Positions 1 through 64,000 of a stretch of DNA of 64,000 bases are shown piece after piece. The notes under the pieces were generated by a model. That model saw only the letters and a program-made list of their open reading frames with translations, ran no database searches and had not been told where the DNA came from. The translations under genes were made by a program, and so were the position numbers. Positions within the stretch are counted from its first letter, which is position 1. Each line of letters begins with the position of its first letter. The DNA lies in contig NZ_VISR01000036.1 in assembly GCF_007827595.1 (NCBI RefSeq), positions 1-64,000 on the forward strand, in the 5' to 3' direction. The DNA is from Streptomyces sp. BK340 (lineage in GTDB: Bacteria; Actinomycetota; Actinomycetes; Streptomycetales; Streptomycetaceae).

Positions 1-17441: not shown

Positions 17442-18511
17442 ATGTCCGCACCCTCCCCCCGTATCGACCGTAAGATCGCGCTCGCCGCGACCGTCCCCTT
17501 CGTCGCAGGAATCGTCGCGGCCGGCAATGCTCTCGCCTCCCCTGCCTCTCCCAGTTCGTCGAGTGGGCACTCCTCGGTCGTGCTGGAGCACGACGCCCAG
17601 GTGTTCGCCGATGCGGCGGCCAAGAATCCCCCCATCTACACCCTGTCGTACGCCGACGCCCGTAAGGCCCTGGACACCGCGCAGTCCGGCCCGGTCCCGC
17701 TGCCCCCGGCAGACGTCTCTCACCGCACCCTTCCCGTCGGCCCCACAAGGTGACGATCCGCATCGTCCGGCCCGCCGGAGCGACCGGCAGGCTCCCGGTC
17801 GTGATGTACTTCCACGGCGGCGGATGGGTGCTGGGCAACGAGGGGACCCACGACCGCCTGGTCCGGCAGATCGCGAACGGCGCACACGCTGCCGTGATCT
17901 TCGTCGACTACACCCCCGCCCCCGAAGCGCACTTCCCGATCCCCATCGAGCAGGCCTACGCCGCCACCAAGTGGGTCGCCGAGCACGGCAACGAGATCAA
18001 CGTCGACGGTTCCCGGATCGCCCTCGCCGGCGACAGCGTCGGCGGCAACATGACCGCCGCTGTCAGCCTCATGGACAAGCAGCAGCACGGGCCGAAGCTG
18101 CGCGGCCAGGTCCTCTTGTACCCGGTGACCAACGCCGCCTTCAACGACGCCTCCTACCGCGAGTTCGCAGGCGGCCCATGGCTCACCCGCAAGGCCATGC
18201 AGTGGTTCTGGGATGCCTACGCCCCCAACACCAAGGACCGCAACCAGATCCTCGCATCCCCGCTGCGCGCCACCCTCAATCAGCTCAGCGGACTGCCGAA
18301 GGCACTGGTCATCACGGACGAGGCGGACGTGCTCCGCGACGAGGGCGAAGCCTATGCAGCCAAGCTCCGCGCCGCCGGCAACGACGTGACCGCCGTGCGC
18401 TACAACGGCACCATCCACGACTTCGCGATGCTCAACGCCCTGCGCAACACCAACGCCGCCCAGGCAGCGGTCGCCCAGGCCAACACCTTCCTGCGGAACA
18501 CGCTCCACTGA
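17442..18511 (+). pseudogene. Exported HSL-type hydrolase, frameshifted at a C4 run
   Basis: The gene begins at ATG 17442 with a signal peptide (basic SPRIDRK, then IALAATVPFVAGIVAAG, cleavage near ALAS). It then parallels the preceding hydrolase, but the frame breaks after LPVGP at the C4 run 17741-17744. One added C gives VTIRIVRPAGATGRLPVV and a continuous 356-residue protein containing HGGGWVLGN, AGDSVGGNMTAA, DEADVLRDEGEAYAA and [10 protein letters not shown]. All catalytic residues are present after the break, and GTG or ATG near 17750 might still start a cytoplasmic form. A terminator hairpin follows. Confidence 0.8.
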
Positions 18512-18534
18512 CACGCAATGCCTGCCCCCTGTCG

Positions 18535-18575
18535 GGGAGTGTGGGGCCGACCCAACAGGCCGGCCCCACACTCCC
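18535..18575 (+). terminator. Terminator hairpin after the hydrolase pair
   Basis: Perfect 15-base arms (18535-18549 and 18561-18575, gggagtgtggggccg and its complement) enclose an 11-base loop, 24 bases after the stop of the second hydrolase. It probably ends the hydrolase transcript. Confidence 0.8.
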
Positions 18576-18686
18576 GAGCATCCCGTGCCTGTCCGCACGC
18601 CCCGTCAAGATGCGGCCCGTCTCATCGGCAATGGTCCGTGTTCCGCATCACAGGGACACCCTCCGCCCGGCGGACAGTCCAAGGGC

Positions 18687-18990
18687 GTGACGCACAACTC
18701 CACGGCCTCCCGCCTGCTGCGGGACAGTGAGCCCGACCTGCAGCCCAAGGGGTCGCCACGGCGCGGGCGCGATGCGAGCGCATCGCCTGGCGGCCGTCCG
18801 ACGAATCCTTTCGTCCGGCACGACATCCAGGGGCTGCGCGGGCTGGCCGTCACGCTCGTCGTACTCGCGCACGCCGGAATCTCGTTCATCGCCGGCGGCT
18901 ACGTCGGAGTCGACGTGTTCTTCGTCATCTGCGGTTTCCTCATCACCCGGGGCCTGCTCCGGGAGGTCGGGCGGACCGGCTCGCTGTCGT
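18687..18990 (+). pseudogene. Acyltransferase-3 family protein, N-terminal fragment
   Basis: From GTG 18687 the frame has a polar lead, then [20 protein letters not shown] and [20 protein letters not shown], the first membrane segments of OafA/YrhL-like membrane acyltransferases with the conserved catalytic-region His in LAHAG. After [12 protein letters not shown] the similarity ends abruptly at about 18990, where minus-strand sequence of another gene begins. About 100 of some 400-700 residues remain, so this is a rearrangement scar rather than a working gene. Confidence 0.75.
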
Positions 18991-19189
18991 CAAGTTCGCC
19001 TCGGTCCTGGTGCAGGGTGGCGAGGCGGAGGCCAGCGTACTCGTTGGCCCATTGGGTGGGGCTGAAGTCGATCCGCAGCCGCAGCGGGGCTCCGGGTATG
19101 GGGGTGGCGTAGTAGGTGTCGCCGACAACGGCCCTGTCGGCGAAGGGCAACTCGAGTTCGGCGAAGAACTCGCGGGCATGCATGTCCAC
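18990..19189 (-). pseudogene. Hypothetical protein fragment
   Basis: The minus strand reads REFFAELELPFADRAVVGD, then [19 protein letters not shown] and [20 protein letters not shown], which has clear coding character. It resembles the middle of a hypothetical streptomycete protein family known to me only by sequence pattern. It begins without a proper start and is cut where the acyltransferase fragment begins. Confidence 0.4.
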
Positions 19190-19224
19190 GTGGGTCTCCC
19201 GGGAATGTCAGCGGCGCGGCCCGG

Positions 19225-19515
19225 TCAGCGCGGGTCGGCTGGTGGTGCTCCAGCGCGGGACGCTGGCAGCGGGCCGGGCGGTCGGCCTGCGGCCGACGGC
19301 ACGCTGGACGTCGAGCGGGGTCGGGGCTGGCGGCCCCGGCGGAGACGGGCCTGGCCAAGTAGCTGTCCTGTCCCTGGTGATATGCCTCGGCGAGCGCGGT
19401 GGTGAAGGCGGTGACGAACTCCGTCGGGCAGGAGTCGTTGAAGCACACGCCCCAGGCAGGGAAGGTAGCCGAGGCGGACCTTGCGGTCGGGTGCGGTCAG
19501 GTAGGCATTGCCCAT
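19225..19515 (-). pseudogene. DUF317-type protein, scrambled fragment
   Basis: The minus strand reads GNAYLTAPDRKVRLGYLP in one frame and, in another, CFNDSCPTEFVTAFTTALAE followed by YHQGQDSYLA. In DUF317 proteins, which are restricted to streptomycetes and their integrated plasmids, these segments belong to one continuous domain. At least two frame changes and missing parts make the copy non-functional. A second DUF317 fragment lies at 23661-23817. Confidence 0.55.
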
Positions 19516-19517
19516 TA

Positions 19518-19800
19518 TGTGGAATCAGGTTTGTCAAGGCTCATTGCGCGCTCACTGGGTCGAGAACATTGCCGCCCTGCACGTCTCCGAGAACACCATC
19601 GACGCCTACCGCGTCGAGTTCTGTCACCACCTCAGACCCGGCGCTGGCGCCCACCGCCTGGCGAAGCTGGAGCCCCAGCGCTTGGAGCGCTCCTACAAGA
19701 AAATGCAGGACAGCGGGAGTTCGGCGGGTACGTCCACCAGGCCCACCGGACCGTACGGACCGCCCTGAACGTGGAAGGACCTGCTGAAGGCCGCCGAGAT
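19518..19800 (+). pseudogene. Tyrosine-recombinase (integrase) fragment
   Basis: The plus strand reads LRAHWVENIAALHVSENTID, AYRVEFCHHLRPGAGAHRL and LEPQRLERSYKKMQDSGSSAGT, then in a shifted frame HQAHRTVRTALN. This is the core-binding (SAM-like) domain of integrases like that of pSAM2. The catalytic domain is absent. It marks a decayed integrative element. Confidence 0.7.
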
Positions 19801-19916
19801 CCGCGAAGGCCGCCACACCGCCGGCTTCCGCACCCCAGCCGACATCGCGACGTTCCTCGCTTTCAACCCCCGTATCAAAGCAAGATCAAGAACGCGAGTT
19901 AAGGATCTGCACGCCC

Positions 19917-20111
19917 TCATGCGCGGGCTTCTGCGGCCGTCCGGCGGTGCTCATCGGCAATCTGCACTGCCTGTGTTTCCGGCACGCTGCCGCTGTCAAG
20001 GCCGCAGGTGCATCGCACCACTGCGTGTCCGGTCGGGTCATGCTCGATCCATCCTCCCCGGTGTGTTCTGTCCCGGGTGATCGTGTGCACGACTGTTGTG
20101 TGTTCCACCAT
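19917..20111 (-). CDS. Small hypothetical protein
   Basis: A 64-residue frame from ATG 20111: a beta-rich middle (WIEHDPTGHAVVRCTCGLDS) with a CxC pair, then a helical tail (AVQIADEHRRTAAEA). This looks like a small DUF found on actinobacterial mobile elements. The ribosome-binding site is weak, and the surrounding DNA is full of fragments, so expression is uncertain. Confidence 0.4.
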   Translation of the reverse strand: MVEHTTVVHTITRDRTHRGGWIEHDPTGHAVVRCTCGLDSGSVPETQAVQIADEHRRTAAEARA

Positions 20112-20216
20112 GCGCCCATGCTGATGGCCGTGGCGCGGACTGCCAATACGACGCCCGCCGAGTGGGCGACCGCTGCGGGCCGGCCAAGCGGGCACCCTCG
20201 CCGAGCCTGATGGGCG

Positions 20217-20885
20217 TCATGCGGGCGTGTCGGGGATCAGCTCGTCTGCGCGTTCGCCCGTGACCAGGTAGACCACGCGCCGGGCCACCGAGACCGCATG
20301 GTCAGCGAACCGCTCGTAGTAGCGGCCGACCAGTGTCACGTCCACGGCGGTTTCCACGCCGTGCTGCCACTTGTCGTCCATGAGGTGCTGGAAGATCGTG
20401 CGGTGCAACTCGTCCATGCGGTCGTCGTCCTTCTCCAGCTGGAGCGCGGCATCGACGTCCTGGGTGAGGATCACTTCGGCGGCCTGCGCCATCAGGCGCT
20501 GCGAGAGCTGGCCCATCTCCAGGACCGTTCGTCGTATGTCGCGTGGCACCGCTCGGTTGGGATACCGCATGCGGGCCAGCTTGGCCACGTGCTGTGCCAG
20601 GTCACCAGAACGCTCCAGGTCCGCACTCATACGCAGCGAGGTGACCACGACCCGCAGATCCGTAGCTACTGGCTGCTGCCGTGCCAGCACCGTGATCGCT
20701 CGATTCTCCAGGTCGCGCTGGAGGTCATCGACCTTTTCGTCGGCTGAGATCACGTTCTCGGCAAGCTGCAGGTCGGCATCGAGGAGAGCGGTCGTGGCCA
20801 GGCCGATGGCCGAGCCGACCAGGTTCGCCATCTCCACCAGGCCATCACTGATCGAGGCCAGTTCCTCGTGGTAGGTCTCCCGCAT
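20217..20885 (-). CDS. phoU: PhoU-type phosphate signalling protein
   Basis: The 222-residue all-helical protein consists of two PhoU repeats. It starts at ATG 20885 (MRETYHEEL), with gagga about 8 bases upstream. Each repeat carries the metal-binding ExxxD pattern, for example DEKVDDLQRDLENRAI and DDDRMDELHRTIFQHLM, and the helix RMSADLERSGDLAQHVAKLA is diagnostic. PhoU links the Pst phosphate transporter to the PhoR/PhoP two-component system. No pst genes or phoRP are present nearby; the divergent neighbour is a PP2C phosphatase. It may be a second, orphan PhoU. Confidence 0.92.
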   Translation of the reverse strand: MRETYHEELASISDGLVEMANLVGSAIGLATTALLDADLQLAENVISADEKVDDLQRDLENRAITVLARQQPVATDLRVVVTSLRMSADLERSGDLAQHVAKLARMRYPNRAVPRDIRRTVLEMGQLSQRLMAQAAEVILTQDVDAALQLEKDDDRMDELHRTIFQHLMDDKWQHGVETAVDVTLVGRYYERFADHAVSVARRVVYLVTGERADELIPDTPA

Positions 20886-21093
20886 CGCGTCCTCACCGTC
20901 CAGTCGTGTGCGCCAGGCTTCGCCCATTGCCAGGCTCGCACACACCGCGCGCAGAGCAGGGGCCACCTGGCGCGACCTGGCGGCCACCCAGATCCGGGGG
21001 ACTATGGAAGCACCGCGAGGTCTATGGGACACGCCGCAGCCTGAACGCACCAGGGCCGCGTGTCGCGCCGGGCAGGCGGAGGGAGTGCCTGGG

Positions 21094-23169
21094 ATGAGAA
21101 CAGCCGACCTCTTCGGGGGCGAGGGTGACCAGGCTGACGCCGGGCCGCCGCAGCGCAGTGGGTTGCTGGATCTGCTGAGTGTCGCGGCGGTGCTGCTGGA
21201 TGCCGAGGGGCGGATCGTGCTGTGGAGCCCGCAGGCCGAGGAGCTGTTCGGCTACACCGCGCAGGAGGCGCTGGGTCGGAACGCGGCGCGGCTGCTGGTC
21301 AATGAGCAACACCTGGACCTGATGACCAGGCTGTTCACCGAGGTCATGCGGACGGGCCAGGGGTGGGCAGGCGCCTTCCCCGTCCGGCACAAGGACGGCA
21401 GTACCCGGCTGGTGGAGTTCCGCAACATGCGGCTGCTGGACGACCAGGGTGACTTCTACGCCCTGGGCATCGCCACCAACGAGGCAATCCTGCGCCAGGT
21501 GGAAAGGGACGTGGCCCTGTCCACCCGGCTGGTATCGCAGTCCCCGATCGGGCTGGCCGTCTTGGACACCGCCCTGCGCTACGTGTCCGTCAACCCTGCG
21601 CTCGCGCAGATCAACGGTGTCCCGGCCGAAGACCACCTCGGGCGACGAGTCCGCGAGGCCCTGCCTTTCCTGGAGGTCGATGCGATCGAGGCTGCGCTGC
21701 GGCAGGTCCTCACGTCCGGAAGGCCCCTGATCGATCAGCAGAGCGTGGGACGTACTCCCGCCGACCCCGACAACGATCATGCCTGGTCAGTCTCCTACTA
21801 CCGACTCGACGGTCCCGGCGGTGGGGTACTCGGGGTAGCCATCCTGTTGGTGGATGTCACCGATCGGCACCGCGCCCGGCAGCGCTTGGCCTTGATCGCC
21901 GACGGCTCCGCCCGTATCGGCACCACCTTGGATGTGGAACAGACCGCTCGCGAGCTGGCCGACGTCGCCGTCCCCGAGCTCGCCGACATGGCGGCCGTGG
22001 ACATCCTGGATTCCGTCCTGGACGACCGCCATCCAACGGGGCCCGGCGCCGGCCGGGCACTCTTCCGGGCCCTCGCCGTAAAGGCCGCGTATCCGACCGA
22101 GGCCGTCCGCGCCGCCGACCCTCCCGGCCACCTCGCCAGCTACGGCGCGCAGCGCCTGGCCACTCAATGTGTACAGACCGGACGCCCCATTCTGGTAGCC
22201 CACGTCGGCGAGCGGGACCTGGCCCGCATCGCCCGTGACGCCGAGGCCGCCGCCATCCTGGCCCGTGCCGGCGTCCACAGCTATCTTTTGACGCCCCTGA
22301 TCGCCCGCGGCGAGGTGCTCGGCACCCTGGGCCTCACCCGCGCCCGCAACTCGGTACCCTTCGACAACGACGACCTCACCCTGGCCGGTGAGCTGGCCGA
22401 TCGAGCCGCAGTGTGCATCGACAATGCCCGTCTGTACCAAGGCGCACGCAACACCGCTGTGACCCTCCAGCGAAGCCTGCTGCCGGACCTCCCACCGCAA
22501 CAGGCGGGCCTGGAGATCGCCTCCCGATATCGGCCCGCCGGAACGACCATCGAAGTCGGGGGCGACTGGTTCGACGTCATCCCCCTCGTGGAAGACAAGA
22601 CCGCGCTGGTCGTGGGCGATGTGATGGGCAGCGGCATCAGCGCCGCCACCACCATGGGACGCCTGCGCACCGCCACCACCACCCTGGCCGACCTCGACCT
22701 ACCACCCACCGAGGTACTGCACCACCTCGACAAGATCACCGCAGACCTGGAGCAGTACGCCACCTGCGCCTACACCGTCTACGACCCGCACCGCGCCCTG
22801 TGCCACATCGCTGTCGCCGGTCACCTGCCCCCCGTGCTGATGCGCGCGGGCGAGCCCCCCCAACTGCTCGATCTGCCCACCGGTGCACCCCTCGGGGTCG
22901 GCGGTGTGGCCTTCGAAGTCACCACCTTCGGCCTGGCCCCCGGCGACCAACTGGTCCTCTACACCGATGGCTTGGTCGAGACCCGCCACCACGCCATCGA
23001 CGAGCGCCTGGGCCTCCTCCTCCAACTGCTCGACAGACCCGACCGGTCCTCGGAAGAAACCTGCGACCGGCTCCTGGACGCATTGCGCGATCCGGACGAC
23101 CACGACGACGTGGCCGTACTCATCGCCCGTGCCCGACGCTGGCCCCGGTTACTGATCACTTCACAATGA
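21094..23169 (+). CDS. PAS-PAS-GAF-PP2C (SpoIIE-type) phosphatase
   Basis: The start ATG 21094 has ggaggg upstream; in-frame extension to 20908 overlaps the divergent phoU promoter and is unlikely. The 691-residue protein has a PAS domain at about 25-135 (VLLDAEGRIVLWSPQAEELFGY), a second PAS at 140-270, a GAF domain at 285-455 and a SpoIIE-type PP2C domain from 470 on (GGDWFDVIPL, VVGDVMGSGISAA, YTDGLVETR, DDVAVL). All metal-binding aspartates are present. Such enzymes dephosphorylate anti-anti-sigma factors in partner-switching pathways. There is no kinase or STAS gene in the window, so its partner is elsewhere. Confidence 0.92.
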   Translation: MRTADLFGGEGDQADAGPPQRSGLLDLLSVAAVLLDAEGRIVLWSPQAEELFGYTAQEALGRNAARLLVNEQHLDLMTRLFTEVMRTGQGWAGAFPVRHKDGSTRLVEFRNMRLLDDQGDFYALGIATNEAILRQVERDVALSTRLVSQSPIGLAVLDTALRYVSVNPALAQINGVPAEDHLGRRVREALPFLEVDAIEAALRQVLTSGRPLIDQQSVGRTPADPDNDHAWSVSYYRLDGPGGGVLGVAILLVDVTDRHRARQRLALIADGSARIGTTLDVEQTARELADVAVPELADMAAVDILDSVLDDRHPTGPGAGRALFRALAVKAAYPTEAVRAADPPGHLASYGAQRLATQCVQTGRPILVAHVGERDLARIARDAEAAAILARAGVHSYLLTPLIARGEVLGTLGLTRARNSVPFDNDDLTLAGELADRAAVCIDNARLYQGARNTAVTLQRSLLPDLPPQQAGLEIASRYRPAGTTIEVGGDWFDVIPLVEDKTALVVGDVMGSGISAATTMGRLRTATTTLADLDLPPTEVLHHLDKITADLEQYATCAYTVYDPHRALCHIAVAGHLPPVLMRAGEPPQLLDLPTGAPLGVGGVAFEVTTFGLAPGDQLVLYTDGLVETRHHAIDERLGLLLQLLDRPDRSSEETCDRLLDALRDPDDHDDVAVLIARARRWPRLLITSQ

Positions 23170-23194
23170 GTTGAGCGCTGCCGCCCACCGCCAC

Positions 23195-23582
23195 GGGCCC
23201 CAGGCGCGTACCGTCCCCGGCCGACGGGATTGTCCTGGCGCAGCCCACCGTCGACCAGGAAGTCGTAGAACAACCGCACCGACACCAGACGCTGCTGGAG
23301 CGTCGCGTTCGACAACCCGGCACCCGAGTCCAAAGCCATCACGTTGGCGCCCCGACGGCTGGCACGCGAACCCAACTCCCGTACATGCAGCGCTACATAG
23401 GCCCGCGTGGCAAGCCTCGGGTCCACGCTCTCCCGCTCGCACAACTCCAGATGTTCCGCCAGCCCCCGCGCATAGGCATCGACCGTCCTCGGCGCACGCC
23501 CCAAGTCCTGCCACACCTGCAGCCAGGCCGCTGCTTGCTCGTGCCGACCGAGTATCGGCCACTTCTCCCTCAGCTCGACCAT
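23195..23582 (-). pseudogene. Tyrosine recombinase, N-terminal fragment
   Basis: From ATG 23582 the minus strand reads a recombinase core-binding domain: AAAWLQVWQDLGRAPRTVDA, YARGLAEHLELCERES, then LQQRLVSVRLFYDFLVDGG and NPVGRGRYAPG. Full proteins continue with a C-terminal catalytic domain containing the Arg-His-Arg-Tyr residues, none of which is here. The frame degenerates at the 3' end of the phosphatase gene. It was probably truncated when this junction formed. Confidence 0.7.
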
Positions 23583-23660
23583 CTGGTATCGCTGGTCCCT
23601 TCAGCCGTTGGTCCCCGTACGAGAGCGCAAGCCTCGCAAGTGATTCCACGTAACTTCTAG

Positions 23661-23817
23661 GTCGCCGTGGGTCCCAGCCGAGGTCGCGCAGCGGGTCGAG
23701 GCCGGGATCGCCGATCGCGGTGGCGCGGGCGAGGTAGCGCGGGGAGACGTAGACGTCCCCGTCGATGGTGTCGTCGTGGGGTAGCACAGAATCCTGGGAT
23801 GAGGTGAGGCGGGTCAC
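23661..23817 (-). pseudogene. DUF317-type protein, N-terminal fragment
   Basis: The minus strand starts at ATG 23817 and reads GDVYVSPRYLARATAIGD and PGLDPLRDLGWDPR, the usual opening of DUF317 proteins. It stops being coherent after about 50 residues at 23661. Together with 19225-19515 it shows that two separate pieces of DUF317 genes bracket the phoU-phosphatase pair. Confidence 0.55.
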
Positions 23818-24227
23818 ACGGTAGGCAGCAGTGCCGCTTCAAGGTCGGCGGGCCGGCCGGTGTAGTGGAGCGCGGTCAGCCCCAGGTTGCGAGCGGCATG
23901 GCAGTGGTCGGCGCGGTCGTCTACGAACGACACGCGCTGCGGGTTGCCAGCGCCGGTGGCCGCAAGGGCGTGGTGGTAGGCGGCCGGGTCGGGCTTGCAC
24001 ACCTGAAGCCGGGCCGAGTACAGGGCCTGGGTCATCATCCGCTGCCAGTCGTGGGTGTCGAGCAGGTCGCTGAGGTGGCGGGTGCGTTGGACAAGAGCAC
24101 CATCGGCAGCCCCGTCCGGTGGACGCGGCGAAGGACGGACAGAACGCGCTCGTCCGTGGACGACCGTCAGGTCCTCCGGCTCCCAGTCCTGCCGCACCCG
24201 CGCTCCTTCACACCAAGCCATGATCAC
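23814..24227 (-). pseudogene. HAD-superfamily hydrolase, broken
   Basis: The C-terminal half is clear: LSDLLDTHDWQRMMTQALYS, VCKPDPAAYHHALAATG (motif III Lys) and VSFVDDRADHCHAARNLGLT (motif IV DD). Just before it, another frame reads VLRRVHRTGLPMVLLSNAP, motif II with its Ser-Asn. The junction equals one missing C at the CCC run near 24090. The N-terminal motif I (DxDGT) is not found upstream, so the gene is also truncated. The stop region overlaps the start of the DUF317 fragment. Confidence 0.6.
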
Positions 24228-24339
24228 TCGTTCAGCTCAACGAGATGAGCGGTGAGGGGAACGAGGGCCTGGGGTGTCACACAGCGCTACACACGACCGG
24301 CCGGGCGGCCTCAGGACGGCACCTGCCGAAGGCACGGGG

Positions 24340-24720
24340 TCACGCTAGCGTCGGGGCCTCCTTCGGGTTCGGGCCGTACTTGTTCACGCCCGCATTGCTC
24401 TTCGTGCAGCAGAAGGCCACAAGGGCGATGGCACCGATCGTCGGGACGAGCCCAGGCGGCGCACGGTGACAGCCCAGGTCGGCAGCATGAACCCGATCAA
24501 GGCGATAAGGAAGCCCGCGAGGAGGACCGATGAGTGGGTCGCGAATCCGATACCGCCCAGCACGCCGTAGATGAGGGTGCGGGGTGTCGTCGTCCCACTG
24601 GTCCAGCGTCAGGTCGTCCTGGTGCGCGTCGCTGTGATCGCGCCACCGTGTGCAGTACTGGCGACCTTCGGAGCGGACGACGTGCATCGAAGGGCGGCGG
24701 CCCGTCCCTCGGAACCGCAC
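24340..24720 (-). pseudogene. Small membrane protein with compensating frameshifts
   Basis: From GTG 24720 the minus strand reads a charged N-terminus (HVVRSEGRQYCTRWRDHSD and DDLTLDQWDDD). The next coding-like stretch lies in another frame: TLIYGVLGGIGFATHSS and VLLAGFLIALIGFMLPTWAV, two probable membrane helices. The last part returns to the first frame: TIGAIALVAFCCTKSNAG. A plus-one and a minus-one change, both in short C/G runs, would explain this. If repaired it is a three-helix membrane protein of about 127 residues, family unknown. Confidence 0.45.
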
Positions 24721-25000
24721 GCGTAGTTCGTTAGCGGCGATGGGTGCACCGGGAGCAAGTCGGGAGAGCGGAGGGGCTTCAGGTCGCGGGCCGTCGGGCG
24801 GCGATCAGCAACAGACCTGGTCGAACTGGTCGGCGCGGCGGCTCATCCAGAACGGGTCGAGCAGCACCTCGTGTGCCGGGCCAGTGGTCTCCATTGCCGG
24901 ATCAAAGCACACGCAGGAAGGTGCGTCCACCACATGTCCCGGCGCATGAGACGCCCTGGTGGTGCTGGTGCGAGCTGCCGCGGTGTGGTTTTCTGTCTCC

Positions 25001-25075
25001 ATGACCGTGCTCGTGACCCGTCGCCACGTCGACTACGTGCGTGTCACCGCCACAGGTTGTCGCGCCGTGAGCTGA
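25001..25075 (+). CDS. Leader peptide upstream of metY
   Basis: A 24-codon ORF, ATG 25001 to TGA 25073-25075, ending 128 bases before metY. Its core RRHVDYVRVTATGC aligns residue for residue with two other short ORFs in this window (37960-38037 and 39435-39509): RR, H or A, V/I, D, aromatic or Leu, any, R/H, V, four small residues, then Cys. Short peptides with this signature precede sulfur-assimilation genes in streptomycetes and are thought to act in cis: stalling or slow translation at the cysteine codon reports low cysteine and opens the downstream genes. Here the target would be metY-metX. Conservation is seen; the mechanism is inferred. Confidence 0.75.
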   Translation: MTVLVTRRHVDYVRVTATGCRAVS

Positions 25076-25203
25076 CGCTCCGCTCCGGCCCTTCCCCCTC
25101 AACTCGCGCTGTACCCCCTGCTCGTCGTTCCGACATTCCGTCGTTTCACGGACGCGTGCCCGTACGCGCGCGTCGCGCCTTCCTGCACAAGGAGCCTGCG
25201 CCC

Positions 25204-26565
25204 ATGAGCCAGCCCATCGACTCCGTCACCGCCGGTCACACCCCCGAGGAGCCGCCCGCCGGGCCCGACACCTCGGCCTGGTCCTTCGAGACCAAGCAGA
25301 TCCACGCCGGAGCCGCGCCCGACCCGACGACCGGCGCCCGGGCAACGCCGATCTACCAGACGACGTCCTTCGTGTTCCGGGACACGCAGCACGCCGCCGA
25401 CCTGTTCTCGCTCGCCGAGCCCGGCAACATCTACACCCGCATCCACAACCCCACCCAGGACGTCTTCGAGCAGCGCATCGCCGCGCTGGAAGGCGGGGTC
25501 ACGGCCGTCGCCCTGTCCTCCGGGCAGGCCGCGGAGACGCTCGCGATCCTGACGCTGGCGAGCTCCGGCGACCACATCGTCTCCAGTACCTCGCTGTACG
25601 GCGGCACGTACAACCTCTTCCGGCACACTCTGCCCAAGCTGGGCATCGAGGTGTCCTTCGTGGACGACCCGGACGACTTCGAGGCGTGGCGGGCGGCGAT
25701 CCGGCCGAACACCAAGGCGCTGTTCGCGGAGACGCTGGGCAATCCGCGCGGCAACGTGCTCGACGTGCGGGCGGTCGCGGACGTCGCCCACGAGGCGGGC
25801 GTGCCGCTGATCGTGGACAACACGGTCCCGACTCCCTATCTGCTGCGACCGATCGAGCACGGCGCGGACATCGTCGTGCACTCCGCGACCAAGTTCCTCG
25901 GCGGACACGGCACCGCCATCGCGGGTGTGGTCGTGGACGGCGGCAGCTTCGACTTCGGAGCGCACGCCGAGCGGTTCCCGGACTTCACTGAACCCGACCC
26001 CAGCTACCACGGGCTGCAGTACTGGCCGGCGCTCGGCCCGGGCGCCTTCGCGATCAAGCTGCGGGTGCAGCTGCTGCGCGACCTCGGCCCGGCCCTGTCC
26101 CCGCACTCCGCGTTCCTGCTGCTGCAGGGCGTGGAGACGCTGAGTCTGCGCATCGAGCGGCACTCCGCCAACGCCCTGGCGCTGGCCCAGTGGCTGCAGC
26201 AGCGGGACGAGGTCGCCGCCGTTCACTATCCGGGACTTCAGTCCAGCCAGTGGTACGAGGCCGGGCAGAAGTACCTGCCGCGCGGCGCCGGAGCCGTGGT
26301 CTCCTTCGAGCTGCGGGACGGCGTCAAGGCGGGCAAGCGGTTCGTGGACGCGGTCGAGTTGTTCAGCCATCTCGCCAACATCGGTGACGTGCGCAGTCTG
26401 ATCATTCACCCCGCTTCCACGACCCACAGTCAGCTGGACGAGGAGCAGCTGGCGGCGACCGGGACCTCACCGGGCCTGGTGCGCCTGTCGGTCGGCATCG
26501 AGAACCTCGCCGACCTCAAGGCCGACCTGGAGGCCGGTTTCCGCGCGGCCAAGGGCGCGTCCTGA
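25204..26565 (+). CDS. metY: O-acetylhomoserine sulfhydrylase
   Basis: A 453-residue PLP enzyme of the Cys/Met metabolism family, starting at ATG 25204 after aaggagcctgcgccc. The N-terminus [14 protein letters not shown] and IYQTTSFVF is typical of MetY; the PLP-phosphate region is [26 protein letters not shown] holds the Schiff-base lysine; and [15 protein letters not shown] is the substrate-binding block. It condenses O-acetylhomoserine with sulfide to give homocysteine and acetate in the cytoplasm. It is co-directional with metX, which makes its substrate, and preceded by a cysteine-containing leader peptide. Confidence 0.95.
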
Positions 26566-26651
26566 ACGGCGTCACCGCCACCGAGGTTCCCCTCCCGCCG
26601 GCCACCGGGGCCTGGCGGGAGGGGGACCCACCCGGGCACCGTCAGTGGCAC

Positions 26652-27761
26652 ATGGCCGAGAAGCCGCTGCCGCTGGAGTCGGGCGGTGAACTCCCGGGCG
26701 CGCGCCTGGCGTTCGAGACCTGGGGGCGGCTGACGCCGGACCGCTCCAATGCCGTGCTCGTGCTGCACGCCCTCACCGGTGACAGCCATGTCGTCGGACC
26801 CGCCGGACCCGGTCATCCGACCTCCGGCTGGTGGGACGGGCTGGTCGGGCCAGGCCTGGCGCTGGACACCGACCGGTGGTTCGTCGTCGCCCCGAACGTC
26901 CTGGGCGGCTGCCAGGGCAGTACCGGACCTTCCTCGCCGCGTCCCGACGGGCGCGGACCGTGGGGCGGCGCCTTCCCGTTCCTGACCCAGCGCGACCAGG
27001 TCACCGCCGAGGCCCAACTGGCCGACGCCCTGGGCGTGGAGCGGTGGGCGCTGGTCGTCGGCGGCTCGATGGGCGGGATGCGGGCCGTGGAGTGGGCGGT
27101 GTCGTATCCCGAGCGGGCCGGCGCGCTGCTGCTGCTCGCCACCACGGCGGCGGCGAGCGCGGAACAGATCGCCTGGGCCAACATCCAGCTGCATGCCATC
27201 CGCAGCGACCCGCACTGGCACGGTGGCGACTACCACGACACCGGCCAGGGCCCGCACGCCGGACTCGGCCTCGCCCGCCGCCTGGCCCACGTCACCTACC
27301 GCAGCGAGCCGGAACTCCAAGTCCGCTTCGGCCGCACGCCCCAGGGCGCCGAGGACCCGTTCGACGGCGGCCGGTACCAGGTGGAGTCGTACCTCGACCA
27401 CCATGCCGCGAAGCTGGTCCGGCGCTTCGACGCGGGCAGCTATGTCGTGCTGTCCGAGGCCATGAACGGTCACGACGTCGGCCGCGGTCGAGGCGGCACC
27501 CGAGCCGCCCTCGGCCGCGTCACCGCCCGCACCCTGATCGCGGGTGTCGACTCCGACCGCCTCTACCCGCTCGCCCAGCAGGCGGAACTGGCGGCCGGCA
27601 TCGCCACGGCGGACGACCTGCGGGTCATCGAATCCCCGTACGGGCACGACGGATTCCTGATCGAGACGGAGCAGGTCGCTGCGCTCGTGGCCGAACTGGT
27701 TCCCCGGGCCGTACCCGGCGGTCGGCGGCAGCCTTCCCGTAGCACCGCAGAACGATCGTGA
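26652..27761 (+). CDS. metX: Homoserine O-acetyltransferase
   Basis: An alpha/beta-hydrolase-fold acetyltransferase making O-acetylhomoserine from homoserine and acetyl-CoA. The nucleophile elbow is GGSMGGMRA, the acid is in GVDSDRLYP and the base in SPYGHDGFLIE; ALTGDSH and PNVLGGCQGSTGP are family blocks. ATG 26652 is the first normal start, giving 369 residues, but family-like sequence (WREGDPPGHRQWH) continues upstream in frame for about 30 codons without any ATG, GTG or TTG. A CTG at 26562 overlaps the metY stop as CTGA, with aaggg before it, and may be the true start. Its stop overlaps a GTG of the next gene. Confidence 0.93.
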   Translation: MAEKPLPLESGGELPGARLAFETWGRLTPDRSNAVLVLHALTGDSHVVGPAGPGHPTSGWWDGLVGPGLALDTDRWFVVAPNVLGGCQGSTGPSSPRPDGRGPWGGAFPFLTQRDQVTAEAQLADALGVERWALVVGGSMGGMRAVEWAVSYPERAGALLLLATTAAASAEQIAWANIQLHAIRSDPHWHGGDYHDTGQGPHAGLGLARRLAHVTYRSEPELQVRFGRTPQGAEDPFDGGRYQVESYLDHHAAKLVRRFDAGSYVVLSEAMNGHDVGRGRGGTRAALGRVTARTLIAGVDSDRLYPLAQQAELAAGIATADDLRVIESPYGHDGFLIETEQVAALVAELVPRAVPGGRRQPSRSTAERS

Positions 27762-27781
27762 ACGGCGCCGGAGGAGTGACC

Positions 27782-28774
27782 ATGCTTGCGTACGGATTCA
27801 AGTCGAACGGCGGCCCGGAGGTCCTGGAGGAGATCCAGGTGCCGACACCGGCGCCCGGTCCGGGCCAGGTACTGATCGAGGTCGCGTACGCCGGGGTCAA
27901 CTTCGCCGAGGTGCAGCACCGGCGGGGCGAGTTCGGCGAGCCCGACGGGCCGGGCGGTTACGACGTACCCGGCCTCGAGGTCTCCGGCACGGTCGCCGCG
28001 CTCGGCCCGGGGACAGCCGGACCCGCTGTCGGCGAGCAGGTCGCCGCCTACCTTCCGGCCTTTGGAGGGTATGCCGAGTTCGCGGTGGCGGGCACGGACT
28101 TCGTGCGGCCGGTGGGCGCACTCCCGTTGGCGTCGGCGGCGGGGGTGCCGTGCGTGTATCCGACGGCCTACGGGGTGCTGGAGGACGCGGGGCGGCTGCG
28201 CGCCGGAGAGACGGTCCTGATCCATGCCGCGGCCGGCGGAGTCGGCTCGGCCGCGGCGCGGATCGCGCGTGCGCTCGGCGCGGCACACGTCTTCGGAACC
28301 GTGGGCTCCGCCGAGAAGACGGGACTCGCCGCCGGCCTGGGCTATGACGCGTTGTTCGCCCGGGAGGACTTCGTGGACGCGGTCCTGGAGGTCACCGCGG
28401 GTCGCGGGGCGGACCTGGTGCTTGACCCCGTCGGCGGTGCGGTGCGACGGGCGAGTCTGACCGTACTGGCCCCCTTCGGCCGGGTTGTCACCTACGGGGA
28501 CCTCGGGCGCCACGGGGACTGGACGGCCGACGTGTGGGATCTGTGGAAGAACAGCCGGAGCATCGCCGGGTACAACATGGGCGATGTCGCCCGCCGCTCC
28601 CCCGCCGTCATCGGCGAGCACCTGGCCCAAGCACTGTCCGCGCTCGCCTCCGGGACGCTGCCCCACACCCCGCCGACCGTCGTCCCACCGGCAGAGGTCG
28701 CCGAGGTCCACCGGCGCCTGGAGGCCGGAGGCACCCAGGGCAAGACCGTGTTCGACATAGCCAGGAGAGGCTGA
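27782..28774 (+). CDS. Quinone oxidoreductase-type MDR protein
   Basis: I chose ATG 27782 because ggaggag lies 7 bases upstream; GTG 27758 overlaps the metX stop and adds 8 residues. The 330-residue protein has the GroES-like half (PGQVLIEVAYAGVNFAEVQHR), the cofactor half HAAAGGVGSAAARIARALGA and the end KTVFDIARR. It lacks zinc ligands and matches NADPH:quinone reductases. Its place between metX and an LLM flavoprotein suggests it may support a flavin- or quinone-linked step in organosulfur use, an inference from order only. Confidence 0.85.
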   Translation: MLAYGFKSNGGPEVLEEIQVPTPAPGPGQVLIEVAYAGVNFAEVQHRRGEFGEPDGPGGYDVPGLEVSGTVAALGPGTAGPAVGEQVAAYLPAFGGYAEFAVAGTDFVRPVGALPLASAAGVPCVYPTAYGVLEDAGRLRAGETVLIHAAAGGVGSAAARIARALGAAHVFGTVGSAEKTGLAAGLGYDALFAREDFVDAVLEVTAGRGADLVLDPVGGAVRRASLTVLAPFGRVVTYGDLGRHGDWTADVWDLWKNSRSIAGYNMGDVARRSPAVIGEHLAQALSALASGTLPHTPPTVVPPAEVAEVHRRLEAGGTQGKTVFDIARRG

Positions 28775-28780
28775 CCCCGC

Positions 28781-29875
28781 ATGAGCACTCCCAAGATCAC
28801 CTCGTTGGCTTTTCTGACCCCTGGCAACTTCGCCGACGACGACCCGTACACCGGTCTGGAAGAGACGCTGCGGCTCTTCGAGTACGGCGAACGGCTCGGT
28901 TTCGACGGCGCCTGGATCCGGCAACGCCATCTCGAGCATGGTGTCGGTTCGGCCACGGTGTTCCTCGCGGCGGCCGGCCAGCGCACGGAACGGGTCGAGC
29001 TGGGCACCGCGGTCATCCCGATCGGGTACGAGAGCCCGTTCCGCCTGGCCGAGGACCTGTCCCTGGCCGACGTACTGTCACGAGGCCGGCTGCAGGTCGG
29101 GGTCAGCACGGGGATGCCGCACGCCGAACTGCTCGGCGATCTGGTCTACGACGGTGACTGGCGCGCCTTCGATCTGACCTACGGCAGGATCGCCCGCGTC
29201 CTCGACAACCTGCGCGGCGACTACCTCGGCGGCCCGGACACCGTGATCCAGTCGCCGGGCAACACCCAGCGGCCGCGGCTGCAACCGCACAACCCCGGCC
29301 TGGTGGACCGGATCTGGTACGGGGGAGGCAGCCTGCGCTCGATCCGCTGGGCCGCCGAGAACGGCCTGAACCTGCTGACCGGCAACATCGTCACCGGCGA
29401 GGGCACCGACGACTTCACCACCGCCCAGTCGACCCTGATCGGCGAGTACCGTCGCACCCTGGGCGACGACCGGCCGACGGCACGGGTGGCGCTGGGGCGA
29501 GTGATCGTGCCGTTCGACAGCGCGGACCCGGCCGCCCGGGCCCGTTACCGGGCCTATGCGGCCGGTCGACACGCACGCACCCTTTCGCCGCAGGGGCCGA
29601 AGCGGATCCTGTTCGCCCCGGATGTGGTCGGAACCGCCGAGCAGATCCTGGAGCAGCTGCATGCGGACCCCGTGGTCTCGGCGGTGTCGGAACTGCGCCT
29701 GGAGCTGCCGTACGAGTTCCATCGGGCCGATTACGAGCAGATCCTGCACGATGTCCGGCATGTGATCGCGCCTGAGCTCGGCTGGCGGCCCACCGAGGAG
29801 GGTGCCGTCGAGTCCACGCCCTCGGGCCGTTCACCGAGCGTCACGCCTCGCCGGGTCCGGGAACGCACAGGGTGA
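28781..29875 (+). CDS. LLM-class flavin-dependent oxidoreductase
   Basis: A 364-residue luciferase-like TIM-barrel protein starting 6 bases after the previous stop, with aggagaggctga before ATG 28781. Diagnostic parts are LGFDGAWIRQRHLEHGVG, ERVELGTAVIPIGYESPFRLAED, GRLQVGVSTGMPHAE and IWYGGGSLRSIRWAAENG. Such enzymes use reduced FMN (or F420) with oxygen; many cleave C-S bonds, for example SsuD. Its position at the end of metY-metX favours release of sulfite or sulfide from an organosulfur compound. The next operon is convergent. Confidence 0.85.
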   Translation: MSTPKITSLAFLTPGNFADDDPYTGLEETLRLFEYGERLGFDGAWIRQRHLEHGVGSATVFLAAAGQRTERVELGTAVIPIGYESPFRLAEDLSLADVLSRGRLQVGVSTGMPHAELLGDLVYDGDWRAFDLTYGRIARVLDNLRGDYLGGPDTVIQSPGNTQRPRLQPHNPGLVDRIWYGGGSLRSIRWAAENGLNLLTGNIVTGEGTDDFTTAQSTLIGEYRRTLGDDRPTARVALGRVIVPFDSADPAARARYRAYAAGRHARTLSPQGPKRILFAPDVVGTAEQILEQLHADPVVSAVSELRLELPYEFHRADYEQILHDVRHVIAPELGWRPTEEGAVESTPSGRSPSVTPRRVRERTG

Positions 29876-29985
29876 TCACGGCACGGGCCGCGCGCCCGCC
29901 GCATCCCCGCCGACCGCGGCTGGTTGTGCTGTCCCGGCACGGCTGCGGGGTTGTCGCCATGACTCTGCGGCCGGGGCGGCCGGGT

Positions 29986-30318
29986 TCAGTCGGGGTACTC
30001 GGGCCCGACCGCCATACGAGCGCCGAGTGCCCTTCCCCTGCCCCAGCCGAGTTCGCGGCGATACCCGCCGAGCTGGCCGGACTCCTCGAGCTCCTGCACA
30101 TCGTGGAAACGCGAACCCGGAGCCGCCGCGGTCACCAGCGGCGCGACGAACAGGGCGTCGGTGGGGCAGTACGCCTCGCACTGGAAGCAGGTCTGGCAGT
30201 TGTCGTGCCTCGCGATCACCGGGATACCGTCGGGCCCTCGGTCGAACACGCGCGTCGGGCACACGTCGATGCACAGGTCGCATCCGATGCAGCGGTCCCG
30301 CTCGACGATCTCGATCAT
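29986..30318 (-). CDS. AprB-like ferredoxin with two 4Fe-4S clusters
   Basis: A 110-residue protein with two complete cluster motifs: CIGCDLCIDVCP and CQTCFQCEAYCP. After these there is a tail of about 50 residues, as in the beta subunit of APS reductase, where the tail wraps the alpha subunit. Its ATG overlaps the stop of the AprA-like flavoprotein gene (ATGA), so the two subunits are translationally coupled. It should pass electrons to or from the FAD of that partner. The pairing, motif spacing and tail support an AprBA-like complex; whether it acts on APS, sulfite or another substrate is unknown. Confidence 0.85.
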   Translation of the reverse strand: MIEIVERDRCIGCDLCIDVCPTRVFDRGPDGIPVIARHDNCQTCFQCEAYCPTDALFVAPLVTAAAPGSRFHDVQELEESGQLGGYRRELGWGRGRALGARMAVGPEYPD

Positions 30319-31919
30319 GCGGCTCGACCTCCCGGGACGGTCATCGTCTGCGGCACCGACTCCGGGCGGCTCCAGACCTCGTCCAGGCCACCCGTGAGCA
30401 GCCGGTGGCGCTGGGCCGGATCCTGTGCCGGCCGGTCGATGCGCTTGTGCATGCCGCGCGACTCGGTCCGGTGCAGAGCCGCGTGGTACATCCAGCGGCC
30501 GTGCGCCACCATCGCGGCCGCCTCCCGGGCCCGGAACAGGTCCTCGCCGCTCGCGCCCAGTCCTTCGCGCACCGCGGACCACGTCTCGTGCAAGGAGCTC
30601 AGGGCCGGGCCCAGACGATCCGCGTGGCGCAGGTAGTTGCGGTCGTACGGCAGCACCTGTTGCTGCACGTCGGCGACGACCTCGCGATGGCCGACCCTCG
30701 CGGCTCCGGTCGGACGCAGACCGGCCGTGCCGACCGCCCGCAGCCGGCGGCGGGTACGACCTCGCCGGGTGGCGAACGCGGCGGCTCCCCGGCCCGCCCA
30801 GCTGCCCGAGGCGGCGGCCCATGCGGCGTTGTGGCTGCCGCCTCCGGTGAAGCCGCCGCAGATCAGCTCGCGCGTGGCGGTGTCGCCGGCCGCGTAGAGG
30901 CCCGGTACGTCGGTCGAGCAGTCCGCGCCGGCGATGCGTACCCCGCCCGTGCCGCGCACGGTGCCCTCGGCCAGTAGGGTGATCTCGAACGGGTCGGTGA
31001 ACGGGTTGATGCCCAGCCGGTCGAAGACCAGGAAGGTGTTCGGCTGCCCCTTGCGCATGGCTCGCTGGTCGTCCGGCGTGGCCCGGTCGAAGCGGGCGTA
31101 GACCGGTTCCTCCAGGAGGGCCCGGGCGATCGCGGAGCGGCCGCCCTTGCTGGCCGCGCCTTCGAGCACCGAACCGTCGGCACGGTAGAAGCTCGCCCAC
31201 GAGTAGTAGGCGGTCTTGGTCAGTGACGTGCCCTTGGGAGCGATGGCGTAGGCGTTGGAGAATTCCATCCCGGACAGCCGCGCTCCGGCCTCCACGGCCA
31301 GCAGCGCACCGTCCCCGGTGTTGACGTCACAGCCGAGAGTCTTGGACTGGAACGCGCATCCGCCCGCGGCGAGCACGACCGCTGCCGCCTCGATGCGAAC
31401 GCTCTCACCGGTCGTACGGTCGAGCGCCCGCGCGCCCGACACGACTGCGTCGGCATCGACCAGCAGCTCCAGCGCCGGGGTGTGATCGAGGATACGAACT
31501 CCCAGACGCTGCACCCGAGTTCGCTGTCGGCGCATGTACTCAGGACCCTGGAGGTCGTTGCGTATCTGGCGGCCGTGGGCGTCGACGGGGAAGGGGTAGC
31601 GCTGCACCCGGGCGAGTTCGTCCATGCGGGCGTGGGTCTCGTCGAGGACGCGCGCCATCCAGTCCCGGTCGGCGAGGTAGCCGCCGAGACCCTCGCGGCT
31701 GGCCATGGCGGCCTCCCGCAGCTCTGGGTCGTCGTCGACGTACCAGATGCCGGTGCCCACCGACGCGGTCGCGCCGCTCGCACCGGTGTAGCCCTTGTCG
31801 GCCAGGACGACGTCGGCGCCGGCCTGGGCGGCCTTGATGGCGGCCCAGGTGCCCGCGGGTCCGCCGCCGATCACCAACACGTCGGTGGACAGGGTCTGTT
31901 CGGAATCGGTACTCGTCAT
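30315..31919 (-). CDS. AprA-like FAD-dependent oxidoreductase
   Basis: A 534-residue flavoprotein: DVLVIGGGPAGTWAAIKAAQAGADVVLADKG binds FAD, VLAAGGCAF follows, and GLYAAGDTATRELICGGFTGG and GGSHNAAWAAASG near residue 370 resemble the AprA active-site block with its histidine rather than the HGANRLGG block of succinate dehydrogenase. The helical C-terminal domain (LPYDRNYLRHADRLGPALSSL) is also shared with AprA and fumarate reductases. The AprB-like ferredoxin follows immediately. It lies at the end of an operon led by a polycysteine leader peptide and sulfonate-type transporter, so a redox step on an inorganic or organic sulfur intermediate is likely. Confidence 0.85.
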   Translation of the reverse strand: MTSTDSEQTLSTDVLVIGGGPAGTWAAIKAAQAGADVVLADKGYTGASGATASVGTGIWYVDDDPELREAAMASREGLGGYLADRDWMARVLDETHARMDELARVQRYPFPVDAHGRQIRNDLQGPEYMRRQRTRVQRLGVRILDHTPALELLVDADAVVSGARALDRTTGESVRIEAAAVVLAAGGCAFQSKTLGCDVNTGDGALLAVEAGARLSGMEFSNAYAIAPKGTSLTKTAYYSWASFYRADGSVLEGAASKGGRSAIARALLEEPVYARFDRATPDDQRAMRKGQPNTFLVFDRLGINPFTDPFEITLLAEGTVRGTGGVRIAGADCSTDVPGLYAAGDTATRELICGGFTGGGSHNAAWAAASGSWAGRGAAAFATRRGRTRRRLRAVGTAGLRPTGAARVGHREVVADVQQQVLPYDRNYLRHADRLGPALSSLHETWSAVREGLGASGEDLFRAREAAAMVAHGRWMYHAALHRTESRGMHKRIDRPAQDPAQRHRLLTGGLDEVWSRPESVPQTMTVPGGRAA

Positions 31920-31955
31920 GACATGCGTTCCTTCCCGACAGGGGGACTCAGAGGA

Positions 31956-32758
31956 TCAGGGCTTGAGACGGCCGGTGGCGAACATGGCGGCGGACCACGC
32001 CGAGAGTGCGGCGGCGAGAGCCCAGACCACGAACAGGGCCCATACGGCGTCCACGTCGCCCCGGCCCAGGAAGCCGATCCGCTCTACCTGGACCAGCCAG
32101 AAGACGGGGTCGATACGGCTCAAGGCGTCCCAGAACGACGGCAGTTGGTGGACCGAGTAGAAGACGCCTCCGAGGAAGCCCAGCGGCAGCAGGACGATCG
32201 ACTCCATGGAGTAGACGTGGTCGAGGGACTTGGCGAGGCTTCCCGCGATCACGCCGACCTGCGCGGCGACCAGGAGGACGCCGAGGGTCCCGAAGAGGAG
32301 GACGAAGGGGCGGGCGACGCTGCCGCTTCCGGTGAGTGGGAGGGCGACCGCCACAACTCCCGCCCCCACGACGGCTCCTCGGGCGATGCCGCCGCTCACC
32401 AGCGCCGCGTTGATCTCCCACCAGCGCAGCGGGCTGGCGAACACGTCGTGGATGTAGCGGTCGCGGCGGGCCTCGAACAGGCTGGTCGTCCCGTTGAAGA
32501 AACCGACGTTGACGATCGCCTGCGCGAACAGACCCGGCACGATGAAGCGGCCGTAGGAGACGCCGTCGATCGTGTCGACGTGCCCGCCGAGGGCCGAGCC
32601 GAAGACGACGACGAACAGCACGGTCGACAGGACCGGGCCGACGACGCTGTAGCGCCAGATGGTCAGGAAGCGCAGGACCTCCCGCTCCAACAGCCACAGG
32701 AACGGCGGCCGTTCGGGCCTGAAGCGCACCTGGTGCGGCGCGCGAGTCGTGGTGTCGG

Positions 32759-32762
<4 letters not shown>
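31956..32762 (-). CDS. ABC-2 type exporter permease
   Basis: A 268-residue membrane protein with about six helices, for example SVVGPVLSTVLFVVVFGSAL, FIVPGLFAQAIVNVGFFNG and ALFVVWALAAALSAWSAAMF. The cytoplasmic loop FEARRDRYIHDVFASPLRWWE is the ABC-2 signature region that contacts the ATPase. Its ATG overlaps the stop of the ATPase gene by 4 bases. ABC-2 systems export drugs, lipids or polysaccharides. Inside this sulfur operon it may expel a toxic intermediate or product; there is no direct clue to the substrate. Confidence 0.9.
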
Positions 32763-33497
<735 letters not shown>

Positions 33498-33514
<17 letters not shown>

Positions 33515-34831
33515 GGAACCGGTTGGCCGGCACCGGCAGCCCGTAGTGCTCGCGCAGGGTCGTGCCTTCGTACTCCTCCCGGAACAGGCCCTTGATGCGC
33601 AGGATCGGCAGGACGTGCTCGATGAAGGACTCCAGACCGGACGGCAGGGCCGGCGCCATGATGTTGAAGCCGTCCGCCGCTCCACCCTCGAACCAGCTGA
33701 TGACGGTGTCCGCCACCTGCTCGGGCGTGCCGATGAACTCGAAGTGGCCGCGCCCTCCGCCGAGCCGCGATATGACCTGCCGTACCGTCAGCTTCTCGCG
33801 GACGGCAAGCTCGATGATCAGGTCGGAGCGGCTCTGCGAGCCCTCCAGCTTGGGCCGGGCGAGGATGAAGTCCGGCAGCGGCGCGTCGAGTTCGAACACG
33901 GTCGGCTCGGTCTCGAAGACCGCCGCCAGCTGGCGCAGCCCGTACTCGGGGATCCGCAGTTCGTCGAACCGCCTGGCCAGCGCCCTGGCCTCCTCCTCCG
34001 TCGACCCGATGTACGGGACGATCCCCGGCAGCACGATCACGCCGTCCGGGTCACGCCCTGCGGCCCTGGTCCTGGCCTTGATGTCGGCGTAGAAGGCGGC
34101 CGCGCGCTCGTACGTCTGATGAGCGGTGAAGATCGCCTCGGCGTGCCGGGCCGCGAAATCCTTGCCGTCCTCGGAGGAGCCGGCCTGGACGACAGCGGGT
34201 AACCCTGCGGCGGGCGCTCGACGTTGAGCGGTCCGGCCACCGAGAAGTACGTGCCCCGGTGGTCGGGCCGGTGGAGCCGGGCAGGGTCGGCATAGCGTCC
34301 CGTCGACTTGTCCGCCACGACGGCCTCGGACTCCCAGCTGTCCCACAGCGCTTTGGCGACGTGCAGGAACTCGTCGGCCCGGGCATAGCGTTCGGCGTGG
34401 TCGGGACGGTTGACGAGGCCGAAGTTGGCCGCCTCGTCGGCGCCCGCCGAGGTGACGATGTTCCAGCCGGCGCGGCCGCCGCTGACGTGGTCGACCGAAG
34501 CGAGGCGGCGGGCGAGGTTGTAGGGCTCGTTGTAGGTCGACGACACGGTGGCGATGAGGCCGATCCTGCTGGTCGCCTGGGAGAGCGCGGTCAGCAGGGT
34601 CAGTGGTTCCAGCTGGCCCGGCGGGCGGAACTCGCCGGTGCCGATGAGCGCTGGGCCGTCGGCGAGGAACAGCGAGTCGAACTTGGCGCTCTCGGCCAAC
34701 TGGGCGAGCCTGATCCAGTGTTGGAGGTCGAAGTCGGCCCGCGGGTTGCTCTCCGGCAGCCGCCACGCCGCCTCGTGGTGGCCCGCCTCCATGAGGAAGG
34801 CGTTGAGGTGAAGCCGGCGTCTCTCGCTCAC
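33498..34831 (-). pseudogene. DszA/SnaA/NtaA-type flavin monooxygenase, one frameshift
   Basis: The N-terminal 220 residues begin at GTG 34831 (overlapping the binding-protein stop) with LHLNAFLMEAGHHEAAWR, then FDSLFLADGPAL and SGGRAGWNIVTSAGADEAANFG, blocks of the NtaA/SnaA/DszA family of FMNH2-dependent monooxygenases. Near 34196 the frame changes; after one added base (ccggctgtc for ccgctgtc) it continues as VVQAGSSEDGKDFAARHAEA to 33498, 444 residues in all. The family includes dibenzothiophene-sulfone, nitrilotriacetate and alkanesulfonate-related enzymes. All flanking genes are intact and coupled, so a missed base is as likely as true loss. Confidence 0.85.
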
Positions 34832-35892
34832 GACTTGACCTCCAGCTTCGAGCTGTCGTAGCCCGCCGGGAGAAGGTTGTCGGTGATCGACGAGACATCG
34901 ATCTTCTTGGTGATCTGGCCCGCCTCCAGGAAGGCGTCGGCGAGCTTCTGCTCCGCCGCGATGTCAAACTTCTCCACCGGGGTCACCCGGGTCTCGAAGG
35001 CCTTCAGGGACGTCTTGGCGTCGGCGAGGGGGATGCCCTCCTCCTTGGAGATGGCCTCCGCGTACTTGTCCTCGTGCTTGATCGCCCAGGCGAACTCGTG
35101 GGCCAGACGCTTGAGTACGTCCGTGAGGGCGGCCCGCTTGGTCTTGTCGTTCAGCGACTTCTCACTGGCGACGTAGTAGCTGCTCGTCTGGTCGATGGGC
35201 GGGAGGCCCTTGGCCAGGATCCGCGCGCCGTTCTTGACCGCGATCGCCGACTGGGGGTTCCAGATGGACCAGGCATCCACCTTGCCGGTGTTGAAGGCGG
35301 TGGCGCCGGCCGCAGGGTCGAGGAAGACCAGCTTCACGTCCTTGGGGGTGAGGCCGACGCTCTTCAGCGCGTTCAGGGCCAGGCCGTGGGCCGAACTGCC
35401 CTGCGGGACGGCGAGTTTCTTGCCCTTGAGGTCCCCCAGCGTCTTCAGCTTCGAGCCCTTGGGCACGATGATGTTCTCGCTGGACTGGGTGGGCGTGAGC
35501 GAGCGGTTGACGGCGACGACCTTGAAGCCGTACTCCTTCGCCGCACCCGTGATCGGCGGTACGTCGCCGACGCTACCCAGGTCGATGTCGCCCGACGCCG
35601 CGGCCTGAACGAGCGGCGGGCCGTAGGTGAAGCGGGCGAACTTCACCTTGTACGGCGCATTGTCGAAGACGCCGGTGATCTTCGCCAGTTCCTGGCTGCC
35701 GTCACCGCCGTTGTCGCCGATGGTGAAGGTGTACTTCTTCCACTCGGGGTGGCTGTCGGCACCGGATCCGCTCGCGTTGCTCAGCGGGGCCGCCGCCTCC
35801 GACTCGGTTCCGCAGGCGGCGAGGGTGCCCACGAGGGCGAGCAGGCCGAGGGCGCCGACGATGCGGGAGGATGTTCCGGGCATGGGTCTCAC
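34828..35892 (-). CDS. Sulfonate-type ABC transporter binding lipoprotein
   Basis: 354 residues from GTG 35892 (ATG 35883 also possible). The signal ends LALVGTLAACG, a lipobox with Cys as the lipidated residue. The mature protein is an SsuA/TauA/NMT1-type binding protein: VKFARFTYGPPLVQAAASGDIDLG, IIVPKGSKLKTLGDLKGKKLAVPQGSSAHGLAL and VDAWSIWNPQSAIAVKNGA. It captures sulfonates or related organosulfur anions outside the membrane. It lies between the ATPase gene and the monooxygenase, as in ssu operons. Stop and next start overlap as GTGA. Confidence 0.92.
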   Translation of the reverse strand: MRPMPGTSSRIVGALGLLALVGTLAACGTESEAAAPLSNASGSGADSHPEWKKYTFTIGDNGGDGSQELAKITGVFDNAPYKVKFARFTYGPPLVQAAASGDIDLGSVGDVPPITGAAKEYGFKVVAVNRSLTPTQSSENIIVPKGSKLKTLGDLKGKKLAVPQGSSAHGLALNALKSVGLTPKDVKLVFLDPAAGATAFNTGKVDAWSIWNPQSAIAVKNGARILAKGLPPIDQTSSYYVASEKSLNDKTKRAALTDVLKRLAHEFAWAIKHEDKYAEAISKEEGIPLADAKTSLKAFETRVTPVEKFDIAAEQKLADAFLEAGQITKKIDVSSITDNLLPAGYDSSKLEVKS

Positions 35893-35952
35893 GTGCTTTC
35901 TGCGCTGGGGATGGGGACGAGTCGGGGGTGGCGGGAGGTGACCGGTCTGGTT

Positions 35953-36693
35953 TCAGTGCTGGTTGGCCAGACCGAGGTCTTCCAGGAGCGCGGAGCGGAG
36001 CTCCTCGCGGGCGACGCTCGCCTCGCGATCGGCGGCCGACAGCTCGACGAGGTGGGAGGTGCCGATGCGGCCGTTGCTCATGACGACGACCCGGTCGGCC
36101 AGCGCGATGGCCTCGTCGACGTCGTGGGTGACGAGCAGCATGGCCGCGTGGTGCTTGCTGCGCAGCCCCCGTACGAGGTCGTGCATGCGCAGCCGGGTGA
36201 TCGCGTCCAGTGCCGCGAACGGCTCGTCCAGCAGAACGAGTTCGGGCTCGGAGACCAGCGCCCGGGCCAGCGAGACGCGCTGGGCCTCGCCGCCGGAGAG
36301 CTCCTTGGGCCATGCCTTCTCGCGGCCCGCGAGTCCGACCTCGGCGAGGACGGCGAGGGCGCGCTCGTCCGCATCCGGTCCGTGCAGACCGAGGGTGAGG
36401 TTGCGCAGCACCCGCTGCCACGGCAGCAGCCGGTCGGCCTGGAACACGATGGCACGCTTCGCCGGGACCTCCACCCGCCCGCCGTCGGGCCGGTCGAGAC
36501 CGGCGAGCAGGCGCAGCAGGGTGCTCTTGCCGCAGCCGGAGGGGCCCAGCAGGACCACCAGCTCCTCGTCGGCGATGGTGAGGTCGAGGTGGTCGAGGAC
36601 CACCCGGTCGCCGAAGCGGCGGACGACCTGCTCGACGACGGCTCCGGCCTGCCGGCGCGGGCGCGTCTCCTGCGGGGCGATCGTGGTGCTCAT
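35953..36693 (-). CDS. Sulfonate-type ABC importer ATPase
   Basis: A 246-residue SsuB/TauB-like subunit: Walker [15 protein letters not shown]-loop [12 protein letters not shown], signature [16 protein letters not shown], Walker [15 protein letters not shown], switch [15 protein letters not shown]. The LLPW after the Q-loop is typical of the nitrate/sulfonate/taurine group. The gene overlaps the permease stop by ATGA and precedes the binding protein by 60 bases. It powers uptake of the substrate captured by the lipoprotein. Confidence 0.93.
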
Positions 36694-37577
36694 GCTGCCT
36701 CATAACTGGGGCGCCACCGCAGCAGCACCCGCTCGAGAACCCGGACGAACTGGTCGGCGAGCAGACCGAGGAGCGAGTAGATCACCAGCCCCACGAAGAC
36801 CTGGCCGGTCTGCAGATAGGTCTGTCCCTGGGTGATGAGGAACCCGAGACCCTTGTCGGCGTTGACCGTCTCGGCGGCGACAAGACCCAGGACGCTGTAG
36901 GCGAGGGAGAAGCGCAGGCCCACCAGGAATCCCGGCAGGGCCCCAGGCACCAACACCCGTGTCACCAGGCGCCAGTTGCCCGCCCCGGTGGTCCGCGCCA
37001 TCTCGATCAGCCGCTGGTCGACGCCCCGGATCGCGGCGAACAGGTTGAGGTACATCGGGACACCGGCGCCGAACGAGATCAGCAGCACCTTGGTGAGCTC
37101 GTCGATGCCGAACCACACGATCATCAGCGGCAGTACGGCCAGCAGCGGGATCGTGTTGAGGATCTGCACGACGCCGTTGAAGAGATACTCGCCGCTGCGC
37201 AGCAGCCCGCCGAGCACGCCGCTGACGATGCCCACCGTCAGACCGATCGCGAGGCCGATGCCGGCCCGCTGCAGCGAGATGGCCAAGTCCGGCCCCAGAA
37301 CGCCCTGTTGCCACAGATCGACGGCCGACTTGACGATGGAGGTGGGTGCTGGGGCGTAGGTCTTCTTCAGTACTCCGGCCCTGGCGAGGATCTCCCAGGC
37401 GATGAGGACCACGACGGGAGTCGTGTAGATCCCCAGCGGCCAGCGCAGCCGCTCGCGCAGTGTGTGCAGCGCTGTCCGTCGGCGGGCGTCGCGCGGCAGG
37501 AAGACCTCGCGCCCCGGGGCAGTGCGCGGCTCGGCGGCCGGGACGACCGCCGGTCCCTTGAGGCTGACGTCGGTCAT
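36690..37577 (-). CDS. Sulfonate-type ABC importer permease
   Basis: A 295-residue inner-membrane protein of the SsuC/TauC group with about six helices. The EAA loop, [31 protein letters not shown] region, is present near residue 195 and contacts the ATPase. LGVTGI-like [19 protein letters not shown] follows. ATG 37577 overlaps the stop of the upstream micro-ORF by 4 bases, so its translation is coupled to that ORF. It forms the channel of the importer with the ATPase and lipoprotein encoded next. Confidence 0.92.
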
Positions 37578-37738
37578 GCCGCGTCCTCCAGTTCCAGCAC
37601 GCTGCTGTAGTGCGAGGCGTCGCCGACGGCTTGCTTCGAGTCGGCGAGGGAGCGCAATGGGTCGGGGGGCGCCGTGAGGTCGACACCCTCGGCGACCGCG
37701 CCGATGCGGTTCGTGAGTTTGCGGATGGACGGAGACAT
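37574..37738 (-). CDS. TauD-like micro-ORF coupled to the importer permease
   Basis: A 54-residue ORF from ATG 37738, with gagaggga properly spaced upstream, ending in an ATGA overlap with the permease start. Its first half, RKLTNRIGAVAEGVDLTAP, looks like the opening of TauD-type alpha-ketoglutarate dioxygenases, which oxidise sulfonates. The remainder ([27 protein letters not shown] region) is not TauD-like and lacks the iron-binding HxD. It may be the scar of an in-frame deletion of a taurine dioxygenase kept because it delivers ribosomes to the permease, or a small protein in its own right. Confidence 0.6.
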   Translation of the reverse strand: MSPSIRKLTNRIGAVAEGVDLTAPPDPLRSLADSKQAVGDASHYSSVLELEDAA

Positions 37739-37856
37739 GCGGAGGTCCCTCTCGAGGAGATGGGGCGCTGTGCCGGGTGCCGACAGCCGGGTGAGGGCTC
37801 GGCGAGCACGCCGAGAAAGGTGAATGCCGGATTCAGGTCAAGGACGCGCAGCTTGC

Positions 37857-37886
37857 GGCTGCCGGTGCGTCAGTGCACCGGCAGCC
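37857..37886 (-). promoter_or_regulatory. 12-bp hairpin between leader peptide and operon
   Basis: Perfect 12-base arms ggctgccggtgc (37857-37868) and its complement (37875-37886) close a 6-base loop. The hairpin lies 74 bases after the leader-peptide stop and 119 bases before the micro-ORF start on the same transcript. No U tract follows, so it could be a Rho-type pause site or part of a switch that responds to leader translation. Confidence 0.6.
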
Positions 37887-37959
37887 GGCTGCGCGGACCT
37901 ACCTCTGCCACGGAACCGGAGGCGAGAGGAAAGAAGGAGGACCGGAGGGAGGCGGGTCC

Positions 37960-38037
37960 TCAACAACAACAGAACGCGCTGGAGACGTGCGCCAGGTCGA
38001 TGTGGCGCCGCCGAGTCAAATCCACGCGCGGGGTCAT
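37960..38037 (-). CDS. Polycysteine leader peptide of the sulfonate operon
   Basis: A 25-codon ORF from ATG 38037 to TGA 37960-37962, ending with three consecutive TGT cysteine codons directly before the stop. The core RRHIDLAHVSSAFC aligns without gaps with the leader peptides at 25001 and 39435. The three cysteines at the very end are a classic arrangement for sensing charged Cys-tRNA: ribosomes would stall there when cysteine is scarce and change folding of the downstream RNA. A possible -35 element TTGACC lies at 38070-38075. The ORF stands between the haloperoxidase stop and the operon. Confidence 0.82.
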   Translation of the reverse strand: MTPRVDLTRRRHIDLAHVSSAFCCC

Positions 38038-38127
38038 GGAACGTGAGTTGAGCAGACGTGCGCGCTTTCGGTCAATGAGTTCCGGCCAGGTGTCACATTG
38101 CGGAAACCTGAAACGTCTCAGCGCGGC

Positions 38128-39390
38128 TCACCGGGTGCGGAACAGGCCGGCGGAGTTGCGCAGGGCGTGTGCCGCGACGCGCTTGCCGAGGACGAGGCCG
38201 GCCTCGTCGGCCGAGCGGCTGTGGATGCCGGAGTACACGCGCGCATCCAGGTTGTCCTGCGAGAGCTGGCTCCAGGCCGTGTACGTGCGGGTCACACCCG
38301 GAGCCGTGGGGCTAATCAGCTCGAACGGTGCGGTGCGCGGTCCGGTGAGTGCCGTGAGGACTGTCTCCGCCGCGCCGGCGTAGGTGTTGTGCCCGCTGGG
38401 GTAGTCGGGGTGGGCCGGTGTGACGTGCAACGGCGTCCACTCGGGGGCGGGGTCGATGGCGCCGGATCGGATGGCCGTGACCGGGCGCCACCGCAGGTAG
38501 GCGTATTTGGTGTCGGAGGTGGCGATCTGCGTGTCCACCAGGGCGACGTGGAACAGGGCCACGAGACTGGCCTGTCCGACGGTGGACTGCGGTGCCCGGG
38601 CCAGGGCGACCCGGAGCGGCTCGGTGTACAGGGTCAGGGAGGAGCCGAACCAGAAGACGGCCGTCTCGGTCTGCCGCTGTGTGCGCACGGTGCTGTTCAC
38701 GGCCCCGTAGGCACGGACCTCGGACAGGTCGGCACGGTAGCGCGCGGAGTCCAGGGCGGGCGGTGCGGGCAGCCGGTACTGGTCGGGGGCGTCGAGCAGG
38801 AAGGGCCGGGCGATCCGGTTGCCGTACTGCGCGGCCGGGGCGTAGGCGGGCGGGGTCGGCTGCCACACTCCGGGCGCGGCCGGCGGCACGGTGAACGGCG
38901 CGTTCACCGAGGCCGGGTCGAGGCCGTCCCCCTCACGGGAAGCAAGGACCAGCCGTGCCTGGCGGGCACCAGCCGCCGCGCCCTTCGTCTTGGCCAGGCC
39001 GTCCGGGACGCGGTCCAGCGTCGTGCGCAGCGCGGCGTCCAGTTCCTGGGCGCGGGACGGGACCAGGGCCACCAGGGAGTCGTGTACGGCGGACGCCAGG
39101 GCCGCATCCTGGAACGCGCTCCGGTCGACGCCGGGCGGCACCTCGCGGACGGCGCGGGCCGCTGCGAGCCAACTGATGGCCCAGGTCCGGCTGTTGGTGA
39201 TCTGTGTGGCGGCGCCGGCCGTCGAGATGGTTGCGGCCGTCGTGTCGTACCAGTCGAGCACCGCGGACGGGCGCGACTTGCGTTCGTCCGCAACGGCGCC
39301 CGTGGCGGAGGGGACGGTGCCGGAGGCGGCCAGCAGGGCGGCCGAGCTCAGCGTCTTCAGGGCGGAGCGGCGGGTTCTGAGCGGGTTCAC
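38128..39390 (-). CDS. Vanadium-dependent haloperoxidase, Tat-exported
   Basis: A 420-residue protein from GTG 39390 with aaggag upstream. The N-terminus RTRRSALKTLSSAALLAASG is a twin-arginine signal. The vanadate pocket is recognisable from three blocks: KYAYLRWRP (Lys and Arg), PDYPSGHNTYAGAAETVL (Ser-Gly-His) and ARVYSGIHSRSADEAGLVLGK (Arg and His). This is the PAP2/haloperoxidase fold. Bacterial members halogenate small molecules or act as phosphatases; without structural comparison halide preference cannot be stated. It is preceded by a sulfur-type leader peptide, unexpected for this enzyme. Confidence 0.9.
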   Translation of the reverse strand: MNPLRTRRSALKTLSSAALLAASGTVPSATGAVADERKSRPSAVLDWYDTTAATISTAGAATQITNSRTWAISWLAAARAVREVPPGVDRSAFQDAALASAVHDSLVALVPSRAQELDAALRTTLDRVPDGLAKTKGAAAGARQARLVLASREGDGLDPASVNAPFTVPPAAPGVWQPTPPAYAPAAQYGNRIARPFLLDAPDQYRLPAPPALDSARYRADLSEVRAYGAVNSTVRTQRQTETAVFWFGSSLTLYTEPLRVALARAPQSTVGQASLVALFHVALVDTQIATSDTKYAYLRWRPVTAIRSGAIDPAPEWTPLHVTPAHPDYPSGHNTYAGAAETVLTALTGPRTAPFELISPTAPGVTRTYTAWSQLSQDNLDARVYSGIHSRSADEAGLVLGKRVAAHALRNSAGLFRTR

Positions 39391-39434
39391 GGAAACTCCT
39401 TCACGGGTGTGTGGCTGCGGCCTGGGGTCGGGCG

Positions 39435-39509
39435 TCAGCTACACAGCGCCGCGGCGACACGCAACAGATCGACGGCGCGCCGCCGGGTGAGCCGCAGAGA
39501 GATCCGCAT
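39435..39509 (-). CDS. Leader peptide upstream of the haloperoxidase
   Basis: A 24-codon ORF, ATG 39509 to TGA 39435-39437, ending 44 bases before the haloperoxidase start. The core RRAVDLLRVAAALC matches the leader peptides at 25001 and 37960 at RR, V/I-D-L, V and the final Cys, with Ala replacing His. The short distance to the next gene leaves little room for a transcription terminator and fits translational coupling or masking of the aaggag site. It implies control of the haloperoxidase by cysteine or sulfur supply. Confidence 0.7.
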   Translation of the reverse strand: MRISLRLTRRRAVDLLRVAAALCS

Positions 39510-40215
39510 GTCGGGGACGCTATCCGCGCTCCAACTCCAGGTCAACGGACGGTGGTTGGCCCGGCCCGTATCGCAACGACGGCTTCGCGTCGCCGCCATG
39601 CGCCTGTAACCCGGGCCTCGACCGGCACACACGCCACGGCATCAGATCAGATTCAGGCCGGACCAGACCTCTCGCTCCACGTCCGTCGGCGGTACGTGTG
39701 TGGCGAGGCACTCCGGGTGGCCGGTAAGCAGCCGGCCGTCCTGCTGCGGCATCCGCTCCGGCCGACCACCGCAAACAGCCGTCTCTGGCACCGGCAGTCC
39801 CCACAAGCAGGCGCCGATCGCGAGAAGGCCCGGGGTCCACCGGGCGAGTTCATCGGTCCATCGACGGGGATCACGGCGCATGGCAACGATTGAGGACGAC
39901 GCCGTGACCGAGGCACAGGGCAGGCCCCACACCATGGGAGCTGCTGCGGGCCATGCAGCAAATGCGATCTGACCTGCGCGCTGACTTCGCGGCACTCAGC
40001 GCGAGGCTTGCTGAGATGGTGACCAAGATCCAGTACGACGCCGTGGTGAGGACGGAAGGCCCTGTTGCCGAATTCCTCGCGGCCTGAGCCGCTTCAACAG
40101 ATCCACAGGTCTTGACAATTGCTCCCCCACCCATGCATGACGCCGCACACGCGCACTTCCTCGACCTCAACCGAACCGTGTGGGAAGGCTTCCCCGATGG
40201 CGAGGGTGTGCGGGA
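39510..40215. other. Gap with decayed small ORFs
   Basis: No complete gene is supported. A plus-strand stretch from ATG 39953 to TGA 40087 encodes 44 residues with a helical, coiled-coil-like pattern (MRSDLRADFAALSARLAEMV), possibly the end of a lost gene. Another plus-strand piece from about 40133 (HAHFLDLNRTVWEGFPDGEG) overlaps the end of the pentapeptide pseudogene and has no continuation. Confidence 0.35.
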
Positions 40216-41043
40216 CTACCTGGAGACGCACCGGGCCCGACGGAGAATCGCGGTCGTGAGGTCGGCGTGCCGCAGGTTGACCGAGACCAGGGACGCCTGG
40301 GTCAGATTGGCGTGCTACAGGCTCGCCGCCTCCATGCAGGCGCGGTCGAAGTTGACCGCGGGGAACCACAGCCCGTCGCAGTCAGCCCGGCGCAGGTCGG
40401 TGACGCTGAGATTGACCCAGGCCTACTCCCGGTGCTGGCACAGTACGCCGAGCGCGGTCAGCGCCACCTGGGCATCGGCGGCTCGGGTCCCCAGGGGCGC
40501 GATGTCGTTGATGGGCACGTCCGCCGCCGGCGATTGCGGCCCGGCGGGCGGCCAGGACAGGTGCGTGCGCAGGTATGCAGCCAGGATCGAGATGATGGCC
40601 TCCCGGTCACGGGTCGACTGCTCAGCGATCCGCCACAGCGCGTGCAACCCGCCGATGCGGACATCCAGCTTTTCGCTGCCGACCTGGTCTACCGCCCGGC
40701 TGAACCGGTCGGTGACGTAGCCCTCCTGGGTGGCGCGCAGACCGTCCTGGCTCACCCGCAGTTGCCGCCACGTGGCGTACGCGCCCAAGAGCACGACCAG
40801 GCCGCCGACCATCTGCAGAAGCGTCGTACGGACATCGTTCACCGCCTTCAGCCGATCCGGTGCGGTGACGCGCGCCCCAGCGAGATCGTGGTCGACCACC
40901 GCACCCGGCAGTACGACGAACACCGTGCCCAGAATGACCAGCCCCGCTGCTCCGGCCAGCAGAGCTACGGCTACCCGATGCCTGGTCAGCCGGTCTCGCC
41001 ATGCCTGCCGCCTGTGCTCCGGTTCCCCCAACTCCGTGGGCAT
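40216..41043 (-). pseudogene. Membrane-anchored pentapeptide-repeat protein with two in-frame TAG codons
   Basis: From ATG 41043 the frame gives a cytosolic lead, a helix (VALLAGAAGLVILGTVFVVLP), a second helix (TTLLQMVGGLVVLLGAYATW) and a soluble domain with RFSRAVDQVGSEKLDVRIGG and ALWRIAEQSTRDREAI, a pattern common in Streptomyces pentapeptide-repeat proteins. TAG stops the frame after CQHRE, yet the same frame continues with repeats of the A-(D/N)-L-x-x type (LSVTDLRRADCDGL), a second TAG after MEAASL, then HANLTQASLVSVNLRHADL to the final TAG at 40216. Restored, it is 275 residues. Both TAGs sit where Gln (CAG) would fit. Confidence 0.75.
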
Positions 41044-41084
41044 GGGAGCCTAGGCACCGCCCATAAAACGATCAAGAGAGCTGG

Positions 41085-41398
41085 TTGGACACGCCTGATG
41101 AGACCCTGTTCGCCGCGATCATCTACGTGTTGGTCAGCGGTTGCGCCTGGCGGGCGTTGCCGCCGTGCTTCGGCGTCTCGAAGCCGACCGCTCACCGCCG
41201 GTTCCTGATCTGGTCCAGAGCCGGGGTGTGGGGCCGCCTGCATGACGCGGTCCTGCACCGGCTCGACGACGCCGGCCTGATCGACGTAACCCGCGTCGTC
41301 CTCGACACTGCCCATGTCAGGGCGAAAAAGGGGGCGAACACACAGGTCCGAGCCCCGTGGACCGGGGCAAGCCGTAGTTCGCATCGAGGGGCTCGCCG
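41085..41398 (+). pseudogene. IS5-family transposase, N-terminal fragment
   Basis: The plus strand reads ETLFAAIIYVLVSGCAWRAL, PPCFGVSKPTAHRRFLIW and LIDVTRVVLDTAHVRAKKG, the N-terminal half of an IS5 transposase up to the first catalytic Asp. After AKKG a G5 run at about 41330 loses the frame; one extra G would give the family sequence GGEHTGPSPVDRGKPG. The reading is then cut off. The second and third catalytic residues are absent. Confidence 0.75.
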
Positions 41399-41663
41399 TG
41401 CCCGCTGCGTGCCCATTCCGAGGGGACGCAGCAGGGAGCCACGGGGAACGACGGGCCCGGCTGCGTTCTGTCCAGGTCGGAGTCTCGGCAGGCCGGCCAG
41501 GGGCCACATACGCCGTCTTCCAAACCGGGGTCTTCTGCATTTCCGGCTGCAGCGCTTTCGAGATCGCGGACCTGTTTGAATCAGCCCACGCGCACCTGGT
41601 GGTCGCCGACAGGGGCCCATGTCGCCGCCCGGGCGTGGCCGACCGCCGGTTCGGGCAGCGGGC

Positions 41664-43553
41664 TCAACCGGTGTGATCGGGGCGGTGGAGAAGCGGGCGC
41701 AGGCTCTCGATGACGCTCGGGTCGTCCACCGTGGACGGGATGGGTTCGTCGACGCCGTCGGCGATACCGCGCATCGTCTTGCGCAGGATCTTTCCCGAGC
41801 GCGTCTTGGGCAGGGCGGCCACGACGGCGACCTCCTTGAGAGAGGCGACGGCACCAATACGCTCGCGTACGAGCCGGACCAGTTCGGCCTCGACCTCCCT
41901 CGGGTCGCGGGTGGCGCCCGCCTTCAGGACGACGAAGCCGCGTGGGACCTGCCCCTTGAGGGGGTCCGCGACGCCGATCACGGCGCACTCGGCGACGTCG
42001 GGGTGAGCGGCCAGGGCCTCTTCCATGCTGCCGGTGGACAGTCGGTGTCCGGCGACGTTGATGACGTCGTCGGTGCGACCCATGACGTACACGTAGCCGT
42101 CCTCGTCGATGTGCCCGCTGTCGCCGGTGAGGTAGTAGCCGTCGTAGGCGGAGAGGTAGGAGGCGACGAAGCGGGCGTCGTCGTTCCAGAGGGTGGGCAG
42201 CGAACCGGGCGGCAGGGGGAGCTTCACGACGATCGCGCCGTCGACGCCCGCCGGCACGGGCTGCCCCGACGGGTCGAGGACCTGGACGTCCCAGCCCGGC
42301 AGGGGACGGGTGGGCGAGCCCGGTTTGACGGGGGCGGCCTCGATGCCGACCGGATTGGCGACGATCGGCCAGCCTGTCTCCGTCTGCCACCAGTGGTCGA
42401 TCACCGGGATGTCCAGGAGGGCGCTCGCCCAGTGATATGTCTCGGGGTCGAGGCGCTCGCCGGCGAGGAAGAGGTAGCGAAGGCGGGAAAGGTCGTAGTC
42501 CGCAGTGAGGGCGCCCTTCGGGTCCTCCTTCCTGATGGCACGGAAGGCGGTGGGTGCCGTGAACATGGTCTTGACGCCGTGATCGGCGGCGACCCGCCAG
42601 AACTGGCCTGCGTCTGGGGTGCCGACGGGCTTGCCCTCGTAGAGCACGGTGGTGGCGCCGGCCAGCAGCGGCCCGTAGACGATGTACGAGTGCCCGACGA
42701 CCCAGCCGACATCGGACCCGGTGAACATCGTCTCGCCGGGACCGATGTCGTACACGGCGCCCATCGACCAGTGCAGAGCCACGGCACACCCGCCGCAGTC
42801 GCGGACGACTCCTTTGGGTTTTCCGGTCGTTCCGGACGTGTAGAGGATGTAGAGGGGGTCCGTCGCGGCCACGGGAACACAAGTGGCTGGCGGTGCGTCG
42901 GCGACCAGGTCGGCCCAGTCGAGGTCGTCCGGCCCCAACTCGGCGCGCTCCTGTGGGCGTTGCAGGATCACCCGTTTCTGCGGCTTGTGCCCGGCGAGTT
43001 CGATCGCGCGGTCCAACAGCGGCTTGTATGGGATGACGCGCTTGCCCTCGATGCCGCAGGAAGCGGAGACGATCACCTTGGGGGTGGCGTCGTCGATACG
43101 GACCGCGAGTTCGGGCGGGGCGAACCCCCCGAAGACGACCGAATGGACGGCGCCGATGCGTGCGCAGGCCAGCATCGCGATGGCGGCCTCGGGGACCATC
43201 GGCATGTAGATGACCACCCGGTCGCCGTGCTCCACACCGAGCCCGGCGAGTGCCCCGGCGAAGGCCGCCACCTCATCCCTCAGCTGGGCATAGGTGTAGG
43301 TGCGCCGGGTGCCGGTCACCGGGGAGTCATAGACGAGTGCGGCCTGTTCGCCCCGTCCGGCTTCGACATGCCGGTCCACCGCGTTGAAGCAGACGTTGAG
43401 CCGGCCGTCCGGGAACCATCGATAGAAGGGTGCGCCCGAGGAGTCCAGGGCACGGGACGGCGCCTCCTCCCAGTCGACGCCCTCTGCCTCCCGCAGCCAG
43501 AAGCTCTCCGGGTCTTCGAGGCTGGCCCGGAAGACCTCCTCGTACATTCCCAT
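41664..43553 (-). CDS. prpE: Propionyl-CoA (acyl-CoA) synthetase
   Basis: A 629-residue AMP-forming enzyme; ATG 43553 was chosen for aaggaga upstream. Diagnostic motifs: GGFAPPELAVRIDDA, the P-loop LYILYTSGTTGKPKGVVRD, the adenylate motif WWQTETGWPI, the hinge YYLTGDSGHIDEDGYVYVMGRTDDVIN and the catalytic lysine in LPKTRSGKILRKTMR. DVGWVVGHSYIVYGPLLAG and the short N-terminus favour propionyl- over acetyl-CoA synthetase. It activates propionate in the cytoplasm for the methylcitrate or methylmalonyl routes. It stands alone, flanked by transposase and dehydrogenase fragments. Confidence 0.9.
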   Translation of the reverse strand: MGMYEEVFRASLEDPESFWLREAEGVDWEEAPSRALDSSGAPFYRWFPDGRLNVCFNAVDRHVEAGRGEQAALVYDSPVTGTRRTYTYAQLRDEVAAFAGALAGLGVEHGDRVVIYMPMVPEAAIAMLACARIGAVHSVVFGGFAPPELAVRIDDATPKVIVSASCGIEGKRVIPYKPLLDRAIELAGHKPQKRVILQRPQERAELGPDDLDWADLVADAPPATCVPVAATDPLYILYTSGTTGKPKGVVRDCGGCAVALHWSMGAVYDIGPGETMFTGSDVGWVVGHSYIVYGPLLAGATTVLYEGKPVGTPDAGQFWRVAADHGVKTMFTAPTAFRAIRKEDPKGALTADYDLSRLRYLFLAGERLDPETYHWASALLDIPVIDHWWQTETGWPIVANPVGIEAAPVKPGSPTRPLPGWDVQVLDPSGQPVPAGVDGAIVVKLPLPPGSLPTLWNDDARFVASYLSAYDGYYLTGDSGHIDEDGYVYVMGRTDDVINVAGHRLSTGSMEEALAAHPDVAECAVIGVADPLKGQVPRGFVVLKAGATRDPREVEAELVRLVRERIGAVASLKEVAVVAALPKTRSGKILRKTMRGIADGVDEPIPSTVDDPSVIESLRPLLHRPDHTG

Positions 43554-43755
43554 CGCTCTCTCCTTGACCAGACTTGACACCAGAGTCGTGGGTGGGCTGC
43601 CTTCATGTCACATGGTGATCAGGTGGCCGCCGATGAGCTCACCGTACGTCGCATCGTCACCGCCGGCCTCGCGTACGGAGCAAGCGCGACACGCGATACG
43701 GGGCATGAGCGGACCCACCGCGTCCATGAGCCGTATCGGACCAGCTCCCTCATGT

Positions 43756-44450
43756 GTCGAACAGCTTCCCGGCAGGCGTAGGCCTCGCGGTGCCGTGTGC
43801 CGGCGTCAACCTGATGCATCTGCCCGAGAGCATCTCCGACGAGGCCGCCGCCGCCCTGACGGACAACGCCCCCACGGCCTGATGCGGCTGCCAGCGCCCG
43901 CATCCAGCCCGGCGGGACCGTCCTGGTCATCGGCCTCGGCCCGGTCGGCCTCATGGCCGCCCGATCCGCCTTCGCGACGGGGGCCGCGCGGGTGCTCGGC
44001 GCGGACCTGGTCGCCGAGCGCCGTGCCTTCGCCGCTACCCTGGGTGTCGAGCCGGTCGAGGGCGCGGACGCGAAGGCCGCCGTACGGGAGATGACCGGCG
44101 GTCGCGGGCCGGACGCAATGGTGGAGGCCGTGGGCTCGGACACCACCATCGAGCTCGCTCTCAAGGACGTCCGGCAGGCAGGGCGGGTCAGCGTCATCGG
44201 GGTCAGCCAGAGCAAGGCGTTCCCCTTCCCCATGCGACTGGCGCTGATCAAGGAACTGGAGTCACCCGTCGGGCTGTGCTCGGTGCACTACGAACTCCAT
44301 CCCCTCATCGCCCTCGCCCAGGCCAGCCCGATCAAGCCGGAGGCCGTGGTGTCCCACTGCTTCCCGCTCTCCTAGGGTCCGGCGGCGTACGAACTGTTCG
44401 CAGACCGCTCCGACGGCGTCCGCAAGATCCTTCTCGACCCCACTCGCTGA
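43756..44450 (+). pseudogene. Zinc-type alcohol dehydrogenase, decayed
   Basis: The plus strand shows the latter two thirds of a medium-chain dehydrogenase in pieces: AVPCAGVNLMHLPESISDEA in one frame, then after a shift near 43880 VLVIGLGPVGLMAARSAFAT (the NAD loop) and MVEAVGSDTTIELALKDVRQ. An in-frame TAG follows SHCFPLS, but the same frame goes on with GPAAYELFADRSDGVRKILL to TGA 44448. The N-terminal catalytic zinc domain is missing. Three separate lesions make this a true pseudogene whatever the sequence quality. Confidence 0.8.
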
Positions 44451-44804
44451 TGCTCCTTCGCGGACCGCCTCATCAGCCCTCGGCGGGCCGTGCGGACCCG
44501 GCAGCCCCCGCGGTGACCGTTGCGCCCCAGGAGTGCCACGTGAATCGAACGCGAGTCCCCCGCCACCACGCGGGGCCCGCCGACGCAGCGCTTCAGGAGA
44601 TGTCGCTGCCTGCGAGTATGCGGCGCTCGAAGGCGGCCCGGGTGTGTCCACAACTACCTCAACATGATCCTCTCCGGGCCGGAGGTGCTGCAGGTGTACA
44701 CCAACACCGCGTGCAGGATCGCCTCGCGGCTCATGCCGGTCCGCTACGAGACGGCCGCATCGCCGCGGCATCCCGGGTCTGCGGTTTCTAGGTCACACCA
44801 GGCG
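44451..44804. other. Gap with unassigned fragments
   Basis: Short coding-like pieces occur, for example YLNMILSGPEVLQVYTNTAC near 44655-44715, but without start, stop or recognised family. They probably belong to deleted genes. Confidence 0.35.
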
Positions 44805-45326
44805 CCGGGTACGCCTGCTCCATCTCCCCACAGGGGCTCGACTCGATCTGATCGACTCCCACATCAGCTCCTGGTTCACGGTCCGGGACATGCGCCGCGC
44901 GTTCCACCAGGAGACGCAGTGGCATGACGACCCGCAGATGCAGCGGCTGTGGGACCGGCCCGACCTCACCCGCGAAGAGGAGGCTCACCCGGAGCTGTGG
45001 GCTCTCAAACCGTGTACACCTCTGCGCAGCGCGATCATGACCCGCGCCATGCCGTTCTGGCACAAGAAGGACATCCACCCGGACTGGATGCCCCCCTGCC
45101 CGGCACGCGCTGCCCTCGCCTCGTGTGGCATACCGACGCCGACGCGAAGCAGCCCGGCGCCGCACAGGTCGGATCCCTTCTCACCACATCACCCATCGCC
45201 ATCCCCGGCGCCGTGTATCAGGAACGAGATGCCGACGAAGGACTTCTCGTCCTCGGCACCAGCAGTGTCCAGCTGACCTCCACCGACCCCACAGCCCGGG
45301 CCGTCAGACGGAGCAACCCGAACTGA
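44805..45326 (+). pseudogene. Hypothetical protein, frameshifted at a C6 run
   Basis: A frame containing LDLIDSHISSWFTVRDMRRA, QETQWHDDPQMQRLWDRPDL and MPFWHKKDIHPDWMP has strong coding character to about 45090. At the C6 run 45091-45096 it shifts; one added C continues the reading as LPGTRCPRLVWHTDADAKQP and LLVLGTSSVQLTSTDPTARA to a TGA at 45326. No start codon could be fixed and I do not recognise the family. The left end may be truncated. Confidence 0.45.
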
Positions 45327-45690
45327 CCCGCAGAAGTCAGCGCACCGATCCAGTCATCACAGCCGCCGTGAAGCCCGCGTACGCGACGCGGGCCTCGAGC
45401 ATGGTGGTACGCCCGGAGGCATTGCGCGCAGCATCCGCCGTGCCGGTATCCGGTGCTGGACTCGGCCTTACGCGGTGGTGGCGCGGGTGCCGGGGTGGTG
45501 CGGATGCTCAAGAGAAGCGCGCACAGCGCGGCGGCCAGCAGGGGGACGGCGAAGTGGCCGCCGTGCGGCGGTCCGGCCAGGGCGGTGCCGCCGGCCAGGC
45601 CGAGCCGGATGGCGCTGGACATCCAGCCGACCGCCTCCGTCGAGGTTCCCGGCGGTGCCAGCGCGGTGACGGTCAGGTGGTCGGGGGGTC
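45218..45690 (-). pseudogene. MFS transporter, C-terminal fragment
   Basis: The minus strand reads AVGWMSSAIRLGLAGGTALA and HGGHFAVPLLAAALCALLLS, the last two helices of a major facilitator drug exporter, followed by a Pro-rich tail. Upstream (above 45690) there is no further transporter sequence, so at least ten helices are missing. The readable frame then runs on to 45218 without obvious meaning. Confidence 0.55.
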
Positions 45691-45936
45691 AGACAGGACA
45701 GGCACAGGGCGCCGACGGCCGCTGCCCGGTGTGGTCGCTCTGCTGATGCGCAGTTCCGCGGTCTCCCACAGCGGTACTTTCCTGGGGATGGGCTGGTCAG
45801 GGGAGTAGCGGTTCGCGAACGCCGCATCCGCCGCAGCCTGTTACCCCTACGCCCACGGCACCGTCATCACCGTGACCGGCATCGCCGTGGCGCGGCCAGT
45901 GGCGCAGCTGGACCGCACTGACCGCGCCACGATTCG

Positions 45937-46662
45937 TCAAGGCCGGCAGGACGGCCGGACGCTGAGCAGCTCGGTGCGCAGCACAGGCGTGCCGTCGACG
46001 GGCGCCGGGTCCTGCGCAGTTGGCTCGATACCGCCAGCAGCGATCTTGTCGAGCGTCTCCAAGCCGGCGGCACCGACCGTGCCGAACACCGTGTAGTTCG
46101 GTCGCAGCGCGGAGTCGCCGTAGACGACGAAGAATTGCGAACCGTTCGTGTTCGGCCCGGCGTTGGCCATCGCCAGCAAGCCGCGCCCGTAAAGGCGACG
46201 GGTACCGGTCGGATCGCTCGGTGCCGGCGGCAGGTCCACCGGCAGCTCGTCCTTGTACTTGTACCCCGGCCCGCCTTCACCGGTGCCGGTCGGGTCGCCG
46301 CACTGCAGGACCTTCAGCGTCGGGTACGCCGTCAGCCGATGGCACACCGTACGGTCGTAGAACCGGTGCTGCGCCAGATGCACGAAGCTCTGGACCGTGC
46401 ACGGCGCCTTCGCCCGGTCCAGACGCAGCGGGAGCGGACCCTGGCTGGTCCGCACAGCCACATCGACCGTGCCGTGGCTGGGGGTGCGTCGTGGATCGGA
46501 CGGCAGGGGAACCGGCCGCGCCGCCGGCTCGTCCGGGGTCTGGGTGTACTGGCAAGGACCGTGCGTGGTTCGCGGCGGGGCATCGGAAGCGGAGGCGGTG
46601 GTACTGCCCCCTGACACGACCAACGCTGCCGCCGCCAATGCGGTCATGAGAGCTCGGTTCAT
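45937..46662 (-). CDS. Secreted cyclophilin-type peptidyl-prolyl isomerase
   Basis: A 241-residue protein from ATG 46662 with ggaggg upstream. The signal peptide runs MNRALMTALAAAALVVSG; related streptomycete proteins carry a lipobox here, but this one has GGS with no cysteine, so it is probably released rather than lipidated. The cyclophilin domain shows SFVHLAQHRFYDRTVCHRL, GPGYKYKDEL, LLAMANAGPNTNGSQFFVVY and YTVFGTV. Several canonical active-site residues (the Phe-Met pair region) are altered by eye, so catalysis may be weak. It helps fold secreted proteins. Confidence 0.88.
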   Translation of the reverse strand: MNRALMTALAAAALVVSGGSTTASASDAPPRTTHGPCQYTQTPDEPAARPVPLPSDPRRTPSHGTVDVAVRTSQGPLPLRLDRAKAPCTVQSFVHLAQHRFYDRTVCHRLTAYPTLKVLQCGDPTGTGEGGPGYKYKDELPVDLPPAPSDPTGTRRLYGRGLLAMANAGPNTNGSQFFVVYGDSALRPNYTVFGTVGAAGLETLDKIAAGGIEPTAQDPAPVDGTPVLRTELLSVRPSCRP

Positions 46663-46810
46663 CCTGCACACCCTCCAAAAGATCGTCAGATTTCGGAGCG
46701 GTCGCAGTCTAGGGCGCGGCCTGGCGGGCGAGAACCCGCCCGCAAGCCACATCGGGCCATCGTGAGGGTGGTAGTGACCACGAGAGGTCCGTCTGGGCGC
46801 CTGGATCGAA

Positions 46811-46850
46811 ACGACAGGCCGGGGCAGCTAGGACCGCCCCGGCCTGTCGT
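46811..46850 (-). terminator. Terminator hairpin of the sigma/propeller operon
   Basis: Perfect 15-base arms acgacaggccggggc (46811-46825) and complement (46836-46850) enclose a 10-base loop. It ends 8 bases past the stop of the minus-strand PQQ-propeller gene. Confidence 0.85.
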
Positions 46851-46858
46851 CGCTCGCG

Positions 46859-48208
46859 TCAGTGGCCTGTCGGTGGGAGGAGGGAGAAGATCTTGCTGCC
46901 GTTCCTGGCGATCAGCACATCCTGGTACAGCAGGAGTTGGGGCGCGTCCGTGAAACCGGGCTTCGGTTTGCCGGTGTCGATGTGAGCGTGCCAGAGCTGC
47001 TTACCCGTGCGCAGGTCAAGGCCGGACAGGTCTCCGGCCGGACTGAAGAAGTACACGGTCGCCTGCGTCCTCGACACCACGGGAGACGCGAGAGACGCCA
47101 TGGTGTCCTTGCCGGGCATCGTGACACCCACCGGGCCGGTCCACACCGTCTTTCCGGTGGTCAGCGAGTAGGCGGAGGCCTGGCCCTTCCAGGACACGGA
47201 GATCAGGCGATCACCGGCGACGGTCCACTTGGCGATGTGCCCCTTGACCTGGTCGGGCAGTGACGTTCGCGTCCCGGAGCCGCTGACGCTGGTCAGCTGA
47301 ACGTCGTCGCCTGCCGTGTCGGCGGCTCCGGCCAGGACCATCCGGTCGTCCGAGGTCCCCAGCAGCTGCTGCCTGCCGGGAAGGGTCGTGACCTTGTGGG
47401 CCTCTCCGGTGGCGGGATCGAGACGCAAGACGTCGGTGTCGTGTACTTCCTCGCTGTCCTGGGTGCACAGGAGGTAGGGCACACCGCTCAGCACGGCCCG
47501 CTGGCACACATCACCCTTGGCCCAGGTGTGGCGCCACTTCGTCTCACCGGTCCGCGGATCGAGGGCCGACATCGTCCGCAGGGACGGGGTGTTCGCCCAT
47601 ACCGCGCCGTCGATGAGCATGGCCGCCTGGCCGGTGCGGTCGTCCTGCGGCATCTCGACCGACCACAGCCGCTGGCCGGTGGCGGCATCGACTGCCATCA
47701 GATCGGTGCCGCCGGCGTAGTCCCCGTTGGGCAGGTGCTTCGCCGTGTGGTTGCGGTACGCGTAGACCACGCCGTCGCGCACGGCGAAGGGGTGGTCGTT
47801 CCCGTCGCCTTCGCCATTGACCTTGACGGTCCACAGCCGCTCGCCGGTGTTGGCGTCCGCCTTCGCAACGTCATACTCCGACCCGCTGCAGTACAGTGCG
47901 GAACCGTCCACCAGACAGCCCCGCTCGCTGACTCCAGCCACGCCGCTCTGCCACGGGTGCCAGCCCTGCGGCGACGCCGCCGGCCGCACAGGCCGGCCCT
48001 GTTCGGCCGCACCTCCGCCCCAAGGGCCGAGCATCGCCCCCGCAGCGATCGCGGCGACGGCCACCGCAGCCCCTGCGGCCTGTGAGAAACGACGCCGGCT
48101 GCGCCGCCGTACCACCTGCTGCGCCAGGTCCCCCGGCGCCAGCACCCGGTCAAGAGCGACCGCGTGCAGCGTCTCCCGGACCTTCTCCTCCACCCGCTCC
48201 GTCATCAT
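46859..48208 (-). CDS. Membrane-anchored PQQ-like beta-propeller, probable sigma partner
   Basis: A 449-residue protein. Residues 1-45 are cytoplasmic (RVEEKVRETLHAVALDRVLA), followed by a helix (AAGAAVAVAAIAAGAML) and an extracytoplasmic beta-propeller with repeated blade motifs such as ANTGERLWTVKVN, ATGQRLWSVEMP and RTGETKWRHTW, plus CxxC-like cysteines. ATG 48208 overlaps the sigma-factor stop by 3-4 bases. The layout, a short cytosolic domain linked to an outer sensor and coupled to a SigE-type sigma gene, suggests it regulates that sigma factor. No zinc anti-sigma HxxxCxxC motif is visible, so the mechanism would differ. Confidence 0.85.
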   Translation of the reverse strand: MMTERVEEKVRETLHAVALDRVLAPGDLAQQVVRRRSRRRFSQAAGAAVAVAAIAAGAMLGPWGGGAAEQGRPVRPAASPQGWHPWQSGVAGVSERGCLVDGSALYCSGSEYDVAKADANTGERLWTVKVNGEGDGNDHPFAVRDGVVYAYRNHTAKHLPNGDYAGGTDLMAVDAATGQRLWSVEMPQDDRTGQAAMLIDGAVWANTPSLRTMSALDPRTGETKWRHTWAKGDVCQRAVLSGVPYLLCTQDSEEVHDTDVLRLDPATGEAHKVTTLPGRQQLLGTSDDRMVLAGAADTAGDDVQLTSVSGSGTRTSLPDQVKGHIAKWTVAGDRLISVSWKGQASAYSLTTGKTVWTGPVGVTMPGKDTMASLASPVVSRTQATVYFFSPAGDLSGLDLRTGKQLWHAHIDTGKPKPGFTDAPQLLLYQDVLIARNGSKIFSLLPPTGH

Positions 48209-48756
48209 CCCTGGATCTCCTTCGCCGTGTAACTGAGCGGTCGCAGCTGTTCCGCAGGCCCGTCGGGCTCAAGCTCCGGTACGAGCGCCCGGAGCTTCGC
48301 GAGTGACCGGTGCGCCGTGCTGCGCACCGTGCCCACCGGGATGCCCAGCAGCGCCGCGACCTCGGCCTCGGGCAGGTCCTCGAAGTAGCGCAGTACGACC
48401 ACGGCGCGCTGGCGCTTGGACAGACGGCCGAGCGCCGCCCACAACGCGATCCGCAGCTCCAGGTCCGCCCCGCCGGTGGGCTGTCCGCCGGACTCGGGCA
48501 GCACCGGCACCATGGTCTCGGCGTGGTGTCTGCGCAGCCGCCAGCGGTTGACCTGCTGGCGGTACAGGATCTGGCGGACATACGCCTCGGGCTGTTCGAT
48601 GCGAGCCCAACGCCCGTAGGCCTTCATCAGCGCGATCTGCAGCAGATCCTCCGCGGCGTGCCGGTCCCCGCCGGTGAGCAGCACCGCGAGCCGCAGCAGC
48701 GCGGTGGAGCGCATCGCTACGAACTCCTGGAATTCATCGTCACTCGAGGCCTCCAT
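48205..48756 (-). CDS. SigE-family ECF RNA polymerase sigma factor
   Basis: A 183-residue ECF sigma factor from ATG 48756. Region 2 is FQEFVAMRSTALLRLAVLLTGG with DLLQIALMKAYGRWARI; region 4 is LSKRQRAVVVLRYFEDLPEAEVAALLGIPVGTVRSTAHRSLAKLR. This matches the actinobacterial SigE-type family (TIGR02983-like). It is translationally coupled to the PQQ-propeller membrane protein that follows and probably binds its cytosolic tail. The target promoters are unknown. Confidence 0.92.
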   Translation of the reverse strand: MEASSDDEFQEFVAMRSTALLRLAVLLTGGDRHAAEDLLQIALMKAYGRWARIEQPEAYVRQILYRQQVNRWRLRRHHAETMVPVLPESGGQPTGGADLELRIALWAALGRLSKRQRAVVVLRYFEDLPEAEVAALLGIPVGTVRSTAHRSLAKLRALVPELEPDGPAEQLRPLSYTAKEIQG

Positions 48757-49400
48757 CGACCCTCCCCTTCTTCACGACACCCACGACGCGGTGAGTCACT
48801 CGTGGCTATCCCTCAGCTGGGCGAGATTGTGCGTTCCTACCAAGCCGGCCACCGGCCAGGGGCCACCGTCGGCCCCAGAAGCCCGAGGACCCGGACGTGT
48901 ACGGGATCCGGCACTCCAAACAACCGGCACCACGCAGGGCGAACGCCGCCTGCTGTGGGGCTACTGGCTGCTGTCCGGCTACGGCCTGCGCGCCTCCCGC
49001 GCCTTCACCTGGCTGCTCGCCGCCAGGCCCCTGACCGTGCTGCTCCTCATGGGCGTCGGCCTGCCCACCCACGACGCCGCCCATCGGCCACCCGCGGCAC
49101 CGACACTTCCACAGGGCCGTCACCGTCGAACGGGAGTCCCGGGTACGGTTCGGCCGAACCCTACCCGGCTACGTGCCCTACCTGCCTGCACCGCTGATCA
49201 TGCCTCTGAGCTGTACAGGAACCCTTCACCCCTAGATATTGGCAGAGGCGGTCGCGGTGTTGGGAACGCGCGCGAGTCTCCGGGAAGGGATCGAGGGATC
49301 CCCGCATCTCGTGGTGGCTCGAAAGAATCTGTACGATGCGTGCGACCTTGGGCTCTTGTCGGGAAACGTCCCGCGGGGGCCTTTCTTCTCACCGCGGGGG
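48757..49400. other. Gap with a membrane-protein remnant
   Basis: A plus-strand fragment (LLWGYWLLSGYGLRASRAFT near 48950-49005) resembles the transmembrane tail of Streptomyces pentapeptide-repeat or membrane oxidoreductase-like proteins, without start or repeats. The last 100 bases contain the upstream region of the secreted protein at 49401, including gggaaacgtccc at about 49361-49372, a small hairpin. Confidence 0.4.
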
Positions 49401-50210
49401 ATGCATATGCGCATACGCGCTTCGGTCGCCGCTTTGTCCGGCGCCCTGGTTCTCTCTTCGGCTCTGGTGTTTCCCGCCGCCGCGCATGCGCACGCGGGGC
49501 CTATGACGAGTGACGACGACACGACGATCACGAAGGTCGTCGTCAACGGCGGCAAGGACATCGTCCTCGGCACCTCCGCCAAGAAGTCGTTCACCGCCAC
49601 GGTGACCGCAGCCGACCCGGACGGCGTCACCGGCGGCTGGGTCGCCCTGTGGCACGGCACCTCCTTCGATGACCAGGGCAGGGACGGCGCTCTGTTTCCC
49701 GCCGAGCAGGGATCGGGCTCATGCGTGGCGGCCGATGCCCAGACGTCGACGTGCACGGTCCACTTCACCGTGGATCCGAAGGTCGACATGACCACGAACT
49801 CCTACGCGGGCACCTGGCACGCGTACGCCATCGCGTACGGCCTCCCGAGCGGTTCCGTCAGCGACGGATACGCCGGCTCCGTGCATATCAAGCGCAACAC
49901 CACGCTGACCGCGGATGCCACGCCCGAGCCGGTGGTCCATGGCCGGACCATCACGGTCAAGGGCACGCTCACCCGCGCCAACTGGGAGACCCATGCGTAC
50001 GCGGGCCTGAGCAACGTGTCGGTGAAGCTCCAGTACCGCAAGGCGGGCACCAGCACGTACACGACCCTCAAGACCGTCACCAGCGGCTCCGGCGGCGCGG
50101 TGAAGGCCACCACGACCGCGACGAGCGACGGGTACTACCGCTTCTCCTACGCGGGTACCACGGCCACCGACGCCGCGACGTCGGCCAGCGACTTCGTCGA
50201 CGTCCAGTAG
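49401..50210 (+). CDS. Secreted beta-sandwich protein (DUF5707-like)
   Basis: About 269 residues; ATG 49401 and ATG 49407 are both possible. A Sec signal (MRIRASVAALSGALVLSSAL, ending AHAHA) leads into two beta domains: the first with KVVVNGGKDIVLG and CTVHFTVDPKVD, the second with TLTADATPEPVVHGRTITVKG, LTRANWETHAYAGLSNVSVKL and DGYYRFSYAGT. The second is an Ig-like carrier domain seen in many streptomycete secreted proteins of unknown function. Two cysteines could form one disulfide. It is probably a surface or extracellular structural protein. Confidence 0.8.
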   Translation: MHMRIRASVAALSGALVLSSALVFPAAAHAHAGPMTSDDDTTITKVVVNGGKDIVLGTSAKKSFTATVTAADPDGVTGGWVALWHGTSFDDQGRDGALFPAEQGSGSCVAADAQTSTCTVHFTVDPKVDMTTNSYAGTWHAYAIAYGLPSGSVSDGYAGSVHIKRNTTLTADATPEPVVHGRTITVKGTLTRANWETHAYAGLSNVSVKLQYRKAGTSTYTTLKTVTSGSGGAVKATTTATSDGYYRFSYAGTTATDAATSASDFVDVQ

Positions 50211-50246
50211 GAACCCGGGACCCGCTCCCGGGACCAGGGTCCGTCT

Positions 50247-50365
50247 TCAAGCAGATCCTGCCCAGAGCAGGAACGACGCGAGGCTGACCGCCGCTTCGTA
50301 CGAGGTGGCGGTCTTGTCGTACCTGGTGGCAGTCCGTGGAAGCCCTTGAAACGGGGTGAAGCAGC
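50247..50365 (-). pseudogene. IS5-family transposase, C-terminal scrap
   Basis: The minus strand ends TATRYDKTATSYEAAVSLAS and FLLWAGSA before a TGA at 50247-50249. That is the last 30-40 residues of an IS5-type transposase. Nothing else of the element is present. Confidence 0.65.
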
Positions 50366-50638
50366 GCATGCCCGGAGTGGTTGATCGGGGACCGGCGAGC
50401 ATGCCTCACGCTCGGGCCCCACGAGGCCCACGCAGGTTCGGACCCTGCCCTCTCCGCCAGTGCGCTTCCGGGTGCACGCCTCAAGTTTGCGATAGGCGTC
50501 CACGGCTTCTCAGAGGTCGTTCTGCGGCCTTCGTCTGGATTCAGTCTGAGGTCACGTCTCCGAGGTGAGTGCGACCGGGCAGTCTGCCGTGCCCGGCCTG
50601 GAGGTCGGGCACGGCGGCCATCTCCTGCGCAGTCGGTG

Positions 50639-51304
50639 TCAGTGCTGCAGGGCCGGCGAGCCGGCGAGTGCACGTCGTGCGGCGCTGCGGTAGGTGGAGA
50701 CACCCAGCGCGAGCAGCCAGTAGCTGAGGATCGCGCCCATCAGGGCGGTGGTGCCCCAGCCGTTCGCCGCGTAGAAGTGTGCGGGGTTGTTACCGAAGAA
50801 CAGGGACGGCACGAAGATCAGGTTGGCCCCGGCCAGGACGTAAGCCGAGCGGCCGGTCCAGCGCGGCAACAGGTTCGTACGACAGATGCCATAGCCCACC
50901 GCGATCAGGAAGACCGCGAGCATGAGGCGGCCGATCGCCCCATAGAGGATGTAAGTGCCGCTGACCGTAATGGTCGGGTCGATCGGGTGGTCGGCGGCGA
51001 TGACCGCGCCGGCTTCCAGCCCGCTGGAGACTAGGGTGATCGTCGCGTAGACCAGTCCGCTGGCAAAGGCCATCGTGCCGACCCATTCGTAGGTGGGGTT
51101 CACGCGCTTGACCAGTTCGCGGAAGGCCGTCACGAACACGATCAGGAACGCCAGCGCAACCATTGCGATCAGCAGCCTGGCCAGGACGTTCGAGTCCGGC
51201 GGCGGGCCAGAGTAGATGAAATACAGGGGTACTTCGACGATGAAGCCGGTCGCGGCGGCGATGCCGGCGAGGCCCGTCAGGCGCCTGGCGATGGTTTCGT
51301 GCAT
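50639..51304 (-). CDS. Seven-helix membrane protein (DUF4386-like)
   Basis: A 221-residue membrane protein from ATG 51304 with aggggg upstream. About seven hydrophobic helices are seen, for example FIVEVPLYFIYSG, LLIAMVALAFLIVFVTAF, WVGTMAFASGLVYATITLVS and SAYVLAGANLIFVPSLFFG. The FRELVKRVNPTYEW cytosolic loop and overall pattern match DUF4386-type proteins, which have no known function. It stands alone. Confidence 0.75.
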   Translation of the reverse strand: MHETIARRLTGLAGIAAATGFIVEVPLYFIYSGPPPDSNVLARLLIAMVALAFLIVFVTAFRELVKRVNPTYEWVGTMAFASGLVYATITLVSSGLEAGAVIAADHPIDPTITVSGTYILYGAIGRLMLAVFLIAVGYGICRTNLLPRWTGRSAYVLAGANLIFVPSLFFGNNPAHFYAANGWGTTALMGAILSYWLLALGVSTYRSAARRALAGSPALQH

Positions 51305-51485
51305 GGGTGTCCCCCTGGGTTGTCCGTGTGCTGGGTTCCGAGTTGGTTCACTGCCGACGAAATGAATCGTCCCGCTCTCGGCGCTCCTCGTCGCTGGGCC
51401 TGGACACCGGACGGGGGTGGTCCTACCGTCACCCGCCTCGTGGGTGGTGTCGGTGACGTTCGACAACCTGCGGGGAGGTGAGTTG

Positions 51486-51904
51486 ATGTCTATTTCGAAG
51501 CGAGACTGGGCAGGACTGCTGGTCGCGGGCCTAGGTCGGCAGCCGGCAAGCGCCGGACGACAACGCGAGGTGGTGCAAGCCTTCCTGGCCGCAGCCCGCG
51601 ACGGCCGGTTCGAGCAGCCGCTGCAGGTTCTCCAGCCCGAAGTGAAGTTCACCGTCCACACCTCGATCGGCACTTTGTCACGCTCGGAGCACCGAAGTCG
51701 CCACCCGCGCGCGAGTGGCCGGCAGCGCGGCACGAGGACGTGCGGCGACCGTCAACGGCTGCTCCGACGTCGTCTCCTGGAGCGAGGAGGGCACCCCGCT
51801 TTCCCTCCTGGCCTTCGCTGTCGCCGACGGCCACAGCACCGAGATCACCGCTGTGGTCGACCCGGCCAAAACTCGCGCTCATGGACCTGCCGGCCCCGAT
51901 GTGA
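51486..51904 (+). pseudogene. SigJ-type sigma factor, C-terminal SnoaL-like remnant
   Basis: The plus strand reads AGRQREVVQAFLAAARDGRF and LQPEVKFTVH, then after a shift VATRARVAGSAARGRAATVN, EEGTPLSLLAFAVADGHSTE and, after another, LALMDLPAPM at a TGA. This is the SnoaL-like tail of SigJ/ECF41-type sigma factors. Regions 2 and 4 of the sigma factor are absent, so it is a remnant with two indels. Confidence 0.6.
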
Positions 51905-52031
51905 CTCCCCACCAGCGAAGGCCGCGGAAACTCGAGGTGGTCCACGCCTGATCCCGCAGAGACGTTGAACTCCGCCTCTGAGAAACCTCACTGGCTGACC
52001 CGTTCTTCTCGGGGCTCGGCGAACGAACCGG

Positions 52032-52595
52032 CTAGCGCGCCACGCGGTAGCGGAGGTAAACGACGCTTGAGCTGAAGGTGCGGGTCTCAACGAGTTCGAG
52101 ATCCACCCGGCGCTCGTGCTGGGGGAAGAACGGAATGCCACCACCAACCAGCACCGGGTAGACCATGGCCCGGTACTCGTCGATCAGACCCAATGCGGCC
52201 GCCTCGGCGGCGAGAGTCGCGCCGCCGATCGCGATGTCGCCCTCCCCCGGCTCGGCCCGCAACCGCTCGATCTCCTCCGCCAGGCCGCCGGAAGCCAGGC
52301 GGGCATGGCCCTGCACCGCCGACAGCGTGGTCGAGAACACCACCTTTGGCAGCGGCTTCCAGAGCGCGGCCCACTCGAGCATGGAGTCGTCGAGTGATGG
52401 ATCCTGGTCGGCGGTCTCCCAGTACAGCATCGTCTCGTACAGCCGTCGCCCCAACAGGTGGACGCCGACCTCTCGGATCTCGTCGATCCAGAATCGAAAC
52501 ACCTCCTCGTTGGGCGCCGTCCAGTCGAAGTCTCCGTCCGGCCCGACGATGTAGCCGTCGAGCGAGACTCCCATCGAATAGGTCACGCTGCGCAT
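52032..52595 (-). CDS. Dihydrofolate-reductase-fold (RibD C-terminal) reductase
   Basis: A 187-residue protein beginning RSVTYSMGVSLDGYIVGPDGDFDW, the hallmark of the DHFR-like family related to the RibD reductase domain. VHLLGRRLYETM, KVVFSTTL and IAIGGATLAAEAAALGLIDEY supply the NADPH site, and YPVLVGGGIPFFP completes the fold. Members reduce small molecules or are uncharacterised resistance-type proteins. The gene stands alone and is divergent from the HAD hydrolase. Confidence 0.9.
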   Translation of the reverse strand: MRSVTYSMGVSLDGYIVGPDGDFDWTAPNEEVFRFWIDEIREVGVHLLGRRLYETMLYWETADQDPSLDDSMLEWAALWKPLPKVVFSTTLSAVQGHARLASGGLAEEIERLRAEPGEGDIAIGGATLAAEAAALGLIDEYRAMVYPVLVGGGIPFFPQHERRVDLELVETRTFSSSVVYLRYRVAR

Positions 52596-53002
52596 CAGAA
52601 GCCCTCCTCGGTAACAGGTCCGACAGTACGACCGCCGGACGCGACAAAACTCATCGCGGCTCGCGGGATCCTGGGCCGAGTCACCTAAACGAGATCATTT
52701 CTTTGACAAAACCTCAGTATCTGTTCCTGAACATGGGCCGCGTTGCTTCAATCACTATTTACGACAGCGCCTGTTGACGAGTTCTCACGTCAGCATGCGA
52801 CCGAGGGGCGCCATGGATCGTCAGGAGCCTTGACGGCGCCTGCTGAAGCCGCACAGTCGCTCCGGTGGCTCGGGAAAGGGCTGTCACAAGGTCCCAAGAT
52901 CGCTTGACCTTGCCCCAGAGGGAAGGACGACAGTGTCTGGGTGGATCACATGATCGGGCGGTGTGTGCTCACCGGCCTGCGTGACAAGGAGGGGGAGTTC
53001 GC
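52596..53002. other. Divergent spacer, AT-rich core
   Basis: The region 52680-52790 is much less GC-rich than the surroundings and probably contains promoters for both divergent genes; a TTGACA hexamer lies at 52703-52708. No coding stretch is supported. Confidence 0.45.
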
Positions 53003-53716
53003 GTGAACGGGACCTGCGTCATTCTCGATATCGGCGGCGTGCTGGAGATCACGCCGAAAACGGGATGGGGGCAACGGTGGGAAAAGCGGCTGGAGCTGCC
53101 TCGGGGCACTGTGAATGAGCGGATGCGCGACGTGTGGCGTGCTGGAAGCATCGGGAGGGTCAGCGAAGGAGATGTGCGCTGGGCAGTGGCAGCACGCTTG
53201 GGTCTCGACGCGCACCAGGTCGAGGACTTCATGGCTGATCTCTGGACGGAATACCTGGGGACGCCGAACGAGGATCTCATCGACTACGTGCGAGGGCTGC
53301 GGGGAAGCTGCAGGCTGGGCATCCTGAGCAACAGCTTCGTTGGTGCCCGGGAGCGTGAGACGGCGCTGTACCACTTCGACGAACTGGTCGAGCAGATCGT
53401 CTACTCGCACGAGATCGGCATCGGCAAGCCTGACCTGCGTGCCTTCGAGGCTGCTTGCGCCAGCTTGGACGTGCGGCCGGAGAGCTGTCTCTTCATCGAC
53501 GATGTCGCCGTCAATGTTGAGGCCGCTCAGGCGGCTGGCATGCAGGCGCACCTGTTCGAGAACAACGCCGGGACCATCGCACGCATAGAGGCTCATCTGG
53601 ACGCCGGACTTTTGGTCCCGCGGGCCAGGGCTGGCCAGGCATCTGCGAGTGACATGTTGATCTTGCCTGAGGGTGGGGAGGGCTCCGGTGTGGATGACGA
53701 CGTTCGACAAGAGTGA
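53003..53716 (+). CDS. HAD-superfamily hydrolase, subfamily IA
   Basis: A 237-residue protein from GTG 53003 after aaggaggggg. Motif I is VILDIGGVLE, with Gly in place of the usual second Asp, as in some phosphatase members; motif II is GILSNSF; motif III GIGKPDLRAFEAAC; motif IV CLFIDDVAVNVEAA. A helical cap lies between motifs I and II. It is probably a small-molecule phosphatase or dehalogenase-like enzyme. The substrate is unknown. The extended C-terminus after residue 205 is unstructured by eye. Confidence 0.88.
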   Translation: MNGTCVILDIGGVLEITPKTGWGQRWEKRLELPRGTVNERMRDVWRAGSIGRVSEGDVRWAVAARLGLDAHQVEDFMADLWTEYLGTPNEDLIDYVRGLRGSCRLGILSNSFVGARERETALYHFDELVEQIVYSHEIGIGKPDLRAFEAACASLDVRPESCLFIDDVAVNVEAAQAAGMQAHLFENNAGTIARIEAHLDAGLLVPRARAGQASASDMLILPEGGEGSGVDDDVRQE

Positions 53717-53805
53717 GCGGCCCACATGGACACCGCACTCGGCGGCCGGCCCCCATCAGCCGCGTCAACAACGGTTCAGGTCAATAGATCTAGGGGGATG
53801 ACTTC

Positions 53806-54294
53806 GTGCGTTTTCGTCGTGCTCTCGCAGCAACCACCGCAGTCGCAGGCGTTCTTGGTCTGAGCTGTGCGGGATCAGCTGCCGCCGTGAGCCCGCGCAT
53901 CGCGAGATGCGGCTGCATCAACATTGGCCAGCCCGGCAATTTCAAGTACCACGGGGAGTATGCCGGGCAGGTGGAACAGGTCTACAACACCTGCAACGGC
54001 TACGTCTGGGCGCACTGGCAGTGGGCGGGAGACTTCCCGAGCAGGCACCCCGGGACGAACGTGAAGGTGTCAGTAGGGGTCTTCAGCCCGGACTCGTCCG
54101 GGCCGAACCAGTGGACCAACGACGTCCCCACCAGCGTCAAGGACGTCAACTCCCCGGGGGTGCCAATCGACAGTGCGAACCCTGACGACTGGGAGGCCGT
54201 CGCGACGGTGAACAACTGTGCGCCCTTCGCGTGCGGGACGCTGCACTGGTACGGAGGAGCCGACTGGCGCGGGCCCGAGGTCGGCTACTGCTGA
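53806..54294 (+). CDS. Small secreted protein, cysteine-rich
   Basis: A 162-residue precursor from GTG 53806 with aggggg upstream. The signal peptide (RFRRALAATTAVAGVLGL, cleavage near SAAA) is followed by about 130 residues with six cysteines (CGC, NTC, NNC, FAC and the final C), rich in Trp and Gly. This points to a disulfide-stabilised extracellular protein. I do not recognise the family; the aromatic pattern suggests a beta-rich binding domain. Confidence 0.7.
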   Translation: MRFRRALAATTAVAGVLGLSCAGSAAAVSPRIARCGCINIGQPGNFKYHGEYAGQVEQVYNTCNGYVWAHWQWAGDFPSRHPGTNVKVSVGVFSPDSSGPNQWTNDVPTSVKDVNSPGVPIDSANPDDWEAVATVNNCAPFACGTLHWYGGADWRGPEVGYC

Positions 54295-54565
54295 CTCAAG
54301 GCTCATCGTGCGCTGTTCCCCGGCGGAGCGGCCGGAGAACACCGGCGGGAGCACGAGGGATACCGGGTGCCGGCTGCCGGGCTCGTCTCCGTCTTCGCTC
54401 GGGGTGGTCAGAGTGGCCGCGGGAGCGGACAGCGAACTCGATGCTGCAGTGGTTGGGGCTCCCCGCCGGGCACGGGCGCCGGCCACCGCCTCACCCGAGC
54501 CGAGGGGCTCCGGACGCACGGGCCGGGGAGAGGCGTGCGGACCGCCCCTCCTCCGGCCGTTCGGC

Positions 54566-54865
54566 TCAGCGGAGGACGACGTTATGGGCGGGCGAGACGT
54601 CCGGCTGGAGATGTCCGTAGCCCAGGTCGGCCATGACAGGGCCGAGGATCTTGGCGAATGCCTCGAACGACTCGGGAGACTCCCACACGTCGGTGACCCG
54701 CCAACAGCTGCCCACGGGTCCCGCGACATGGGCGAGTAGTCCTGGTACGGGCAGGTTTGCCGGCGAGGTGAAGCCCTGGCCTTCGGTGACGCGATCGATG
54801 CAGGTGTCGTACAACTCCTGGGCGGCAGGCGTGTTCTCGAGGTCGAAGGTGACGATGATGGCCAT
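54566..54865 (-). CDS. Small alpha/beta-barrel (ABM-like) protein
   Basis: A 99-residue protein from ATG 54865 with aggagcg upstream. MAIIVTFDLENTPAAQELYD, VAGPVGSCWRVTDVWESPES and FEAFAKILGPVMADLGYG follow the dimeric ferredoxin-like pattern of antibiotic-biosynthesis-monooxygenase-type small proteins. Function unknown; often stress- or redox-related. It stands alone. Confidence 0.75.
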   Translation of the reverse strand: MAIIVTFDLENTPAAQELYDTCIDRVTEGQGFTSPANLPVPGLLAHVAGPVGSCWRVTDVWESPESFEAFAKILGPVMADLGYGHLQPDVSPAHNVVLR

Positions 54866-55132
54866 GGTCAGGCGCTCCTGTCCGTTGTCCCCTGGATTCG
54901 ACGGATGCCGCCCACGATCTCCCCGCCGCGACGGCGACGGCAACGGCGCATGGGGGCGGCTCGTCAGAGCGCCGGGAGCTGAAGTGCGTCCAGGCTCGTC
55001 GTGCGCGCCCCTGACAACGACTACGCGGTGCGTCACTTCAAGTGGCGCGACGGCGTGCGGCAGGACATCGAGCGCACGTCGCCTACGTGCTGGGAGGGAC
55101 CCGGCCGACACCGTTCGCCGCATCCTCGGCAC

Positions 55133-55870
55133 CTAGGCGGTCTCGTTTGGATGAGCTGGCTGACCAGAGGAAGATCCCTGCGATGTGGAGTCCGGCCAGG
55201 TAGATGGTGGCGGTCTTCTCGTAGCGGGTCGCGATTCCTCGCGATTGTTTGAGGCGATTGGCGCATCGATCGACGGTGTTGCGCTGCTTGTAGGCCTCGA
55301 GATCGAAGGCCGGTGGCCTTCCGGCTCCCGCGACGCAGTCGATGACCGCGCTGGTCGGCTGAAACGGGGATCACCGCCCGGATGCCGCGCTTGCACATGT
55401 GTTCCCGGATCGCACGGGCCGAATAGGCCTTGTCGGCCAGGACCACGTCAGGTCTGGTGCGTGCGCGTGGACGTCAGCGGGCGTGTCCCTGTACTGCCGG
55501 AAAGGCAAAGCTCCTCTCCACGACCCACCGGTAGGCGCCCAGTCCGGTGCCGCGCCGGGCGCCACGGTGGGCGATCGCCGGCACAATGCCGCGAGCGCGG
55601 ACTTGGTCGCGGTAGAGGTCGTAGTCACGGTCGGCGAACAGTGAGCCGGGCTTACGGCGGGGACGGCCGACCCGGCCGCGGACCGGCGGGATCGCGTCGA
55701 GCAAGGACAGCACCTGGGTGACGTCGTTGCGAGTGCCGCCGGTCGGCAGGACCGCGAGCGGGGTGCCGTGTCCGTCGGTGATCAAGGGCGGAGGCTGTCC
55801 TCGATCAGGGAGCCGGCCTCGGTCGTCCCATCGGCATTCACCACGCTCAGCACGGACACGCCTTCCCGAC
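55133..55870 (-). pseudogene. Chimera of two IS5-type transposase fragments
   Basis: The minus strand first reads the middle and C-terminal core of one IS5 transposase (LITDGHGTPLAVLPTGGTRN, DVTQVLSLLDAIPPVRGRVG, YRWVVERSFAFPAVQGHAR). At about 55455 it passes into part of a second, different one (DLTWSW, then LADKAYSARAIREHMCKRGI and, after shifts, RCANRLKQSRGIATRYEKTA to TAG 55133). Both lack their N-termini, and the joint has no inverted repeats that I can see. It marks recombination between elements. Confidence 0.7.
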
Positions 55871-55890
55871 CGACGGTGCAACGTCGGCCC

Positions 55891-57873
55891 TCATCGGACC
55901 GTACGGCCGTGCGGACCAGCCTGCTCTCGCCAGTGGGCCAGGGCGTGCTCACTCTTGACCGTGTCGGGGTGTTCCGGCCCCAGCACTCGGCGCCGGTCGG
56001 GTACCAGTTCCGCGAACGCGGCGGCGGCGCCGGCGGCGTCCCCGGCCTCGCCCGTCCATAGCGCCAGGTTGTGCCGCGACATGAGGGTATGCGGGTGGTC
56101 GGGTCCCTGGATGCGGATGCGATCCGGGACGATTTCGGCGAACGCGGCGGCGGCATCCGCGGCGTTCCCTGCTTTTCCTTGCCATCTGGCCAGCTCGTGA
56201 CGGACGTTGAGGGTGTCGGGATCATCGGGGCCCAGTACCCGCAGGGCGTCTACGAGAAGTGCGGTGAACACTTCGACGGCGCGCGGGCAATCCCCCGCCT
56301 CGCCCAGGCAGAATCCGAGGGTATGCCGGTAGAGGATGGTGTTCCGGTGATCCGGTCCCAGCGTCCGGCGCTGGTCGGCGACGATGTCGGCAGCTACCGT
56401 GGCGGCGGCCGCCATGTCGCCCGACTCTCGTAGGAAATAGAAGAGTTCGACGCGCATGGCACACGTGTCGGGGTCCTGTGGCCCCAGCGCCCGTGACGCG
56501 TCGTCCAGGAGCGCGCCGAGCGCAGCCGCAGCTCCCGCAGCGTCGCCGTCACCTCGGCGTCTGGCAATCTGGCGCCGGGCGTTGAGGGATTCCCGATCGT
56601 CCGGACCCCGCAGCTGGAGGAACTCGTCCAGTAGTTCGGCCGCCGAGGTGGCGTTCGGCATCGTGCCGAGGCCGATCCGGGCGAGCCAGGAGTCCAGGCC
56701 GTCCTCCCCTGCCGCCAGCCGGCCGAGAAACCAGAAGGTTCCCTCGTCACGGGCACGGATACGGCTCCGCAGTTCTTCAATTGCCGATTCCCGCGTTGTG
56801 GATGAGCCGTTGTGATCGAGGATCTCCGCCATCAGTCCGGCCGGCTGCTTCCTGCCCGCCGGTTCGCCCGAAGGCTCGGCCTCGGCGGTCGCCGAGAGCC
56901 CGAATTCCGCATACAGAGCGGGAAGTTGAGCCAAGACAGCCTCGGCCGAGGGGAGTGACGCCGTCAGGACGTCGTCCGCGAGTGCCGCGCCCGAGGTGAT
57001 CTCGACGGCTTCTCTGTACATTCGCTGGAAGCTCTGCAGATGGTCAGCGATCGCACGTTGCGGGTCCCAGAACGCCTCCGTGACCTCGTAGACGCCTCCG
57101 CCGCCGGAGGAGAACAGGTCGCTGTTCCCGTCCACCGACACCAGGCCGTCAGGCAAGTCGGAGCGGCGCCGGGGCGGTGCGGATTCCCAGTCGGGCACCG
57201 GCAGCCCGCGCGCCGTCATCTCTGTGTCGATCGCATCGCGGACCTTCGCCGTGTCTTCCAGGAAGCCCCTGATCACGGCCCGGATCTCGTCAGCCGAATA
57301 CACGAATCCACGCTGCGGGAACGCGACGGCCACGCTCGGCGAGGTCATCGAGCGATCGTTTCCGTCGTAGACGAACTCCAGGTCCAGTCCGTACACGTAC
57401 GTGTCGAACGTGGGGTCCATGCCGAGCCGGATCTCGAACCGGTCCGCCTCTCCCTGTGCCACCACCTGGGAGAGGCCGATGACGGCCCGAAAACCGTCGG
57501 CGTCCTCCGGAGGCGGGATCGCGGCGTCGTACGTGGCGGACACCGGCAGGACCGCACCGACCCACAGGGCGCGGTAAGGAGTCAACCGCATGCTGGCGAA
57601 CATGCTCCCGCACCGCACGGCACGGTCGACCCGCACCACGAGACGCTTGAGCACGGCCGACTGGCCCCCCGTGTTGCGAACCTTCACATCCAGCACGGGA
57701 GACATGTCCCGCGGCCCCAAAGACGAATCCGAGACCGAACCCGACGGCGGCGCAATGGCCACATCGACGAGTTCGACCTGCGACTTCGGCAGGCGCCGCG
57801 CACGAAGCGCCGCCCATGCACCGATAATTGCGGCCGCAATGCCACCGATCAACCCGAGAACCGTAGCCAGCAC
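55891..57873 (-). CDS. Membrane-anchored TPR-repeat protein
   Basis: 660 residues from ATG 57873. A helix at 1-25 (TVLGLIGGIAAAIIGAWAAL) anchors it. Residues 30-180 form a beta-rich domain (SPVLDVKVRNTGGQSAVLKRL); 200-330 is a helical linker. From about 390 there are at least six 42-residue kinesin-light-chain-type TPR repeats with the pattern LGPDDPDTLNVRHELARWQG. In actinomycetes such TPR arrays usually belong to NB-ARC or signalling proteins, but no ATPase domain is present. The start and frame look intact. The role is probably protein binding at the membrane. Confidence 0.8.
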   Translation of the reverse strand: MLATVLGLIGGIAAAIIGAWAALRARRLPKSQVELVDVAIAPPSGSVSDSSLGPRDMSPVLDVKVRNTGGQSAVLKRLVVRVDRAVRCGSMFASMRLTPYRALWVGAVLPVSATYDAAIPPPEDADGFRAVIGLSQVVAQGEADRFEIRLGMDPTFDTYVYGLDLEFVYDGNDRSMTSPSVAVAFPQRGFVYSADEIRAVIRGFLEDTAKVRDAIDTEMTARGLPVPDWESAPPRRRSDLPDGLVSVDGNSDLFSSGGGGVYEVTEAFWDPQRAIADHLQSFQRMYREAVEITSGAALADDVLTASLPSAEAVLAQLPALYAEFGLSATAEAEPSGEPAGRKQPAGLMAEILDHNGSSTTRESAIEELRSRIRARDEGTFWFLGRLAAGEDGLDSWLARIGLGTMPNATSAAELLDEFLQLRGPDDRESLNARRQIARRRGDGDAAGAAAALGALLDDASRALGPQDPDTCAMRVELFYFLRESGDMAAAATVAADIVADQRRTLGPDHRNTILYRHTLGFCLGEAGDCPRAVEVFTALLVDALRVLGPDDPDTLNVRHELARWQGKAGNAADAAAAFAEIVPDRIRIQGPDHPHTLMSRHNLALWTGEAGDAAGAAAAFAELVPDRRRVLGPEHPDTVKSEHALAHWREQAGPHGRTVR

Positions 57874-58223
57874 CAGACCGACGTTACAGCCCCATCGCTC
57901 AACTCACCTCCCACTCAGCGGCGGATCACAACCGATCACCCACCCGGCAGTCCCTCGAGGAAGGAACCGCCCACCTGCCTCGACTTCGCACACGGGCAAC
58001 GGGACAAGAAGCGCGGTGCCACCCCCGAGCCGAGCGCTCGCCGATCCGTGACGTCATCCGATCCGAGAACCCACTGCCGAAGCCGGCATGCCGGCAGCCG
58101 TGGCCGCCATGAGCGTCGCCCCGGTCCTGGCATTGGGGGGTTTTCCCCATCGTGGGCGGGACTGTGGCTGCGTAGGGTCGCGGTGACTGATCACCGATTC
58201 AACTCGCTCCACGGGGGAACTTC
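57874..58223. other. Divergent spacer, no gene
   Basis: It separates the divergent TPR and DUF4097 genes. A ggggggttttcccc stretch at about 58136-58149 is the only notable structure. No coding frame is credible. Confidence 0.45.
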
Positions 58224-58961
58224 ATGCGACGCCCACAGAGGTACGTTCTTGCAGCAACGGCGCTGGCTGCCCTCACCGTCGGCGGGCTCTCCGCGTGCTC
58301 GGCCCTCGACCAGAAGACCTTCGAGGACGACGCCAAGGTACCCCAGAAGATCACCTCGATCCGTTTGGACAGCGGGAACGGCGGGGTGAAGGTGGACGCT
58401 TCGGCGGACATCTCAACGATCTCCGTACACCGTAAGGTCAACTACCGCGGTGACAAGCCGAGTGGGACGTCGTTCAGCGTCGACAACGGCGTCCTGGTCC
58501 TCTCCGGCTGTGGCAAGAACTGCGGCGTCAACTACGTCGTCAAGGTGCCCGCCGGTCTTCCGGTGACGGGATCCGCCTCCAACGGTAGCCTCACCCTGAG
58601 CGCAGTCGGCATGGTCGACGTGCACACCAGCAGCGGCGAGATCGCGGTGAACAACGCCACGGGCCCGGTGAAGCTACGCACGTCCAACGGTGACATCGAC
58701 GTCACAGACGTCAAGGGCGGTGACATCGACACGCAGACGTCGAACGGCGAGGTGACGATCCACACGGCCACCCCGCAGAACATCAGGGCCCGCACAACCA
58801 ACGGCAGCCTCACGGTCACGGCTCCGCCCGCCAAGTACCAGATCTCGGCGAGCGACGCCCACGGCGACAAGAAGGTGGCGTTCAAGAACGACCCCTCGGG
58901 CAAGTACCGCTTGGACCTGTCGACGACGAACGGTGACTTGACTGTGGAGTCGGCAGGCTGA
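58224..58961 (+). CDS. DUF4097 beta-helix lipoprotein
   Basis: A 245-residue protein from ATG 58224. The signal ends LTVGGLSAC, a lipobox. The mature protein is made of short beta repeats typical of DUF4097: [51 protein letters not shown] and [11 protein letters not shown], forming a right-handed beta-helix-like stack. Two cysteines at GCGKNCG may form a disulfide. These surface lipoproteins accompany membrane-stress systems but have no known activity. Confidence 0.88.
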
Positions 58962-58969
58962 ACCCCTTC

Positions 58970-59216
58970 ACATCCGCGAGTGGACGTGCGGTGCGTGCGG
59001 CACCGTACATGACCGCGACCACAACGCGGCCCGCAACGTCCGTCCTCTTTGAAGGACGCCGAATCGTCGCCGCCGGGCGGGTGGAGACGCTGGATGCCTC
59101 GTGGGGCACCGGTGAGACCAGGACGCAAGTCCCGGCACAGCGCGGTGAAGCAGGATGCCCCCGAAAGGGTCAGCCGACCCAGGCCGGAATCCCTGGGCTT
59201 TGGGCCCGGGAGCACC
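58970..59216 (+). pseudogene. TnpB (IS200/IS605) C-terminal remnant
   Basis: The plus strand reads [20 protein letters not shown], the TnpB zinc ribbon and the last RuvC aspartate, then in a second frame [15 protein letters not shown] and in a third VRPGRKSRHSAVKQDAPERV. The order matches the C-terminus of TnpB proteins of streptomycetes, with two indels. It is followed at 59190-59215 by a gaatccctgggctttgggcc stretch like the right end of such elements, from which the guide RNA is made. TnpA and the rest of TnpB are absent. Confidence 0.7.
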
Positions 59217-60116
59217 TCAAAGGCCGAACAATTTGGCCGCGTTGTCGTGGCAAACAGCCCGCAGCCACTCCCGCCCGAGCCCCAGCCGTTCCAGGGCGTG
59301 GAGCTGGTGCAGATACGGGTAGGGGGTGTTGGGGAAGTCGGAGCCGAGCATGATGCGGTCGCCGAGCGCGGCGATGCGTGGCAGGGCCCGGTACGGGAAC
59401 GGCATGATTCGTTCGGTGAAGTCGGTGAATGTCATCGTCGTGTCGAGGCGCACCTGGTCGTAGCATTCGGCGAGGTCGAGGAACTCCTCGTACTCGGGCA
59501 TGCCCATGTGCGCGACGATCAACCGCAGTTTCGGGTGGCGGGCCAGCACGCGCGCGATGGGCTCGGGGCCGGTGTGCTTGCCGGGCGCAGGGCCGGAGCC
59601 GCAGTGCATCACCACAGGAATCCGGGCCTCGGCCAGCAGCCCCCATGCCTGCTGGAGGCGTTCGTCGGCCGGGTCGTAAGCTCCCACCTGGACATGAGCC
59701 TTGAACACGCGTGCCCCTGCTTCGACAGCCTCGCGGACGTACGCATCGACGTCCGGCTCCGGGTAGAGGGTGGCGGTGTGCAGGCAGTCGGGGGTGCGGC
59801 GGGCGAAGTCGGCCGCCCATCCGTTCAGCCATCGGGCCATGCCGGGCTTGTGGGGGTAGAGCATCGCGGTGAAGGCCTTCACGCCGAACTCTCGCAGCAG
59901 CGCCGTCCGCTCCGCCTCCTGTTTCCGGTAGGTGATCGGCCACTTCAGCCCACCGATCAGTGGCCCGTTGGCGTCGAAGTAGCTCCAGACCTTGTGCAGG
60001 ACACGCTCAGGCATGAAGTGGGTATGGACATCGATCAGCCCGGGAAGACCGAGCCCGCCCCAGAAACGGCGGACTTCACCGGCCTCGTCACCCATATCCA
60101 TGCGGGCGGAATTCAC
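59217..60116 (-). CDS. Amidohydrolase (ACMSD-related)
   Basis: 299 residues from GTG 60116, where gagagaggcg lies upstream; ATG 60101 is possible. IDVHTHFMPERVLHKVW holds the metal-binding HxH; HVQVGAYDPADERLQQAWGL and IPVVMHCGSGPA (third His), then VAHMGMPEYEEFLDLA (fourth His) and IMLGSDFPNTPY (final Asp) complete the set. This is the amidohydrolase-2 family that includes ACMS decarboxylase and hydrolases of cyclic or aromatic acids. The substrate is unknown. Confidence 0.88.
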   Translation of the reverse strand: MNSARMDMGDEAGEVRRFWGGLGLPGLIDVHTHFMPERVLHKVWSYFDANGPLIGGLKWPITYRKQEAERTALLREFGVKAFTAMLYPHKPGMARWLNGWAADFARRTPDCLHTATLYPEPDVDAYVREAVEAGARVFKAHVQVGAYDPADERLQQAWGLLAEARIPVVMHCGSGPAPGKHTGPEPIARVLARHPKLRLIVAHMGMPEYEEFLDLAECYDQVRLDTTMTFTDFTERIMPFPYRALPRIAALGDRIMLGSDFPNTPYPYLHQLHALERLGLGREWLRAVCHDNAAKLFGL

Positions 60117-60343
60117 TTGATGTCGCCTCTCTCTCGAACGACCTGCAGCTGTCACAAGACCAGGGGTCGCTGGACAAACCCCGCTGCGGCGTACACGTCG
60201 TGTTCCCGGCCGGTGGCGAGGTGACCCAGCACCCGCGTCACCAGCGCGGTCGGTGACAGTGCCGGCGGCTATGCGGCGCTCACCCCTGTTTCCCGCGGAC
60301 TGCGAGATCCTCACCGTCGAGTACAAGATCAACCTAGGGCACG

Positions 60344-60565
60344 TCATCCGCCCGCTGCGTCCTCGGCCTCCCAGCGCAGCAGGTCGCCCGGCTGGCACTC
60401 GAGCACCTCGCAGAGTGCGGCGAGCGTCGCGAAGCGCACGGCCTTCGCGCGGCCGTTCTTGAGTACCGCGAGGTTGGCGGGCGTGATCCCCACGCGGTCC
60501 GCGAGCTCGCCCACGGACATCTTCCGCCTGGCGAGCATCACGTCGATGTCGACGGCGATCGGCAT
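60344..60565 (-). CDS. XRE/Cro-type HTH regulator
   Basis: A 73-residue single-domain regulator: IDVMLARRKMSVGELADRVG, ITPANLAVLKNGRAKAVRF, TLAALCEVLECQPGDLL. It is the YozG-like type normally encoded with DUF2975 membrane proteins. Its ATG overlaps the stop of the DUF2975 gene (TGATG), so the two are coupled. It probably controls the pair through the palindromes at 61067-61105. Confidence 0.93.
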   Translation of the reverse strand: MPIAVDIDVMLARRKMSVGELADRVGITPANLAVLKNGRAKAVRFATLAALCEVLECQPGDLLRWEAEDAAGG

Positions 60566-61056
60566 CAGATCACCTCGTCCAACTCGGCCTGCATCTGAGC
60601 CGCTTCGACGTCACGCGCGACGGCCTGGGCGAGCAGCATCCGCAGCACGAGAACGATGAGCGCGACCCCCAGGATGGCCACGCCGACCCCGCCCATGATG
60701 AGGGTGACGCCCGGGTCGTCCCGCTGGCCCGGCGCGTTGAGGGCCGTGACCGCGAACCACACGAGAGCGGCCGCCACGATCGCGCCGATCACGCCGTCCA
60801 CGTACCGGAAAGCGGCGTGGGAGAACACGGTTCCGCGTCGCACCATCGTCACCAGCCGCCAGACGCAGACCAGGGCGACCTGGGCCGACACCATGCCCAG
60901 GATCGTGATCACGCGCAGCGGGGTCAGCGGGAGCGACCCGTCCTCCGGGTCGCTCCCGCTGACCAATGCCCACACCATCCCTGCCTGCACGAACACCGTG
61001 CCGGCGAGCACCACCACGAGCACGGCACGCAGCGCACCCACCGCCAGCTTTCCCAT
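60565..61056 (-). CDS. DUF2975 membrane protein
   Basis: 163 residues from ATG 61056. Four helices are visible: ALRAVLVVVLAGTVFVQAGMVWAL, LRVITILGMVSAQVALVCVW, VDGVIGAIVAAALVWFAVTA and IMGGVGVAILGVALIVLVLRMLLA. DUF2975 proteins form a conserved pair with a small XRE regulator, probably sensing a membrane signal and sequestering or modulating it. Two palindromes lie just before the start. Confidence 0.9.
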   Translation of the reverse strand: MGKLAVGALRAVLVVVLAGTVFVQAGMVWALVSGSDPEDGSLPLTPLRVITILGMVSAQVALVCVWRLVTMVRRGTVFSHAAFRYVDGVIGAIVAAALVWFAVTALNAPGQRDDPGVTLIMGGVGVAILGVALIVLVLRMLLAQAVARDVEAAQMQAELDEVI

Positions 61057-61066
61057 GACCCACCCT

Positions 61067-61105
61067 CCCATCGAGTTGCGATGGGAATCTATCGAGTTTC
61101 GATAG
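61067..61105. promoter_or_regulatory. Paired operators before the DUF2975-HTH genes
   Basis: Two related palindromes: cccatcg-agttg-cgatggg (61067-61085) and ctatcga-gtt-tcgatag (61089-61105). They share atcgagttkcgat, and their centres are 21 bases apart, two helical turns. The first lies 11 bases upstream of the DUF2975 start. They fit two cooperative sites for the small XRE regulator encoded in the same operon. Confidence 0.75.
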
Positions 61106-61540
61106 CCCCGGCAAGGGTCGGGACAGAGGATCGCGGTGGTCTCGCGCTGTGGCCGGATGCCTGCGTGGCGGCCGAGCGTCCGATCGGAAGGCACGCCGCT
61201 GGGGAAGGGGTGGGCATCCAGCCCTGGAACTCTCGGCGGCGAACCTGATGTGCCACACCAGAGATCCTGAGAAGACGTGCCGGACAAGCTCGGCTCGTTC
61301 CAGAGGAAAACAACGGCTGCTACCGAGCGGGCGCCTCAGGCCCACGCCCACCTGCCGGGGGCGAGGCACGCGCCGACGTCGGCCAGGACAGCTGCACGGG
61401 CGGGGACGAGCCCACGGGCAGCCGAGCGGCGCGGGAATGGACCGTGCCGGCCGCGTCGCCCATCGGTGGCGGAGCGCTCGATGATCTGGCCGACCTGGGG
61501 AGCGAGTAGCACGAGTTGATCGATCAGGGCGCAGACGCAA
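61106..61540. other. Gap, no supported gene
   Basis: No convincing frame. A minus-strand piece at about 61440-61545 (CVCALIDQLVLLAPQVGQII) has a helical pattern but no continuation or start. Confidence 0.4.
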
Positions 61541-62509
61541 TCAAAGCCCCAGCCGGGAAGGCAAGTCCTGCGGGAAGCGGTATTCCATGGGGACGTGCCT
61601 TCCGGTGGCGAGGGCGTCCATGCCTTCACGGCAGGCGGCCTGAGCGGTGTGTCGTAGCGCACGGTGCCGTTCCGCGCGCGTCGCTCGGGCGTGGTCGAGC
61701 CCACCACGCCCCGTACCGCGCATGGCGTGGGTGATGAGGTGGGACAGCGTCCTCTTTCCGCGGTAGGTCCGCTGCATGCTCCAGCCGAGGTAGAGACTGC
61801 TGCCGTACGGGAAGACCGTGATGTACACCGTGTGGTCGCCATCGACGAGGACGATGCGGTTGATGACGGAGCCGGGTCCGTCGAGCACCCGGGCGGCTTC
61901 GATGGAGGCAGGTACCCTGCGTGTCTTCAGCGCGCCGAAGATGTGGCTGTATGCGTTGTCGGCGAGCGGTGCACTGTCGGCAAGCAGGACGGACCATTCG
62001 CCGAGCGGTTCGGTGTACTCGCCTCGAAGGAACACCCAGAGGAACGCGGCCACCGCAGCAACGTCCAGAACACCCCATACCCCCGCGGAGCCGCCAAGGC
62101 CCACGACTGCGGACAGGATGACAAGCACCACGAACAGCAACACTGACAGGAAGGTCGCGCGCAACCACAGCCTGAATAGGGCTCTCCCGCAGTGCTCCGG
62201 CAACAGTGGGCCGCTGTCCGGCTCCACCAGGGTGTGCCGGGCATCTTCGGTGAACGGAGCGGACGCGGGGGGTGCTTCGGTCACCGGCGTGGAACGGGAG
62301 CTCACTGAATCGCTGTGGTCGGCTTGCCGTGGTTCCGCAGCCCGTGCGGCTTCCGGGGCGGTCGCGCCCTCTTGTGGCGCTCTGCGGGCAGAGTGGGTGC
62401 CCCCTTGCGAAGACGGGGCGGCGGCTTCCTCGTGGTCGGGCCAGCCGAATGCCTGTGTACGGCGGGAGACCACCGCAATGATCTGTCCGGCCAAAGTGTC
62501 GGCACGCAC
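61541..62509 (-). CDS. Hypothetical two-helix membrane protein
   Basis: 322 residues from GTG 62509, chosen for aaggag 12 bases upstream; it starts 5 bases after the stop of the upstream gene. A disordered Ala/Pro/Glu-rich N-terminal 110 residues leads to two helices (ATFLSVLLFVVLVILSAVVGL and VWGVLDVAAVAAFLWVFL), followed by a soluble domain with VLDGPGSVINRIVLVDGDHTV, YITVFPYGSSLYLGWSMQRT and LSHLITHAMRGTGRGGLDHA. Family not recognised. It forms an operon with the upstream membrane protein. Confidence 0.6.
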   Translation of the reverse strand: MRADTLAGQIIAVVSRRTQAFGWPDHEEAAAPSSQGGTHSARRAPQEGATAPEAARAAEPRQADHSDSVSSRSTPVTEAPPASAPFTEDARHTLVEPDSGPLLPEHCGRALFRLWLRATFLSVLLFVVLVILSAVVGLGGSAGVWGVLDVAAVAAFLWVFLRGEYTEPLGEWSVLLADSAPLADNAYSHIFGALKTRRVPASIEAARVLDGPGSVINRIVLVDGDHTVYITVFPYGSSLYLGWSMQRTYRGKRTLSHLITHAMRGTGRGGLDHARATRAERHRALRHTAQAACREGMDALATGRHVPMEYRFPQDLPSRLGL

Positions 62510-62514
62510 CGAGC

Positions 62515-62934
62515 TCAACTCCTTCCCTGCTCGGGCGACTGCGGATCGAGGACCGGTTCGACCGGATGCGTCACGGTCATGGTCTGCCCGCCCTCGCTCC
62601 ATGTCGGTGCCGGAGAATCGTTGACCGCAGTGCGTAGCACGAGGGGAATGATCAGGGTGAGTTTCTCCAGGACCACTGGGGCGGCGGCGCCCAGGCCCAT
62701 GGCGTACCAGGCAGCTACCGGACTCTGCGGGGCAGTTGCCACGGCGCAGGCCACCCCGGCCCCCAAGGCGATCCGCAGCACAGATGCAATCCCATAGGCC
62801 AACGGGCCCGGGTCAGTGGGTTTCACCCTGTACCAGGGCAACCGGCGGTAGCGGCGTACGGAAGTGACGTAATCCAGTGCTTCCATGGCGCACCCGCCGA
62901 ACGCGCCCCACAGCGTCACCCCAAGCCAGTGCAT
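62515..62934 (-). CDS. Hypothetical membrane protein
   Basis: 139 residues from ATG 62934; a TTG at 62994 would add 20. Helices include WLGVTLWGAFGGCAMEALDY, VLRIALGAGVACAVATAP and WYAMGLGAAAPVVLEKLTLI. The YVTSVRRYRRLPWYRVKPT loop is basic and probably cytoplasmic. It is followed immediately by the two-helix membrane protein, suggesting a two-gene unit. Similar proteins are found in other actinomycetes near phage-resistance-like loci, but no claim can be made here. Confidence 0.55.
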   Translation of the reverse strand: MHWLGVTLWGAFGGCAMEALDYVTSVRRYRRLPWYRVKPTDPGPLAYGIASVLRIALGAGVACAVATAPQSPVAAWYAMGLGAAAPVVLEKLTLIIPLVLRTAVNDSPAPTWSEGGQTMTVTHPVEPVLDPQSPEQGRS

Positions 62935-63394
62935 GAGCAGACGGTAGAGGCCTGGCAGCGTCCATGGTGACCAAACGCCAGATCTGTACCGCAATCGGCA
63001 CAGACATCCACACCAGCCCGTCTCGAATCAGATCGAAACATAGGAACACGGACCTGCCGCTCTGAGTGGGGCACCCTGGCAACACCACGAACAGTGGCAA
63101 CAAACCCACCCTCACCCGCAGTGCACAACCACGTGTCCGGGCCACCTGATCGCGCTCGCGGCGTGGTTTGACCGCTGCCGGGTTCCGTCGCGCCGCACGG
63201 TTGTGAGAGCAGACGCAGGGCCGACCAGGGTGGGCCACACGCGGTTCGGGGAACAGGCACGATGAAGCTCCTGGCAGTCAGCGGGTGGTCTTGGCCGCCA
63301 CCCCGTCTGACAGGAGCTTCATCGGTGCGTACTACGTGGGTGCCTCACCTTGGAGTTGGCCCCGTGTGTGAGCCGTCTCCCGTGGTCGGCTGGA
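62935..63394. other. Gap with a long inverted repeat
   Basis: No supported gene. A minus-strand frame contains a hydrophobic stretch (LRVRVGLLPLFVVLPG) that may belong to a frame-broken extension of the neighbouring membrane gene. The 14-base inverted repeat at 63260-63324 lies here. Confidence 0.4.
63260..63324. repeat. 14-bp inverted repeat, 37-bp spacer
   Basis: cgatgaagctcctg (63260-63273) and its exact complement (63311-63324). It lies 70 bases past the stop of the minus-strand secreted protein gene, so it could terminate that transcript, or it could be the paired ends of a lost small element. Confidence 0.7.
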
Positions 63395-64000
63395 TCAGCA
63401 GGGGAAGGTGCCGCTGTAGATGGCGTGTCCGTGGGAGGAACTTCCGGAGCCGAAGCCGTAGATGCCGTCGTCGCTCCAGACCGCTTCGCGGAAGCCGTTG
63501 ACGCAGATCGACGTCGGTGCGATCGCGAAGCCCTCCAGGTTGTCGGTCGGCATGACGGCCGGGTTCGTGTAGGTCACGTCCGGAACGATCGCACCGCTGG
63601 CGTTGACCTTCATGAGAGTGTGCGTCTCGCCGCAGGTGTTGTCGCAGGTCGCGATGATGCGCTGGGTTCCGGCGTCGAACGTCACGTCCATCACGGAGGC
63701 CTTGCCGGTCGCAATCGTGCCGAACGTGGTGAACGTGCCGTCGGAGTTCAGGCCGTAGACGTGCAGCGTGCCGTCCCACTCCAGGCCGGCGAAGAACAGG
63801 CCCGCCCCGTGCAGCGGGTAGTTCGCCGGGTTGTAGGCGGCGCCGGTGAGCGGGTCGACCCAGCCGTTCGCGGTCAGCCAGCTGTCCGGTACGTAGCCGA
63901 CACCCTCGAAGCCCAGGTTGGCGTCGTCCTTGCTGCCGGTGTTGAGCTGCGGGAACTGCGAGGTCATGTCCCACTGGTGGATCGGCGTCAGCGTCGACCC
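63395..64000 (-). CDS. Secreted protein, C-terminal part (runs off the window)
   Basis: The minus-strand frame is open from the right edge to TGA/TAG at 63395, at least 200 residues. It has a beta-rich repeat pattern (GFEGVGYVPDSWL, GAGLFFAGLEWDGTLHVYGL, GTFTTFGTIATGKASVMDVTF, IIATCDNTCGETHTLMKVN and NLEGFAIAPTS) and ends in Cys. The GFEGVGYVPD and LEGFAIAP repeats suggest an extracellular beta-propeller like those of secreted phytase- or esterase-like proteins. The start and signal peptide are outside the window. Confidence 0.7.
   Translation of the reverse strand, partial: GSTLTPIHQWDMTSQFPQLNTGSKDDANLGFEGVGYVPDSWLTANGWVDPLTGAAYNPANYPLHGAGLFFAGLEWDGTLHVYGLNSDGTFTTFGTIATGKASVMDVTFDAGTQRIIATCDNTCGETHTLMKVNASGAIVPDVTYTNPAVMPTDNLEGFAIAPTSICVNGFREAVWSDDGIYGFGSGSSSHGHAIYSGTFPC

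Follow-up and report, generated by a model that had tools for sequence, protein, structure and literature searches.

An invariant TGT cysteine codon in a family of actinobacterial leader peptides, and a borderline member ahead of an apparently decaying organosulfur operon in Streptomyces

If a 25-codon open reading frame (ORF) that ends in three cysteine codons, ahead of an organosulfur operon of Streptomyces sp. BK340, senses cysteine, which of its features does the sensing? A sequence-only reading of the window, by which we mean the whole 64,000-nt stretch of DNA analyzed here (contig NZ_VISR01000036.1, positions 1 to 64,000), had proposed that ribosomes stall at the terminal cysteine codons under cysteine starvation, that stalling alters the leader RNA, and that the operon is thereby turned on.

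The leader ORF, its family and its orthologs

The leader ORF occupies positions 37960-38037 on the minus strand, encodes the peptide MTPRVDLTRRRHIDLAHVSSAFCCC in 25 codons, and closes with TGT TGT TGT TGA; the gap between its stop codon and the next gene-like ATG (at 37738) is 221 nt, and both the ORF and its distance from the operon stood as first read. The NCBIfam model NF042934 (‘putative leader peptide’) matched the translated ORF at 27.2 bits (E 2.1e-6 by hmmscan; cut-off 27), and a six-frame search of the genome with the same model scored it at 24.8 bits, below the cut-off, which makes the leader a borderline member by score. The models NF042933 (Ms5788A) and NF042936 (Ms4527A), which we take to be mycobacterial polycysteine leaderless sORF attenuators, matched it more weakly and under their cut-offs. 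With the NF042934 cis_reg_atten family, the window leader shares the core RRHIDLAHVSSAFC, ending in the cysteine of position 19, and its place in front of a gene or operon, as a short ORF in cis 221 nt 5′ of ORF1, and it differs from the family in its borderline score and its three terminal cysteine codons. Given the E-value of the hmmscan match, the start, stop, and TTGACC box kept in orthologs, and an excess of synonymous over nonsynonymous differences, the match is better than chance, and the ORF is, as judged from these comparisons, real and a genuine member of a known leader-peptide family.

The window’s genome, a 10.3-Mb draft in 84 contigs, gave 23 matches in its six-frame search, 14 of which were used; the nine dropped were weak (E of 0.43 or above) and lay in frames of at least 124 aa, and one with a similar E-value (L018) was retained as a free-standing short ORF that carries the motif. 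Thirteen leaders besides the one under study were accepted. Two of these lie inside the window and are the related short ORFs that the sequence-only reading had pointed out: one at 39441-39497 on the minus strand (E 1.6e-5), which carries the core 5′ of a PAP2/haloperoxidase-like gene, and a weaker one at 25007-25048 on the plus strand (E 0.44), which carries it 5′ of an O-acetylhomoserine sulfhydrylase gene. The PAP2/vanadium haloperoxidase-like gene (38128-39390) behind the leader at 39441-39497 sits directly upstream of the 37960-38037 leader.

Orthologs were sought with a 401-base query against 295 genomes of the genus, 69 of which gave matches; strong matches to the leader region (E 9.5e-23 or better) came from 17 other genomes and from contig C21 of the same genome, resulting in a set of 18 leaders. 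The stop was reached in 17 of these, the end of a contig interrupting the other (L084), and all 17 end TGT TGT CG[TC] TGA, that is, Cys-Cys-Arg. One ortholog (L079) reads PID where the others read HID. The window leader carries the conserved cysteine codon of family position 19 at 37969-37971 and its second and third cysteine codons at 37963-37968 (minus strand); since the third of these (37963-37965) is an arginine codon in 17/17 readable orthologs, the third terminal cysteine is private to the window copy. The comparison across Streptomyces genomes therefore upheld the start and stop of the proposed leader and not a set of three conserved terminal cysteines, and the conserved run of cysteine codons that is the trait of the mycobacterial polycysteine leaders is absent. 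Among 15 orthologous leaders, the fraction of pairwise codon comparisons with a synonymous difference was 0.113 and that with a nonsynonymous one 0.038; codons 1-99 of the next gene gave 0.169 and 0.117, respectively (one ortholog alignment took 12 of the 17 sequences, this codon comparison 15).

The start, the stop, and the TTGACC box were conserved in the orthologs whose upstream regions were compared. TTGACC, the putative −35 box (38070-38075, minus strand), starts 37-38 nt 5′ of the ATG in 17/17 aligned upstream sequences (window, C21, and 15 further orthologs). The same 17 sequences show a −10-like T[CG][AG]ACT 8 nt 5′ of the ATG; in the window this putative −10 box is TCAACT (38046-38051, minus strand). 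The spacing of these putative boxes fits a leaderless start of the window-group leaders. A consensus promoter scan of 37600-38200 found none, and the TTGACC box is known from the alignment only. At the level of the family, TANNNT was present 5-9 nt 5′ of an in-frame ATG or GTG in 59/102 leaders, as against 0.2% of 2552 control ATG/GTG codons.

The downstream operon and the genes behind related leaders

The genes behind the leader, all on the minus strand, had been described as an eight-gene organosulfur operon, a description that holds for an SsuABC-like importer: an SsuC-like ABC permease (36690-37577) and an SsuB-like ABC ATPase (35953-36693), both found by profile search under their NCBIfam cut-offs, and an SsuA-family substrate-binding protein (34828-35892) that matches TIGR01728 above cut-off. 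It does not hold for the first ORF (37574-37738), which is what remains (54 aa, in frame) of a TauD-type dioxygenase and whose stop overlaps the permease start; ORF1 is 298 aa in 15 relatives and in the C21 copy, which matches the taurine dioxygenase model under its cut-off. Nor is the NtaA/DmoA-family (DszA/SnaA-like) monooxygenase (33498-34831), identified by profile search, whole, as it lacks one base near 34192 that is present in both intact copies aligned. The remaining genes are a DrrA-like ABC ATPase (32759-33685) and an ABC-2 permease (31956-32894), both from profile searches and both with true starts probably within their ORFs; an AprA-like FAD-binding flavoprotein (30315-31919), a weak match below the AprA model cut-off; and an AprB-like ferredoxin (29986-30318), recognized by the cysteine motifs of its translation. 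Residues ~380-420 of the AprA-like protein form an Ala/Arg-rich stretch resembling the product of a different reading frame, possibly reflecting paired frameshifts or errors.

In the second copy of the operon, on contig C21, TauD and the monooxygenase are both intact. With a TauD remnant, a frameshifted monooxygenase, and an intact copy on another contig, the window operon is by these alignments a partly decayed duplicate, unless its breaks are assembly errors, and the leader, which looks intact, would nonetheless drive it. A second species (G024) has an 86-aa TauD remnant of its own, also in frame; the remnants of the two species (37574-37738 and L068) are of unequal length, and each retains its start and still overlaps the permease gene.

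The family itself is widespread within the class. NF042934 matches were present in 97/148 genomes sampled from the class and in 119/119 genomes sampled from the order (most of them of one genus), where single genomes carried as many as 14; a phylum-wide sample of 149 genomes gave eight matches, all within the same class. Control genomes gave matches in 0/14 cases at E 1e-4 and in 10/14 at E 10, none of the latter over the cut-off.

Of 52 downstream genes prepared, with starts called by script, 30, from 30 genomes of the class, were searched against Pfam. The first genes behind the leaders comprised six of sulfite/nitrite reductase type, six DUF4395 proteins, three rhodaneses, and two each of PAPS reductases, flavin/FMN reductases, SDF symporters, and solute-binding proteins; ThiS, TauD, a luciferase-like monooxygenase, a cysteine dioxygenase, and a POR-type oxidoreductase occurred once each, and two genes had no match. 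By our reading, which counts reductases, rhodaneses, PAPS, ThiS, TauD, and the dioxygenase as the plain sulfur class, the link to sulfur was plain in 14/30, plausible in four, and not clear in 12/30, six of these being DUF4395. The DUF4395 first genes (L123, L124, L127, L129, L135, L147) are thus frequent (6/30), which suggests a sulfur role for this domain of unknown function. Ten first genes in the window’s own genome included six sulfur-type matches, most of them under cut-off, one amino-acid permease, and three with nothing at E 1e-20. The cysteine dioxygenase (Pfam, L175) follows a leader subgroup of the form VRLWRRVHMDLVRYAGC.CRPSC, which has a member in the window’s genome at G000:C15:201315-201371; as a cysteine-degrading enzyme it makes little sense behind a leader that is ‘on when cysteine is scarce’. 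The proposal of a cysteine-responsive leader draws good support from family membership, a conserved cysteine, and the sulfur genes behind many of its relatives.

The cysteine codon at family position 19

The conserved element of the family is one cysteine, spelled TGT in every case seen. Two sets of leaders were compared, the first consisting of 103 leaders, 14 from the window’s genome and 89 that represent 70 further genomes of the class, the latter taken from among the matches listed (29 supplied loci and 60 chosen for genome spread before sequence inspection), and the second of 43 further leaders (16 from the phylum-wide sample and 27 from the order sample). Cysteine stood at model position 19 in 102/103 leaders of the first set, with TGT as its codon in 102/102, and in 42/43 of the second, with TGT in 42/42; across both sets, the codon was TGT in 144/144 leaders that have this cysteine. 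The two of 146 family members that lack it (L011 and L196) form a subgroup, HIDLLRVCSAI, in which codon 19 is TGA in L196 and a serine codon in L011. The NF042934 model reads amino acids only, so codon choice played no part in which leaders the search returned. TGT makes up 75/737 cysteine codons (10%) in gene-like ORFs of the first-set loci, and at the other cysteine positions of the same leaders it accounts for 27/131, most being TGC (at position 12, 2/46), giving an enrichment at position 19 of Fisher p 8e-41. Codons ending in A or T range from 2 to 28% at positions 1-18, as against 100% at position 19, and no other position is locked in this way. Counting from model column 1 up to the stop codon, position 19 is also the sole cysteine of 38/102 leaders, and the orthologs of the window leader have two; a run of cysteine codons, which the sequence-only reading had emphasized, is accordingly not what the family conserves.

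The constraint reaches into the next codon. The base after TGT was C in 104, T in 34, A in five, and G in one leader (both sets), a pyrimidine in 138/144, and ordinary cysteine codons have G next in 284/736. Residue 20 is Arg in 48 leaders, Pro in 16, Cys in 15, Leu in nine, and a stop in five, followed by Gln, Ser, Thr, and Phe; these residues are chemically unlike, yet a first-base pyrimidine is common to most of their codons, and the preference for Arg could explain part of the bias. A pyrimidine 3′ of a codon can weaken its decoding. The tRNA-Cys genes, found at two loci in a scan of part of 75 tRNA matches, carry the anticodon GCA, and no other cysteine anticodon was seen among the loci scanned; UGU would therefore be read by wobble. 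The tRNA carries the A36-A37-A38 motif, which directs isopentenylation, and such tRNA changes affect attenuation; the window’s genome encodes a MiaB match over cut-off. An odd tRNA-like gene of 92 nt, called as Gly, lies beside the second tRNA-Cys gene (L266, 97-281). In the text available to us, inefficient wobble reading of GAU is described for Streptomyces (PMC9262613), thiomethylation at position 37 of Streptomyces tRNA is mentioned (PMC9262613 and PMC12772374), and theory holds that the choice of regulatory codon sets the sensitivity of an attenuator (PMC1183508, in part).

Cysteine codons in leaders have precedents. Cysteine leader peptides were predicted in Mycobacterium, P. acnes, and B. 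longum (Seliverstov 2005; PMC1262725), and the mycobacterial ones were tested by Canestrari 2020, as related in excerpts of PMC9031893 and PMC13236596, with ribosome occupancy reported in the consulted part of PMC4633059 and a further notice in that of PMC9094748. The window leader resembles the mycobacterial polycysteine attenuators in its putative leaderless-type start, its terminal cysteine run, and its sulfur operon, and it departs from them in that its orthologs have two cysteines, many of its relatives have one, and sequestration of the Shine-Dalgarno (SD) site is by folding not a family trait. The leaders of Seliverstov 2005 similarly have cysteine codons near the stop and no conserved terminator, with Rho weakly suggested, and the passages of PMC1262725 available note no codon lock. 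The leader uORFC-8-2, upstream of cysS in Rhodobacterales (PMC8632094, in part), likewise contains two tandem cysteine codons, but UGC dominates there and an intrinsic terminator is present, whereas the present family holds to UGU at position 19 and the window yielded no T-run terminator.

Spacer RNA, candidate mechanism and rival explanations

The RNA between leader and operon (37739-37959, minus strand) is a 221-nt spacer that is pyrimidine-rich at its beginning, in keeping with a family in which spacers have more C than G. Constrained folding covered the 93 of 102 leaders with a usable start 15-350 nt away, the other nine being left aside, and in 86 of the 93 the spacer, from leader stop to ribosome site, was long enough to measure; C exceeded G in 86/86 of these, as compared with 44/101 for the 150 nt 5′ of the leader, and matched regions gave 85/86 for spacers against 38/76 upstream of other genes (p 1e-17). 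RNA that is C-rich and G-poor after the leader, as expected of a Rho-dependent attenuator, is thus present at the level of the family, and it fits Rho loading and also fits plain low structure. The window spacer has the C-rich start and also a strong fold, more stable than all 200 shuffles (z −4.2), which in these folding models speaks against easy Rho loading there; its long GC hairpin (37834-37901, minus strand) has a 13-bp perfect stem, no T-run, and no counterpart among 16 other window-group spacers, which reach at most 7 bp. No terminator-like site with a T-run was found in 37600-38200, no Rfam family matched the window at gathering score, and 102 minimum-energy folds revealed no shared structure around the UGU. 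As the terminator and Rfam searches and a comparison of SD pairing with shuffles in 81 leaders (below) gave nothing, the proposal that stalling alters the leader RNA is not supported as a general RNA switch. The output may perhaps be termination of the Rho type.

Programmed frameshifting and fusion with the downstream gene were considered and rejected, since downstream starts occur in all three frames (36, 32, and 25 of 93). The +1 frame after codon 19 is open for longer than at control starts (median 49 vs. 20 codons), and the −1 frame is not (41.5 vs. 46.5 codons).

The reading that we favor, with moderate confidence, is that of a probably leaderless NF042934 leader on which the ribosome waits at UGU when Cys-tRNA is short, with Rho as the most likely output. 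With ample Cys-tRNA, the ribosome would complete the ORF and leave the C-rich spacer naked, such that few full transcripts would be made, most likely through Rho; with Cys-tRNA short, it would wait at UGU, its front reaching close to the stop codon, and operon expression would follow. Because tRNA-Cys(GCA) reads UGU by wobble, UGU in place of UGC would lengthen the wait, and the invariant TGT in this way hints at how the sensor works. The distance from the conserved cysteine to the stop is 2-4 codons in 80/102 leaders, which would put the front of a stalled ribosome at roughly the edge of the spacer; covering only the first spacer bases, such a ribosome would be poorly placed for a Rho-blocking step, which counts against that part of the scheme. 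It is in these steps of stalling, cysteine response, and Rho action that we infer rather than observe. A more elaborate and tentative version, which we would not expect to hold in full, has a single UGU-pyrimidine as the weakest spelling of cysteine, read by wobble with the conserved nascent peptide in the exit tunnel and Rho access to the C-rich spacer as the readout, and possibly with the sensing of tRNA thiolation as well: given the A36-A37-A38 motif and an encoded MiaB, slow UGU might report lost sulfur modification of the tRNA, a link between tRNA modification and sulfur sensing that we offer as speculation.

Translation attenuation, in which a ribosome stalled on cysteine codons frees an SD site paired with the leader RNA as in M. 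smegmatis, is the manner in which the mycobacterial case is described in the portion of PMC13236596 available. Constrained folding with a ribosome at codon 19 raised SD accessibility at individual loci (0.24 to 0.56 in L090, 0.16 to 0.68 in L010) and the family mean from 0.390 to 0.426 (93 leaders, p 0.002), but this rise is small and indistinguishable from the one obtained when the ribosome is placed on the stop codon (p 0.38), SD pairing with spacer or leader was not above shuffles in duplex energies of 81 leaders, and stalling gave no consistent change in 17 window-group sequences. As three folding tests (17, 93, and 81 sequences) left SD sequestration at single loci only, it was rejected as a family-wide trait, and we regard translation attenuation as unlikely here. 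Classical transcription attenuation through terminator and antiterminator hairpins might draw on the stable fold and long GC hairpin of the window spacer, and Streptomyces leaders without a typical terminator appear in the part of PMC8079986 consulted; yet a GC hairpin followed by a U-tract is missing from 37600-38200 and the hairpin present is private to the window, which renders this explanation very improbable.

Two further alternatives concern the codon and the window copy themselves. A constraint that acts on nucleotides and extends to the next base is also what an RNA or DNA motif (a structure or a protein site) at the TGT would produce, independently of decoding. The third U, however, is unpaired in 39/102 folds, and in the 63 where it pairs the partner may lie as far as 74 nt upstream or 152 nt downstream, while the codons flanking TGT vary synonymously, and we hold such a motif to be quite improbable. 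That the window leader is a relic without present function, in an operon that is decaying, would accord with the TauD remnant, the monooxygenase frameshift, and the confinement of the third cysteine to this copy; against this, the leader, its start, its stop, and its TTGACC box are intact, the importer genes have uninterrupted reading frames of high GC3, and the frameshift could be an error of draft-genome assembly, and so we deem a relic improbable.

Returning to the favored reading of a ribosome waiting at UGU, we met neither a report of UGU as a fixed codon in such leaders nor a description of any codon constraint on this known leader family in the accessible text of the open-licence literature searched. 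The codon lock separates codon-based sensing from RNA-structure models, and it turns the vague notion of a ‘cysteine leader’ into a single-base question, that of a T-to-C change versus sensing. It would represent an unusually strong instance of decoding-based selection at a synonymous base, and the NF042934 leaders may form a cysteine regulon that operates without a protein regulator.
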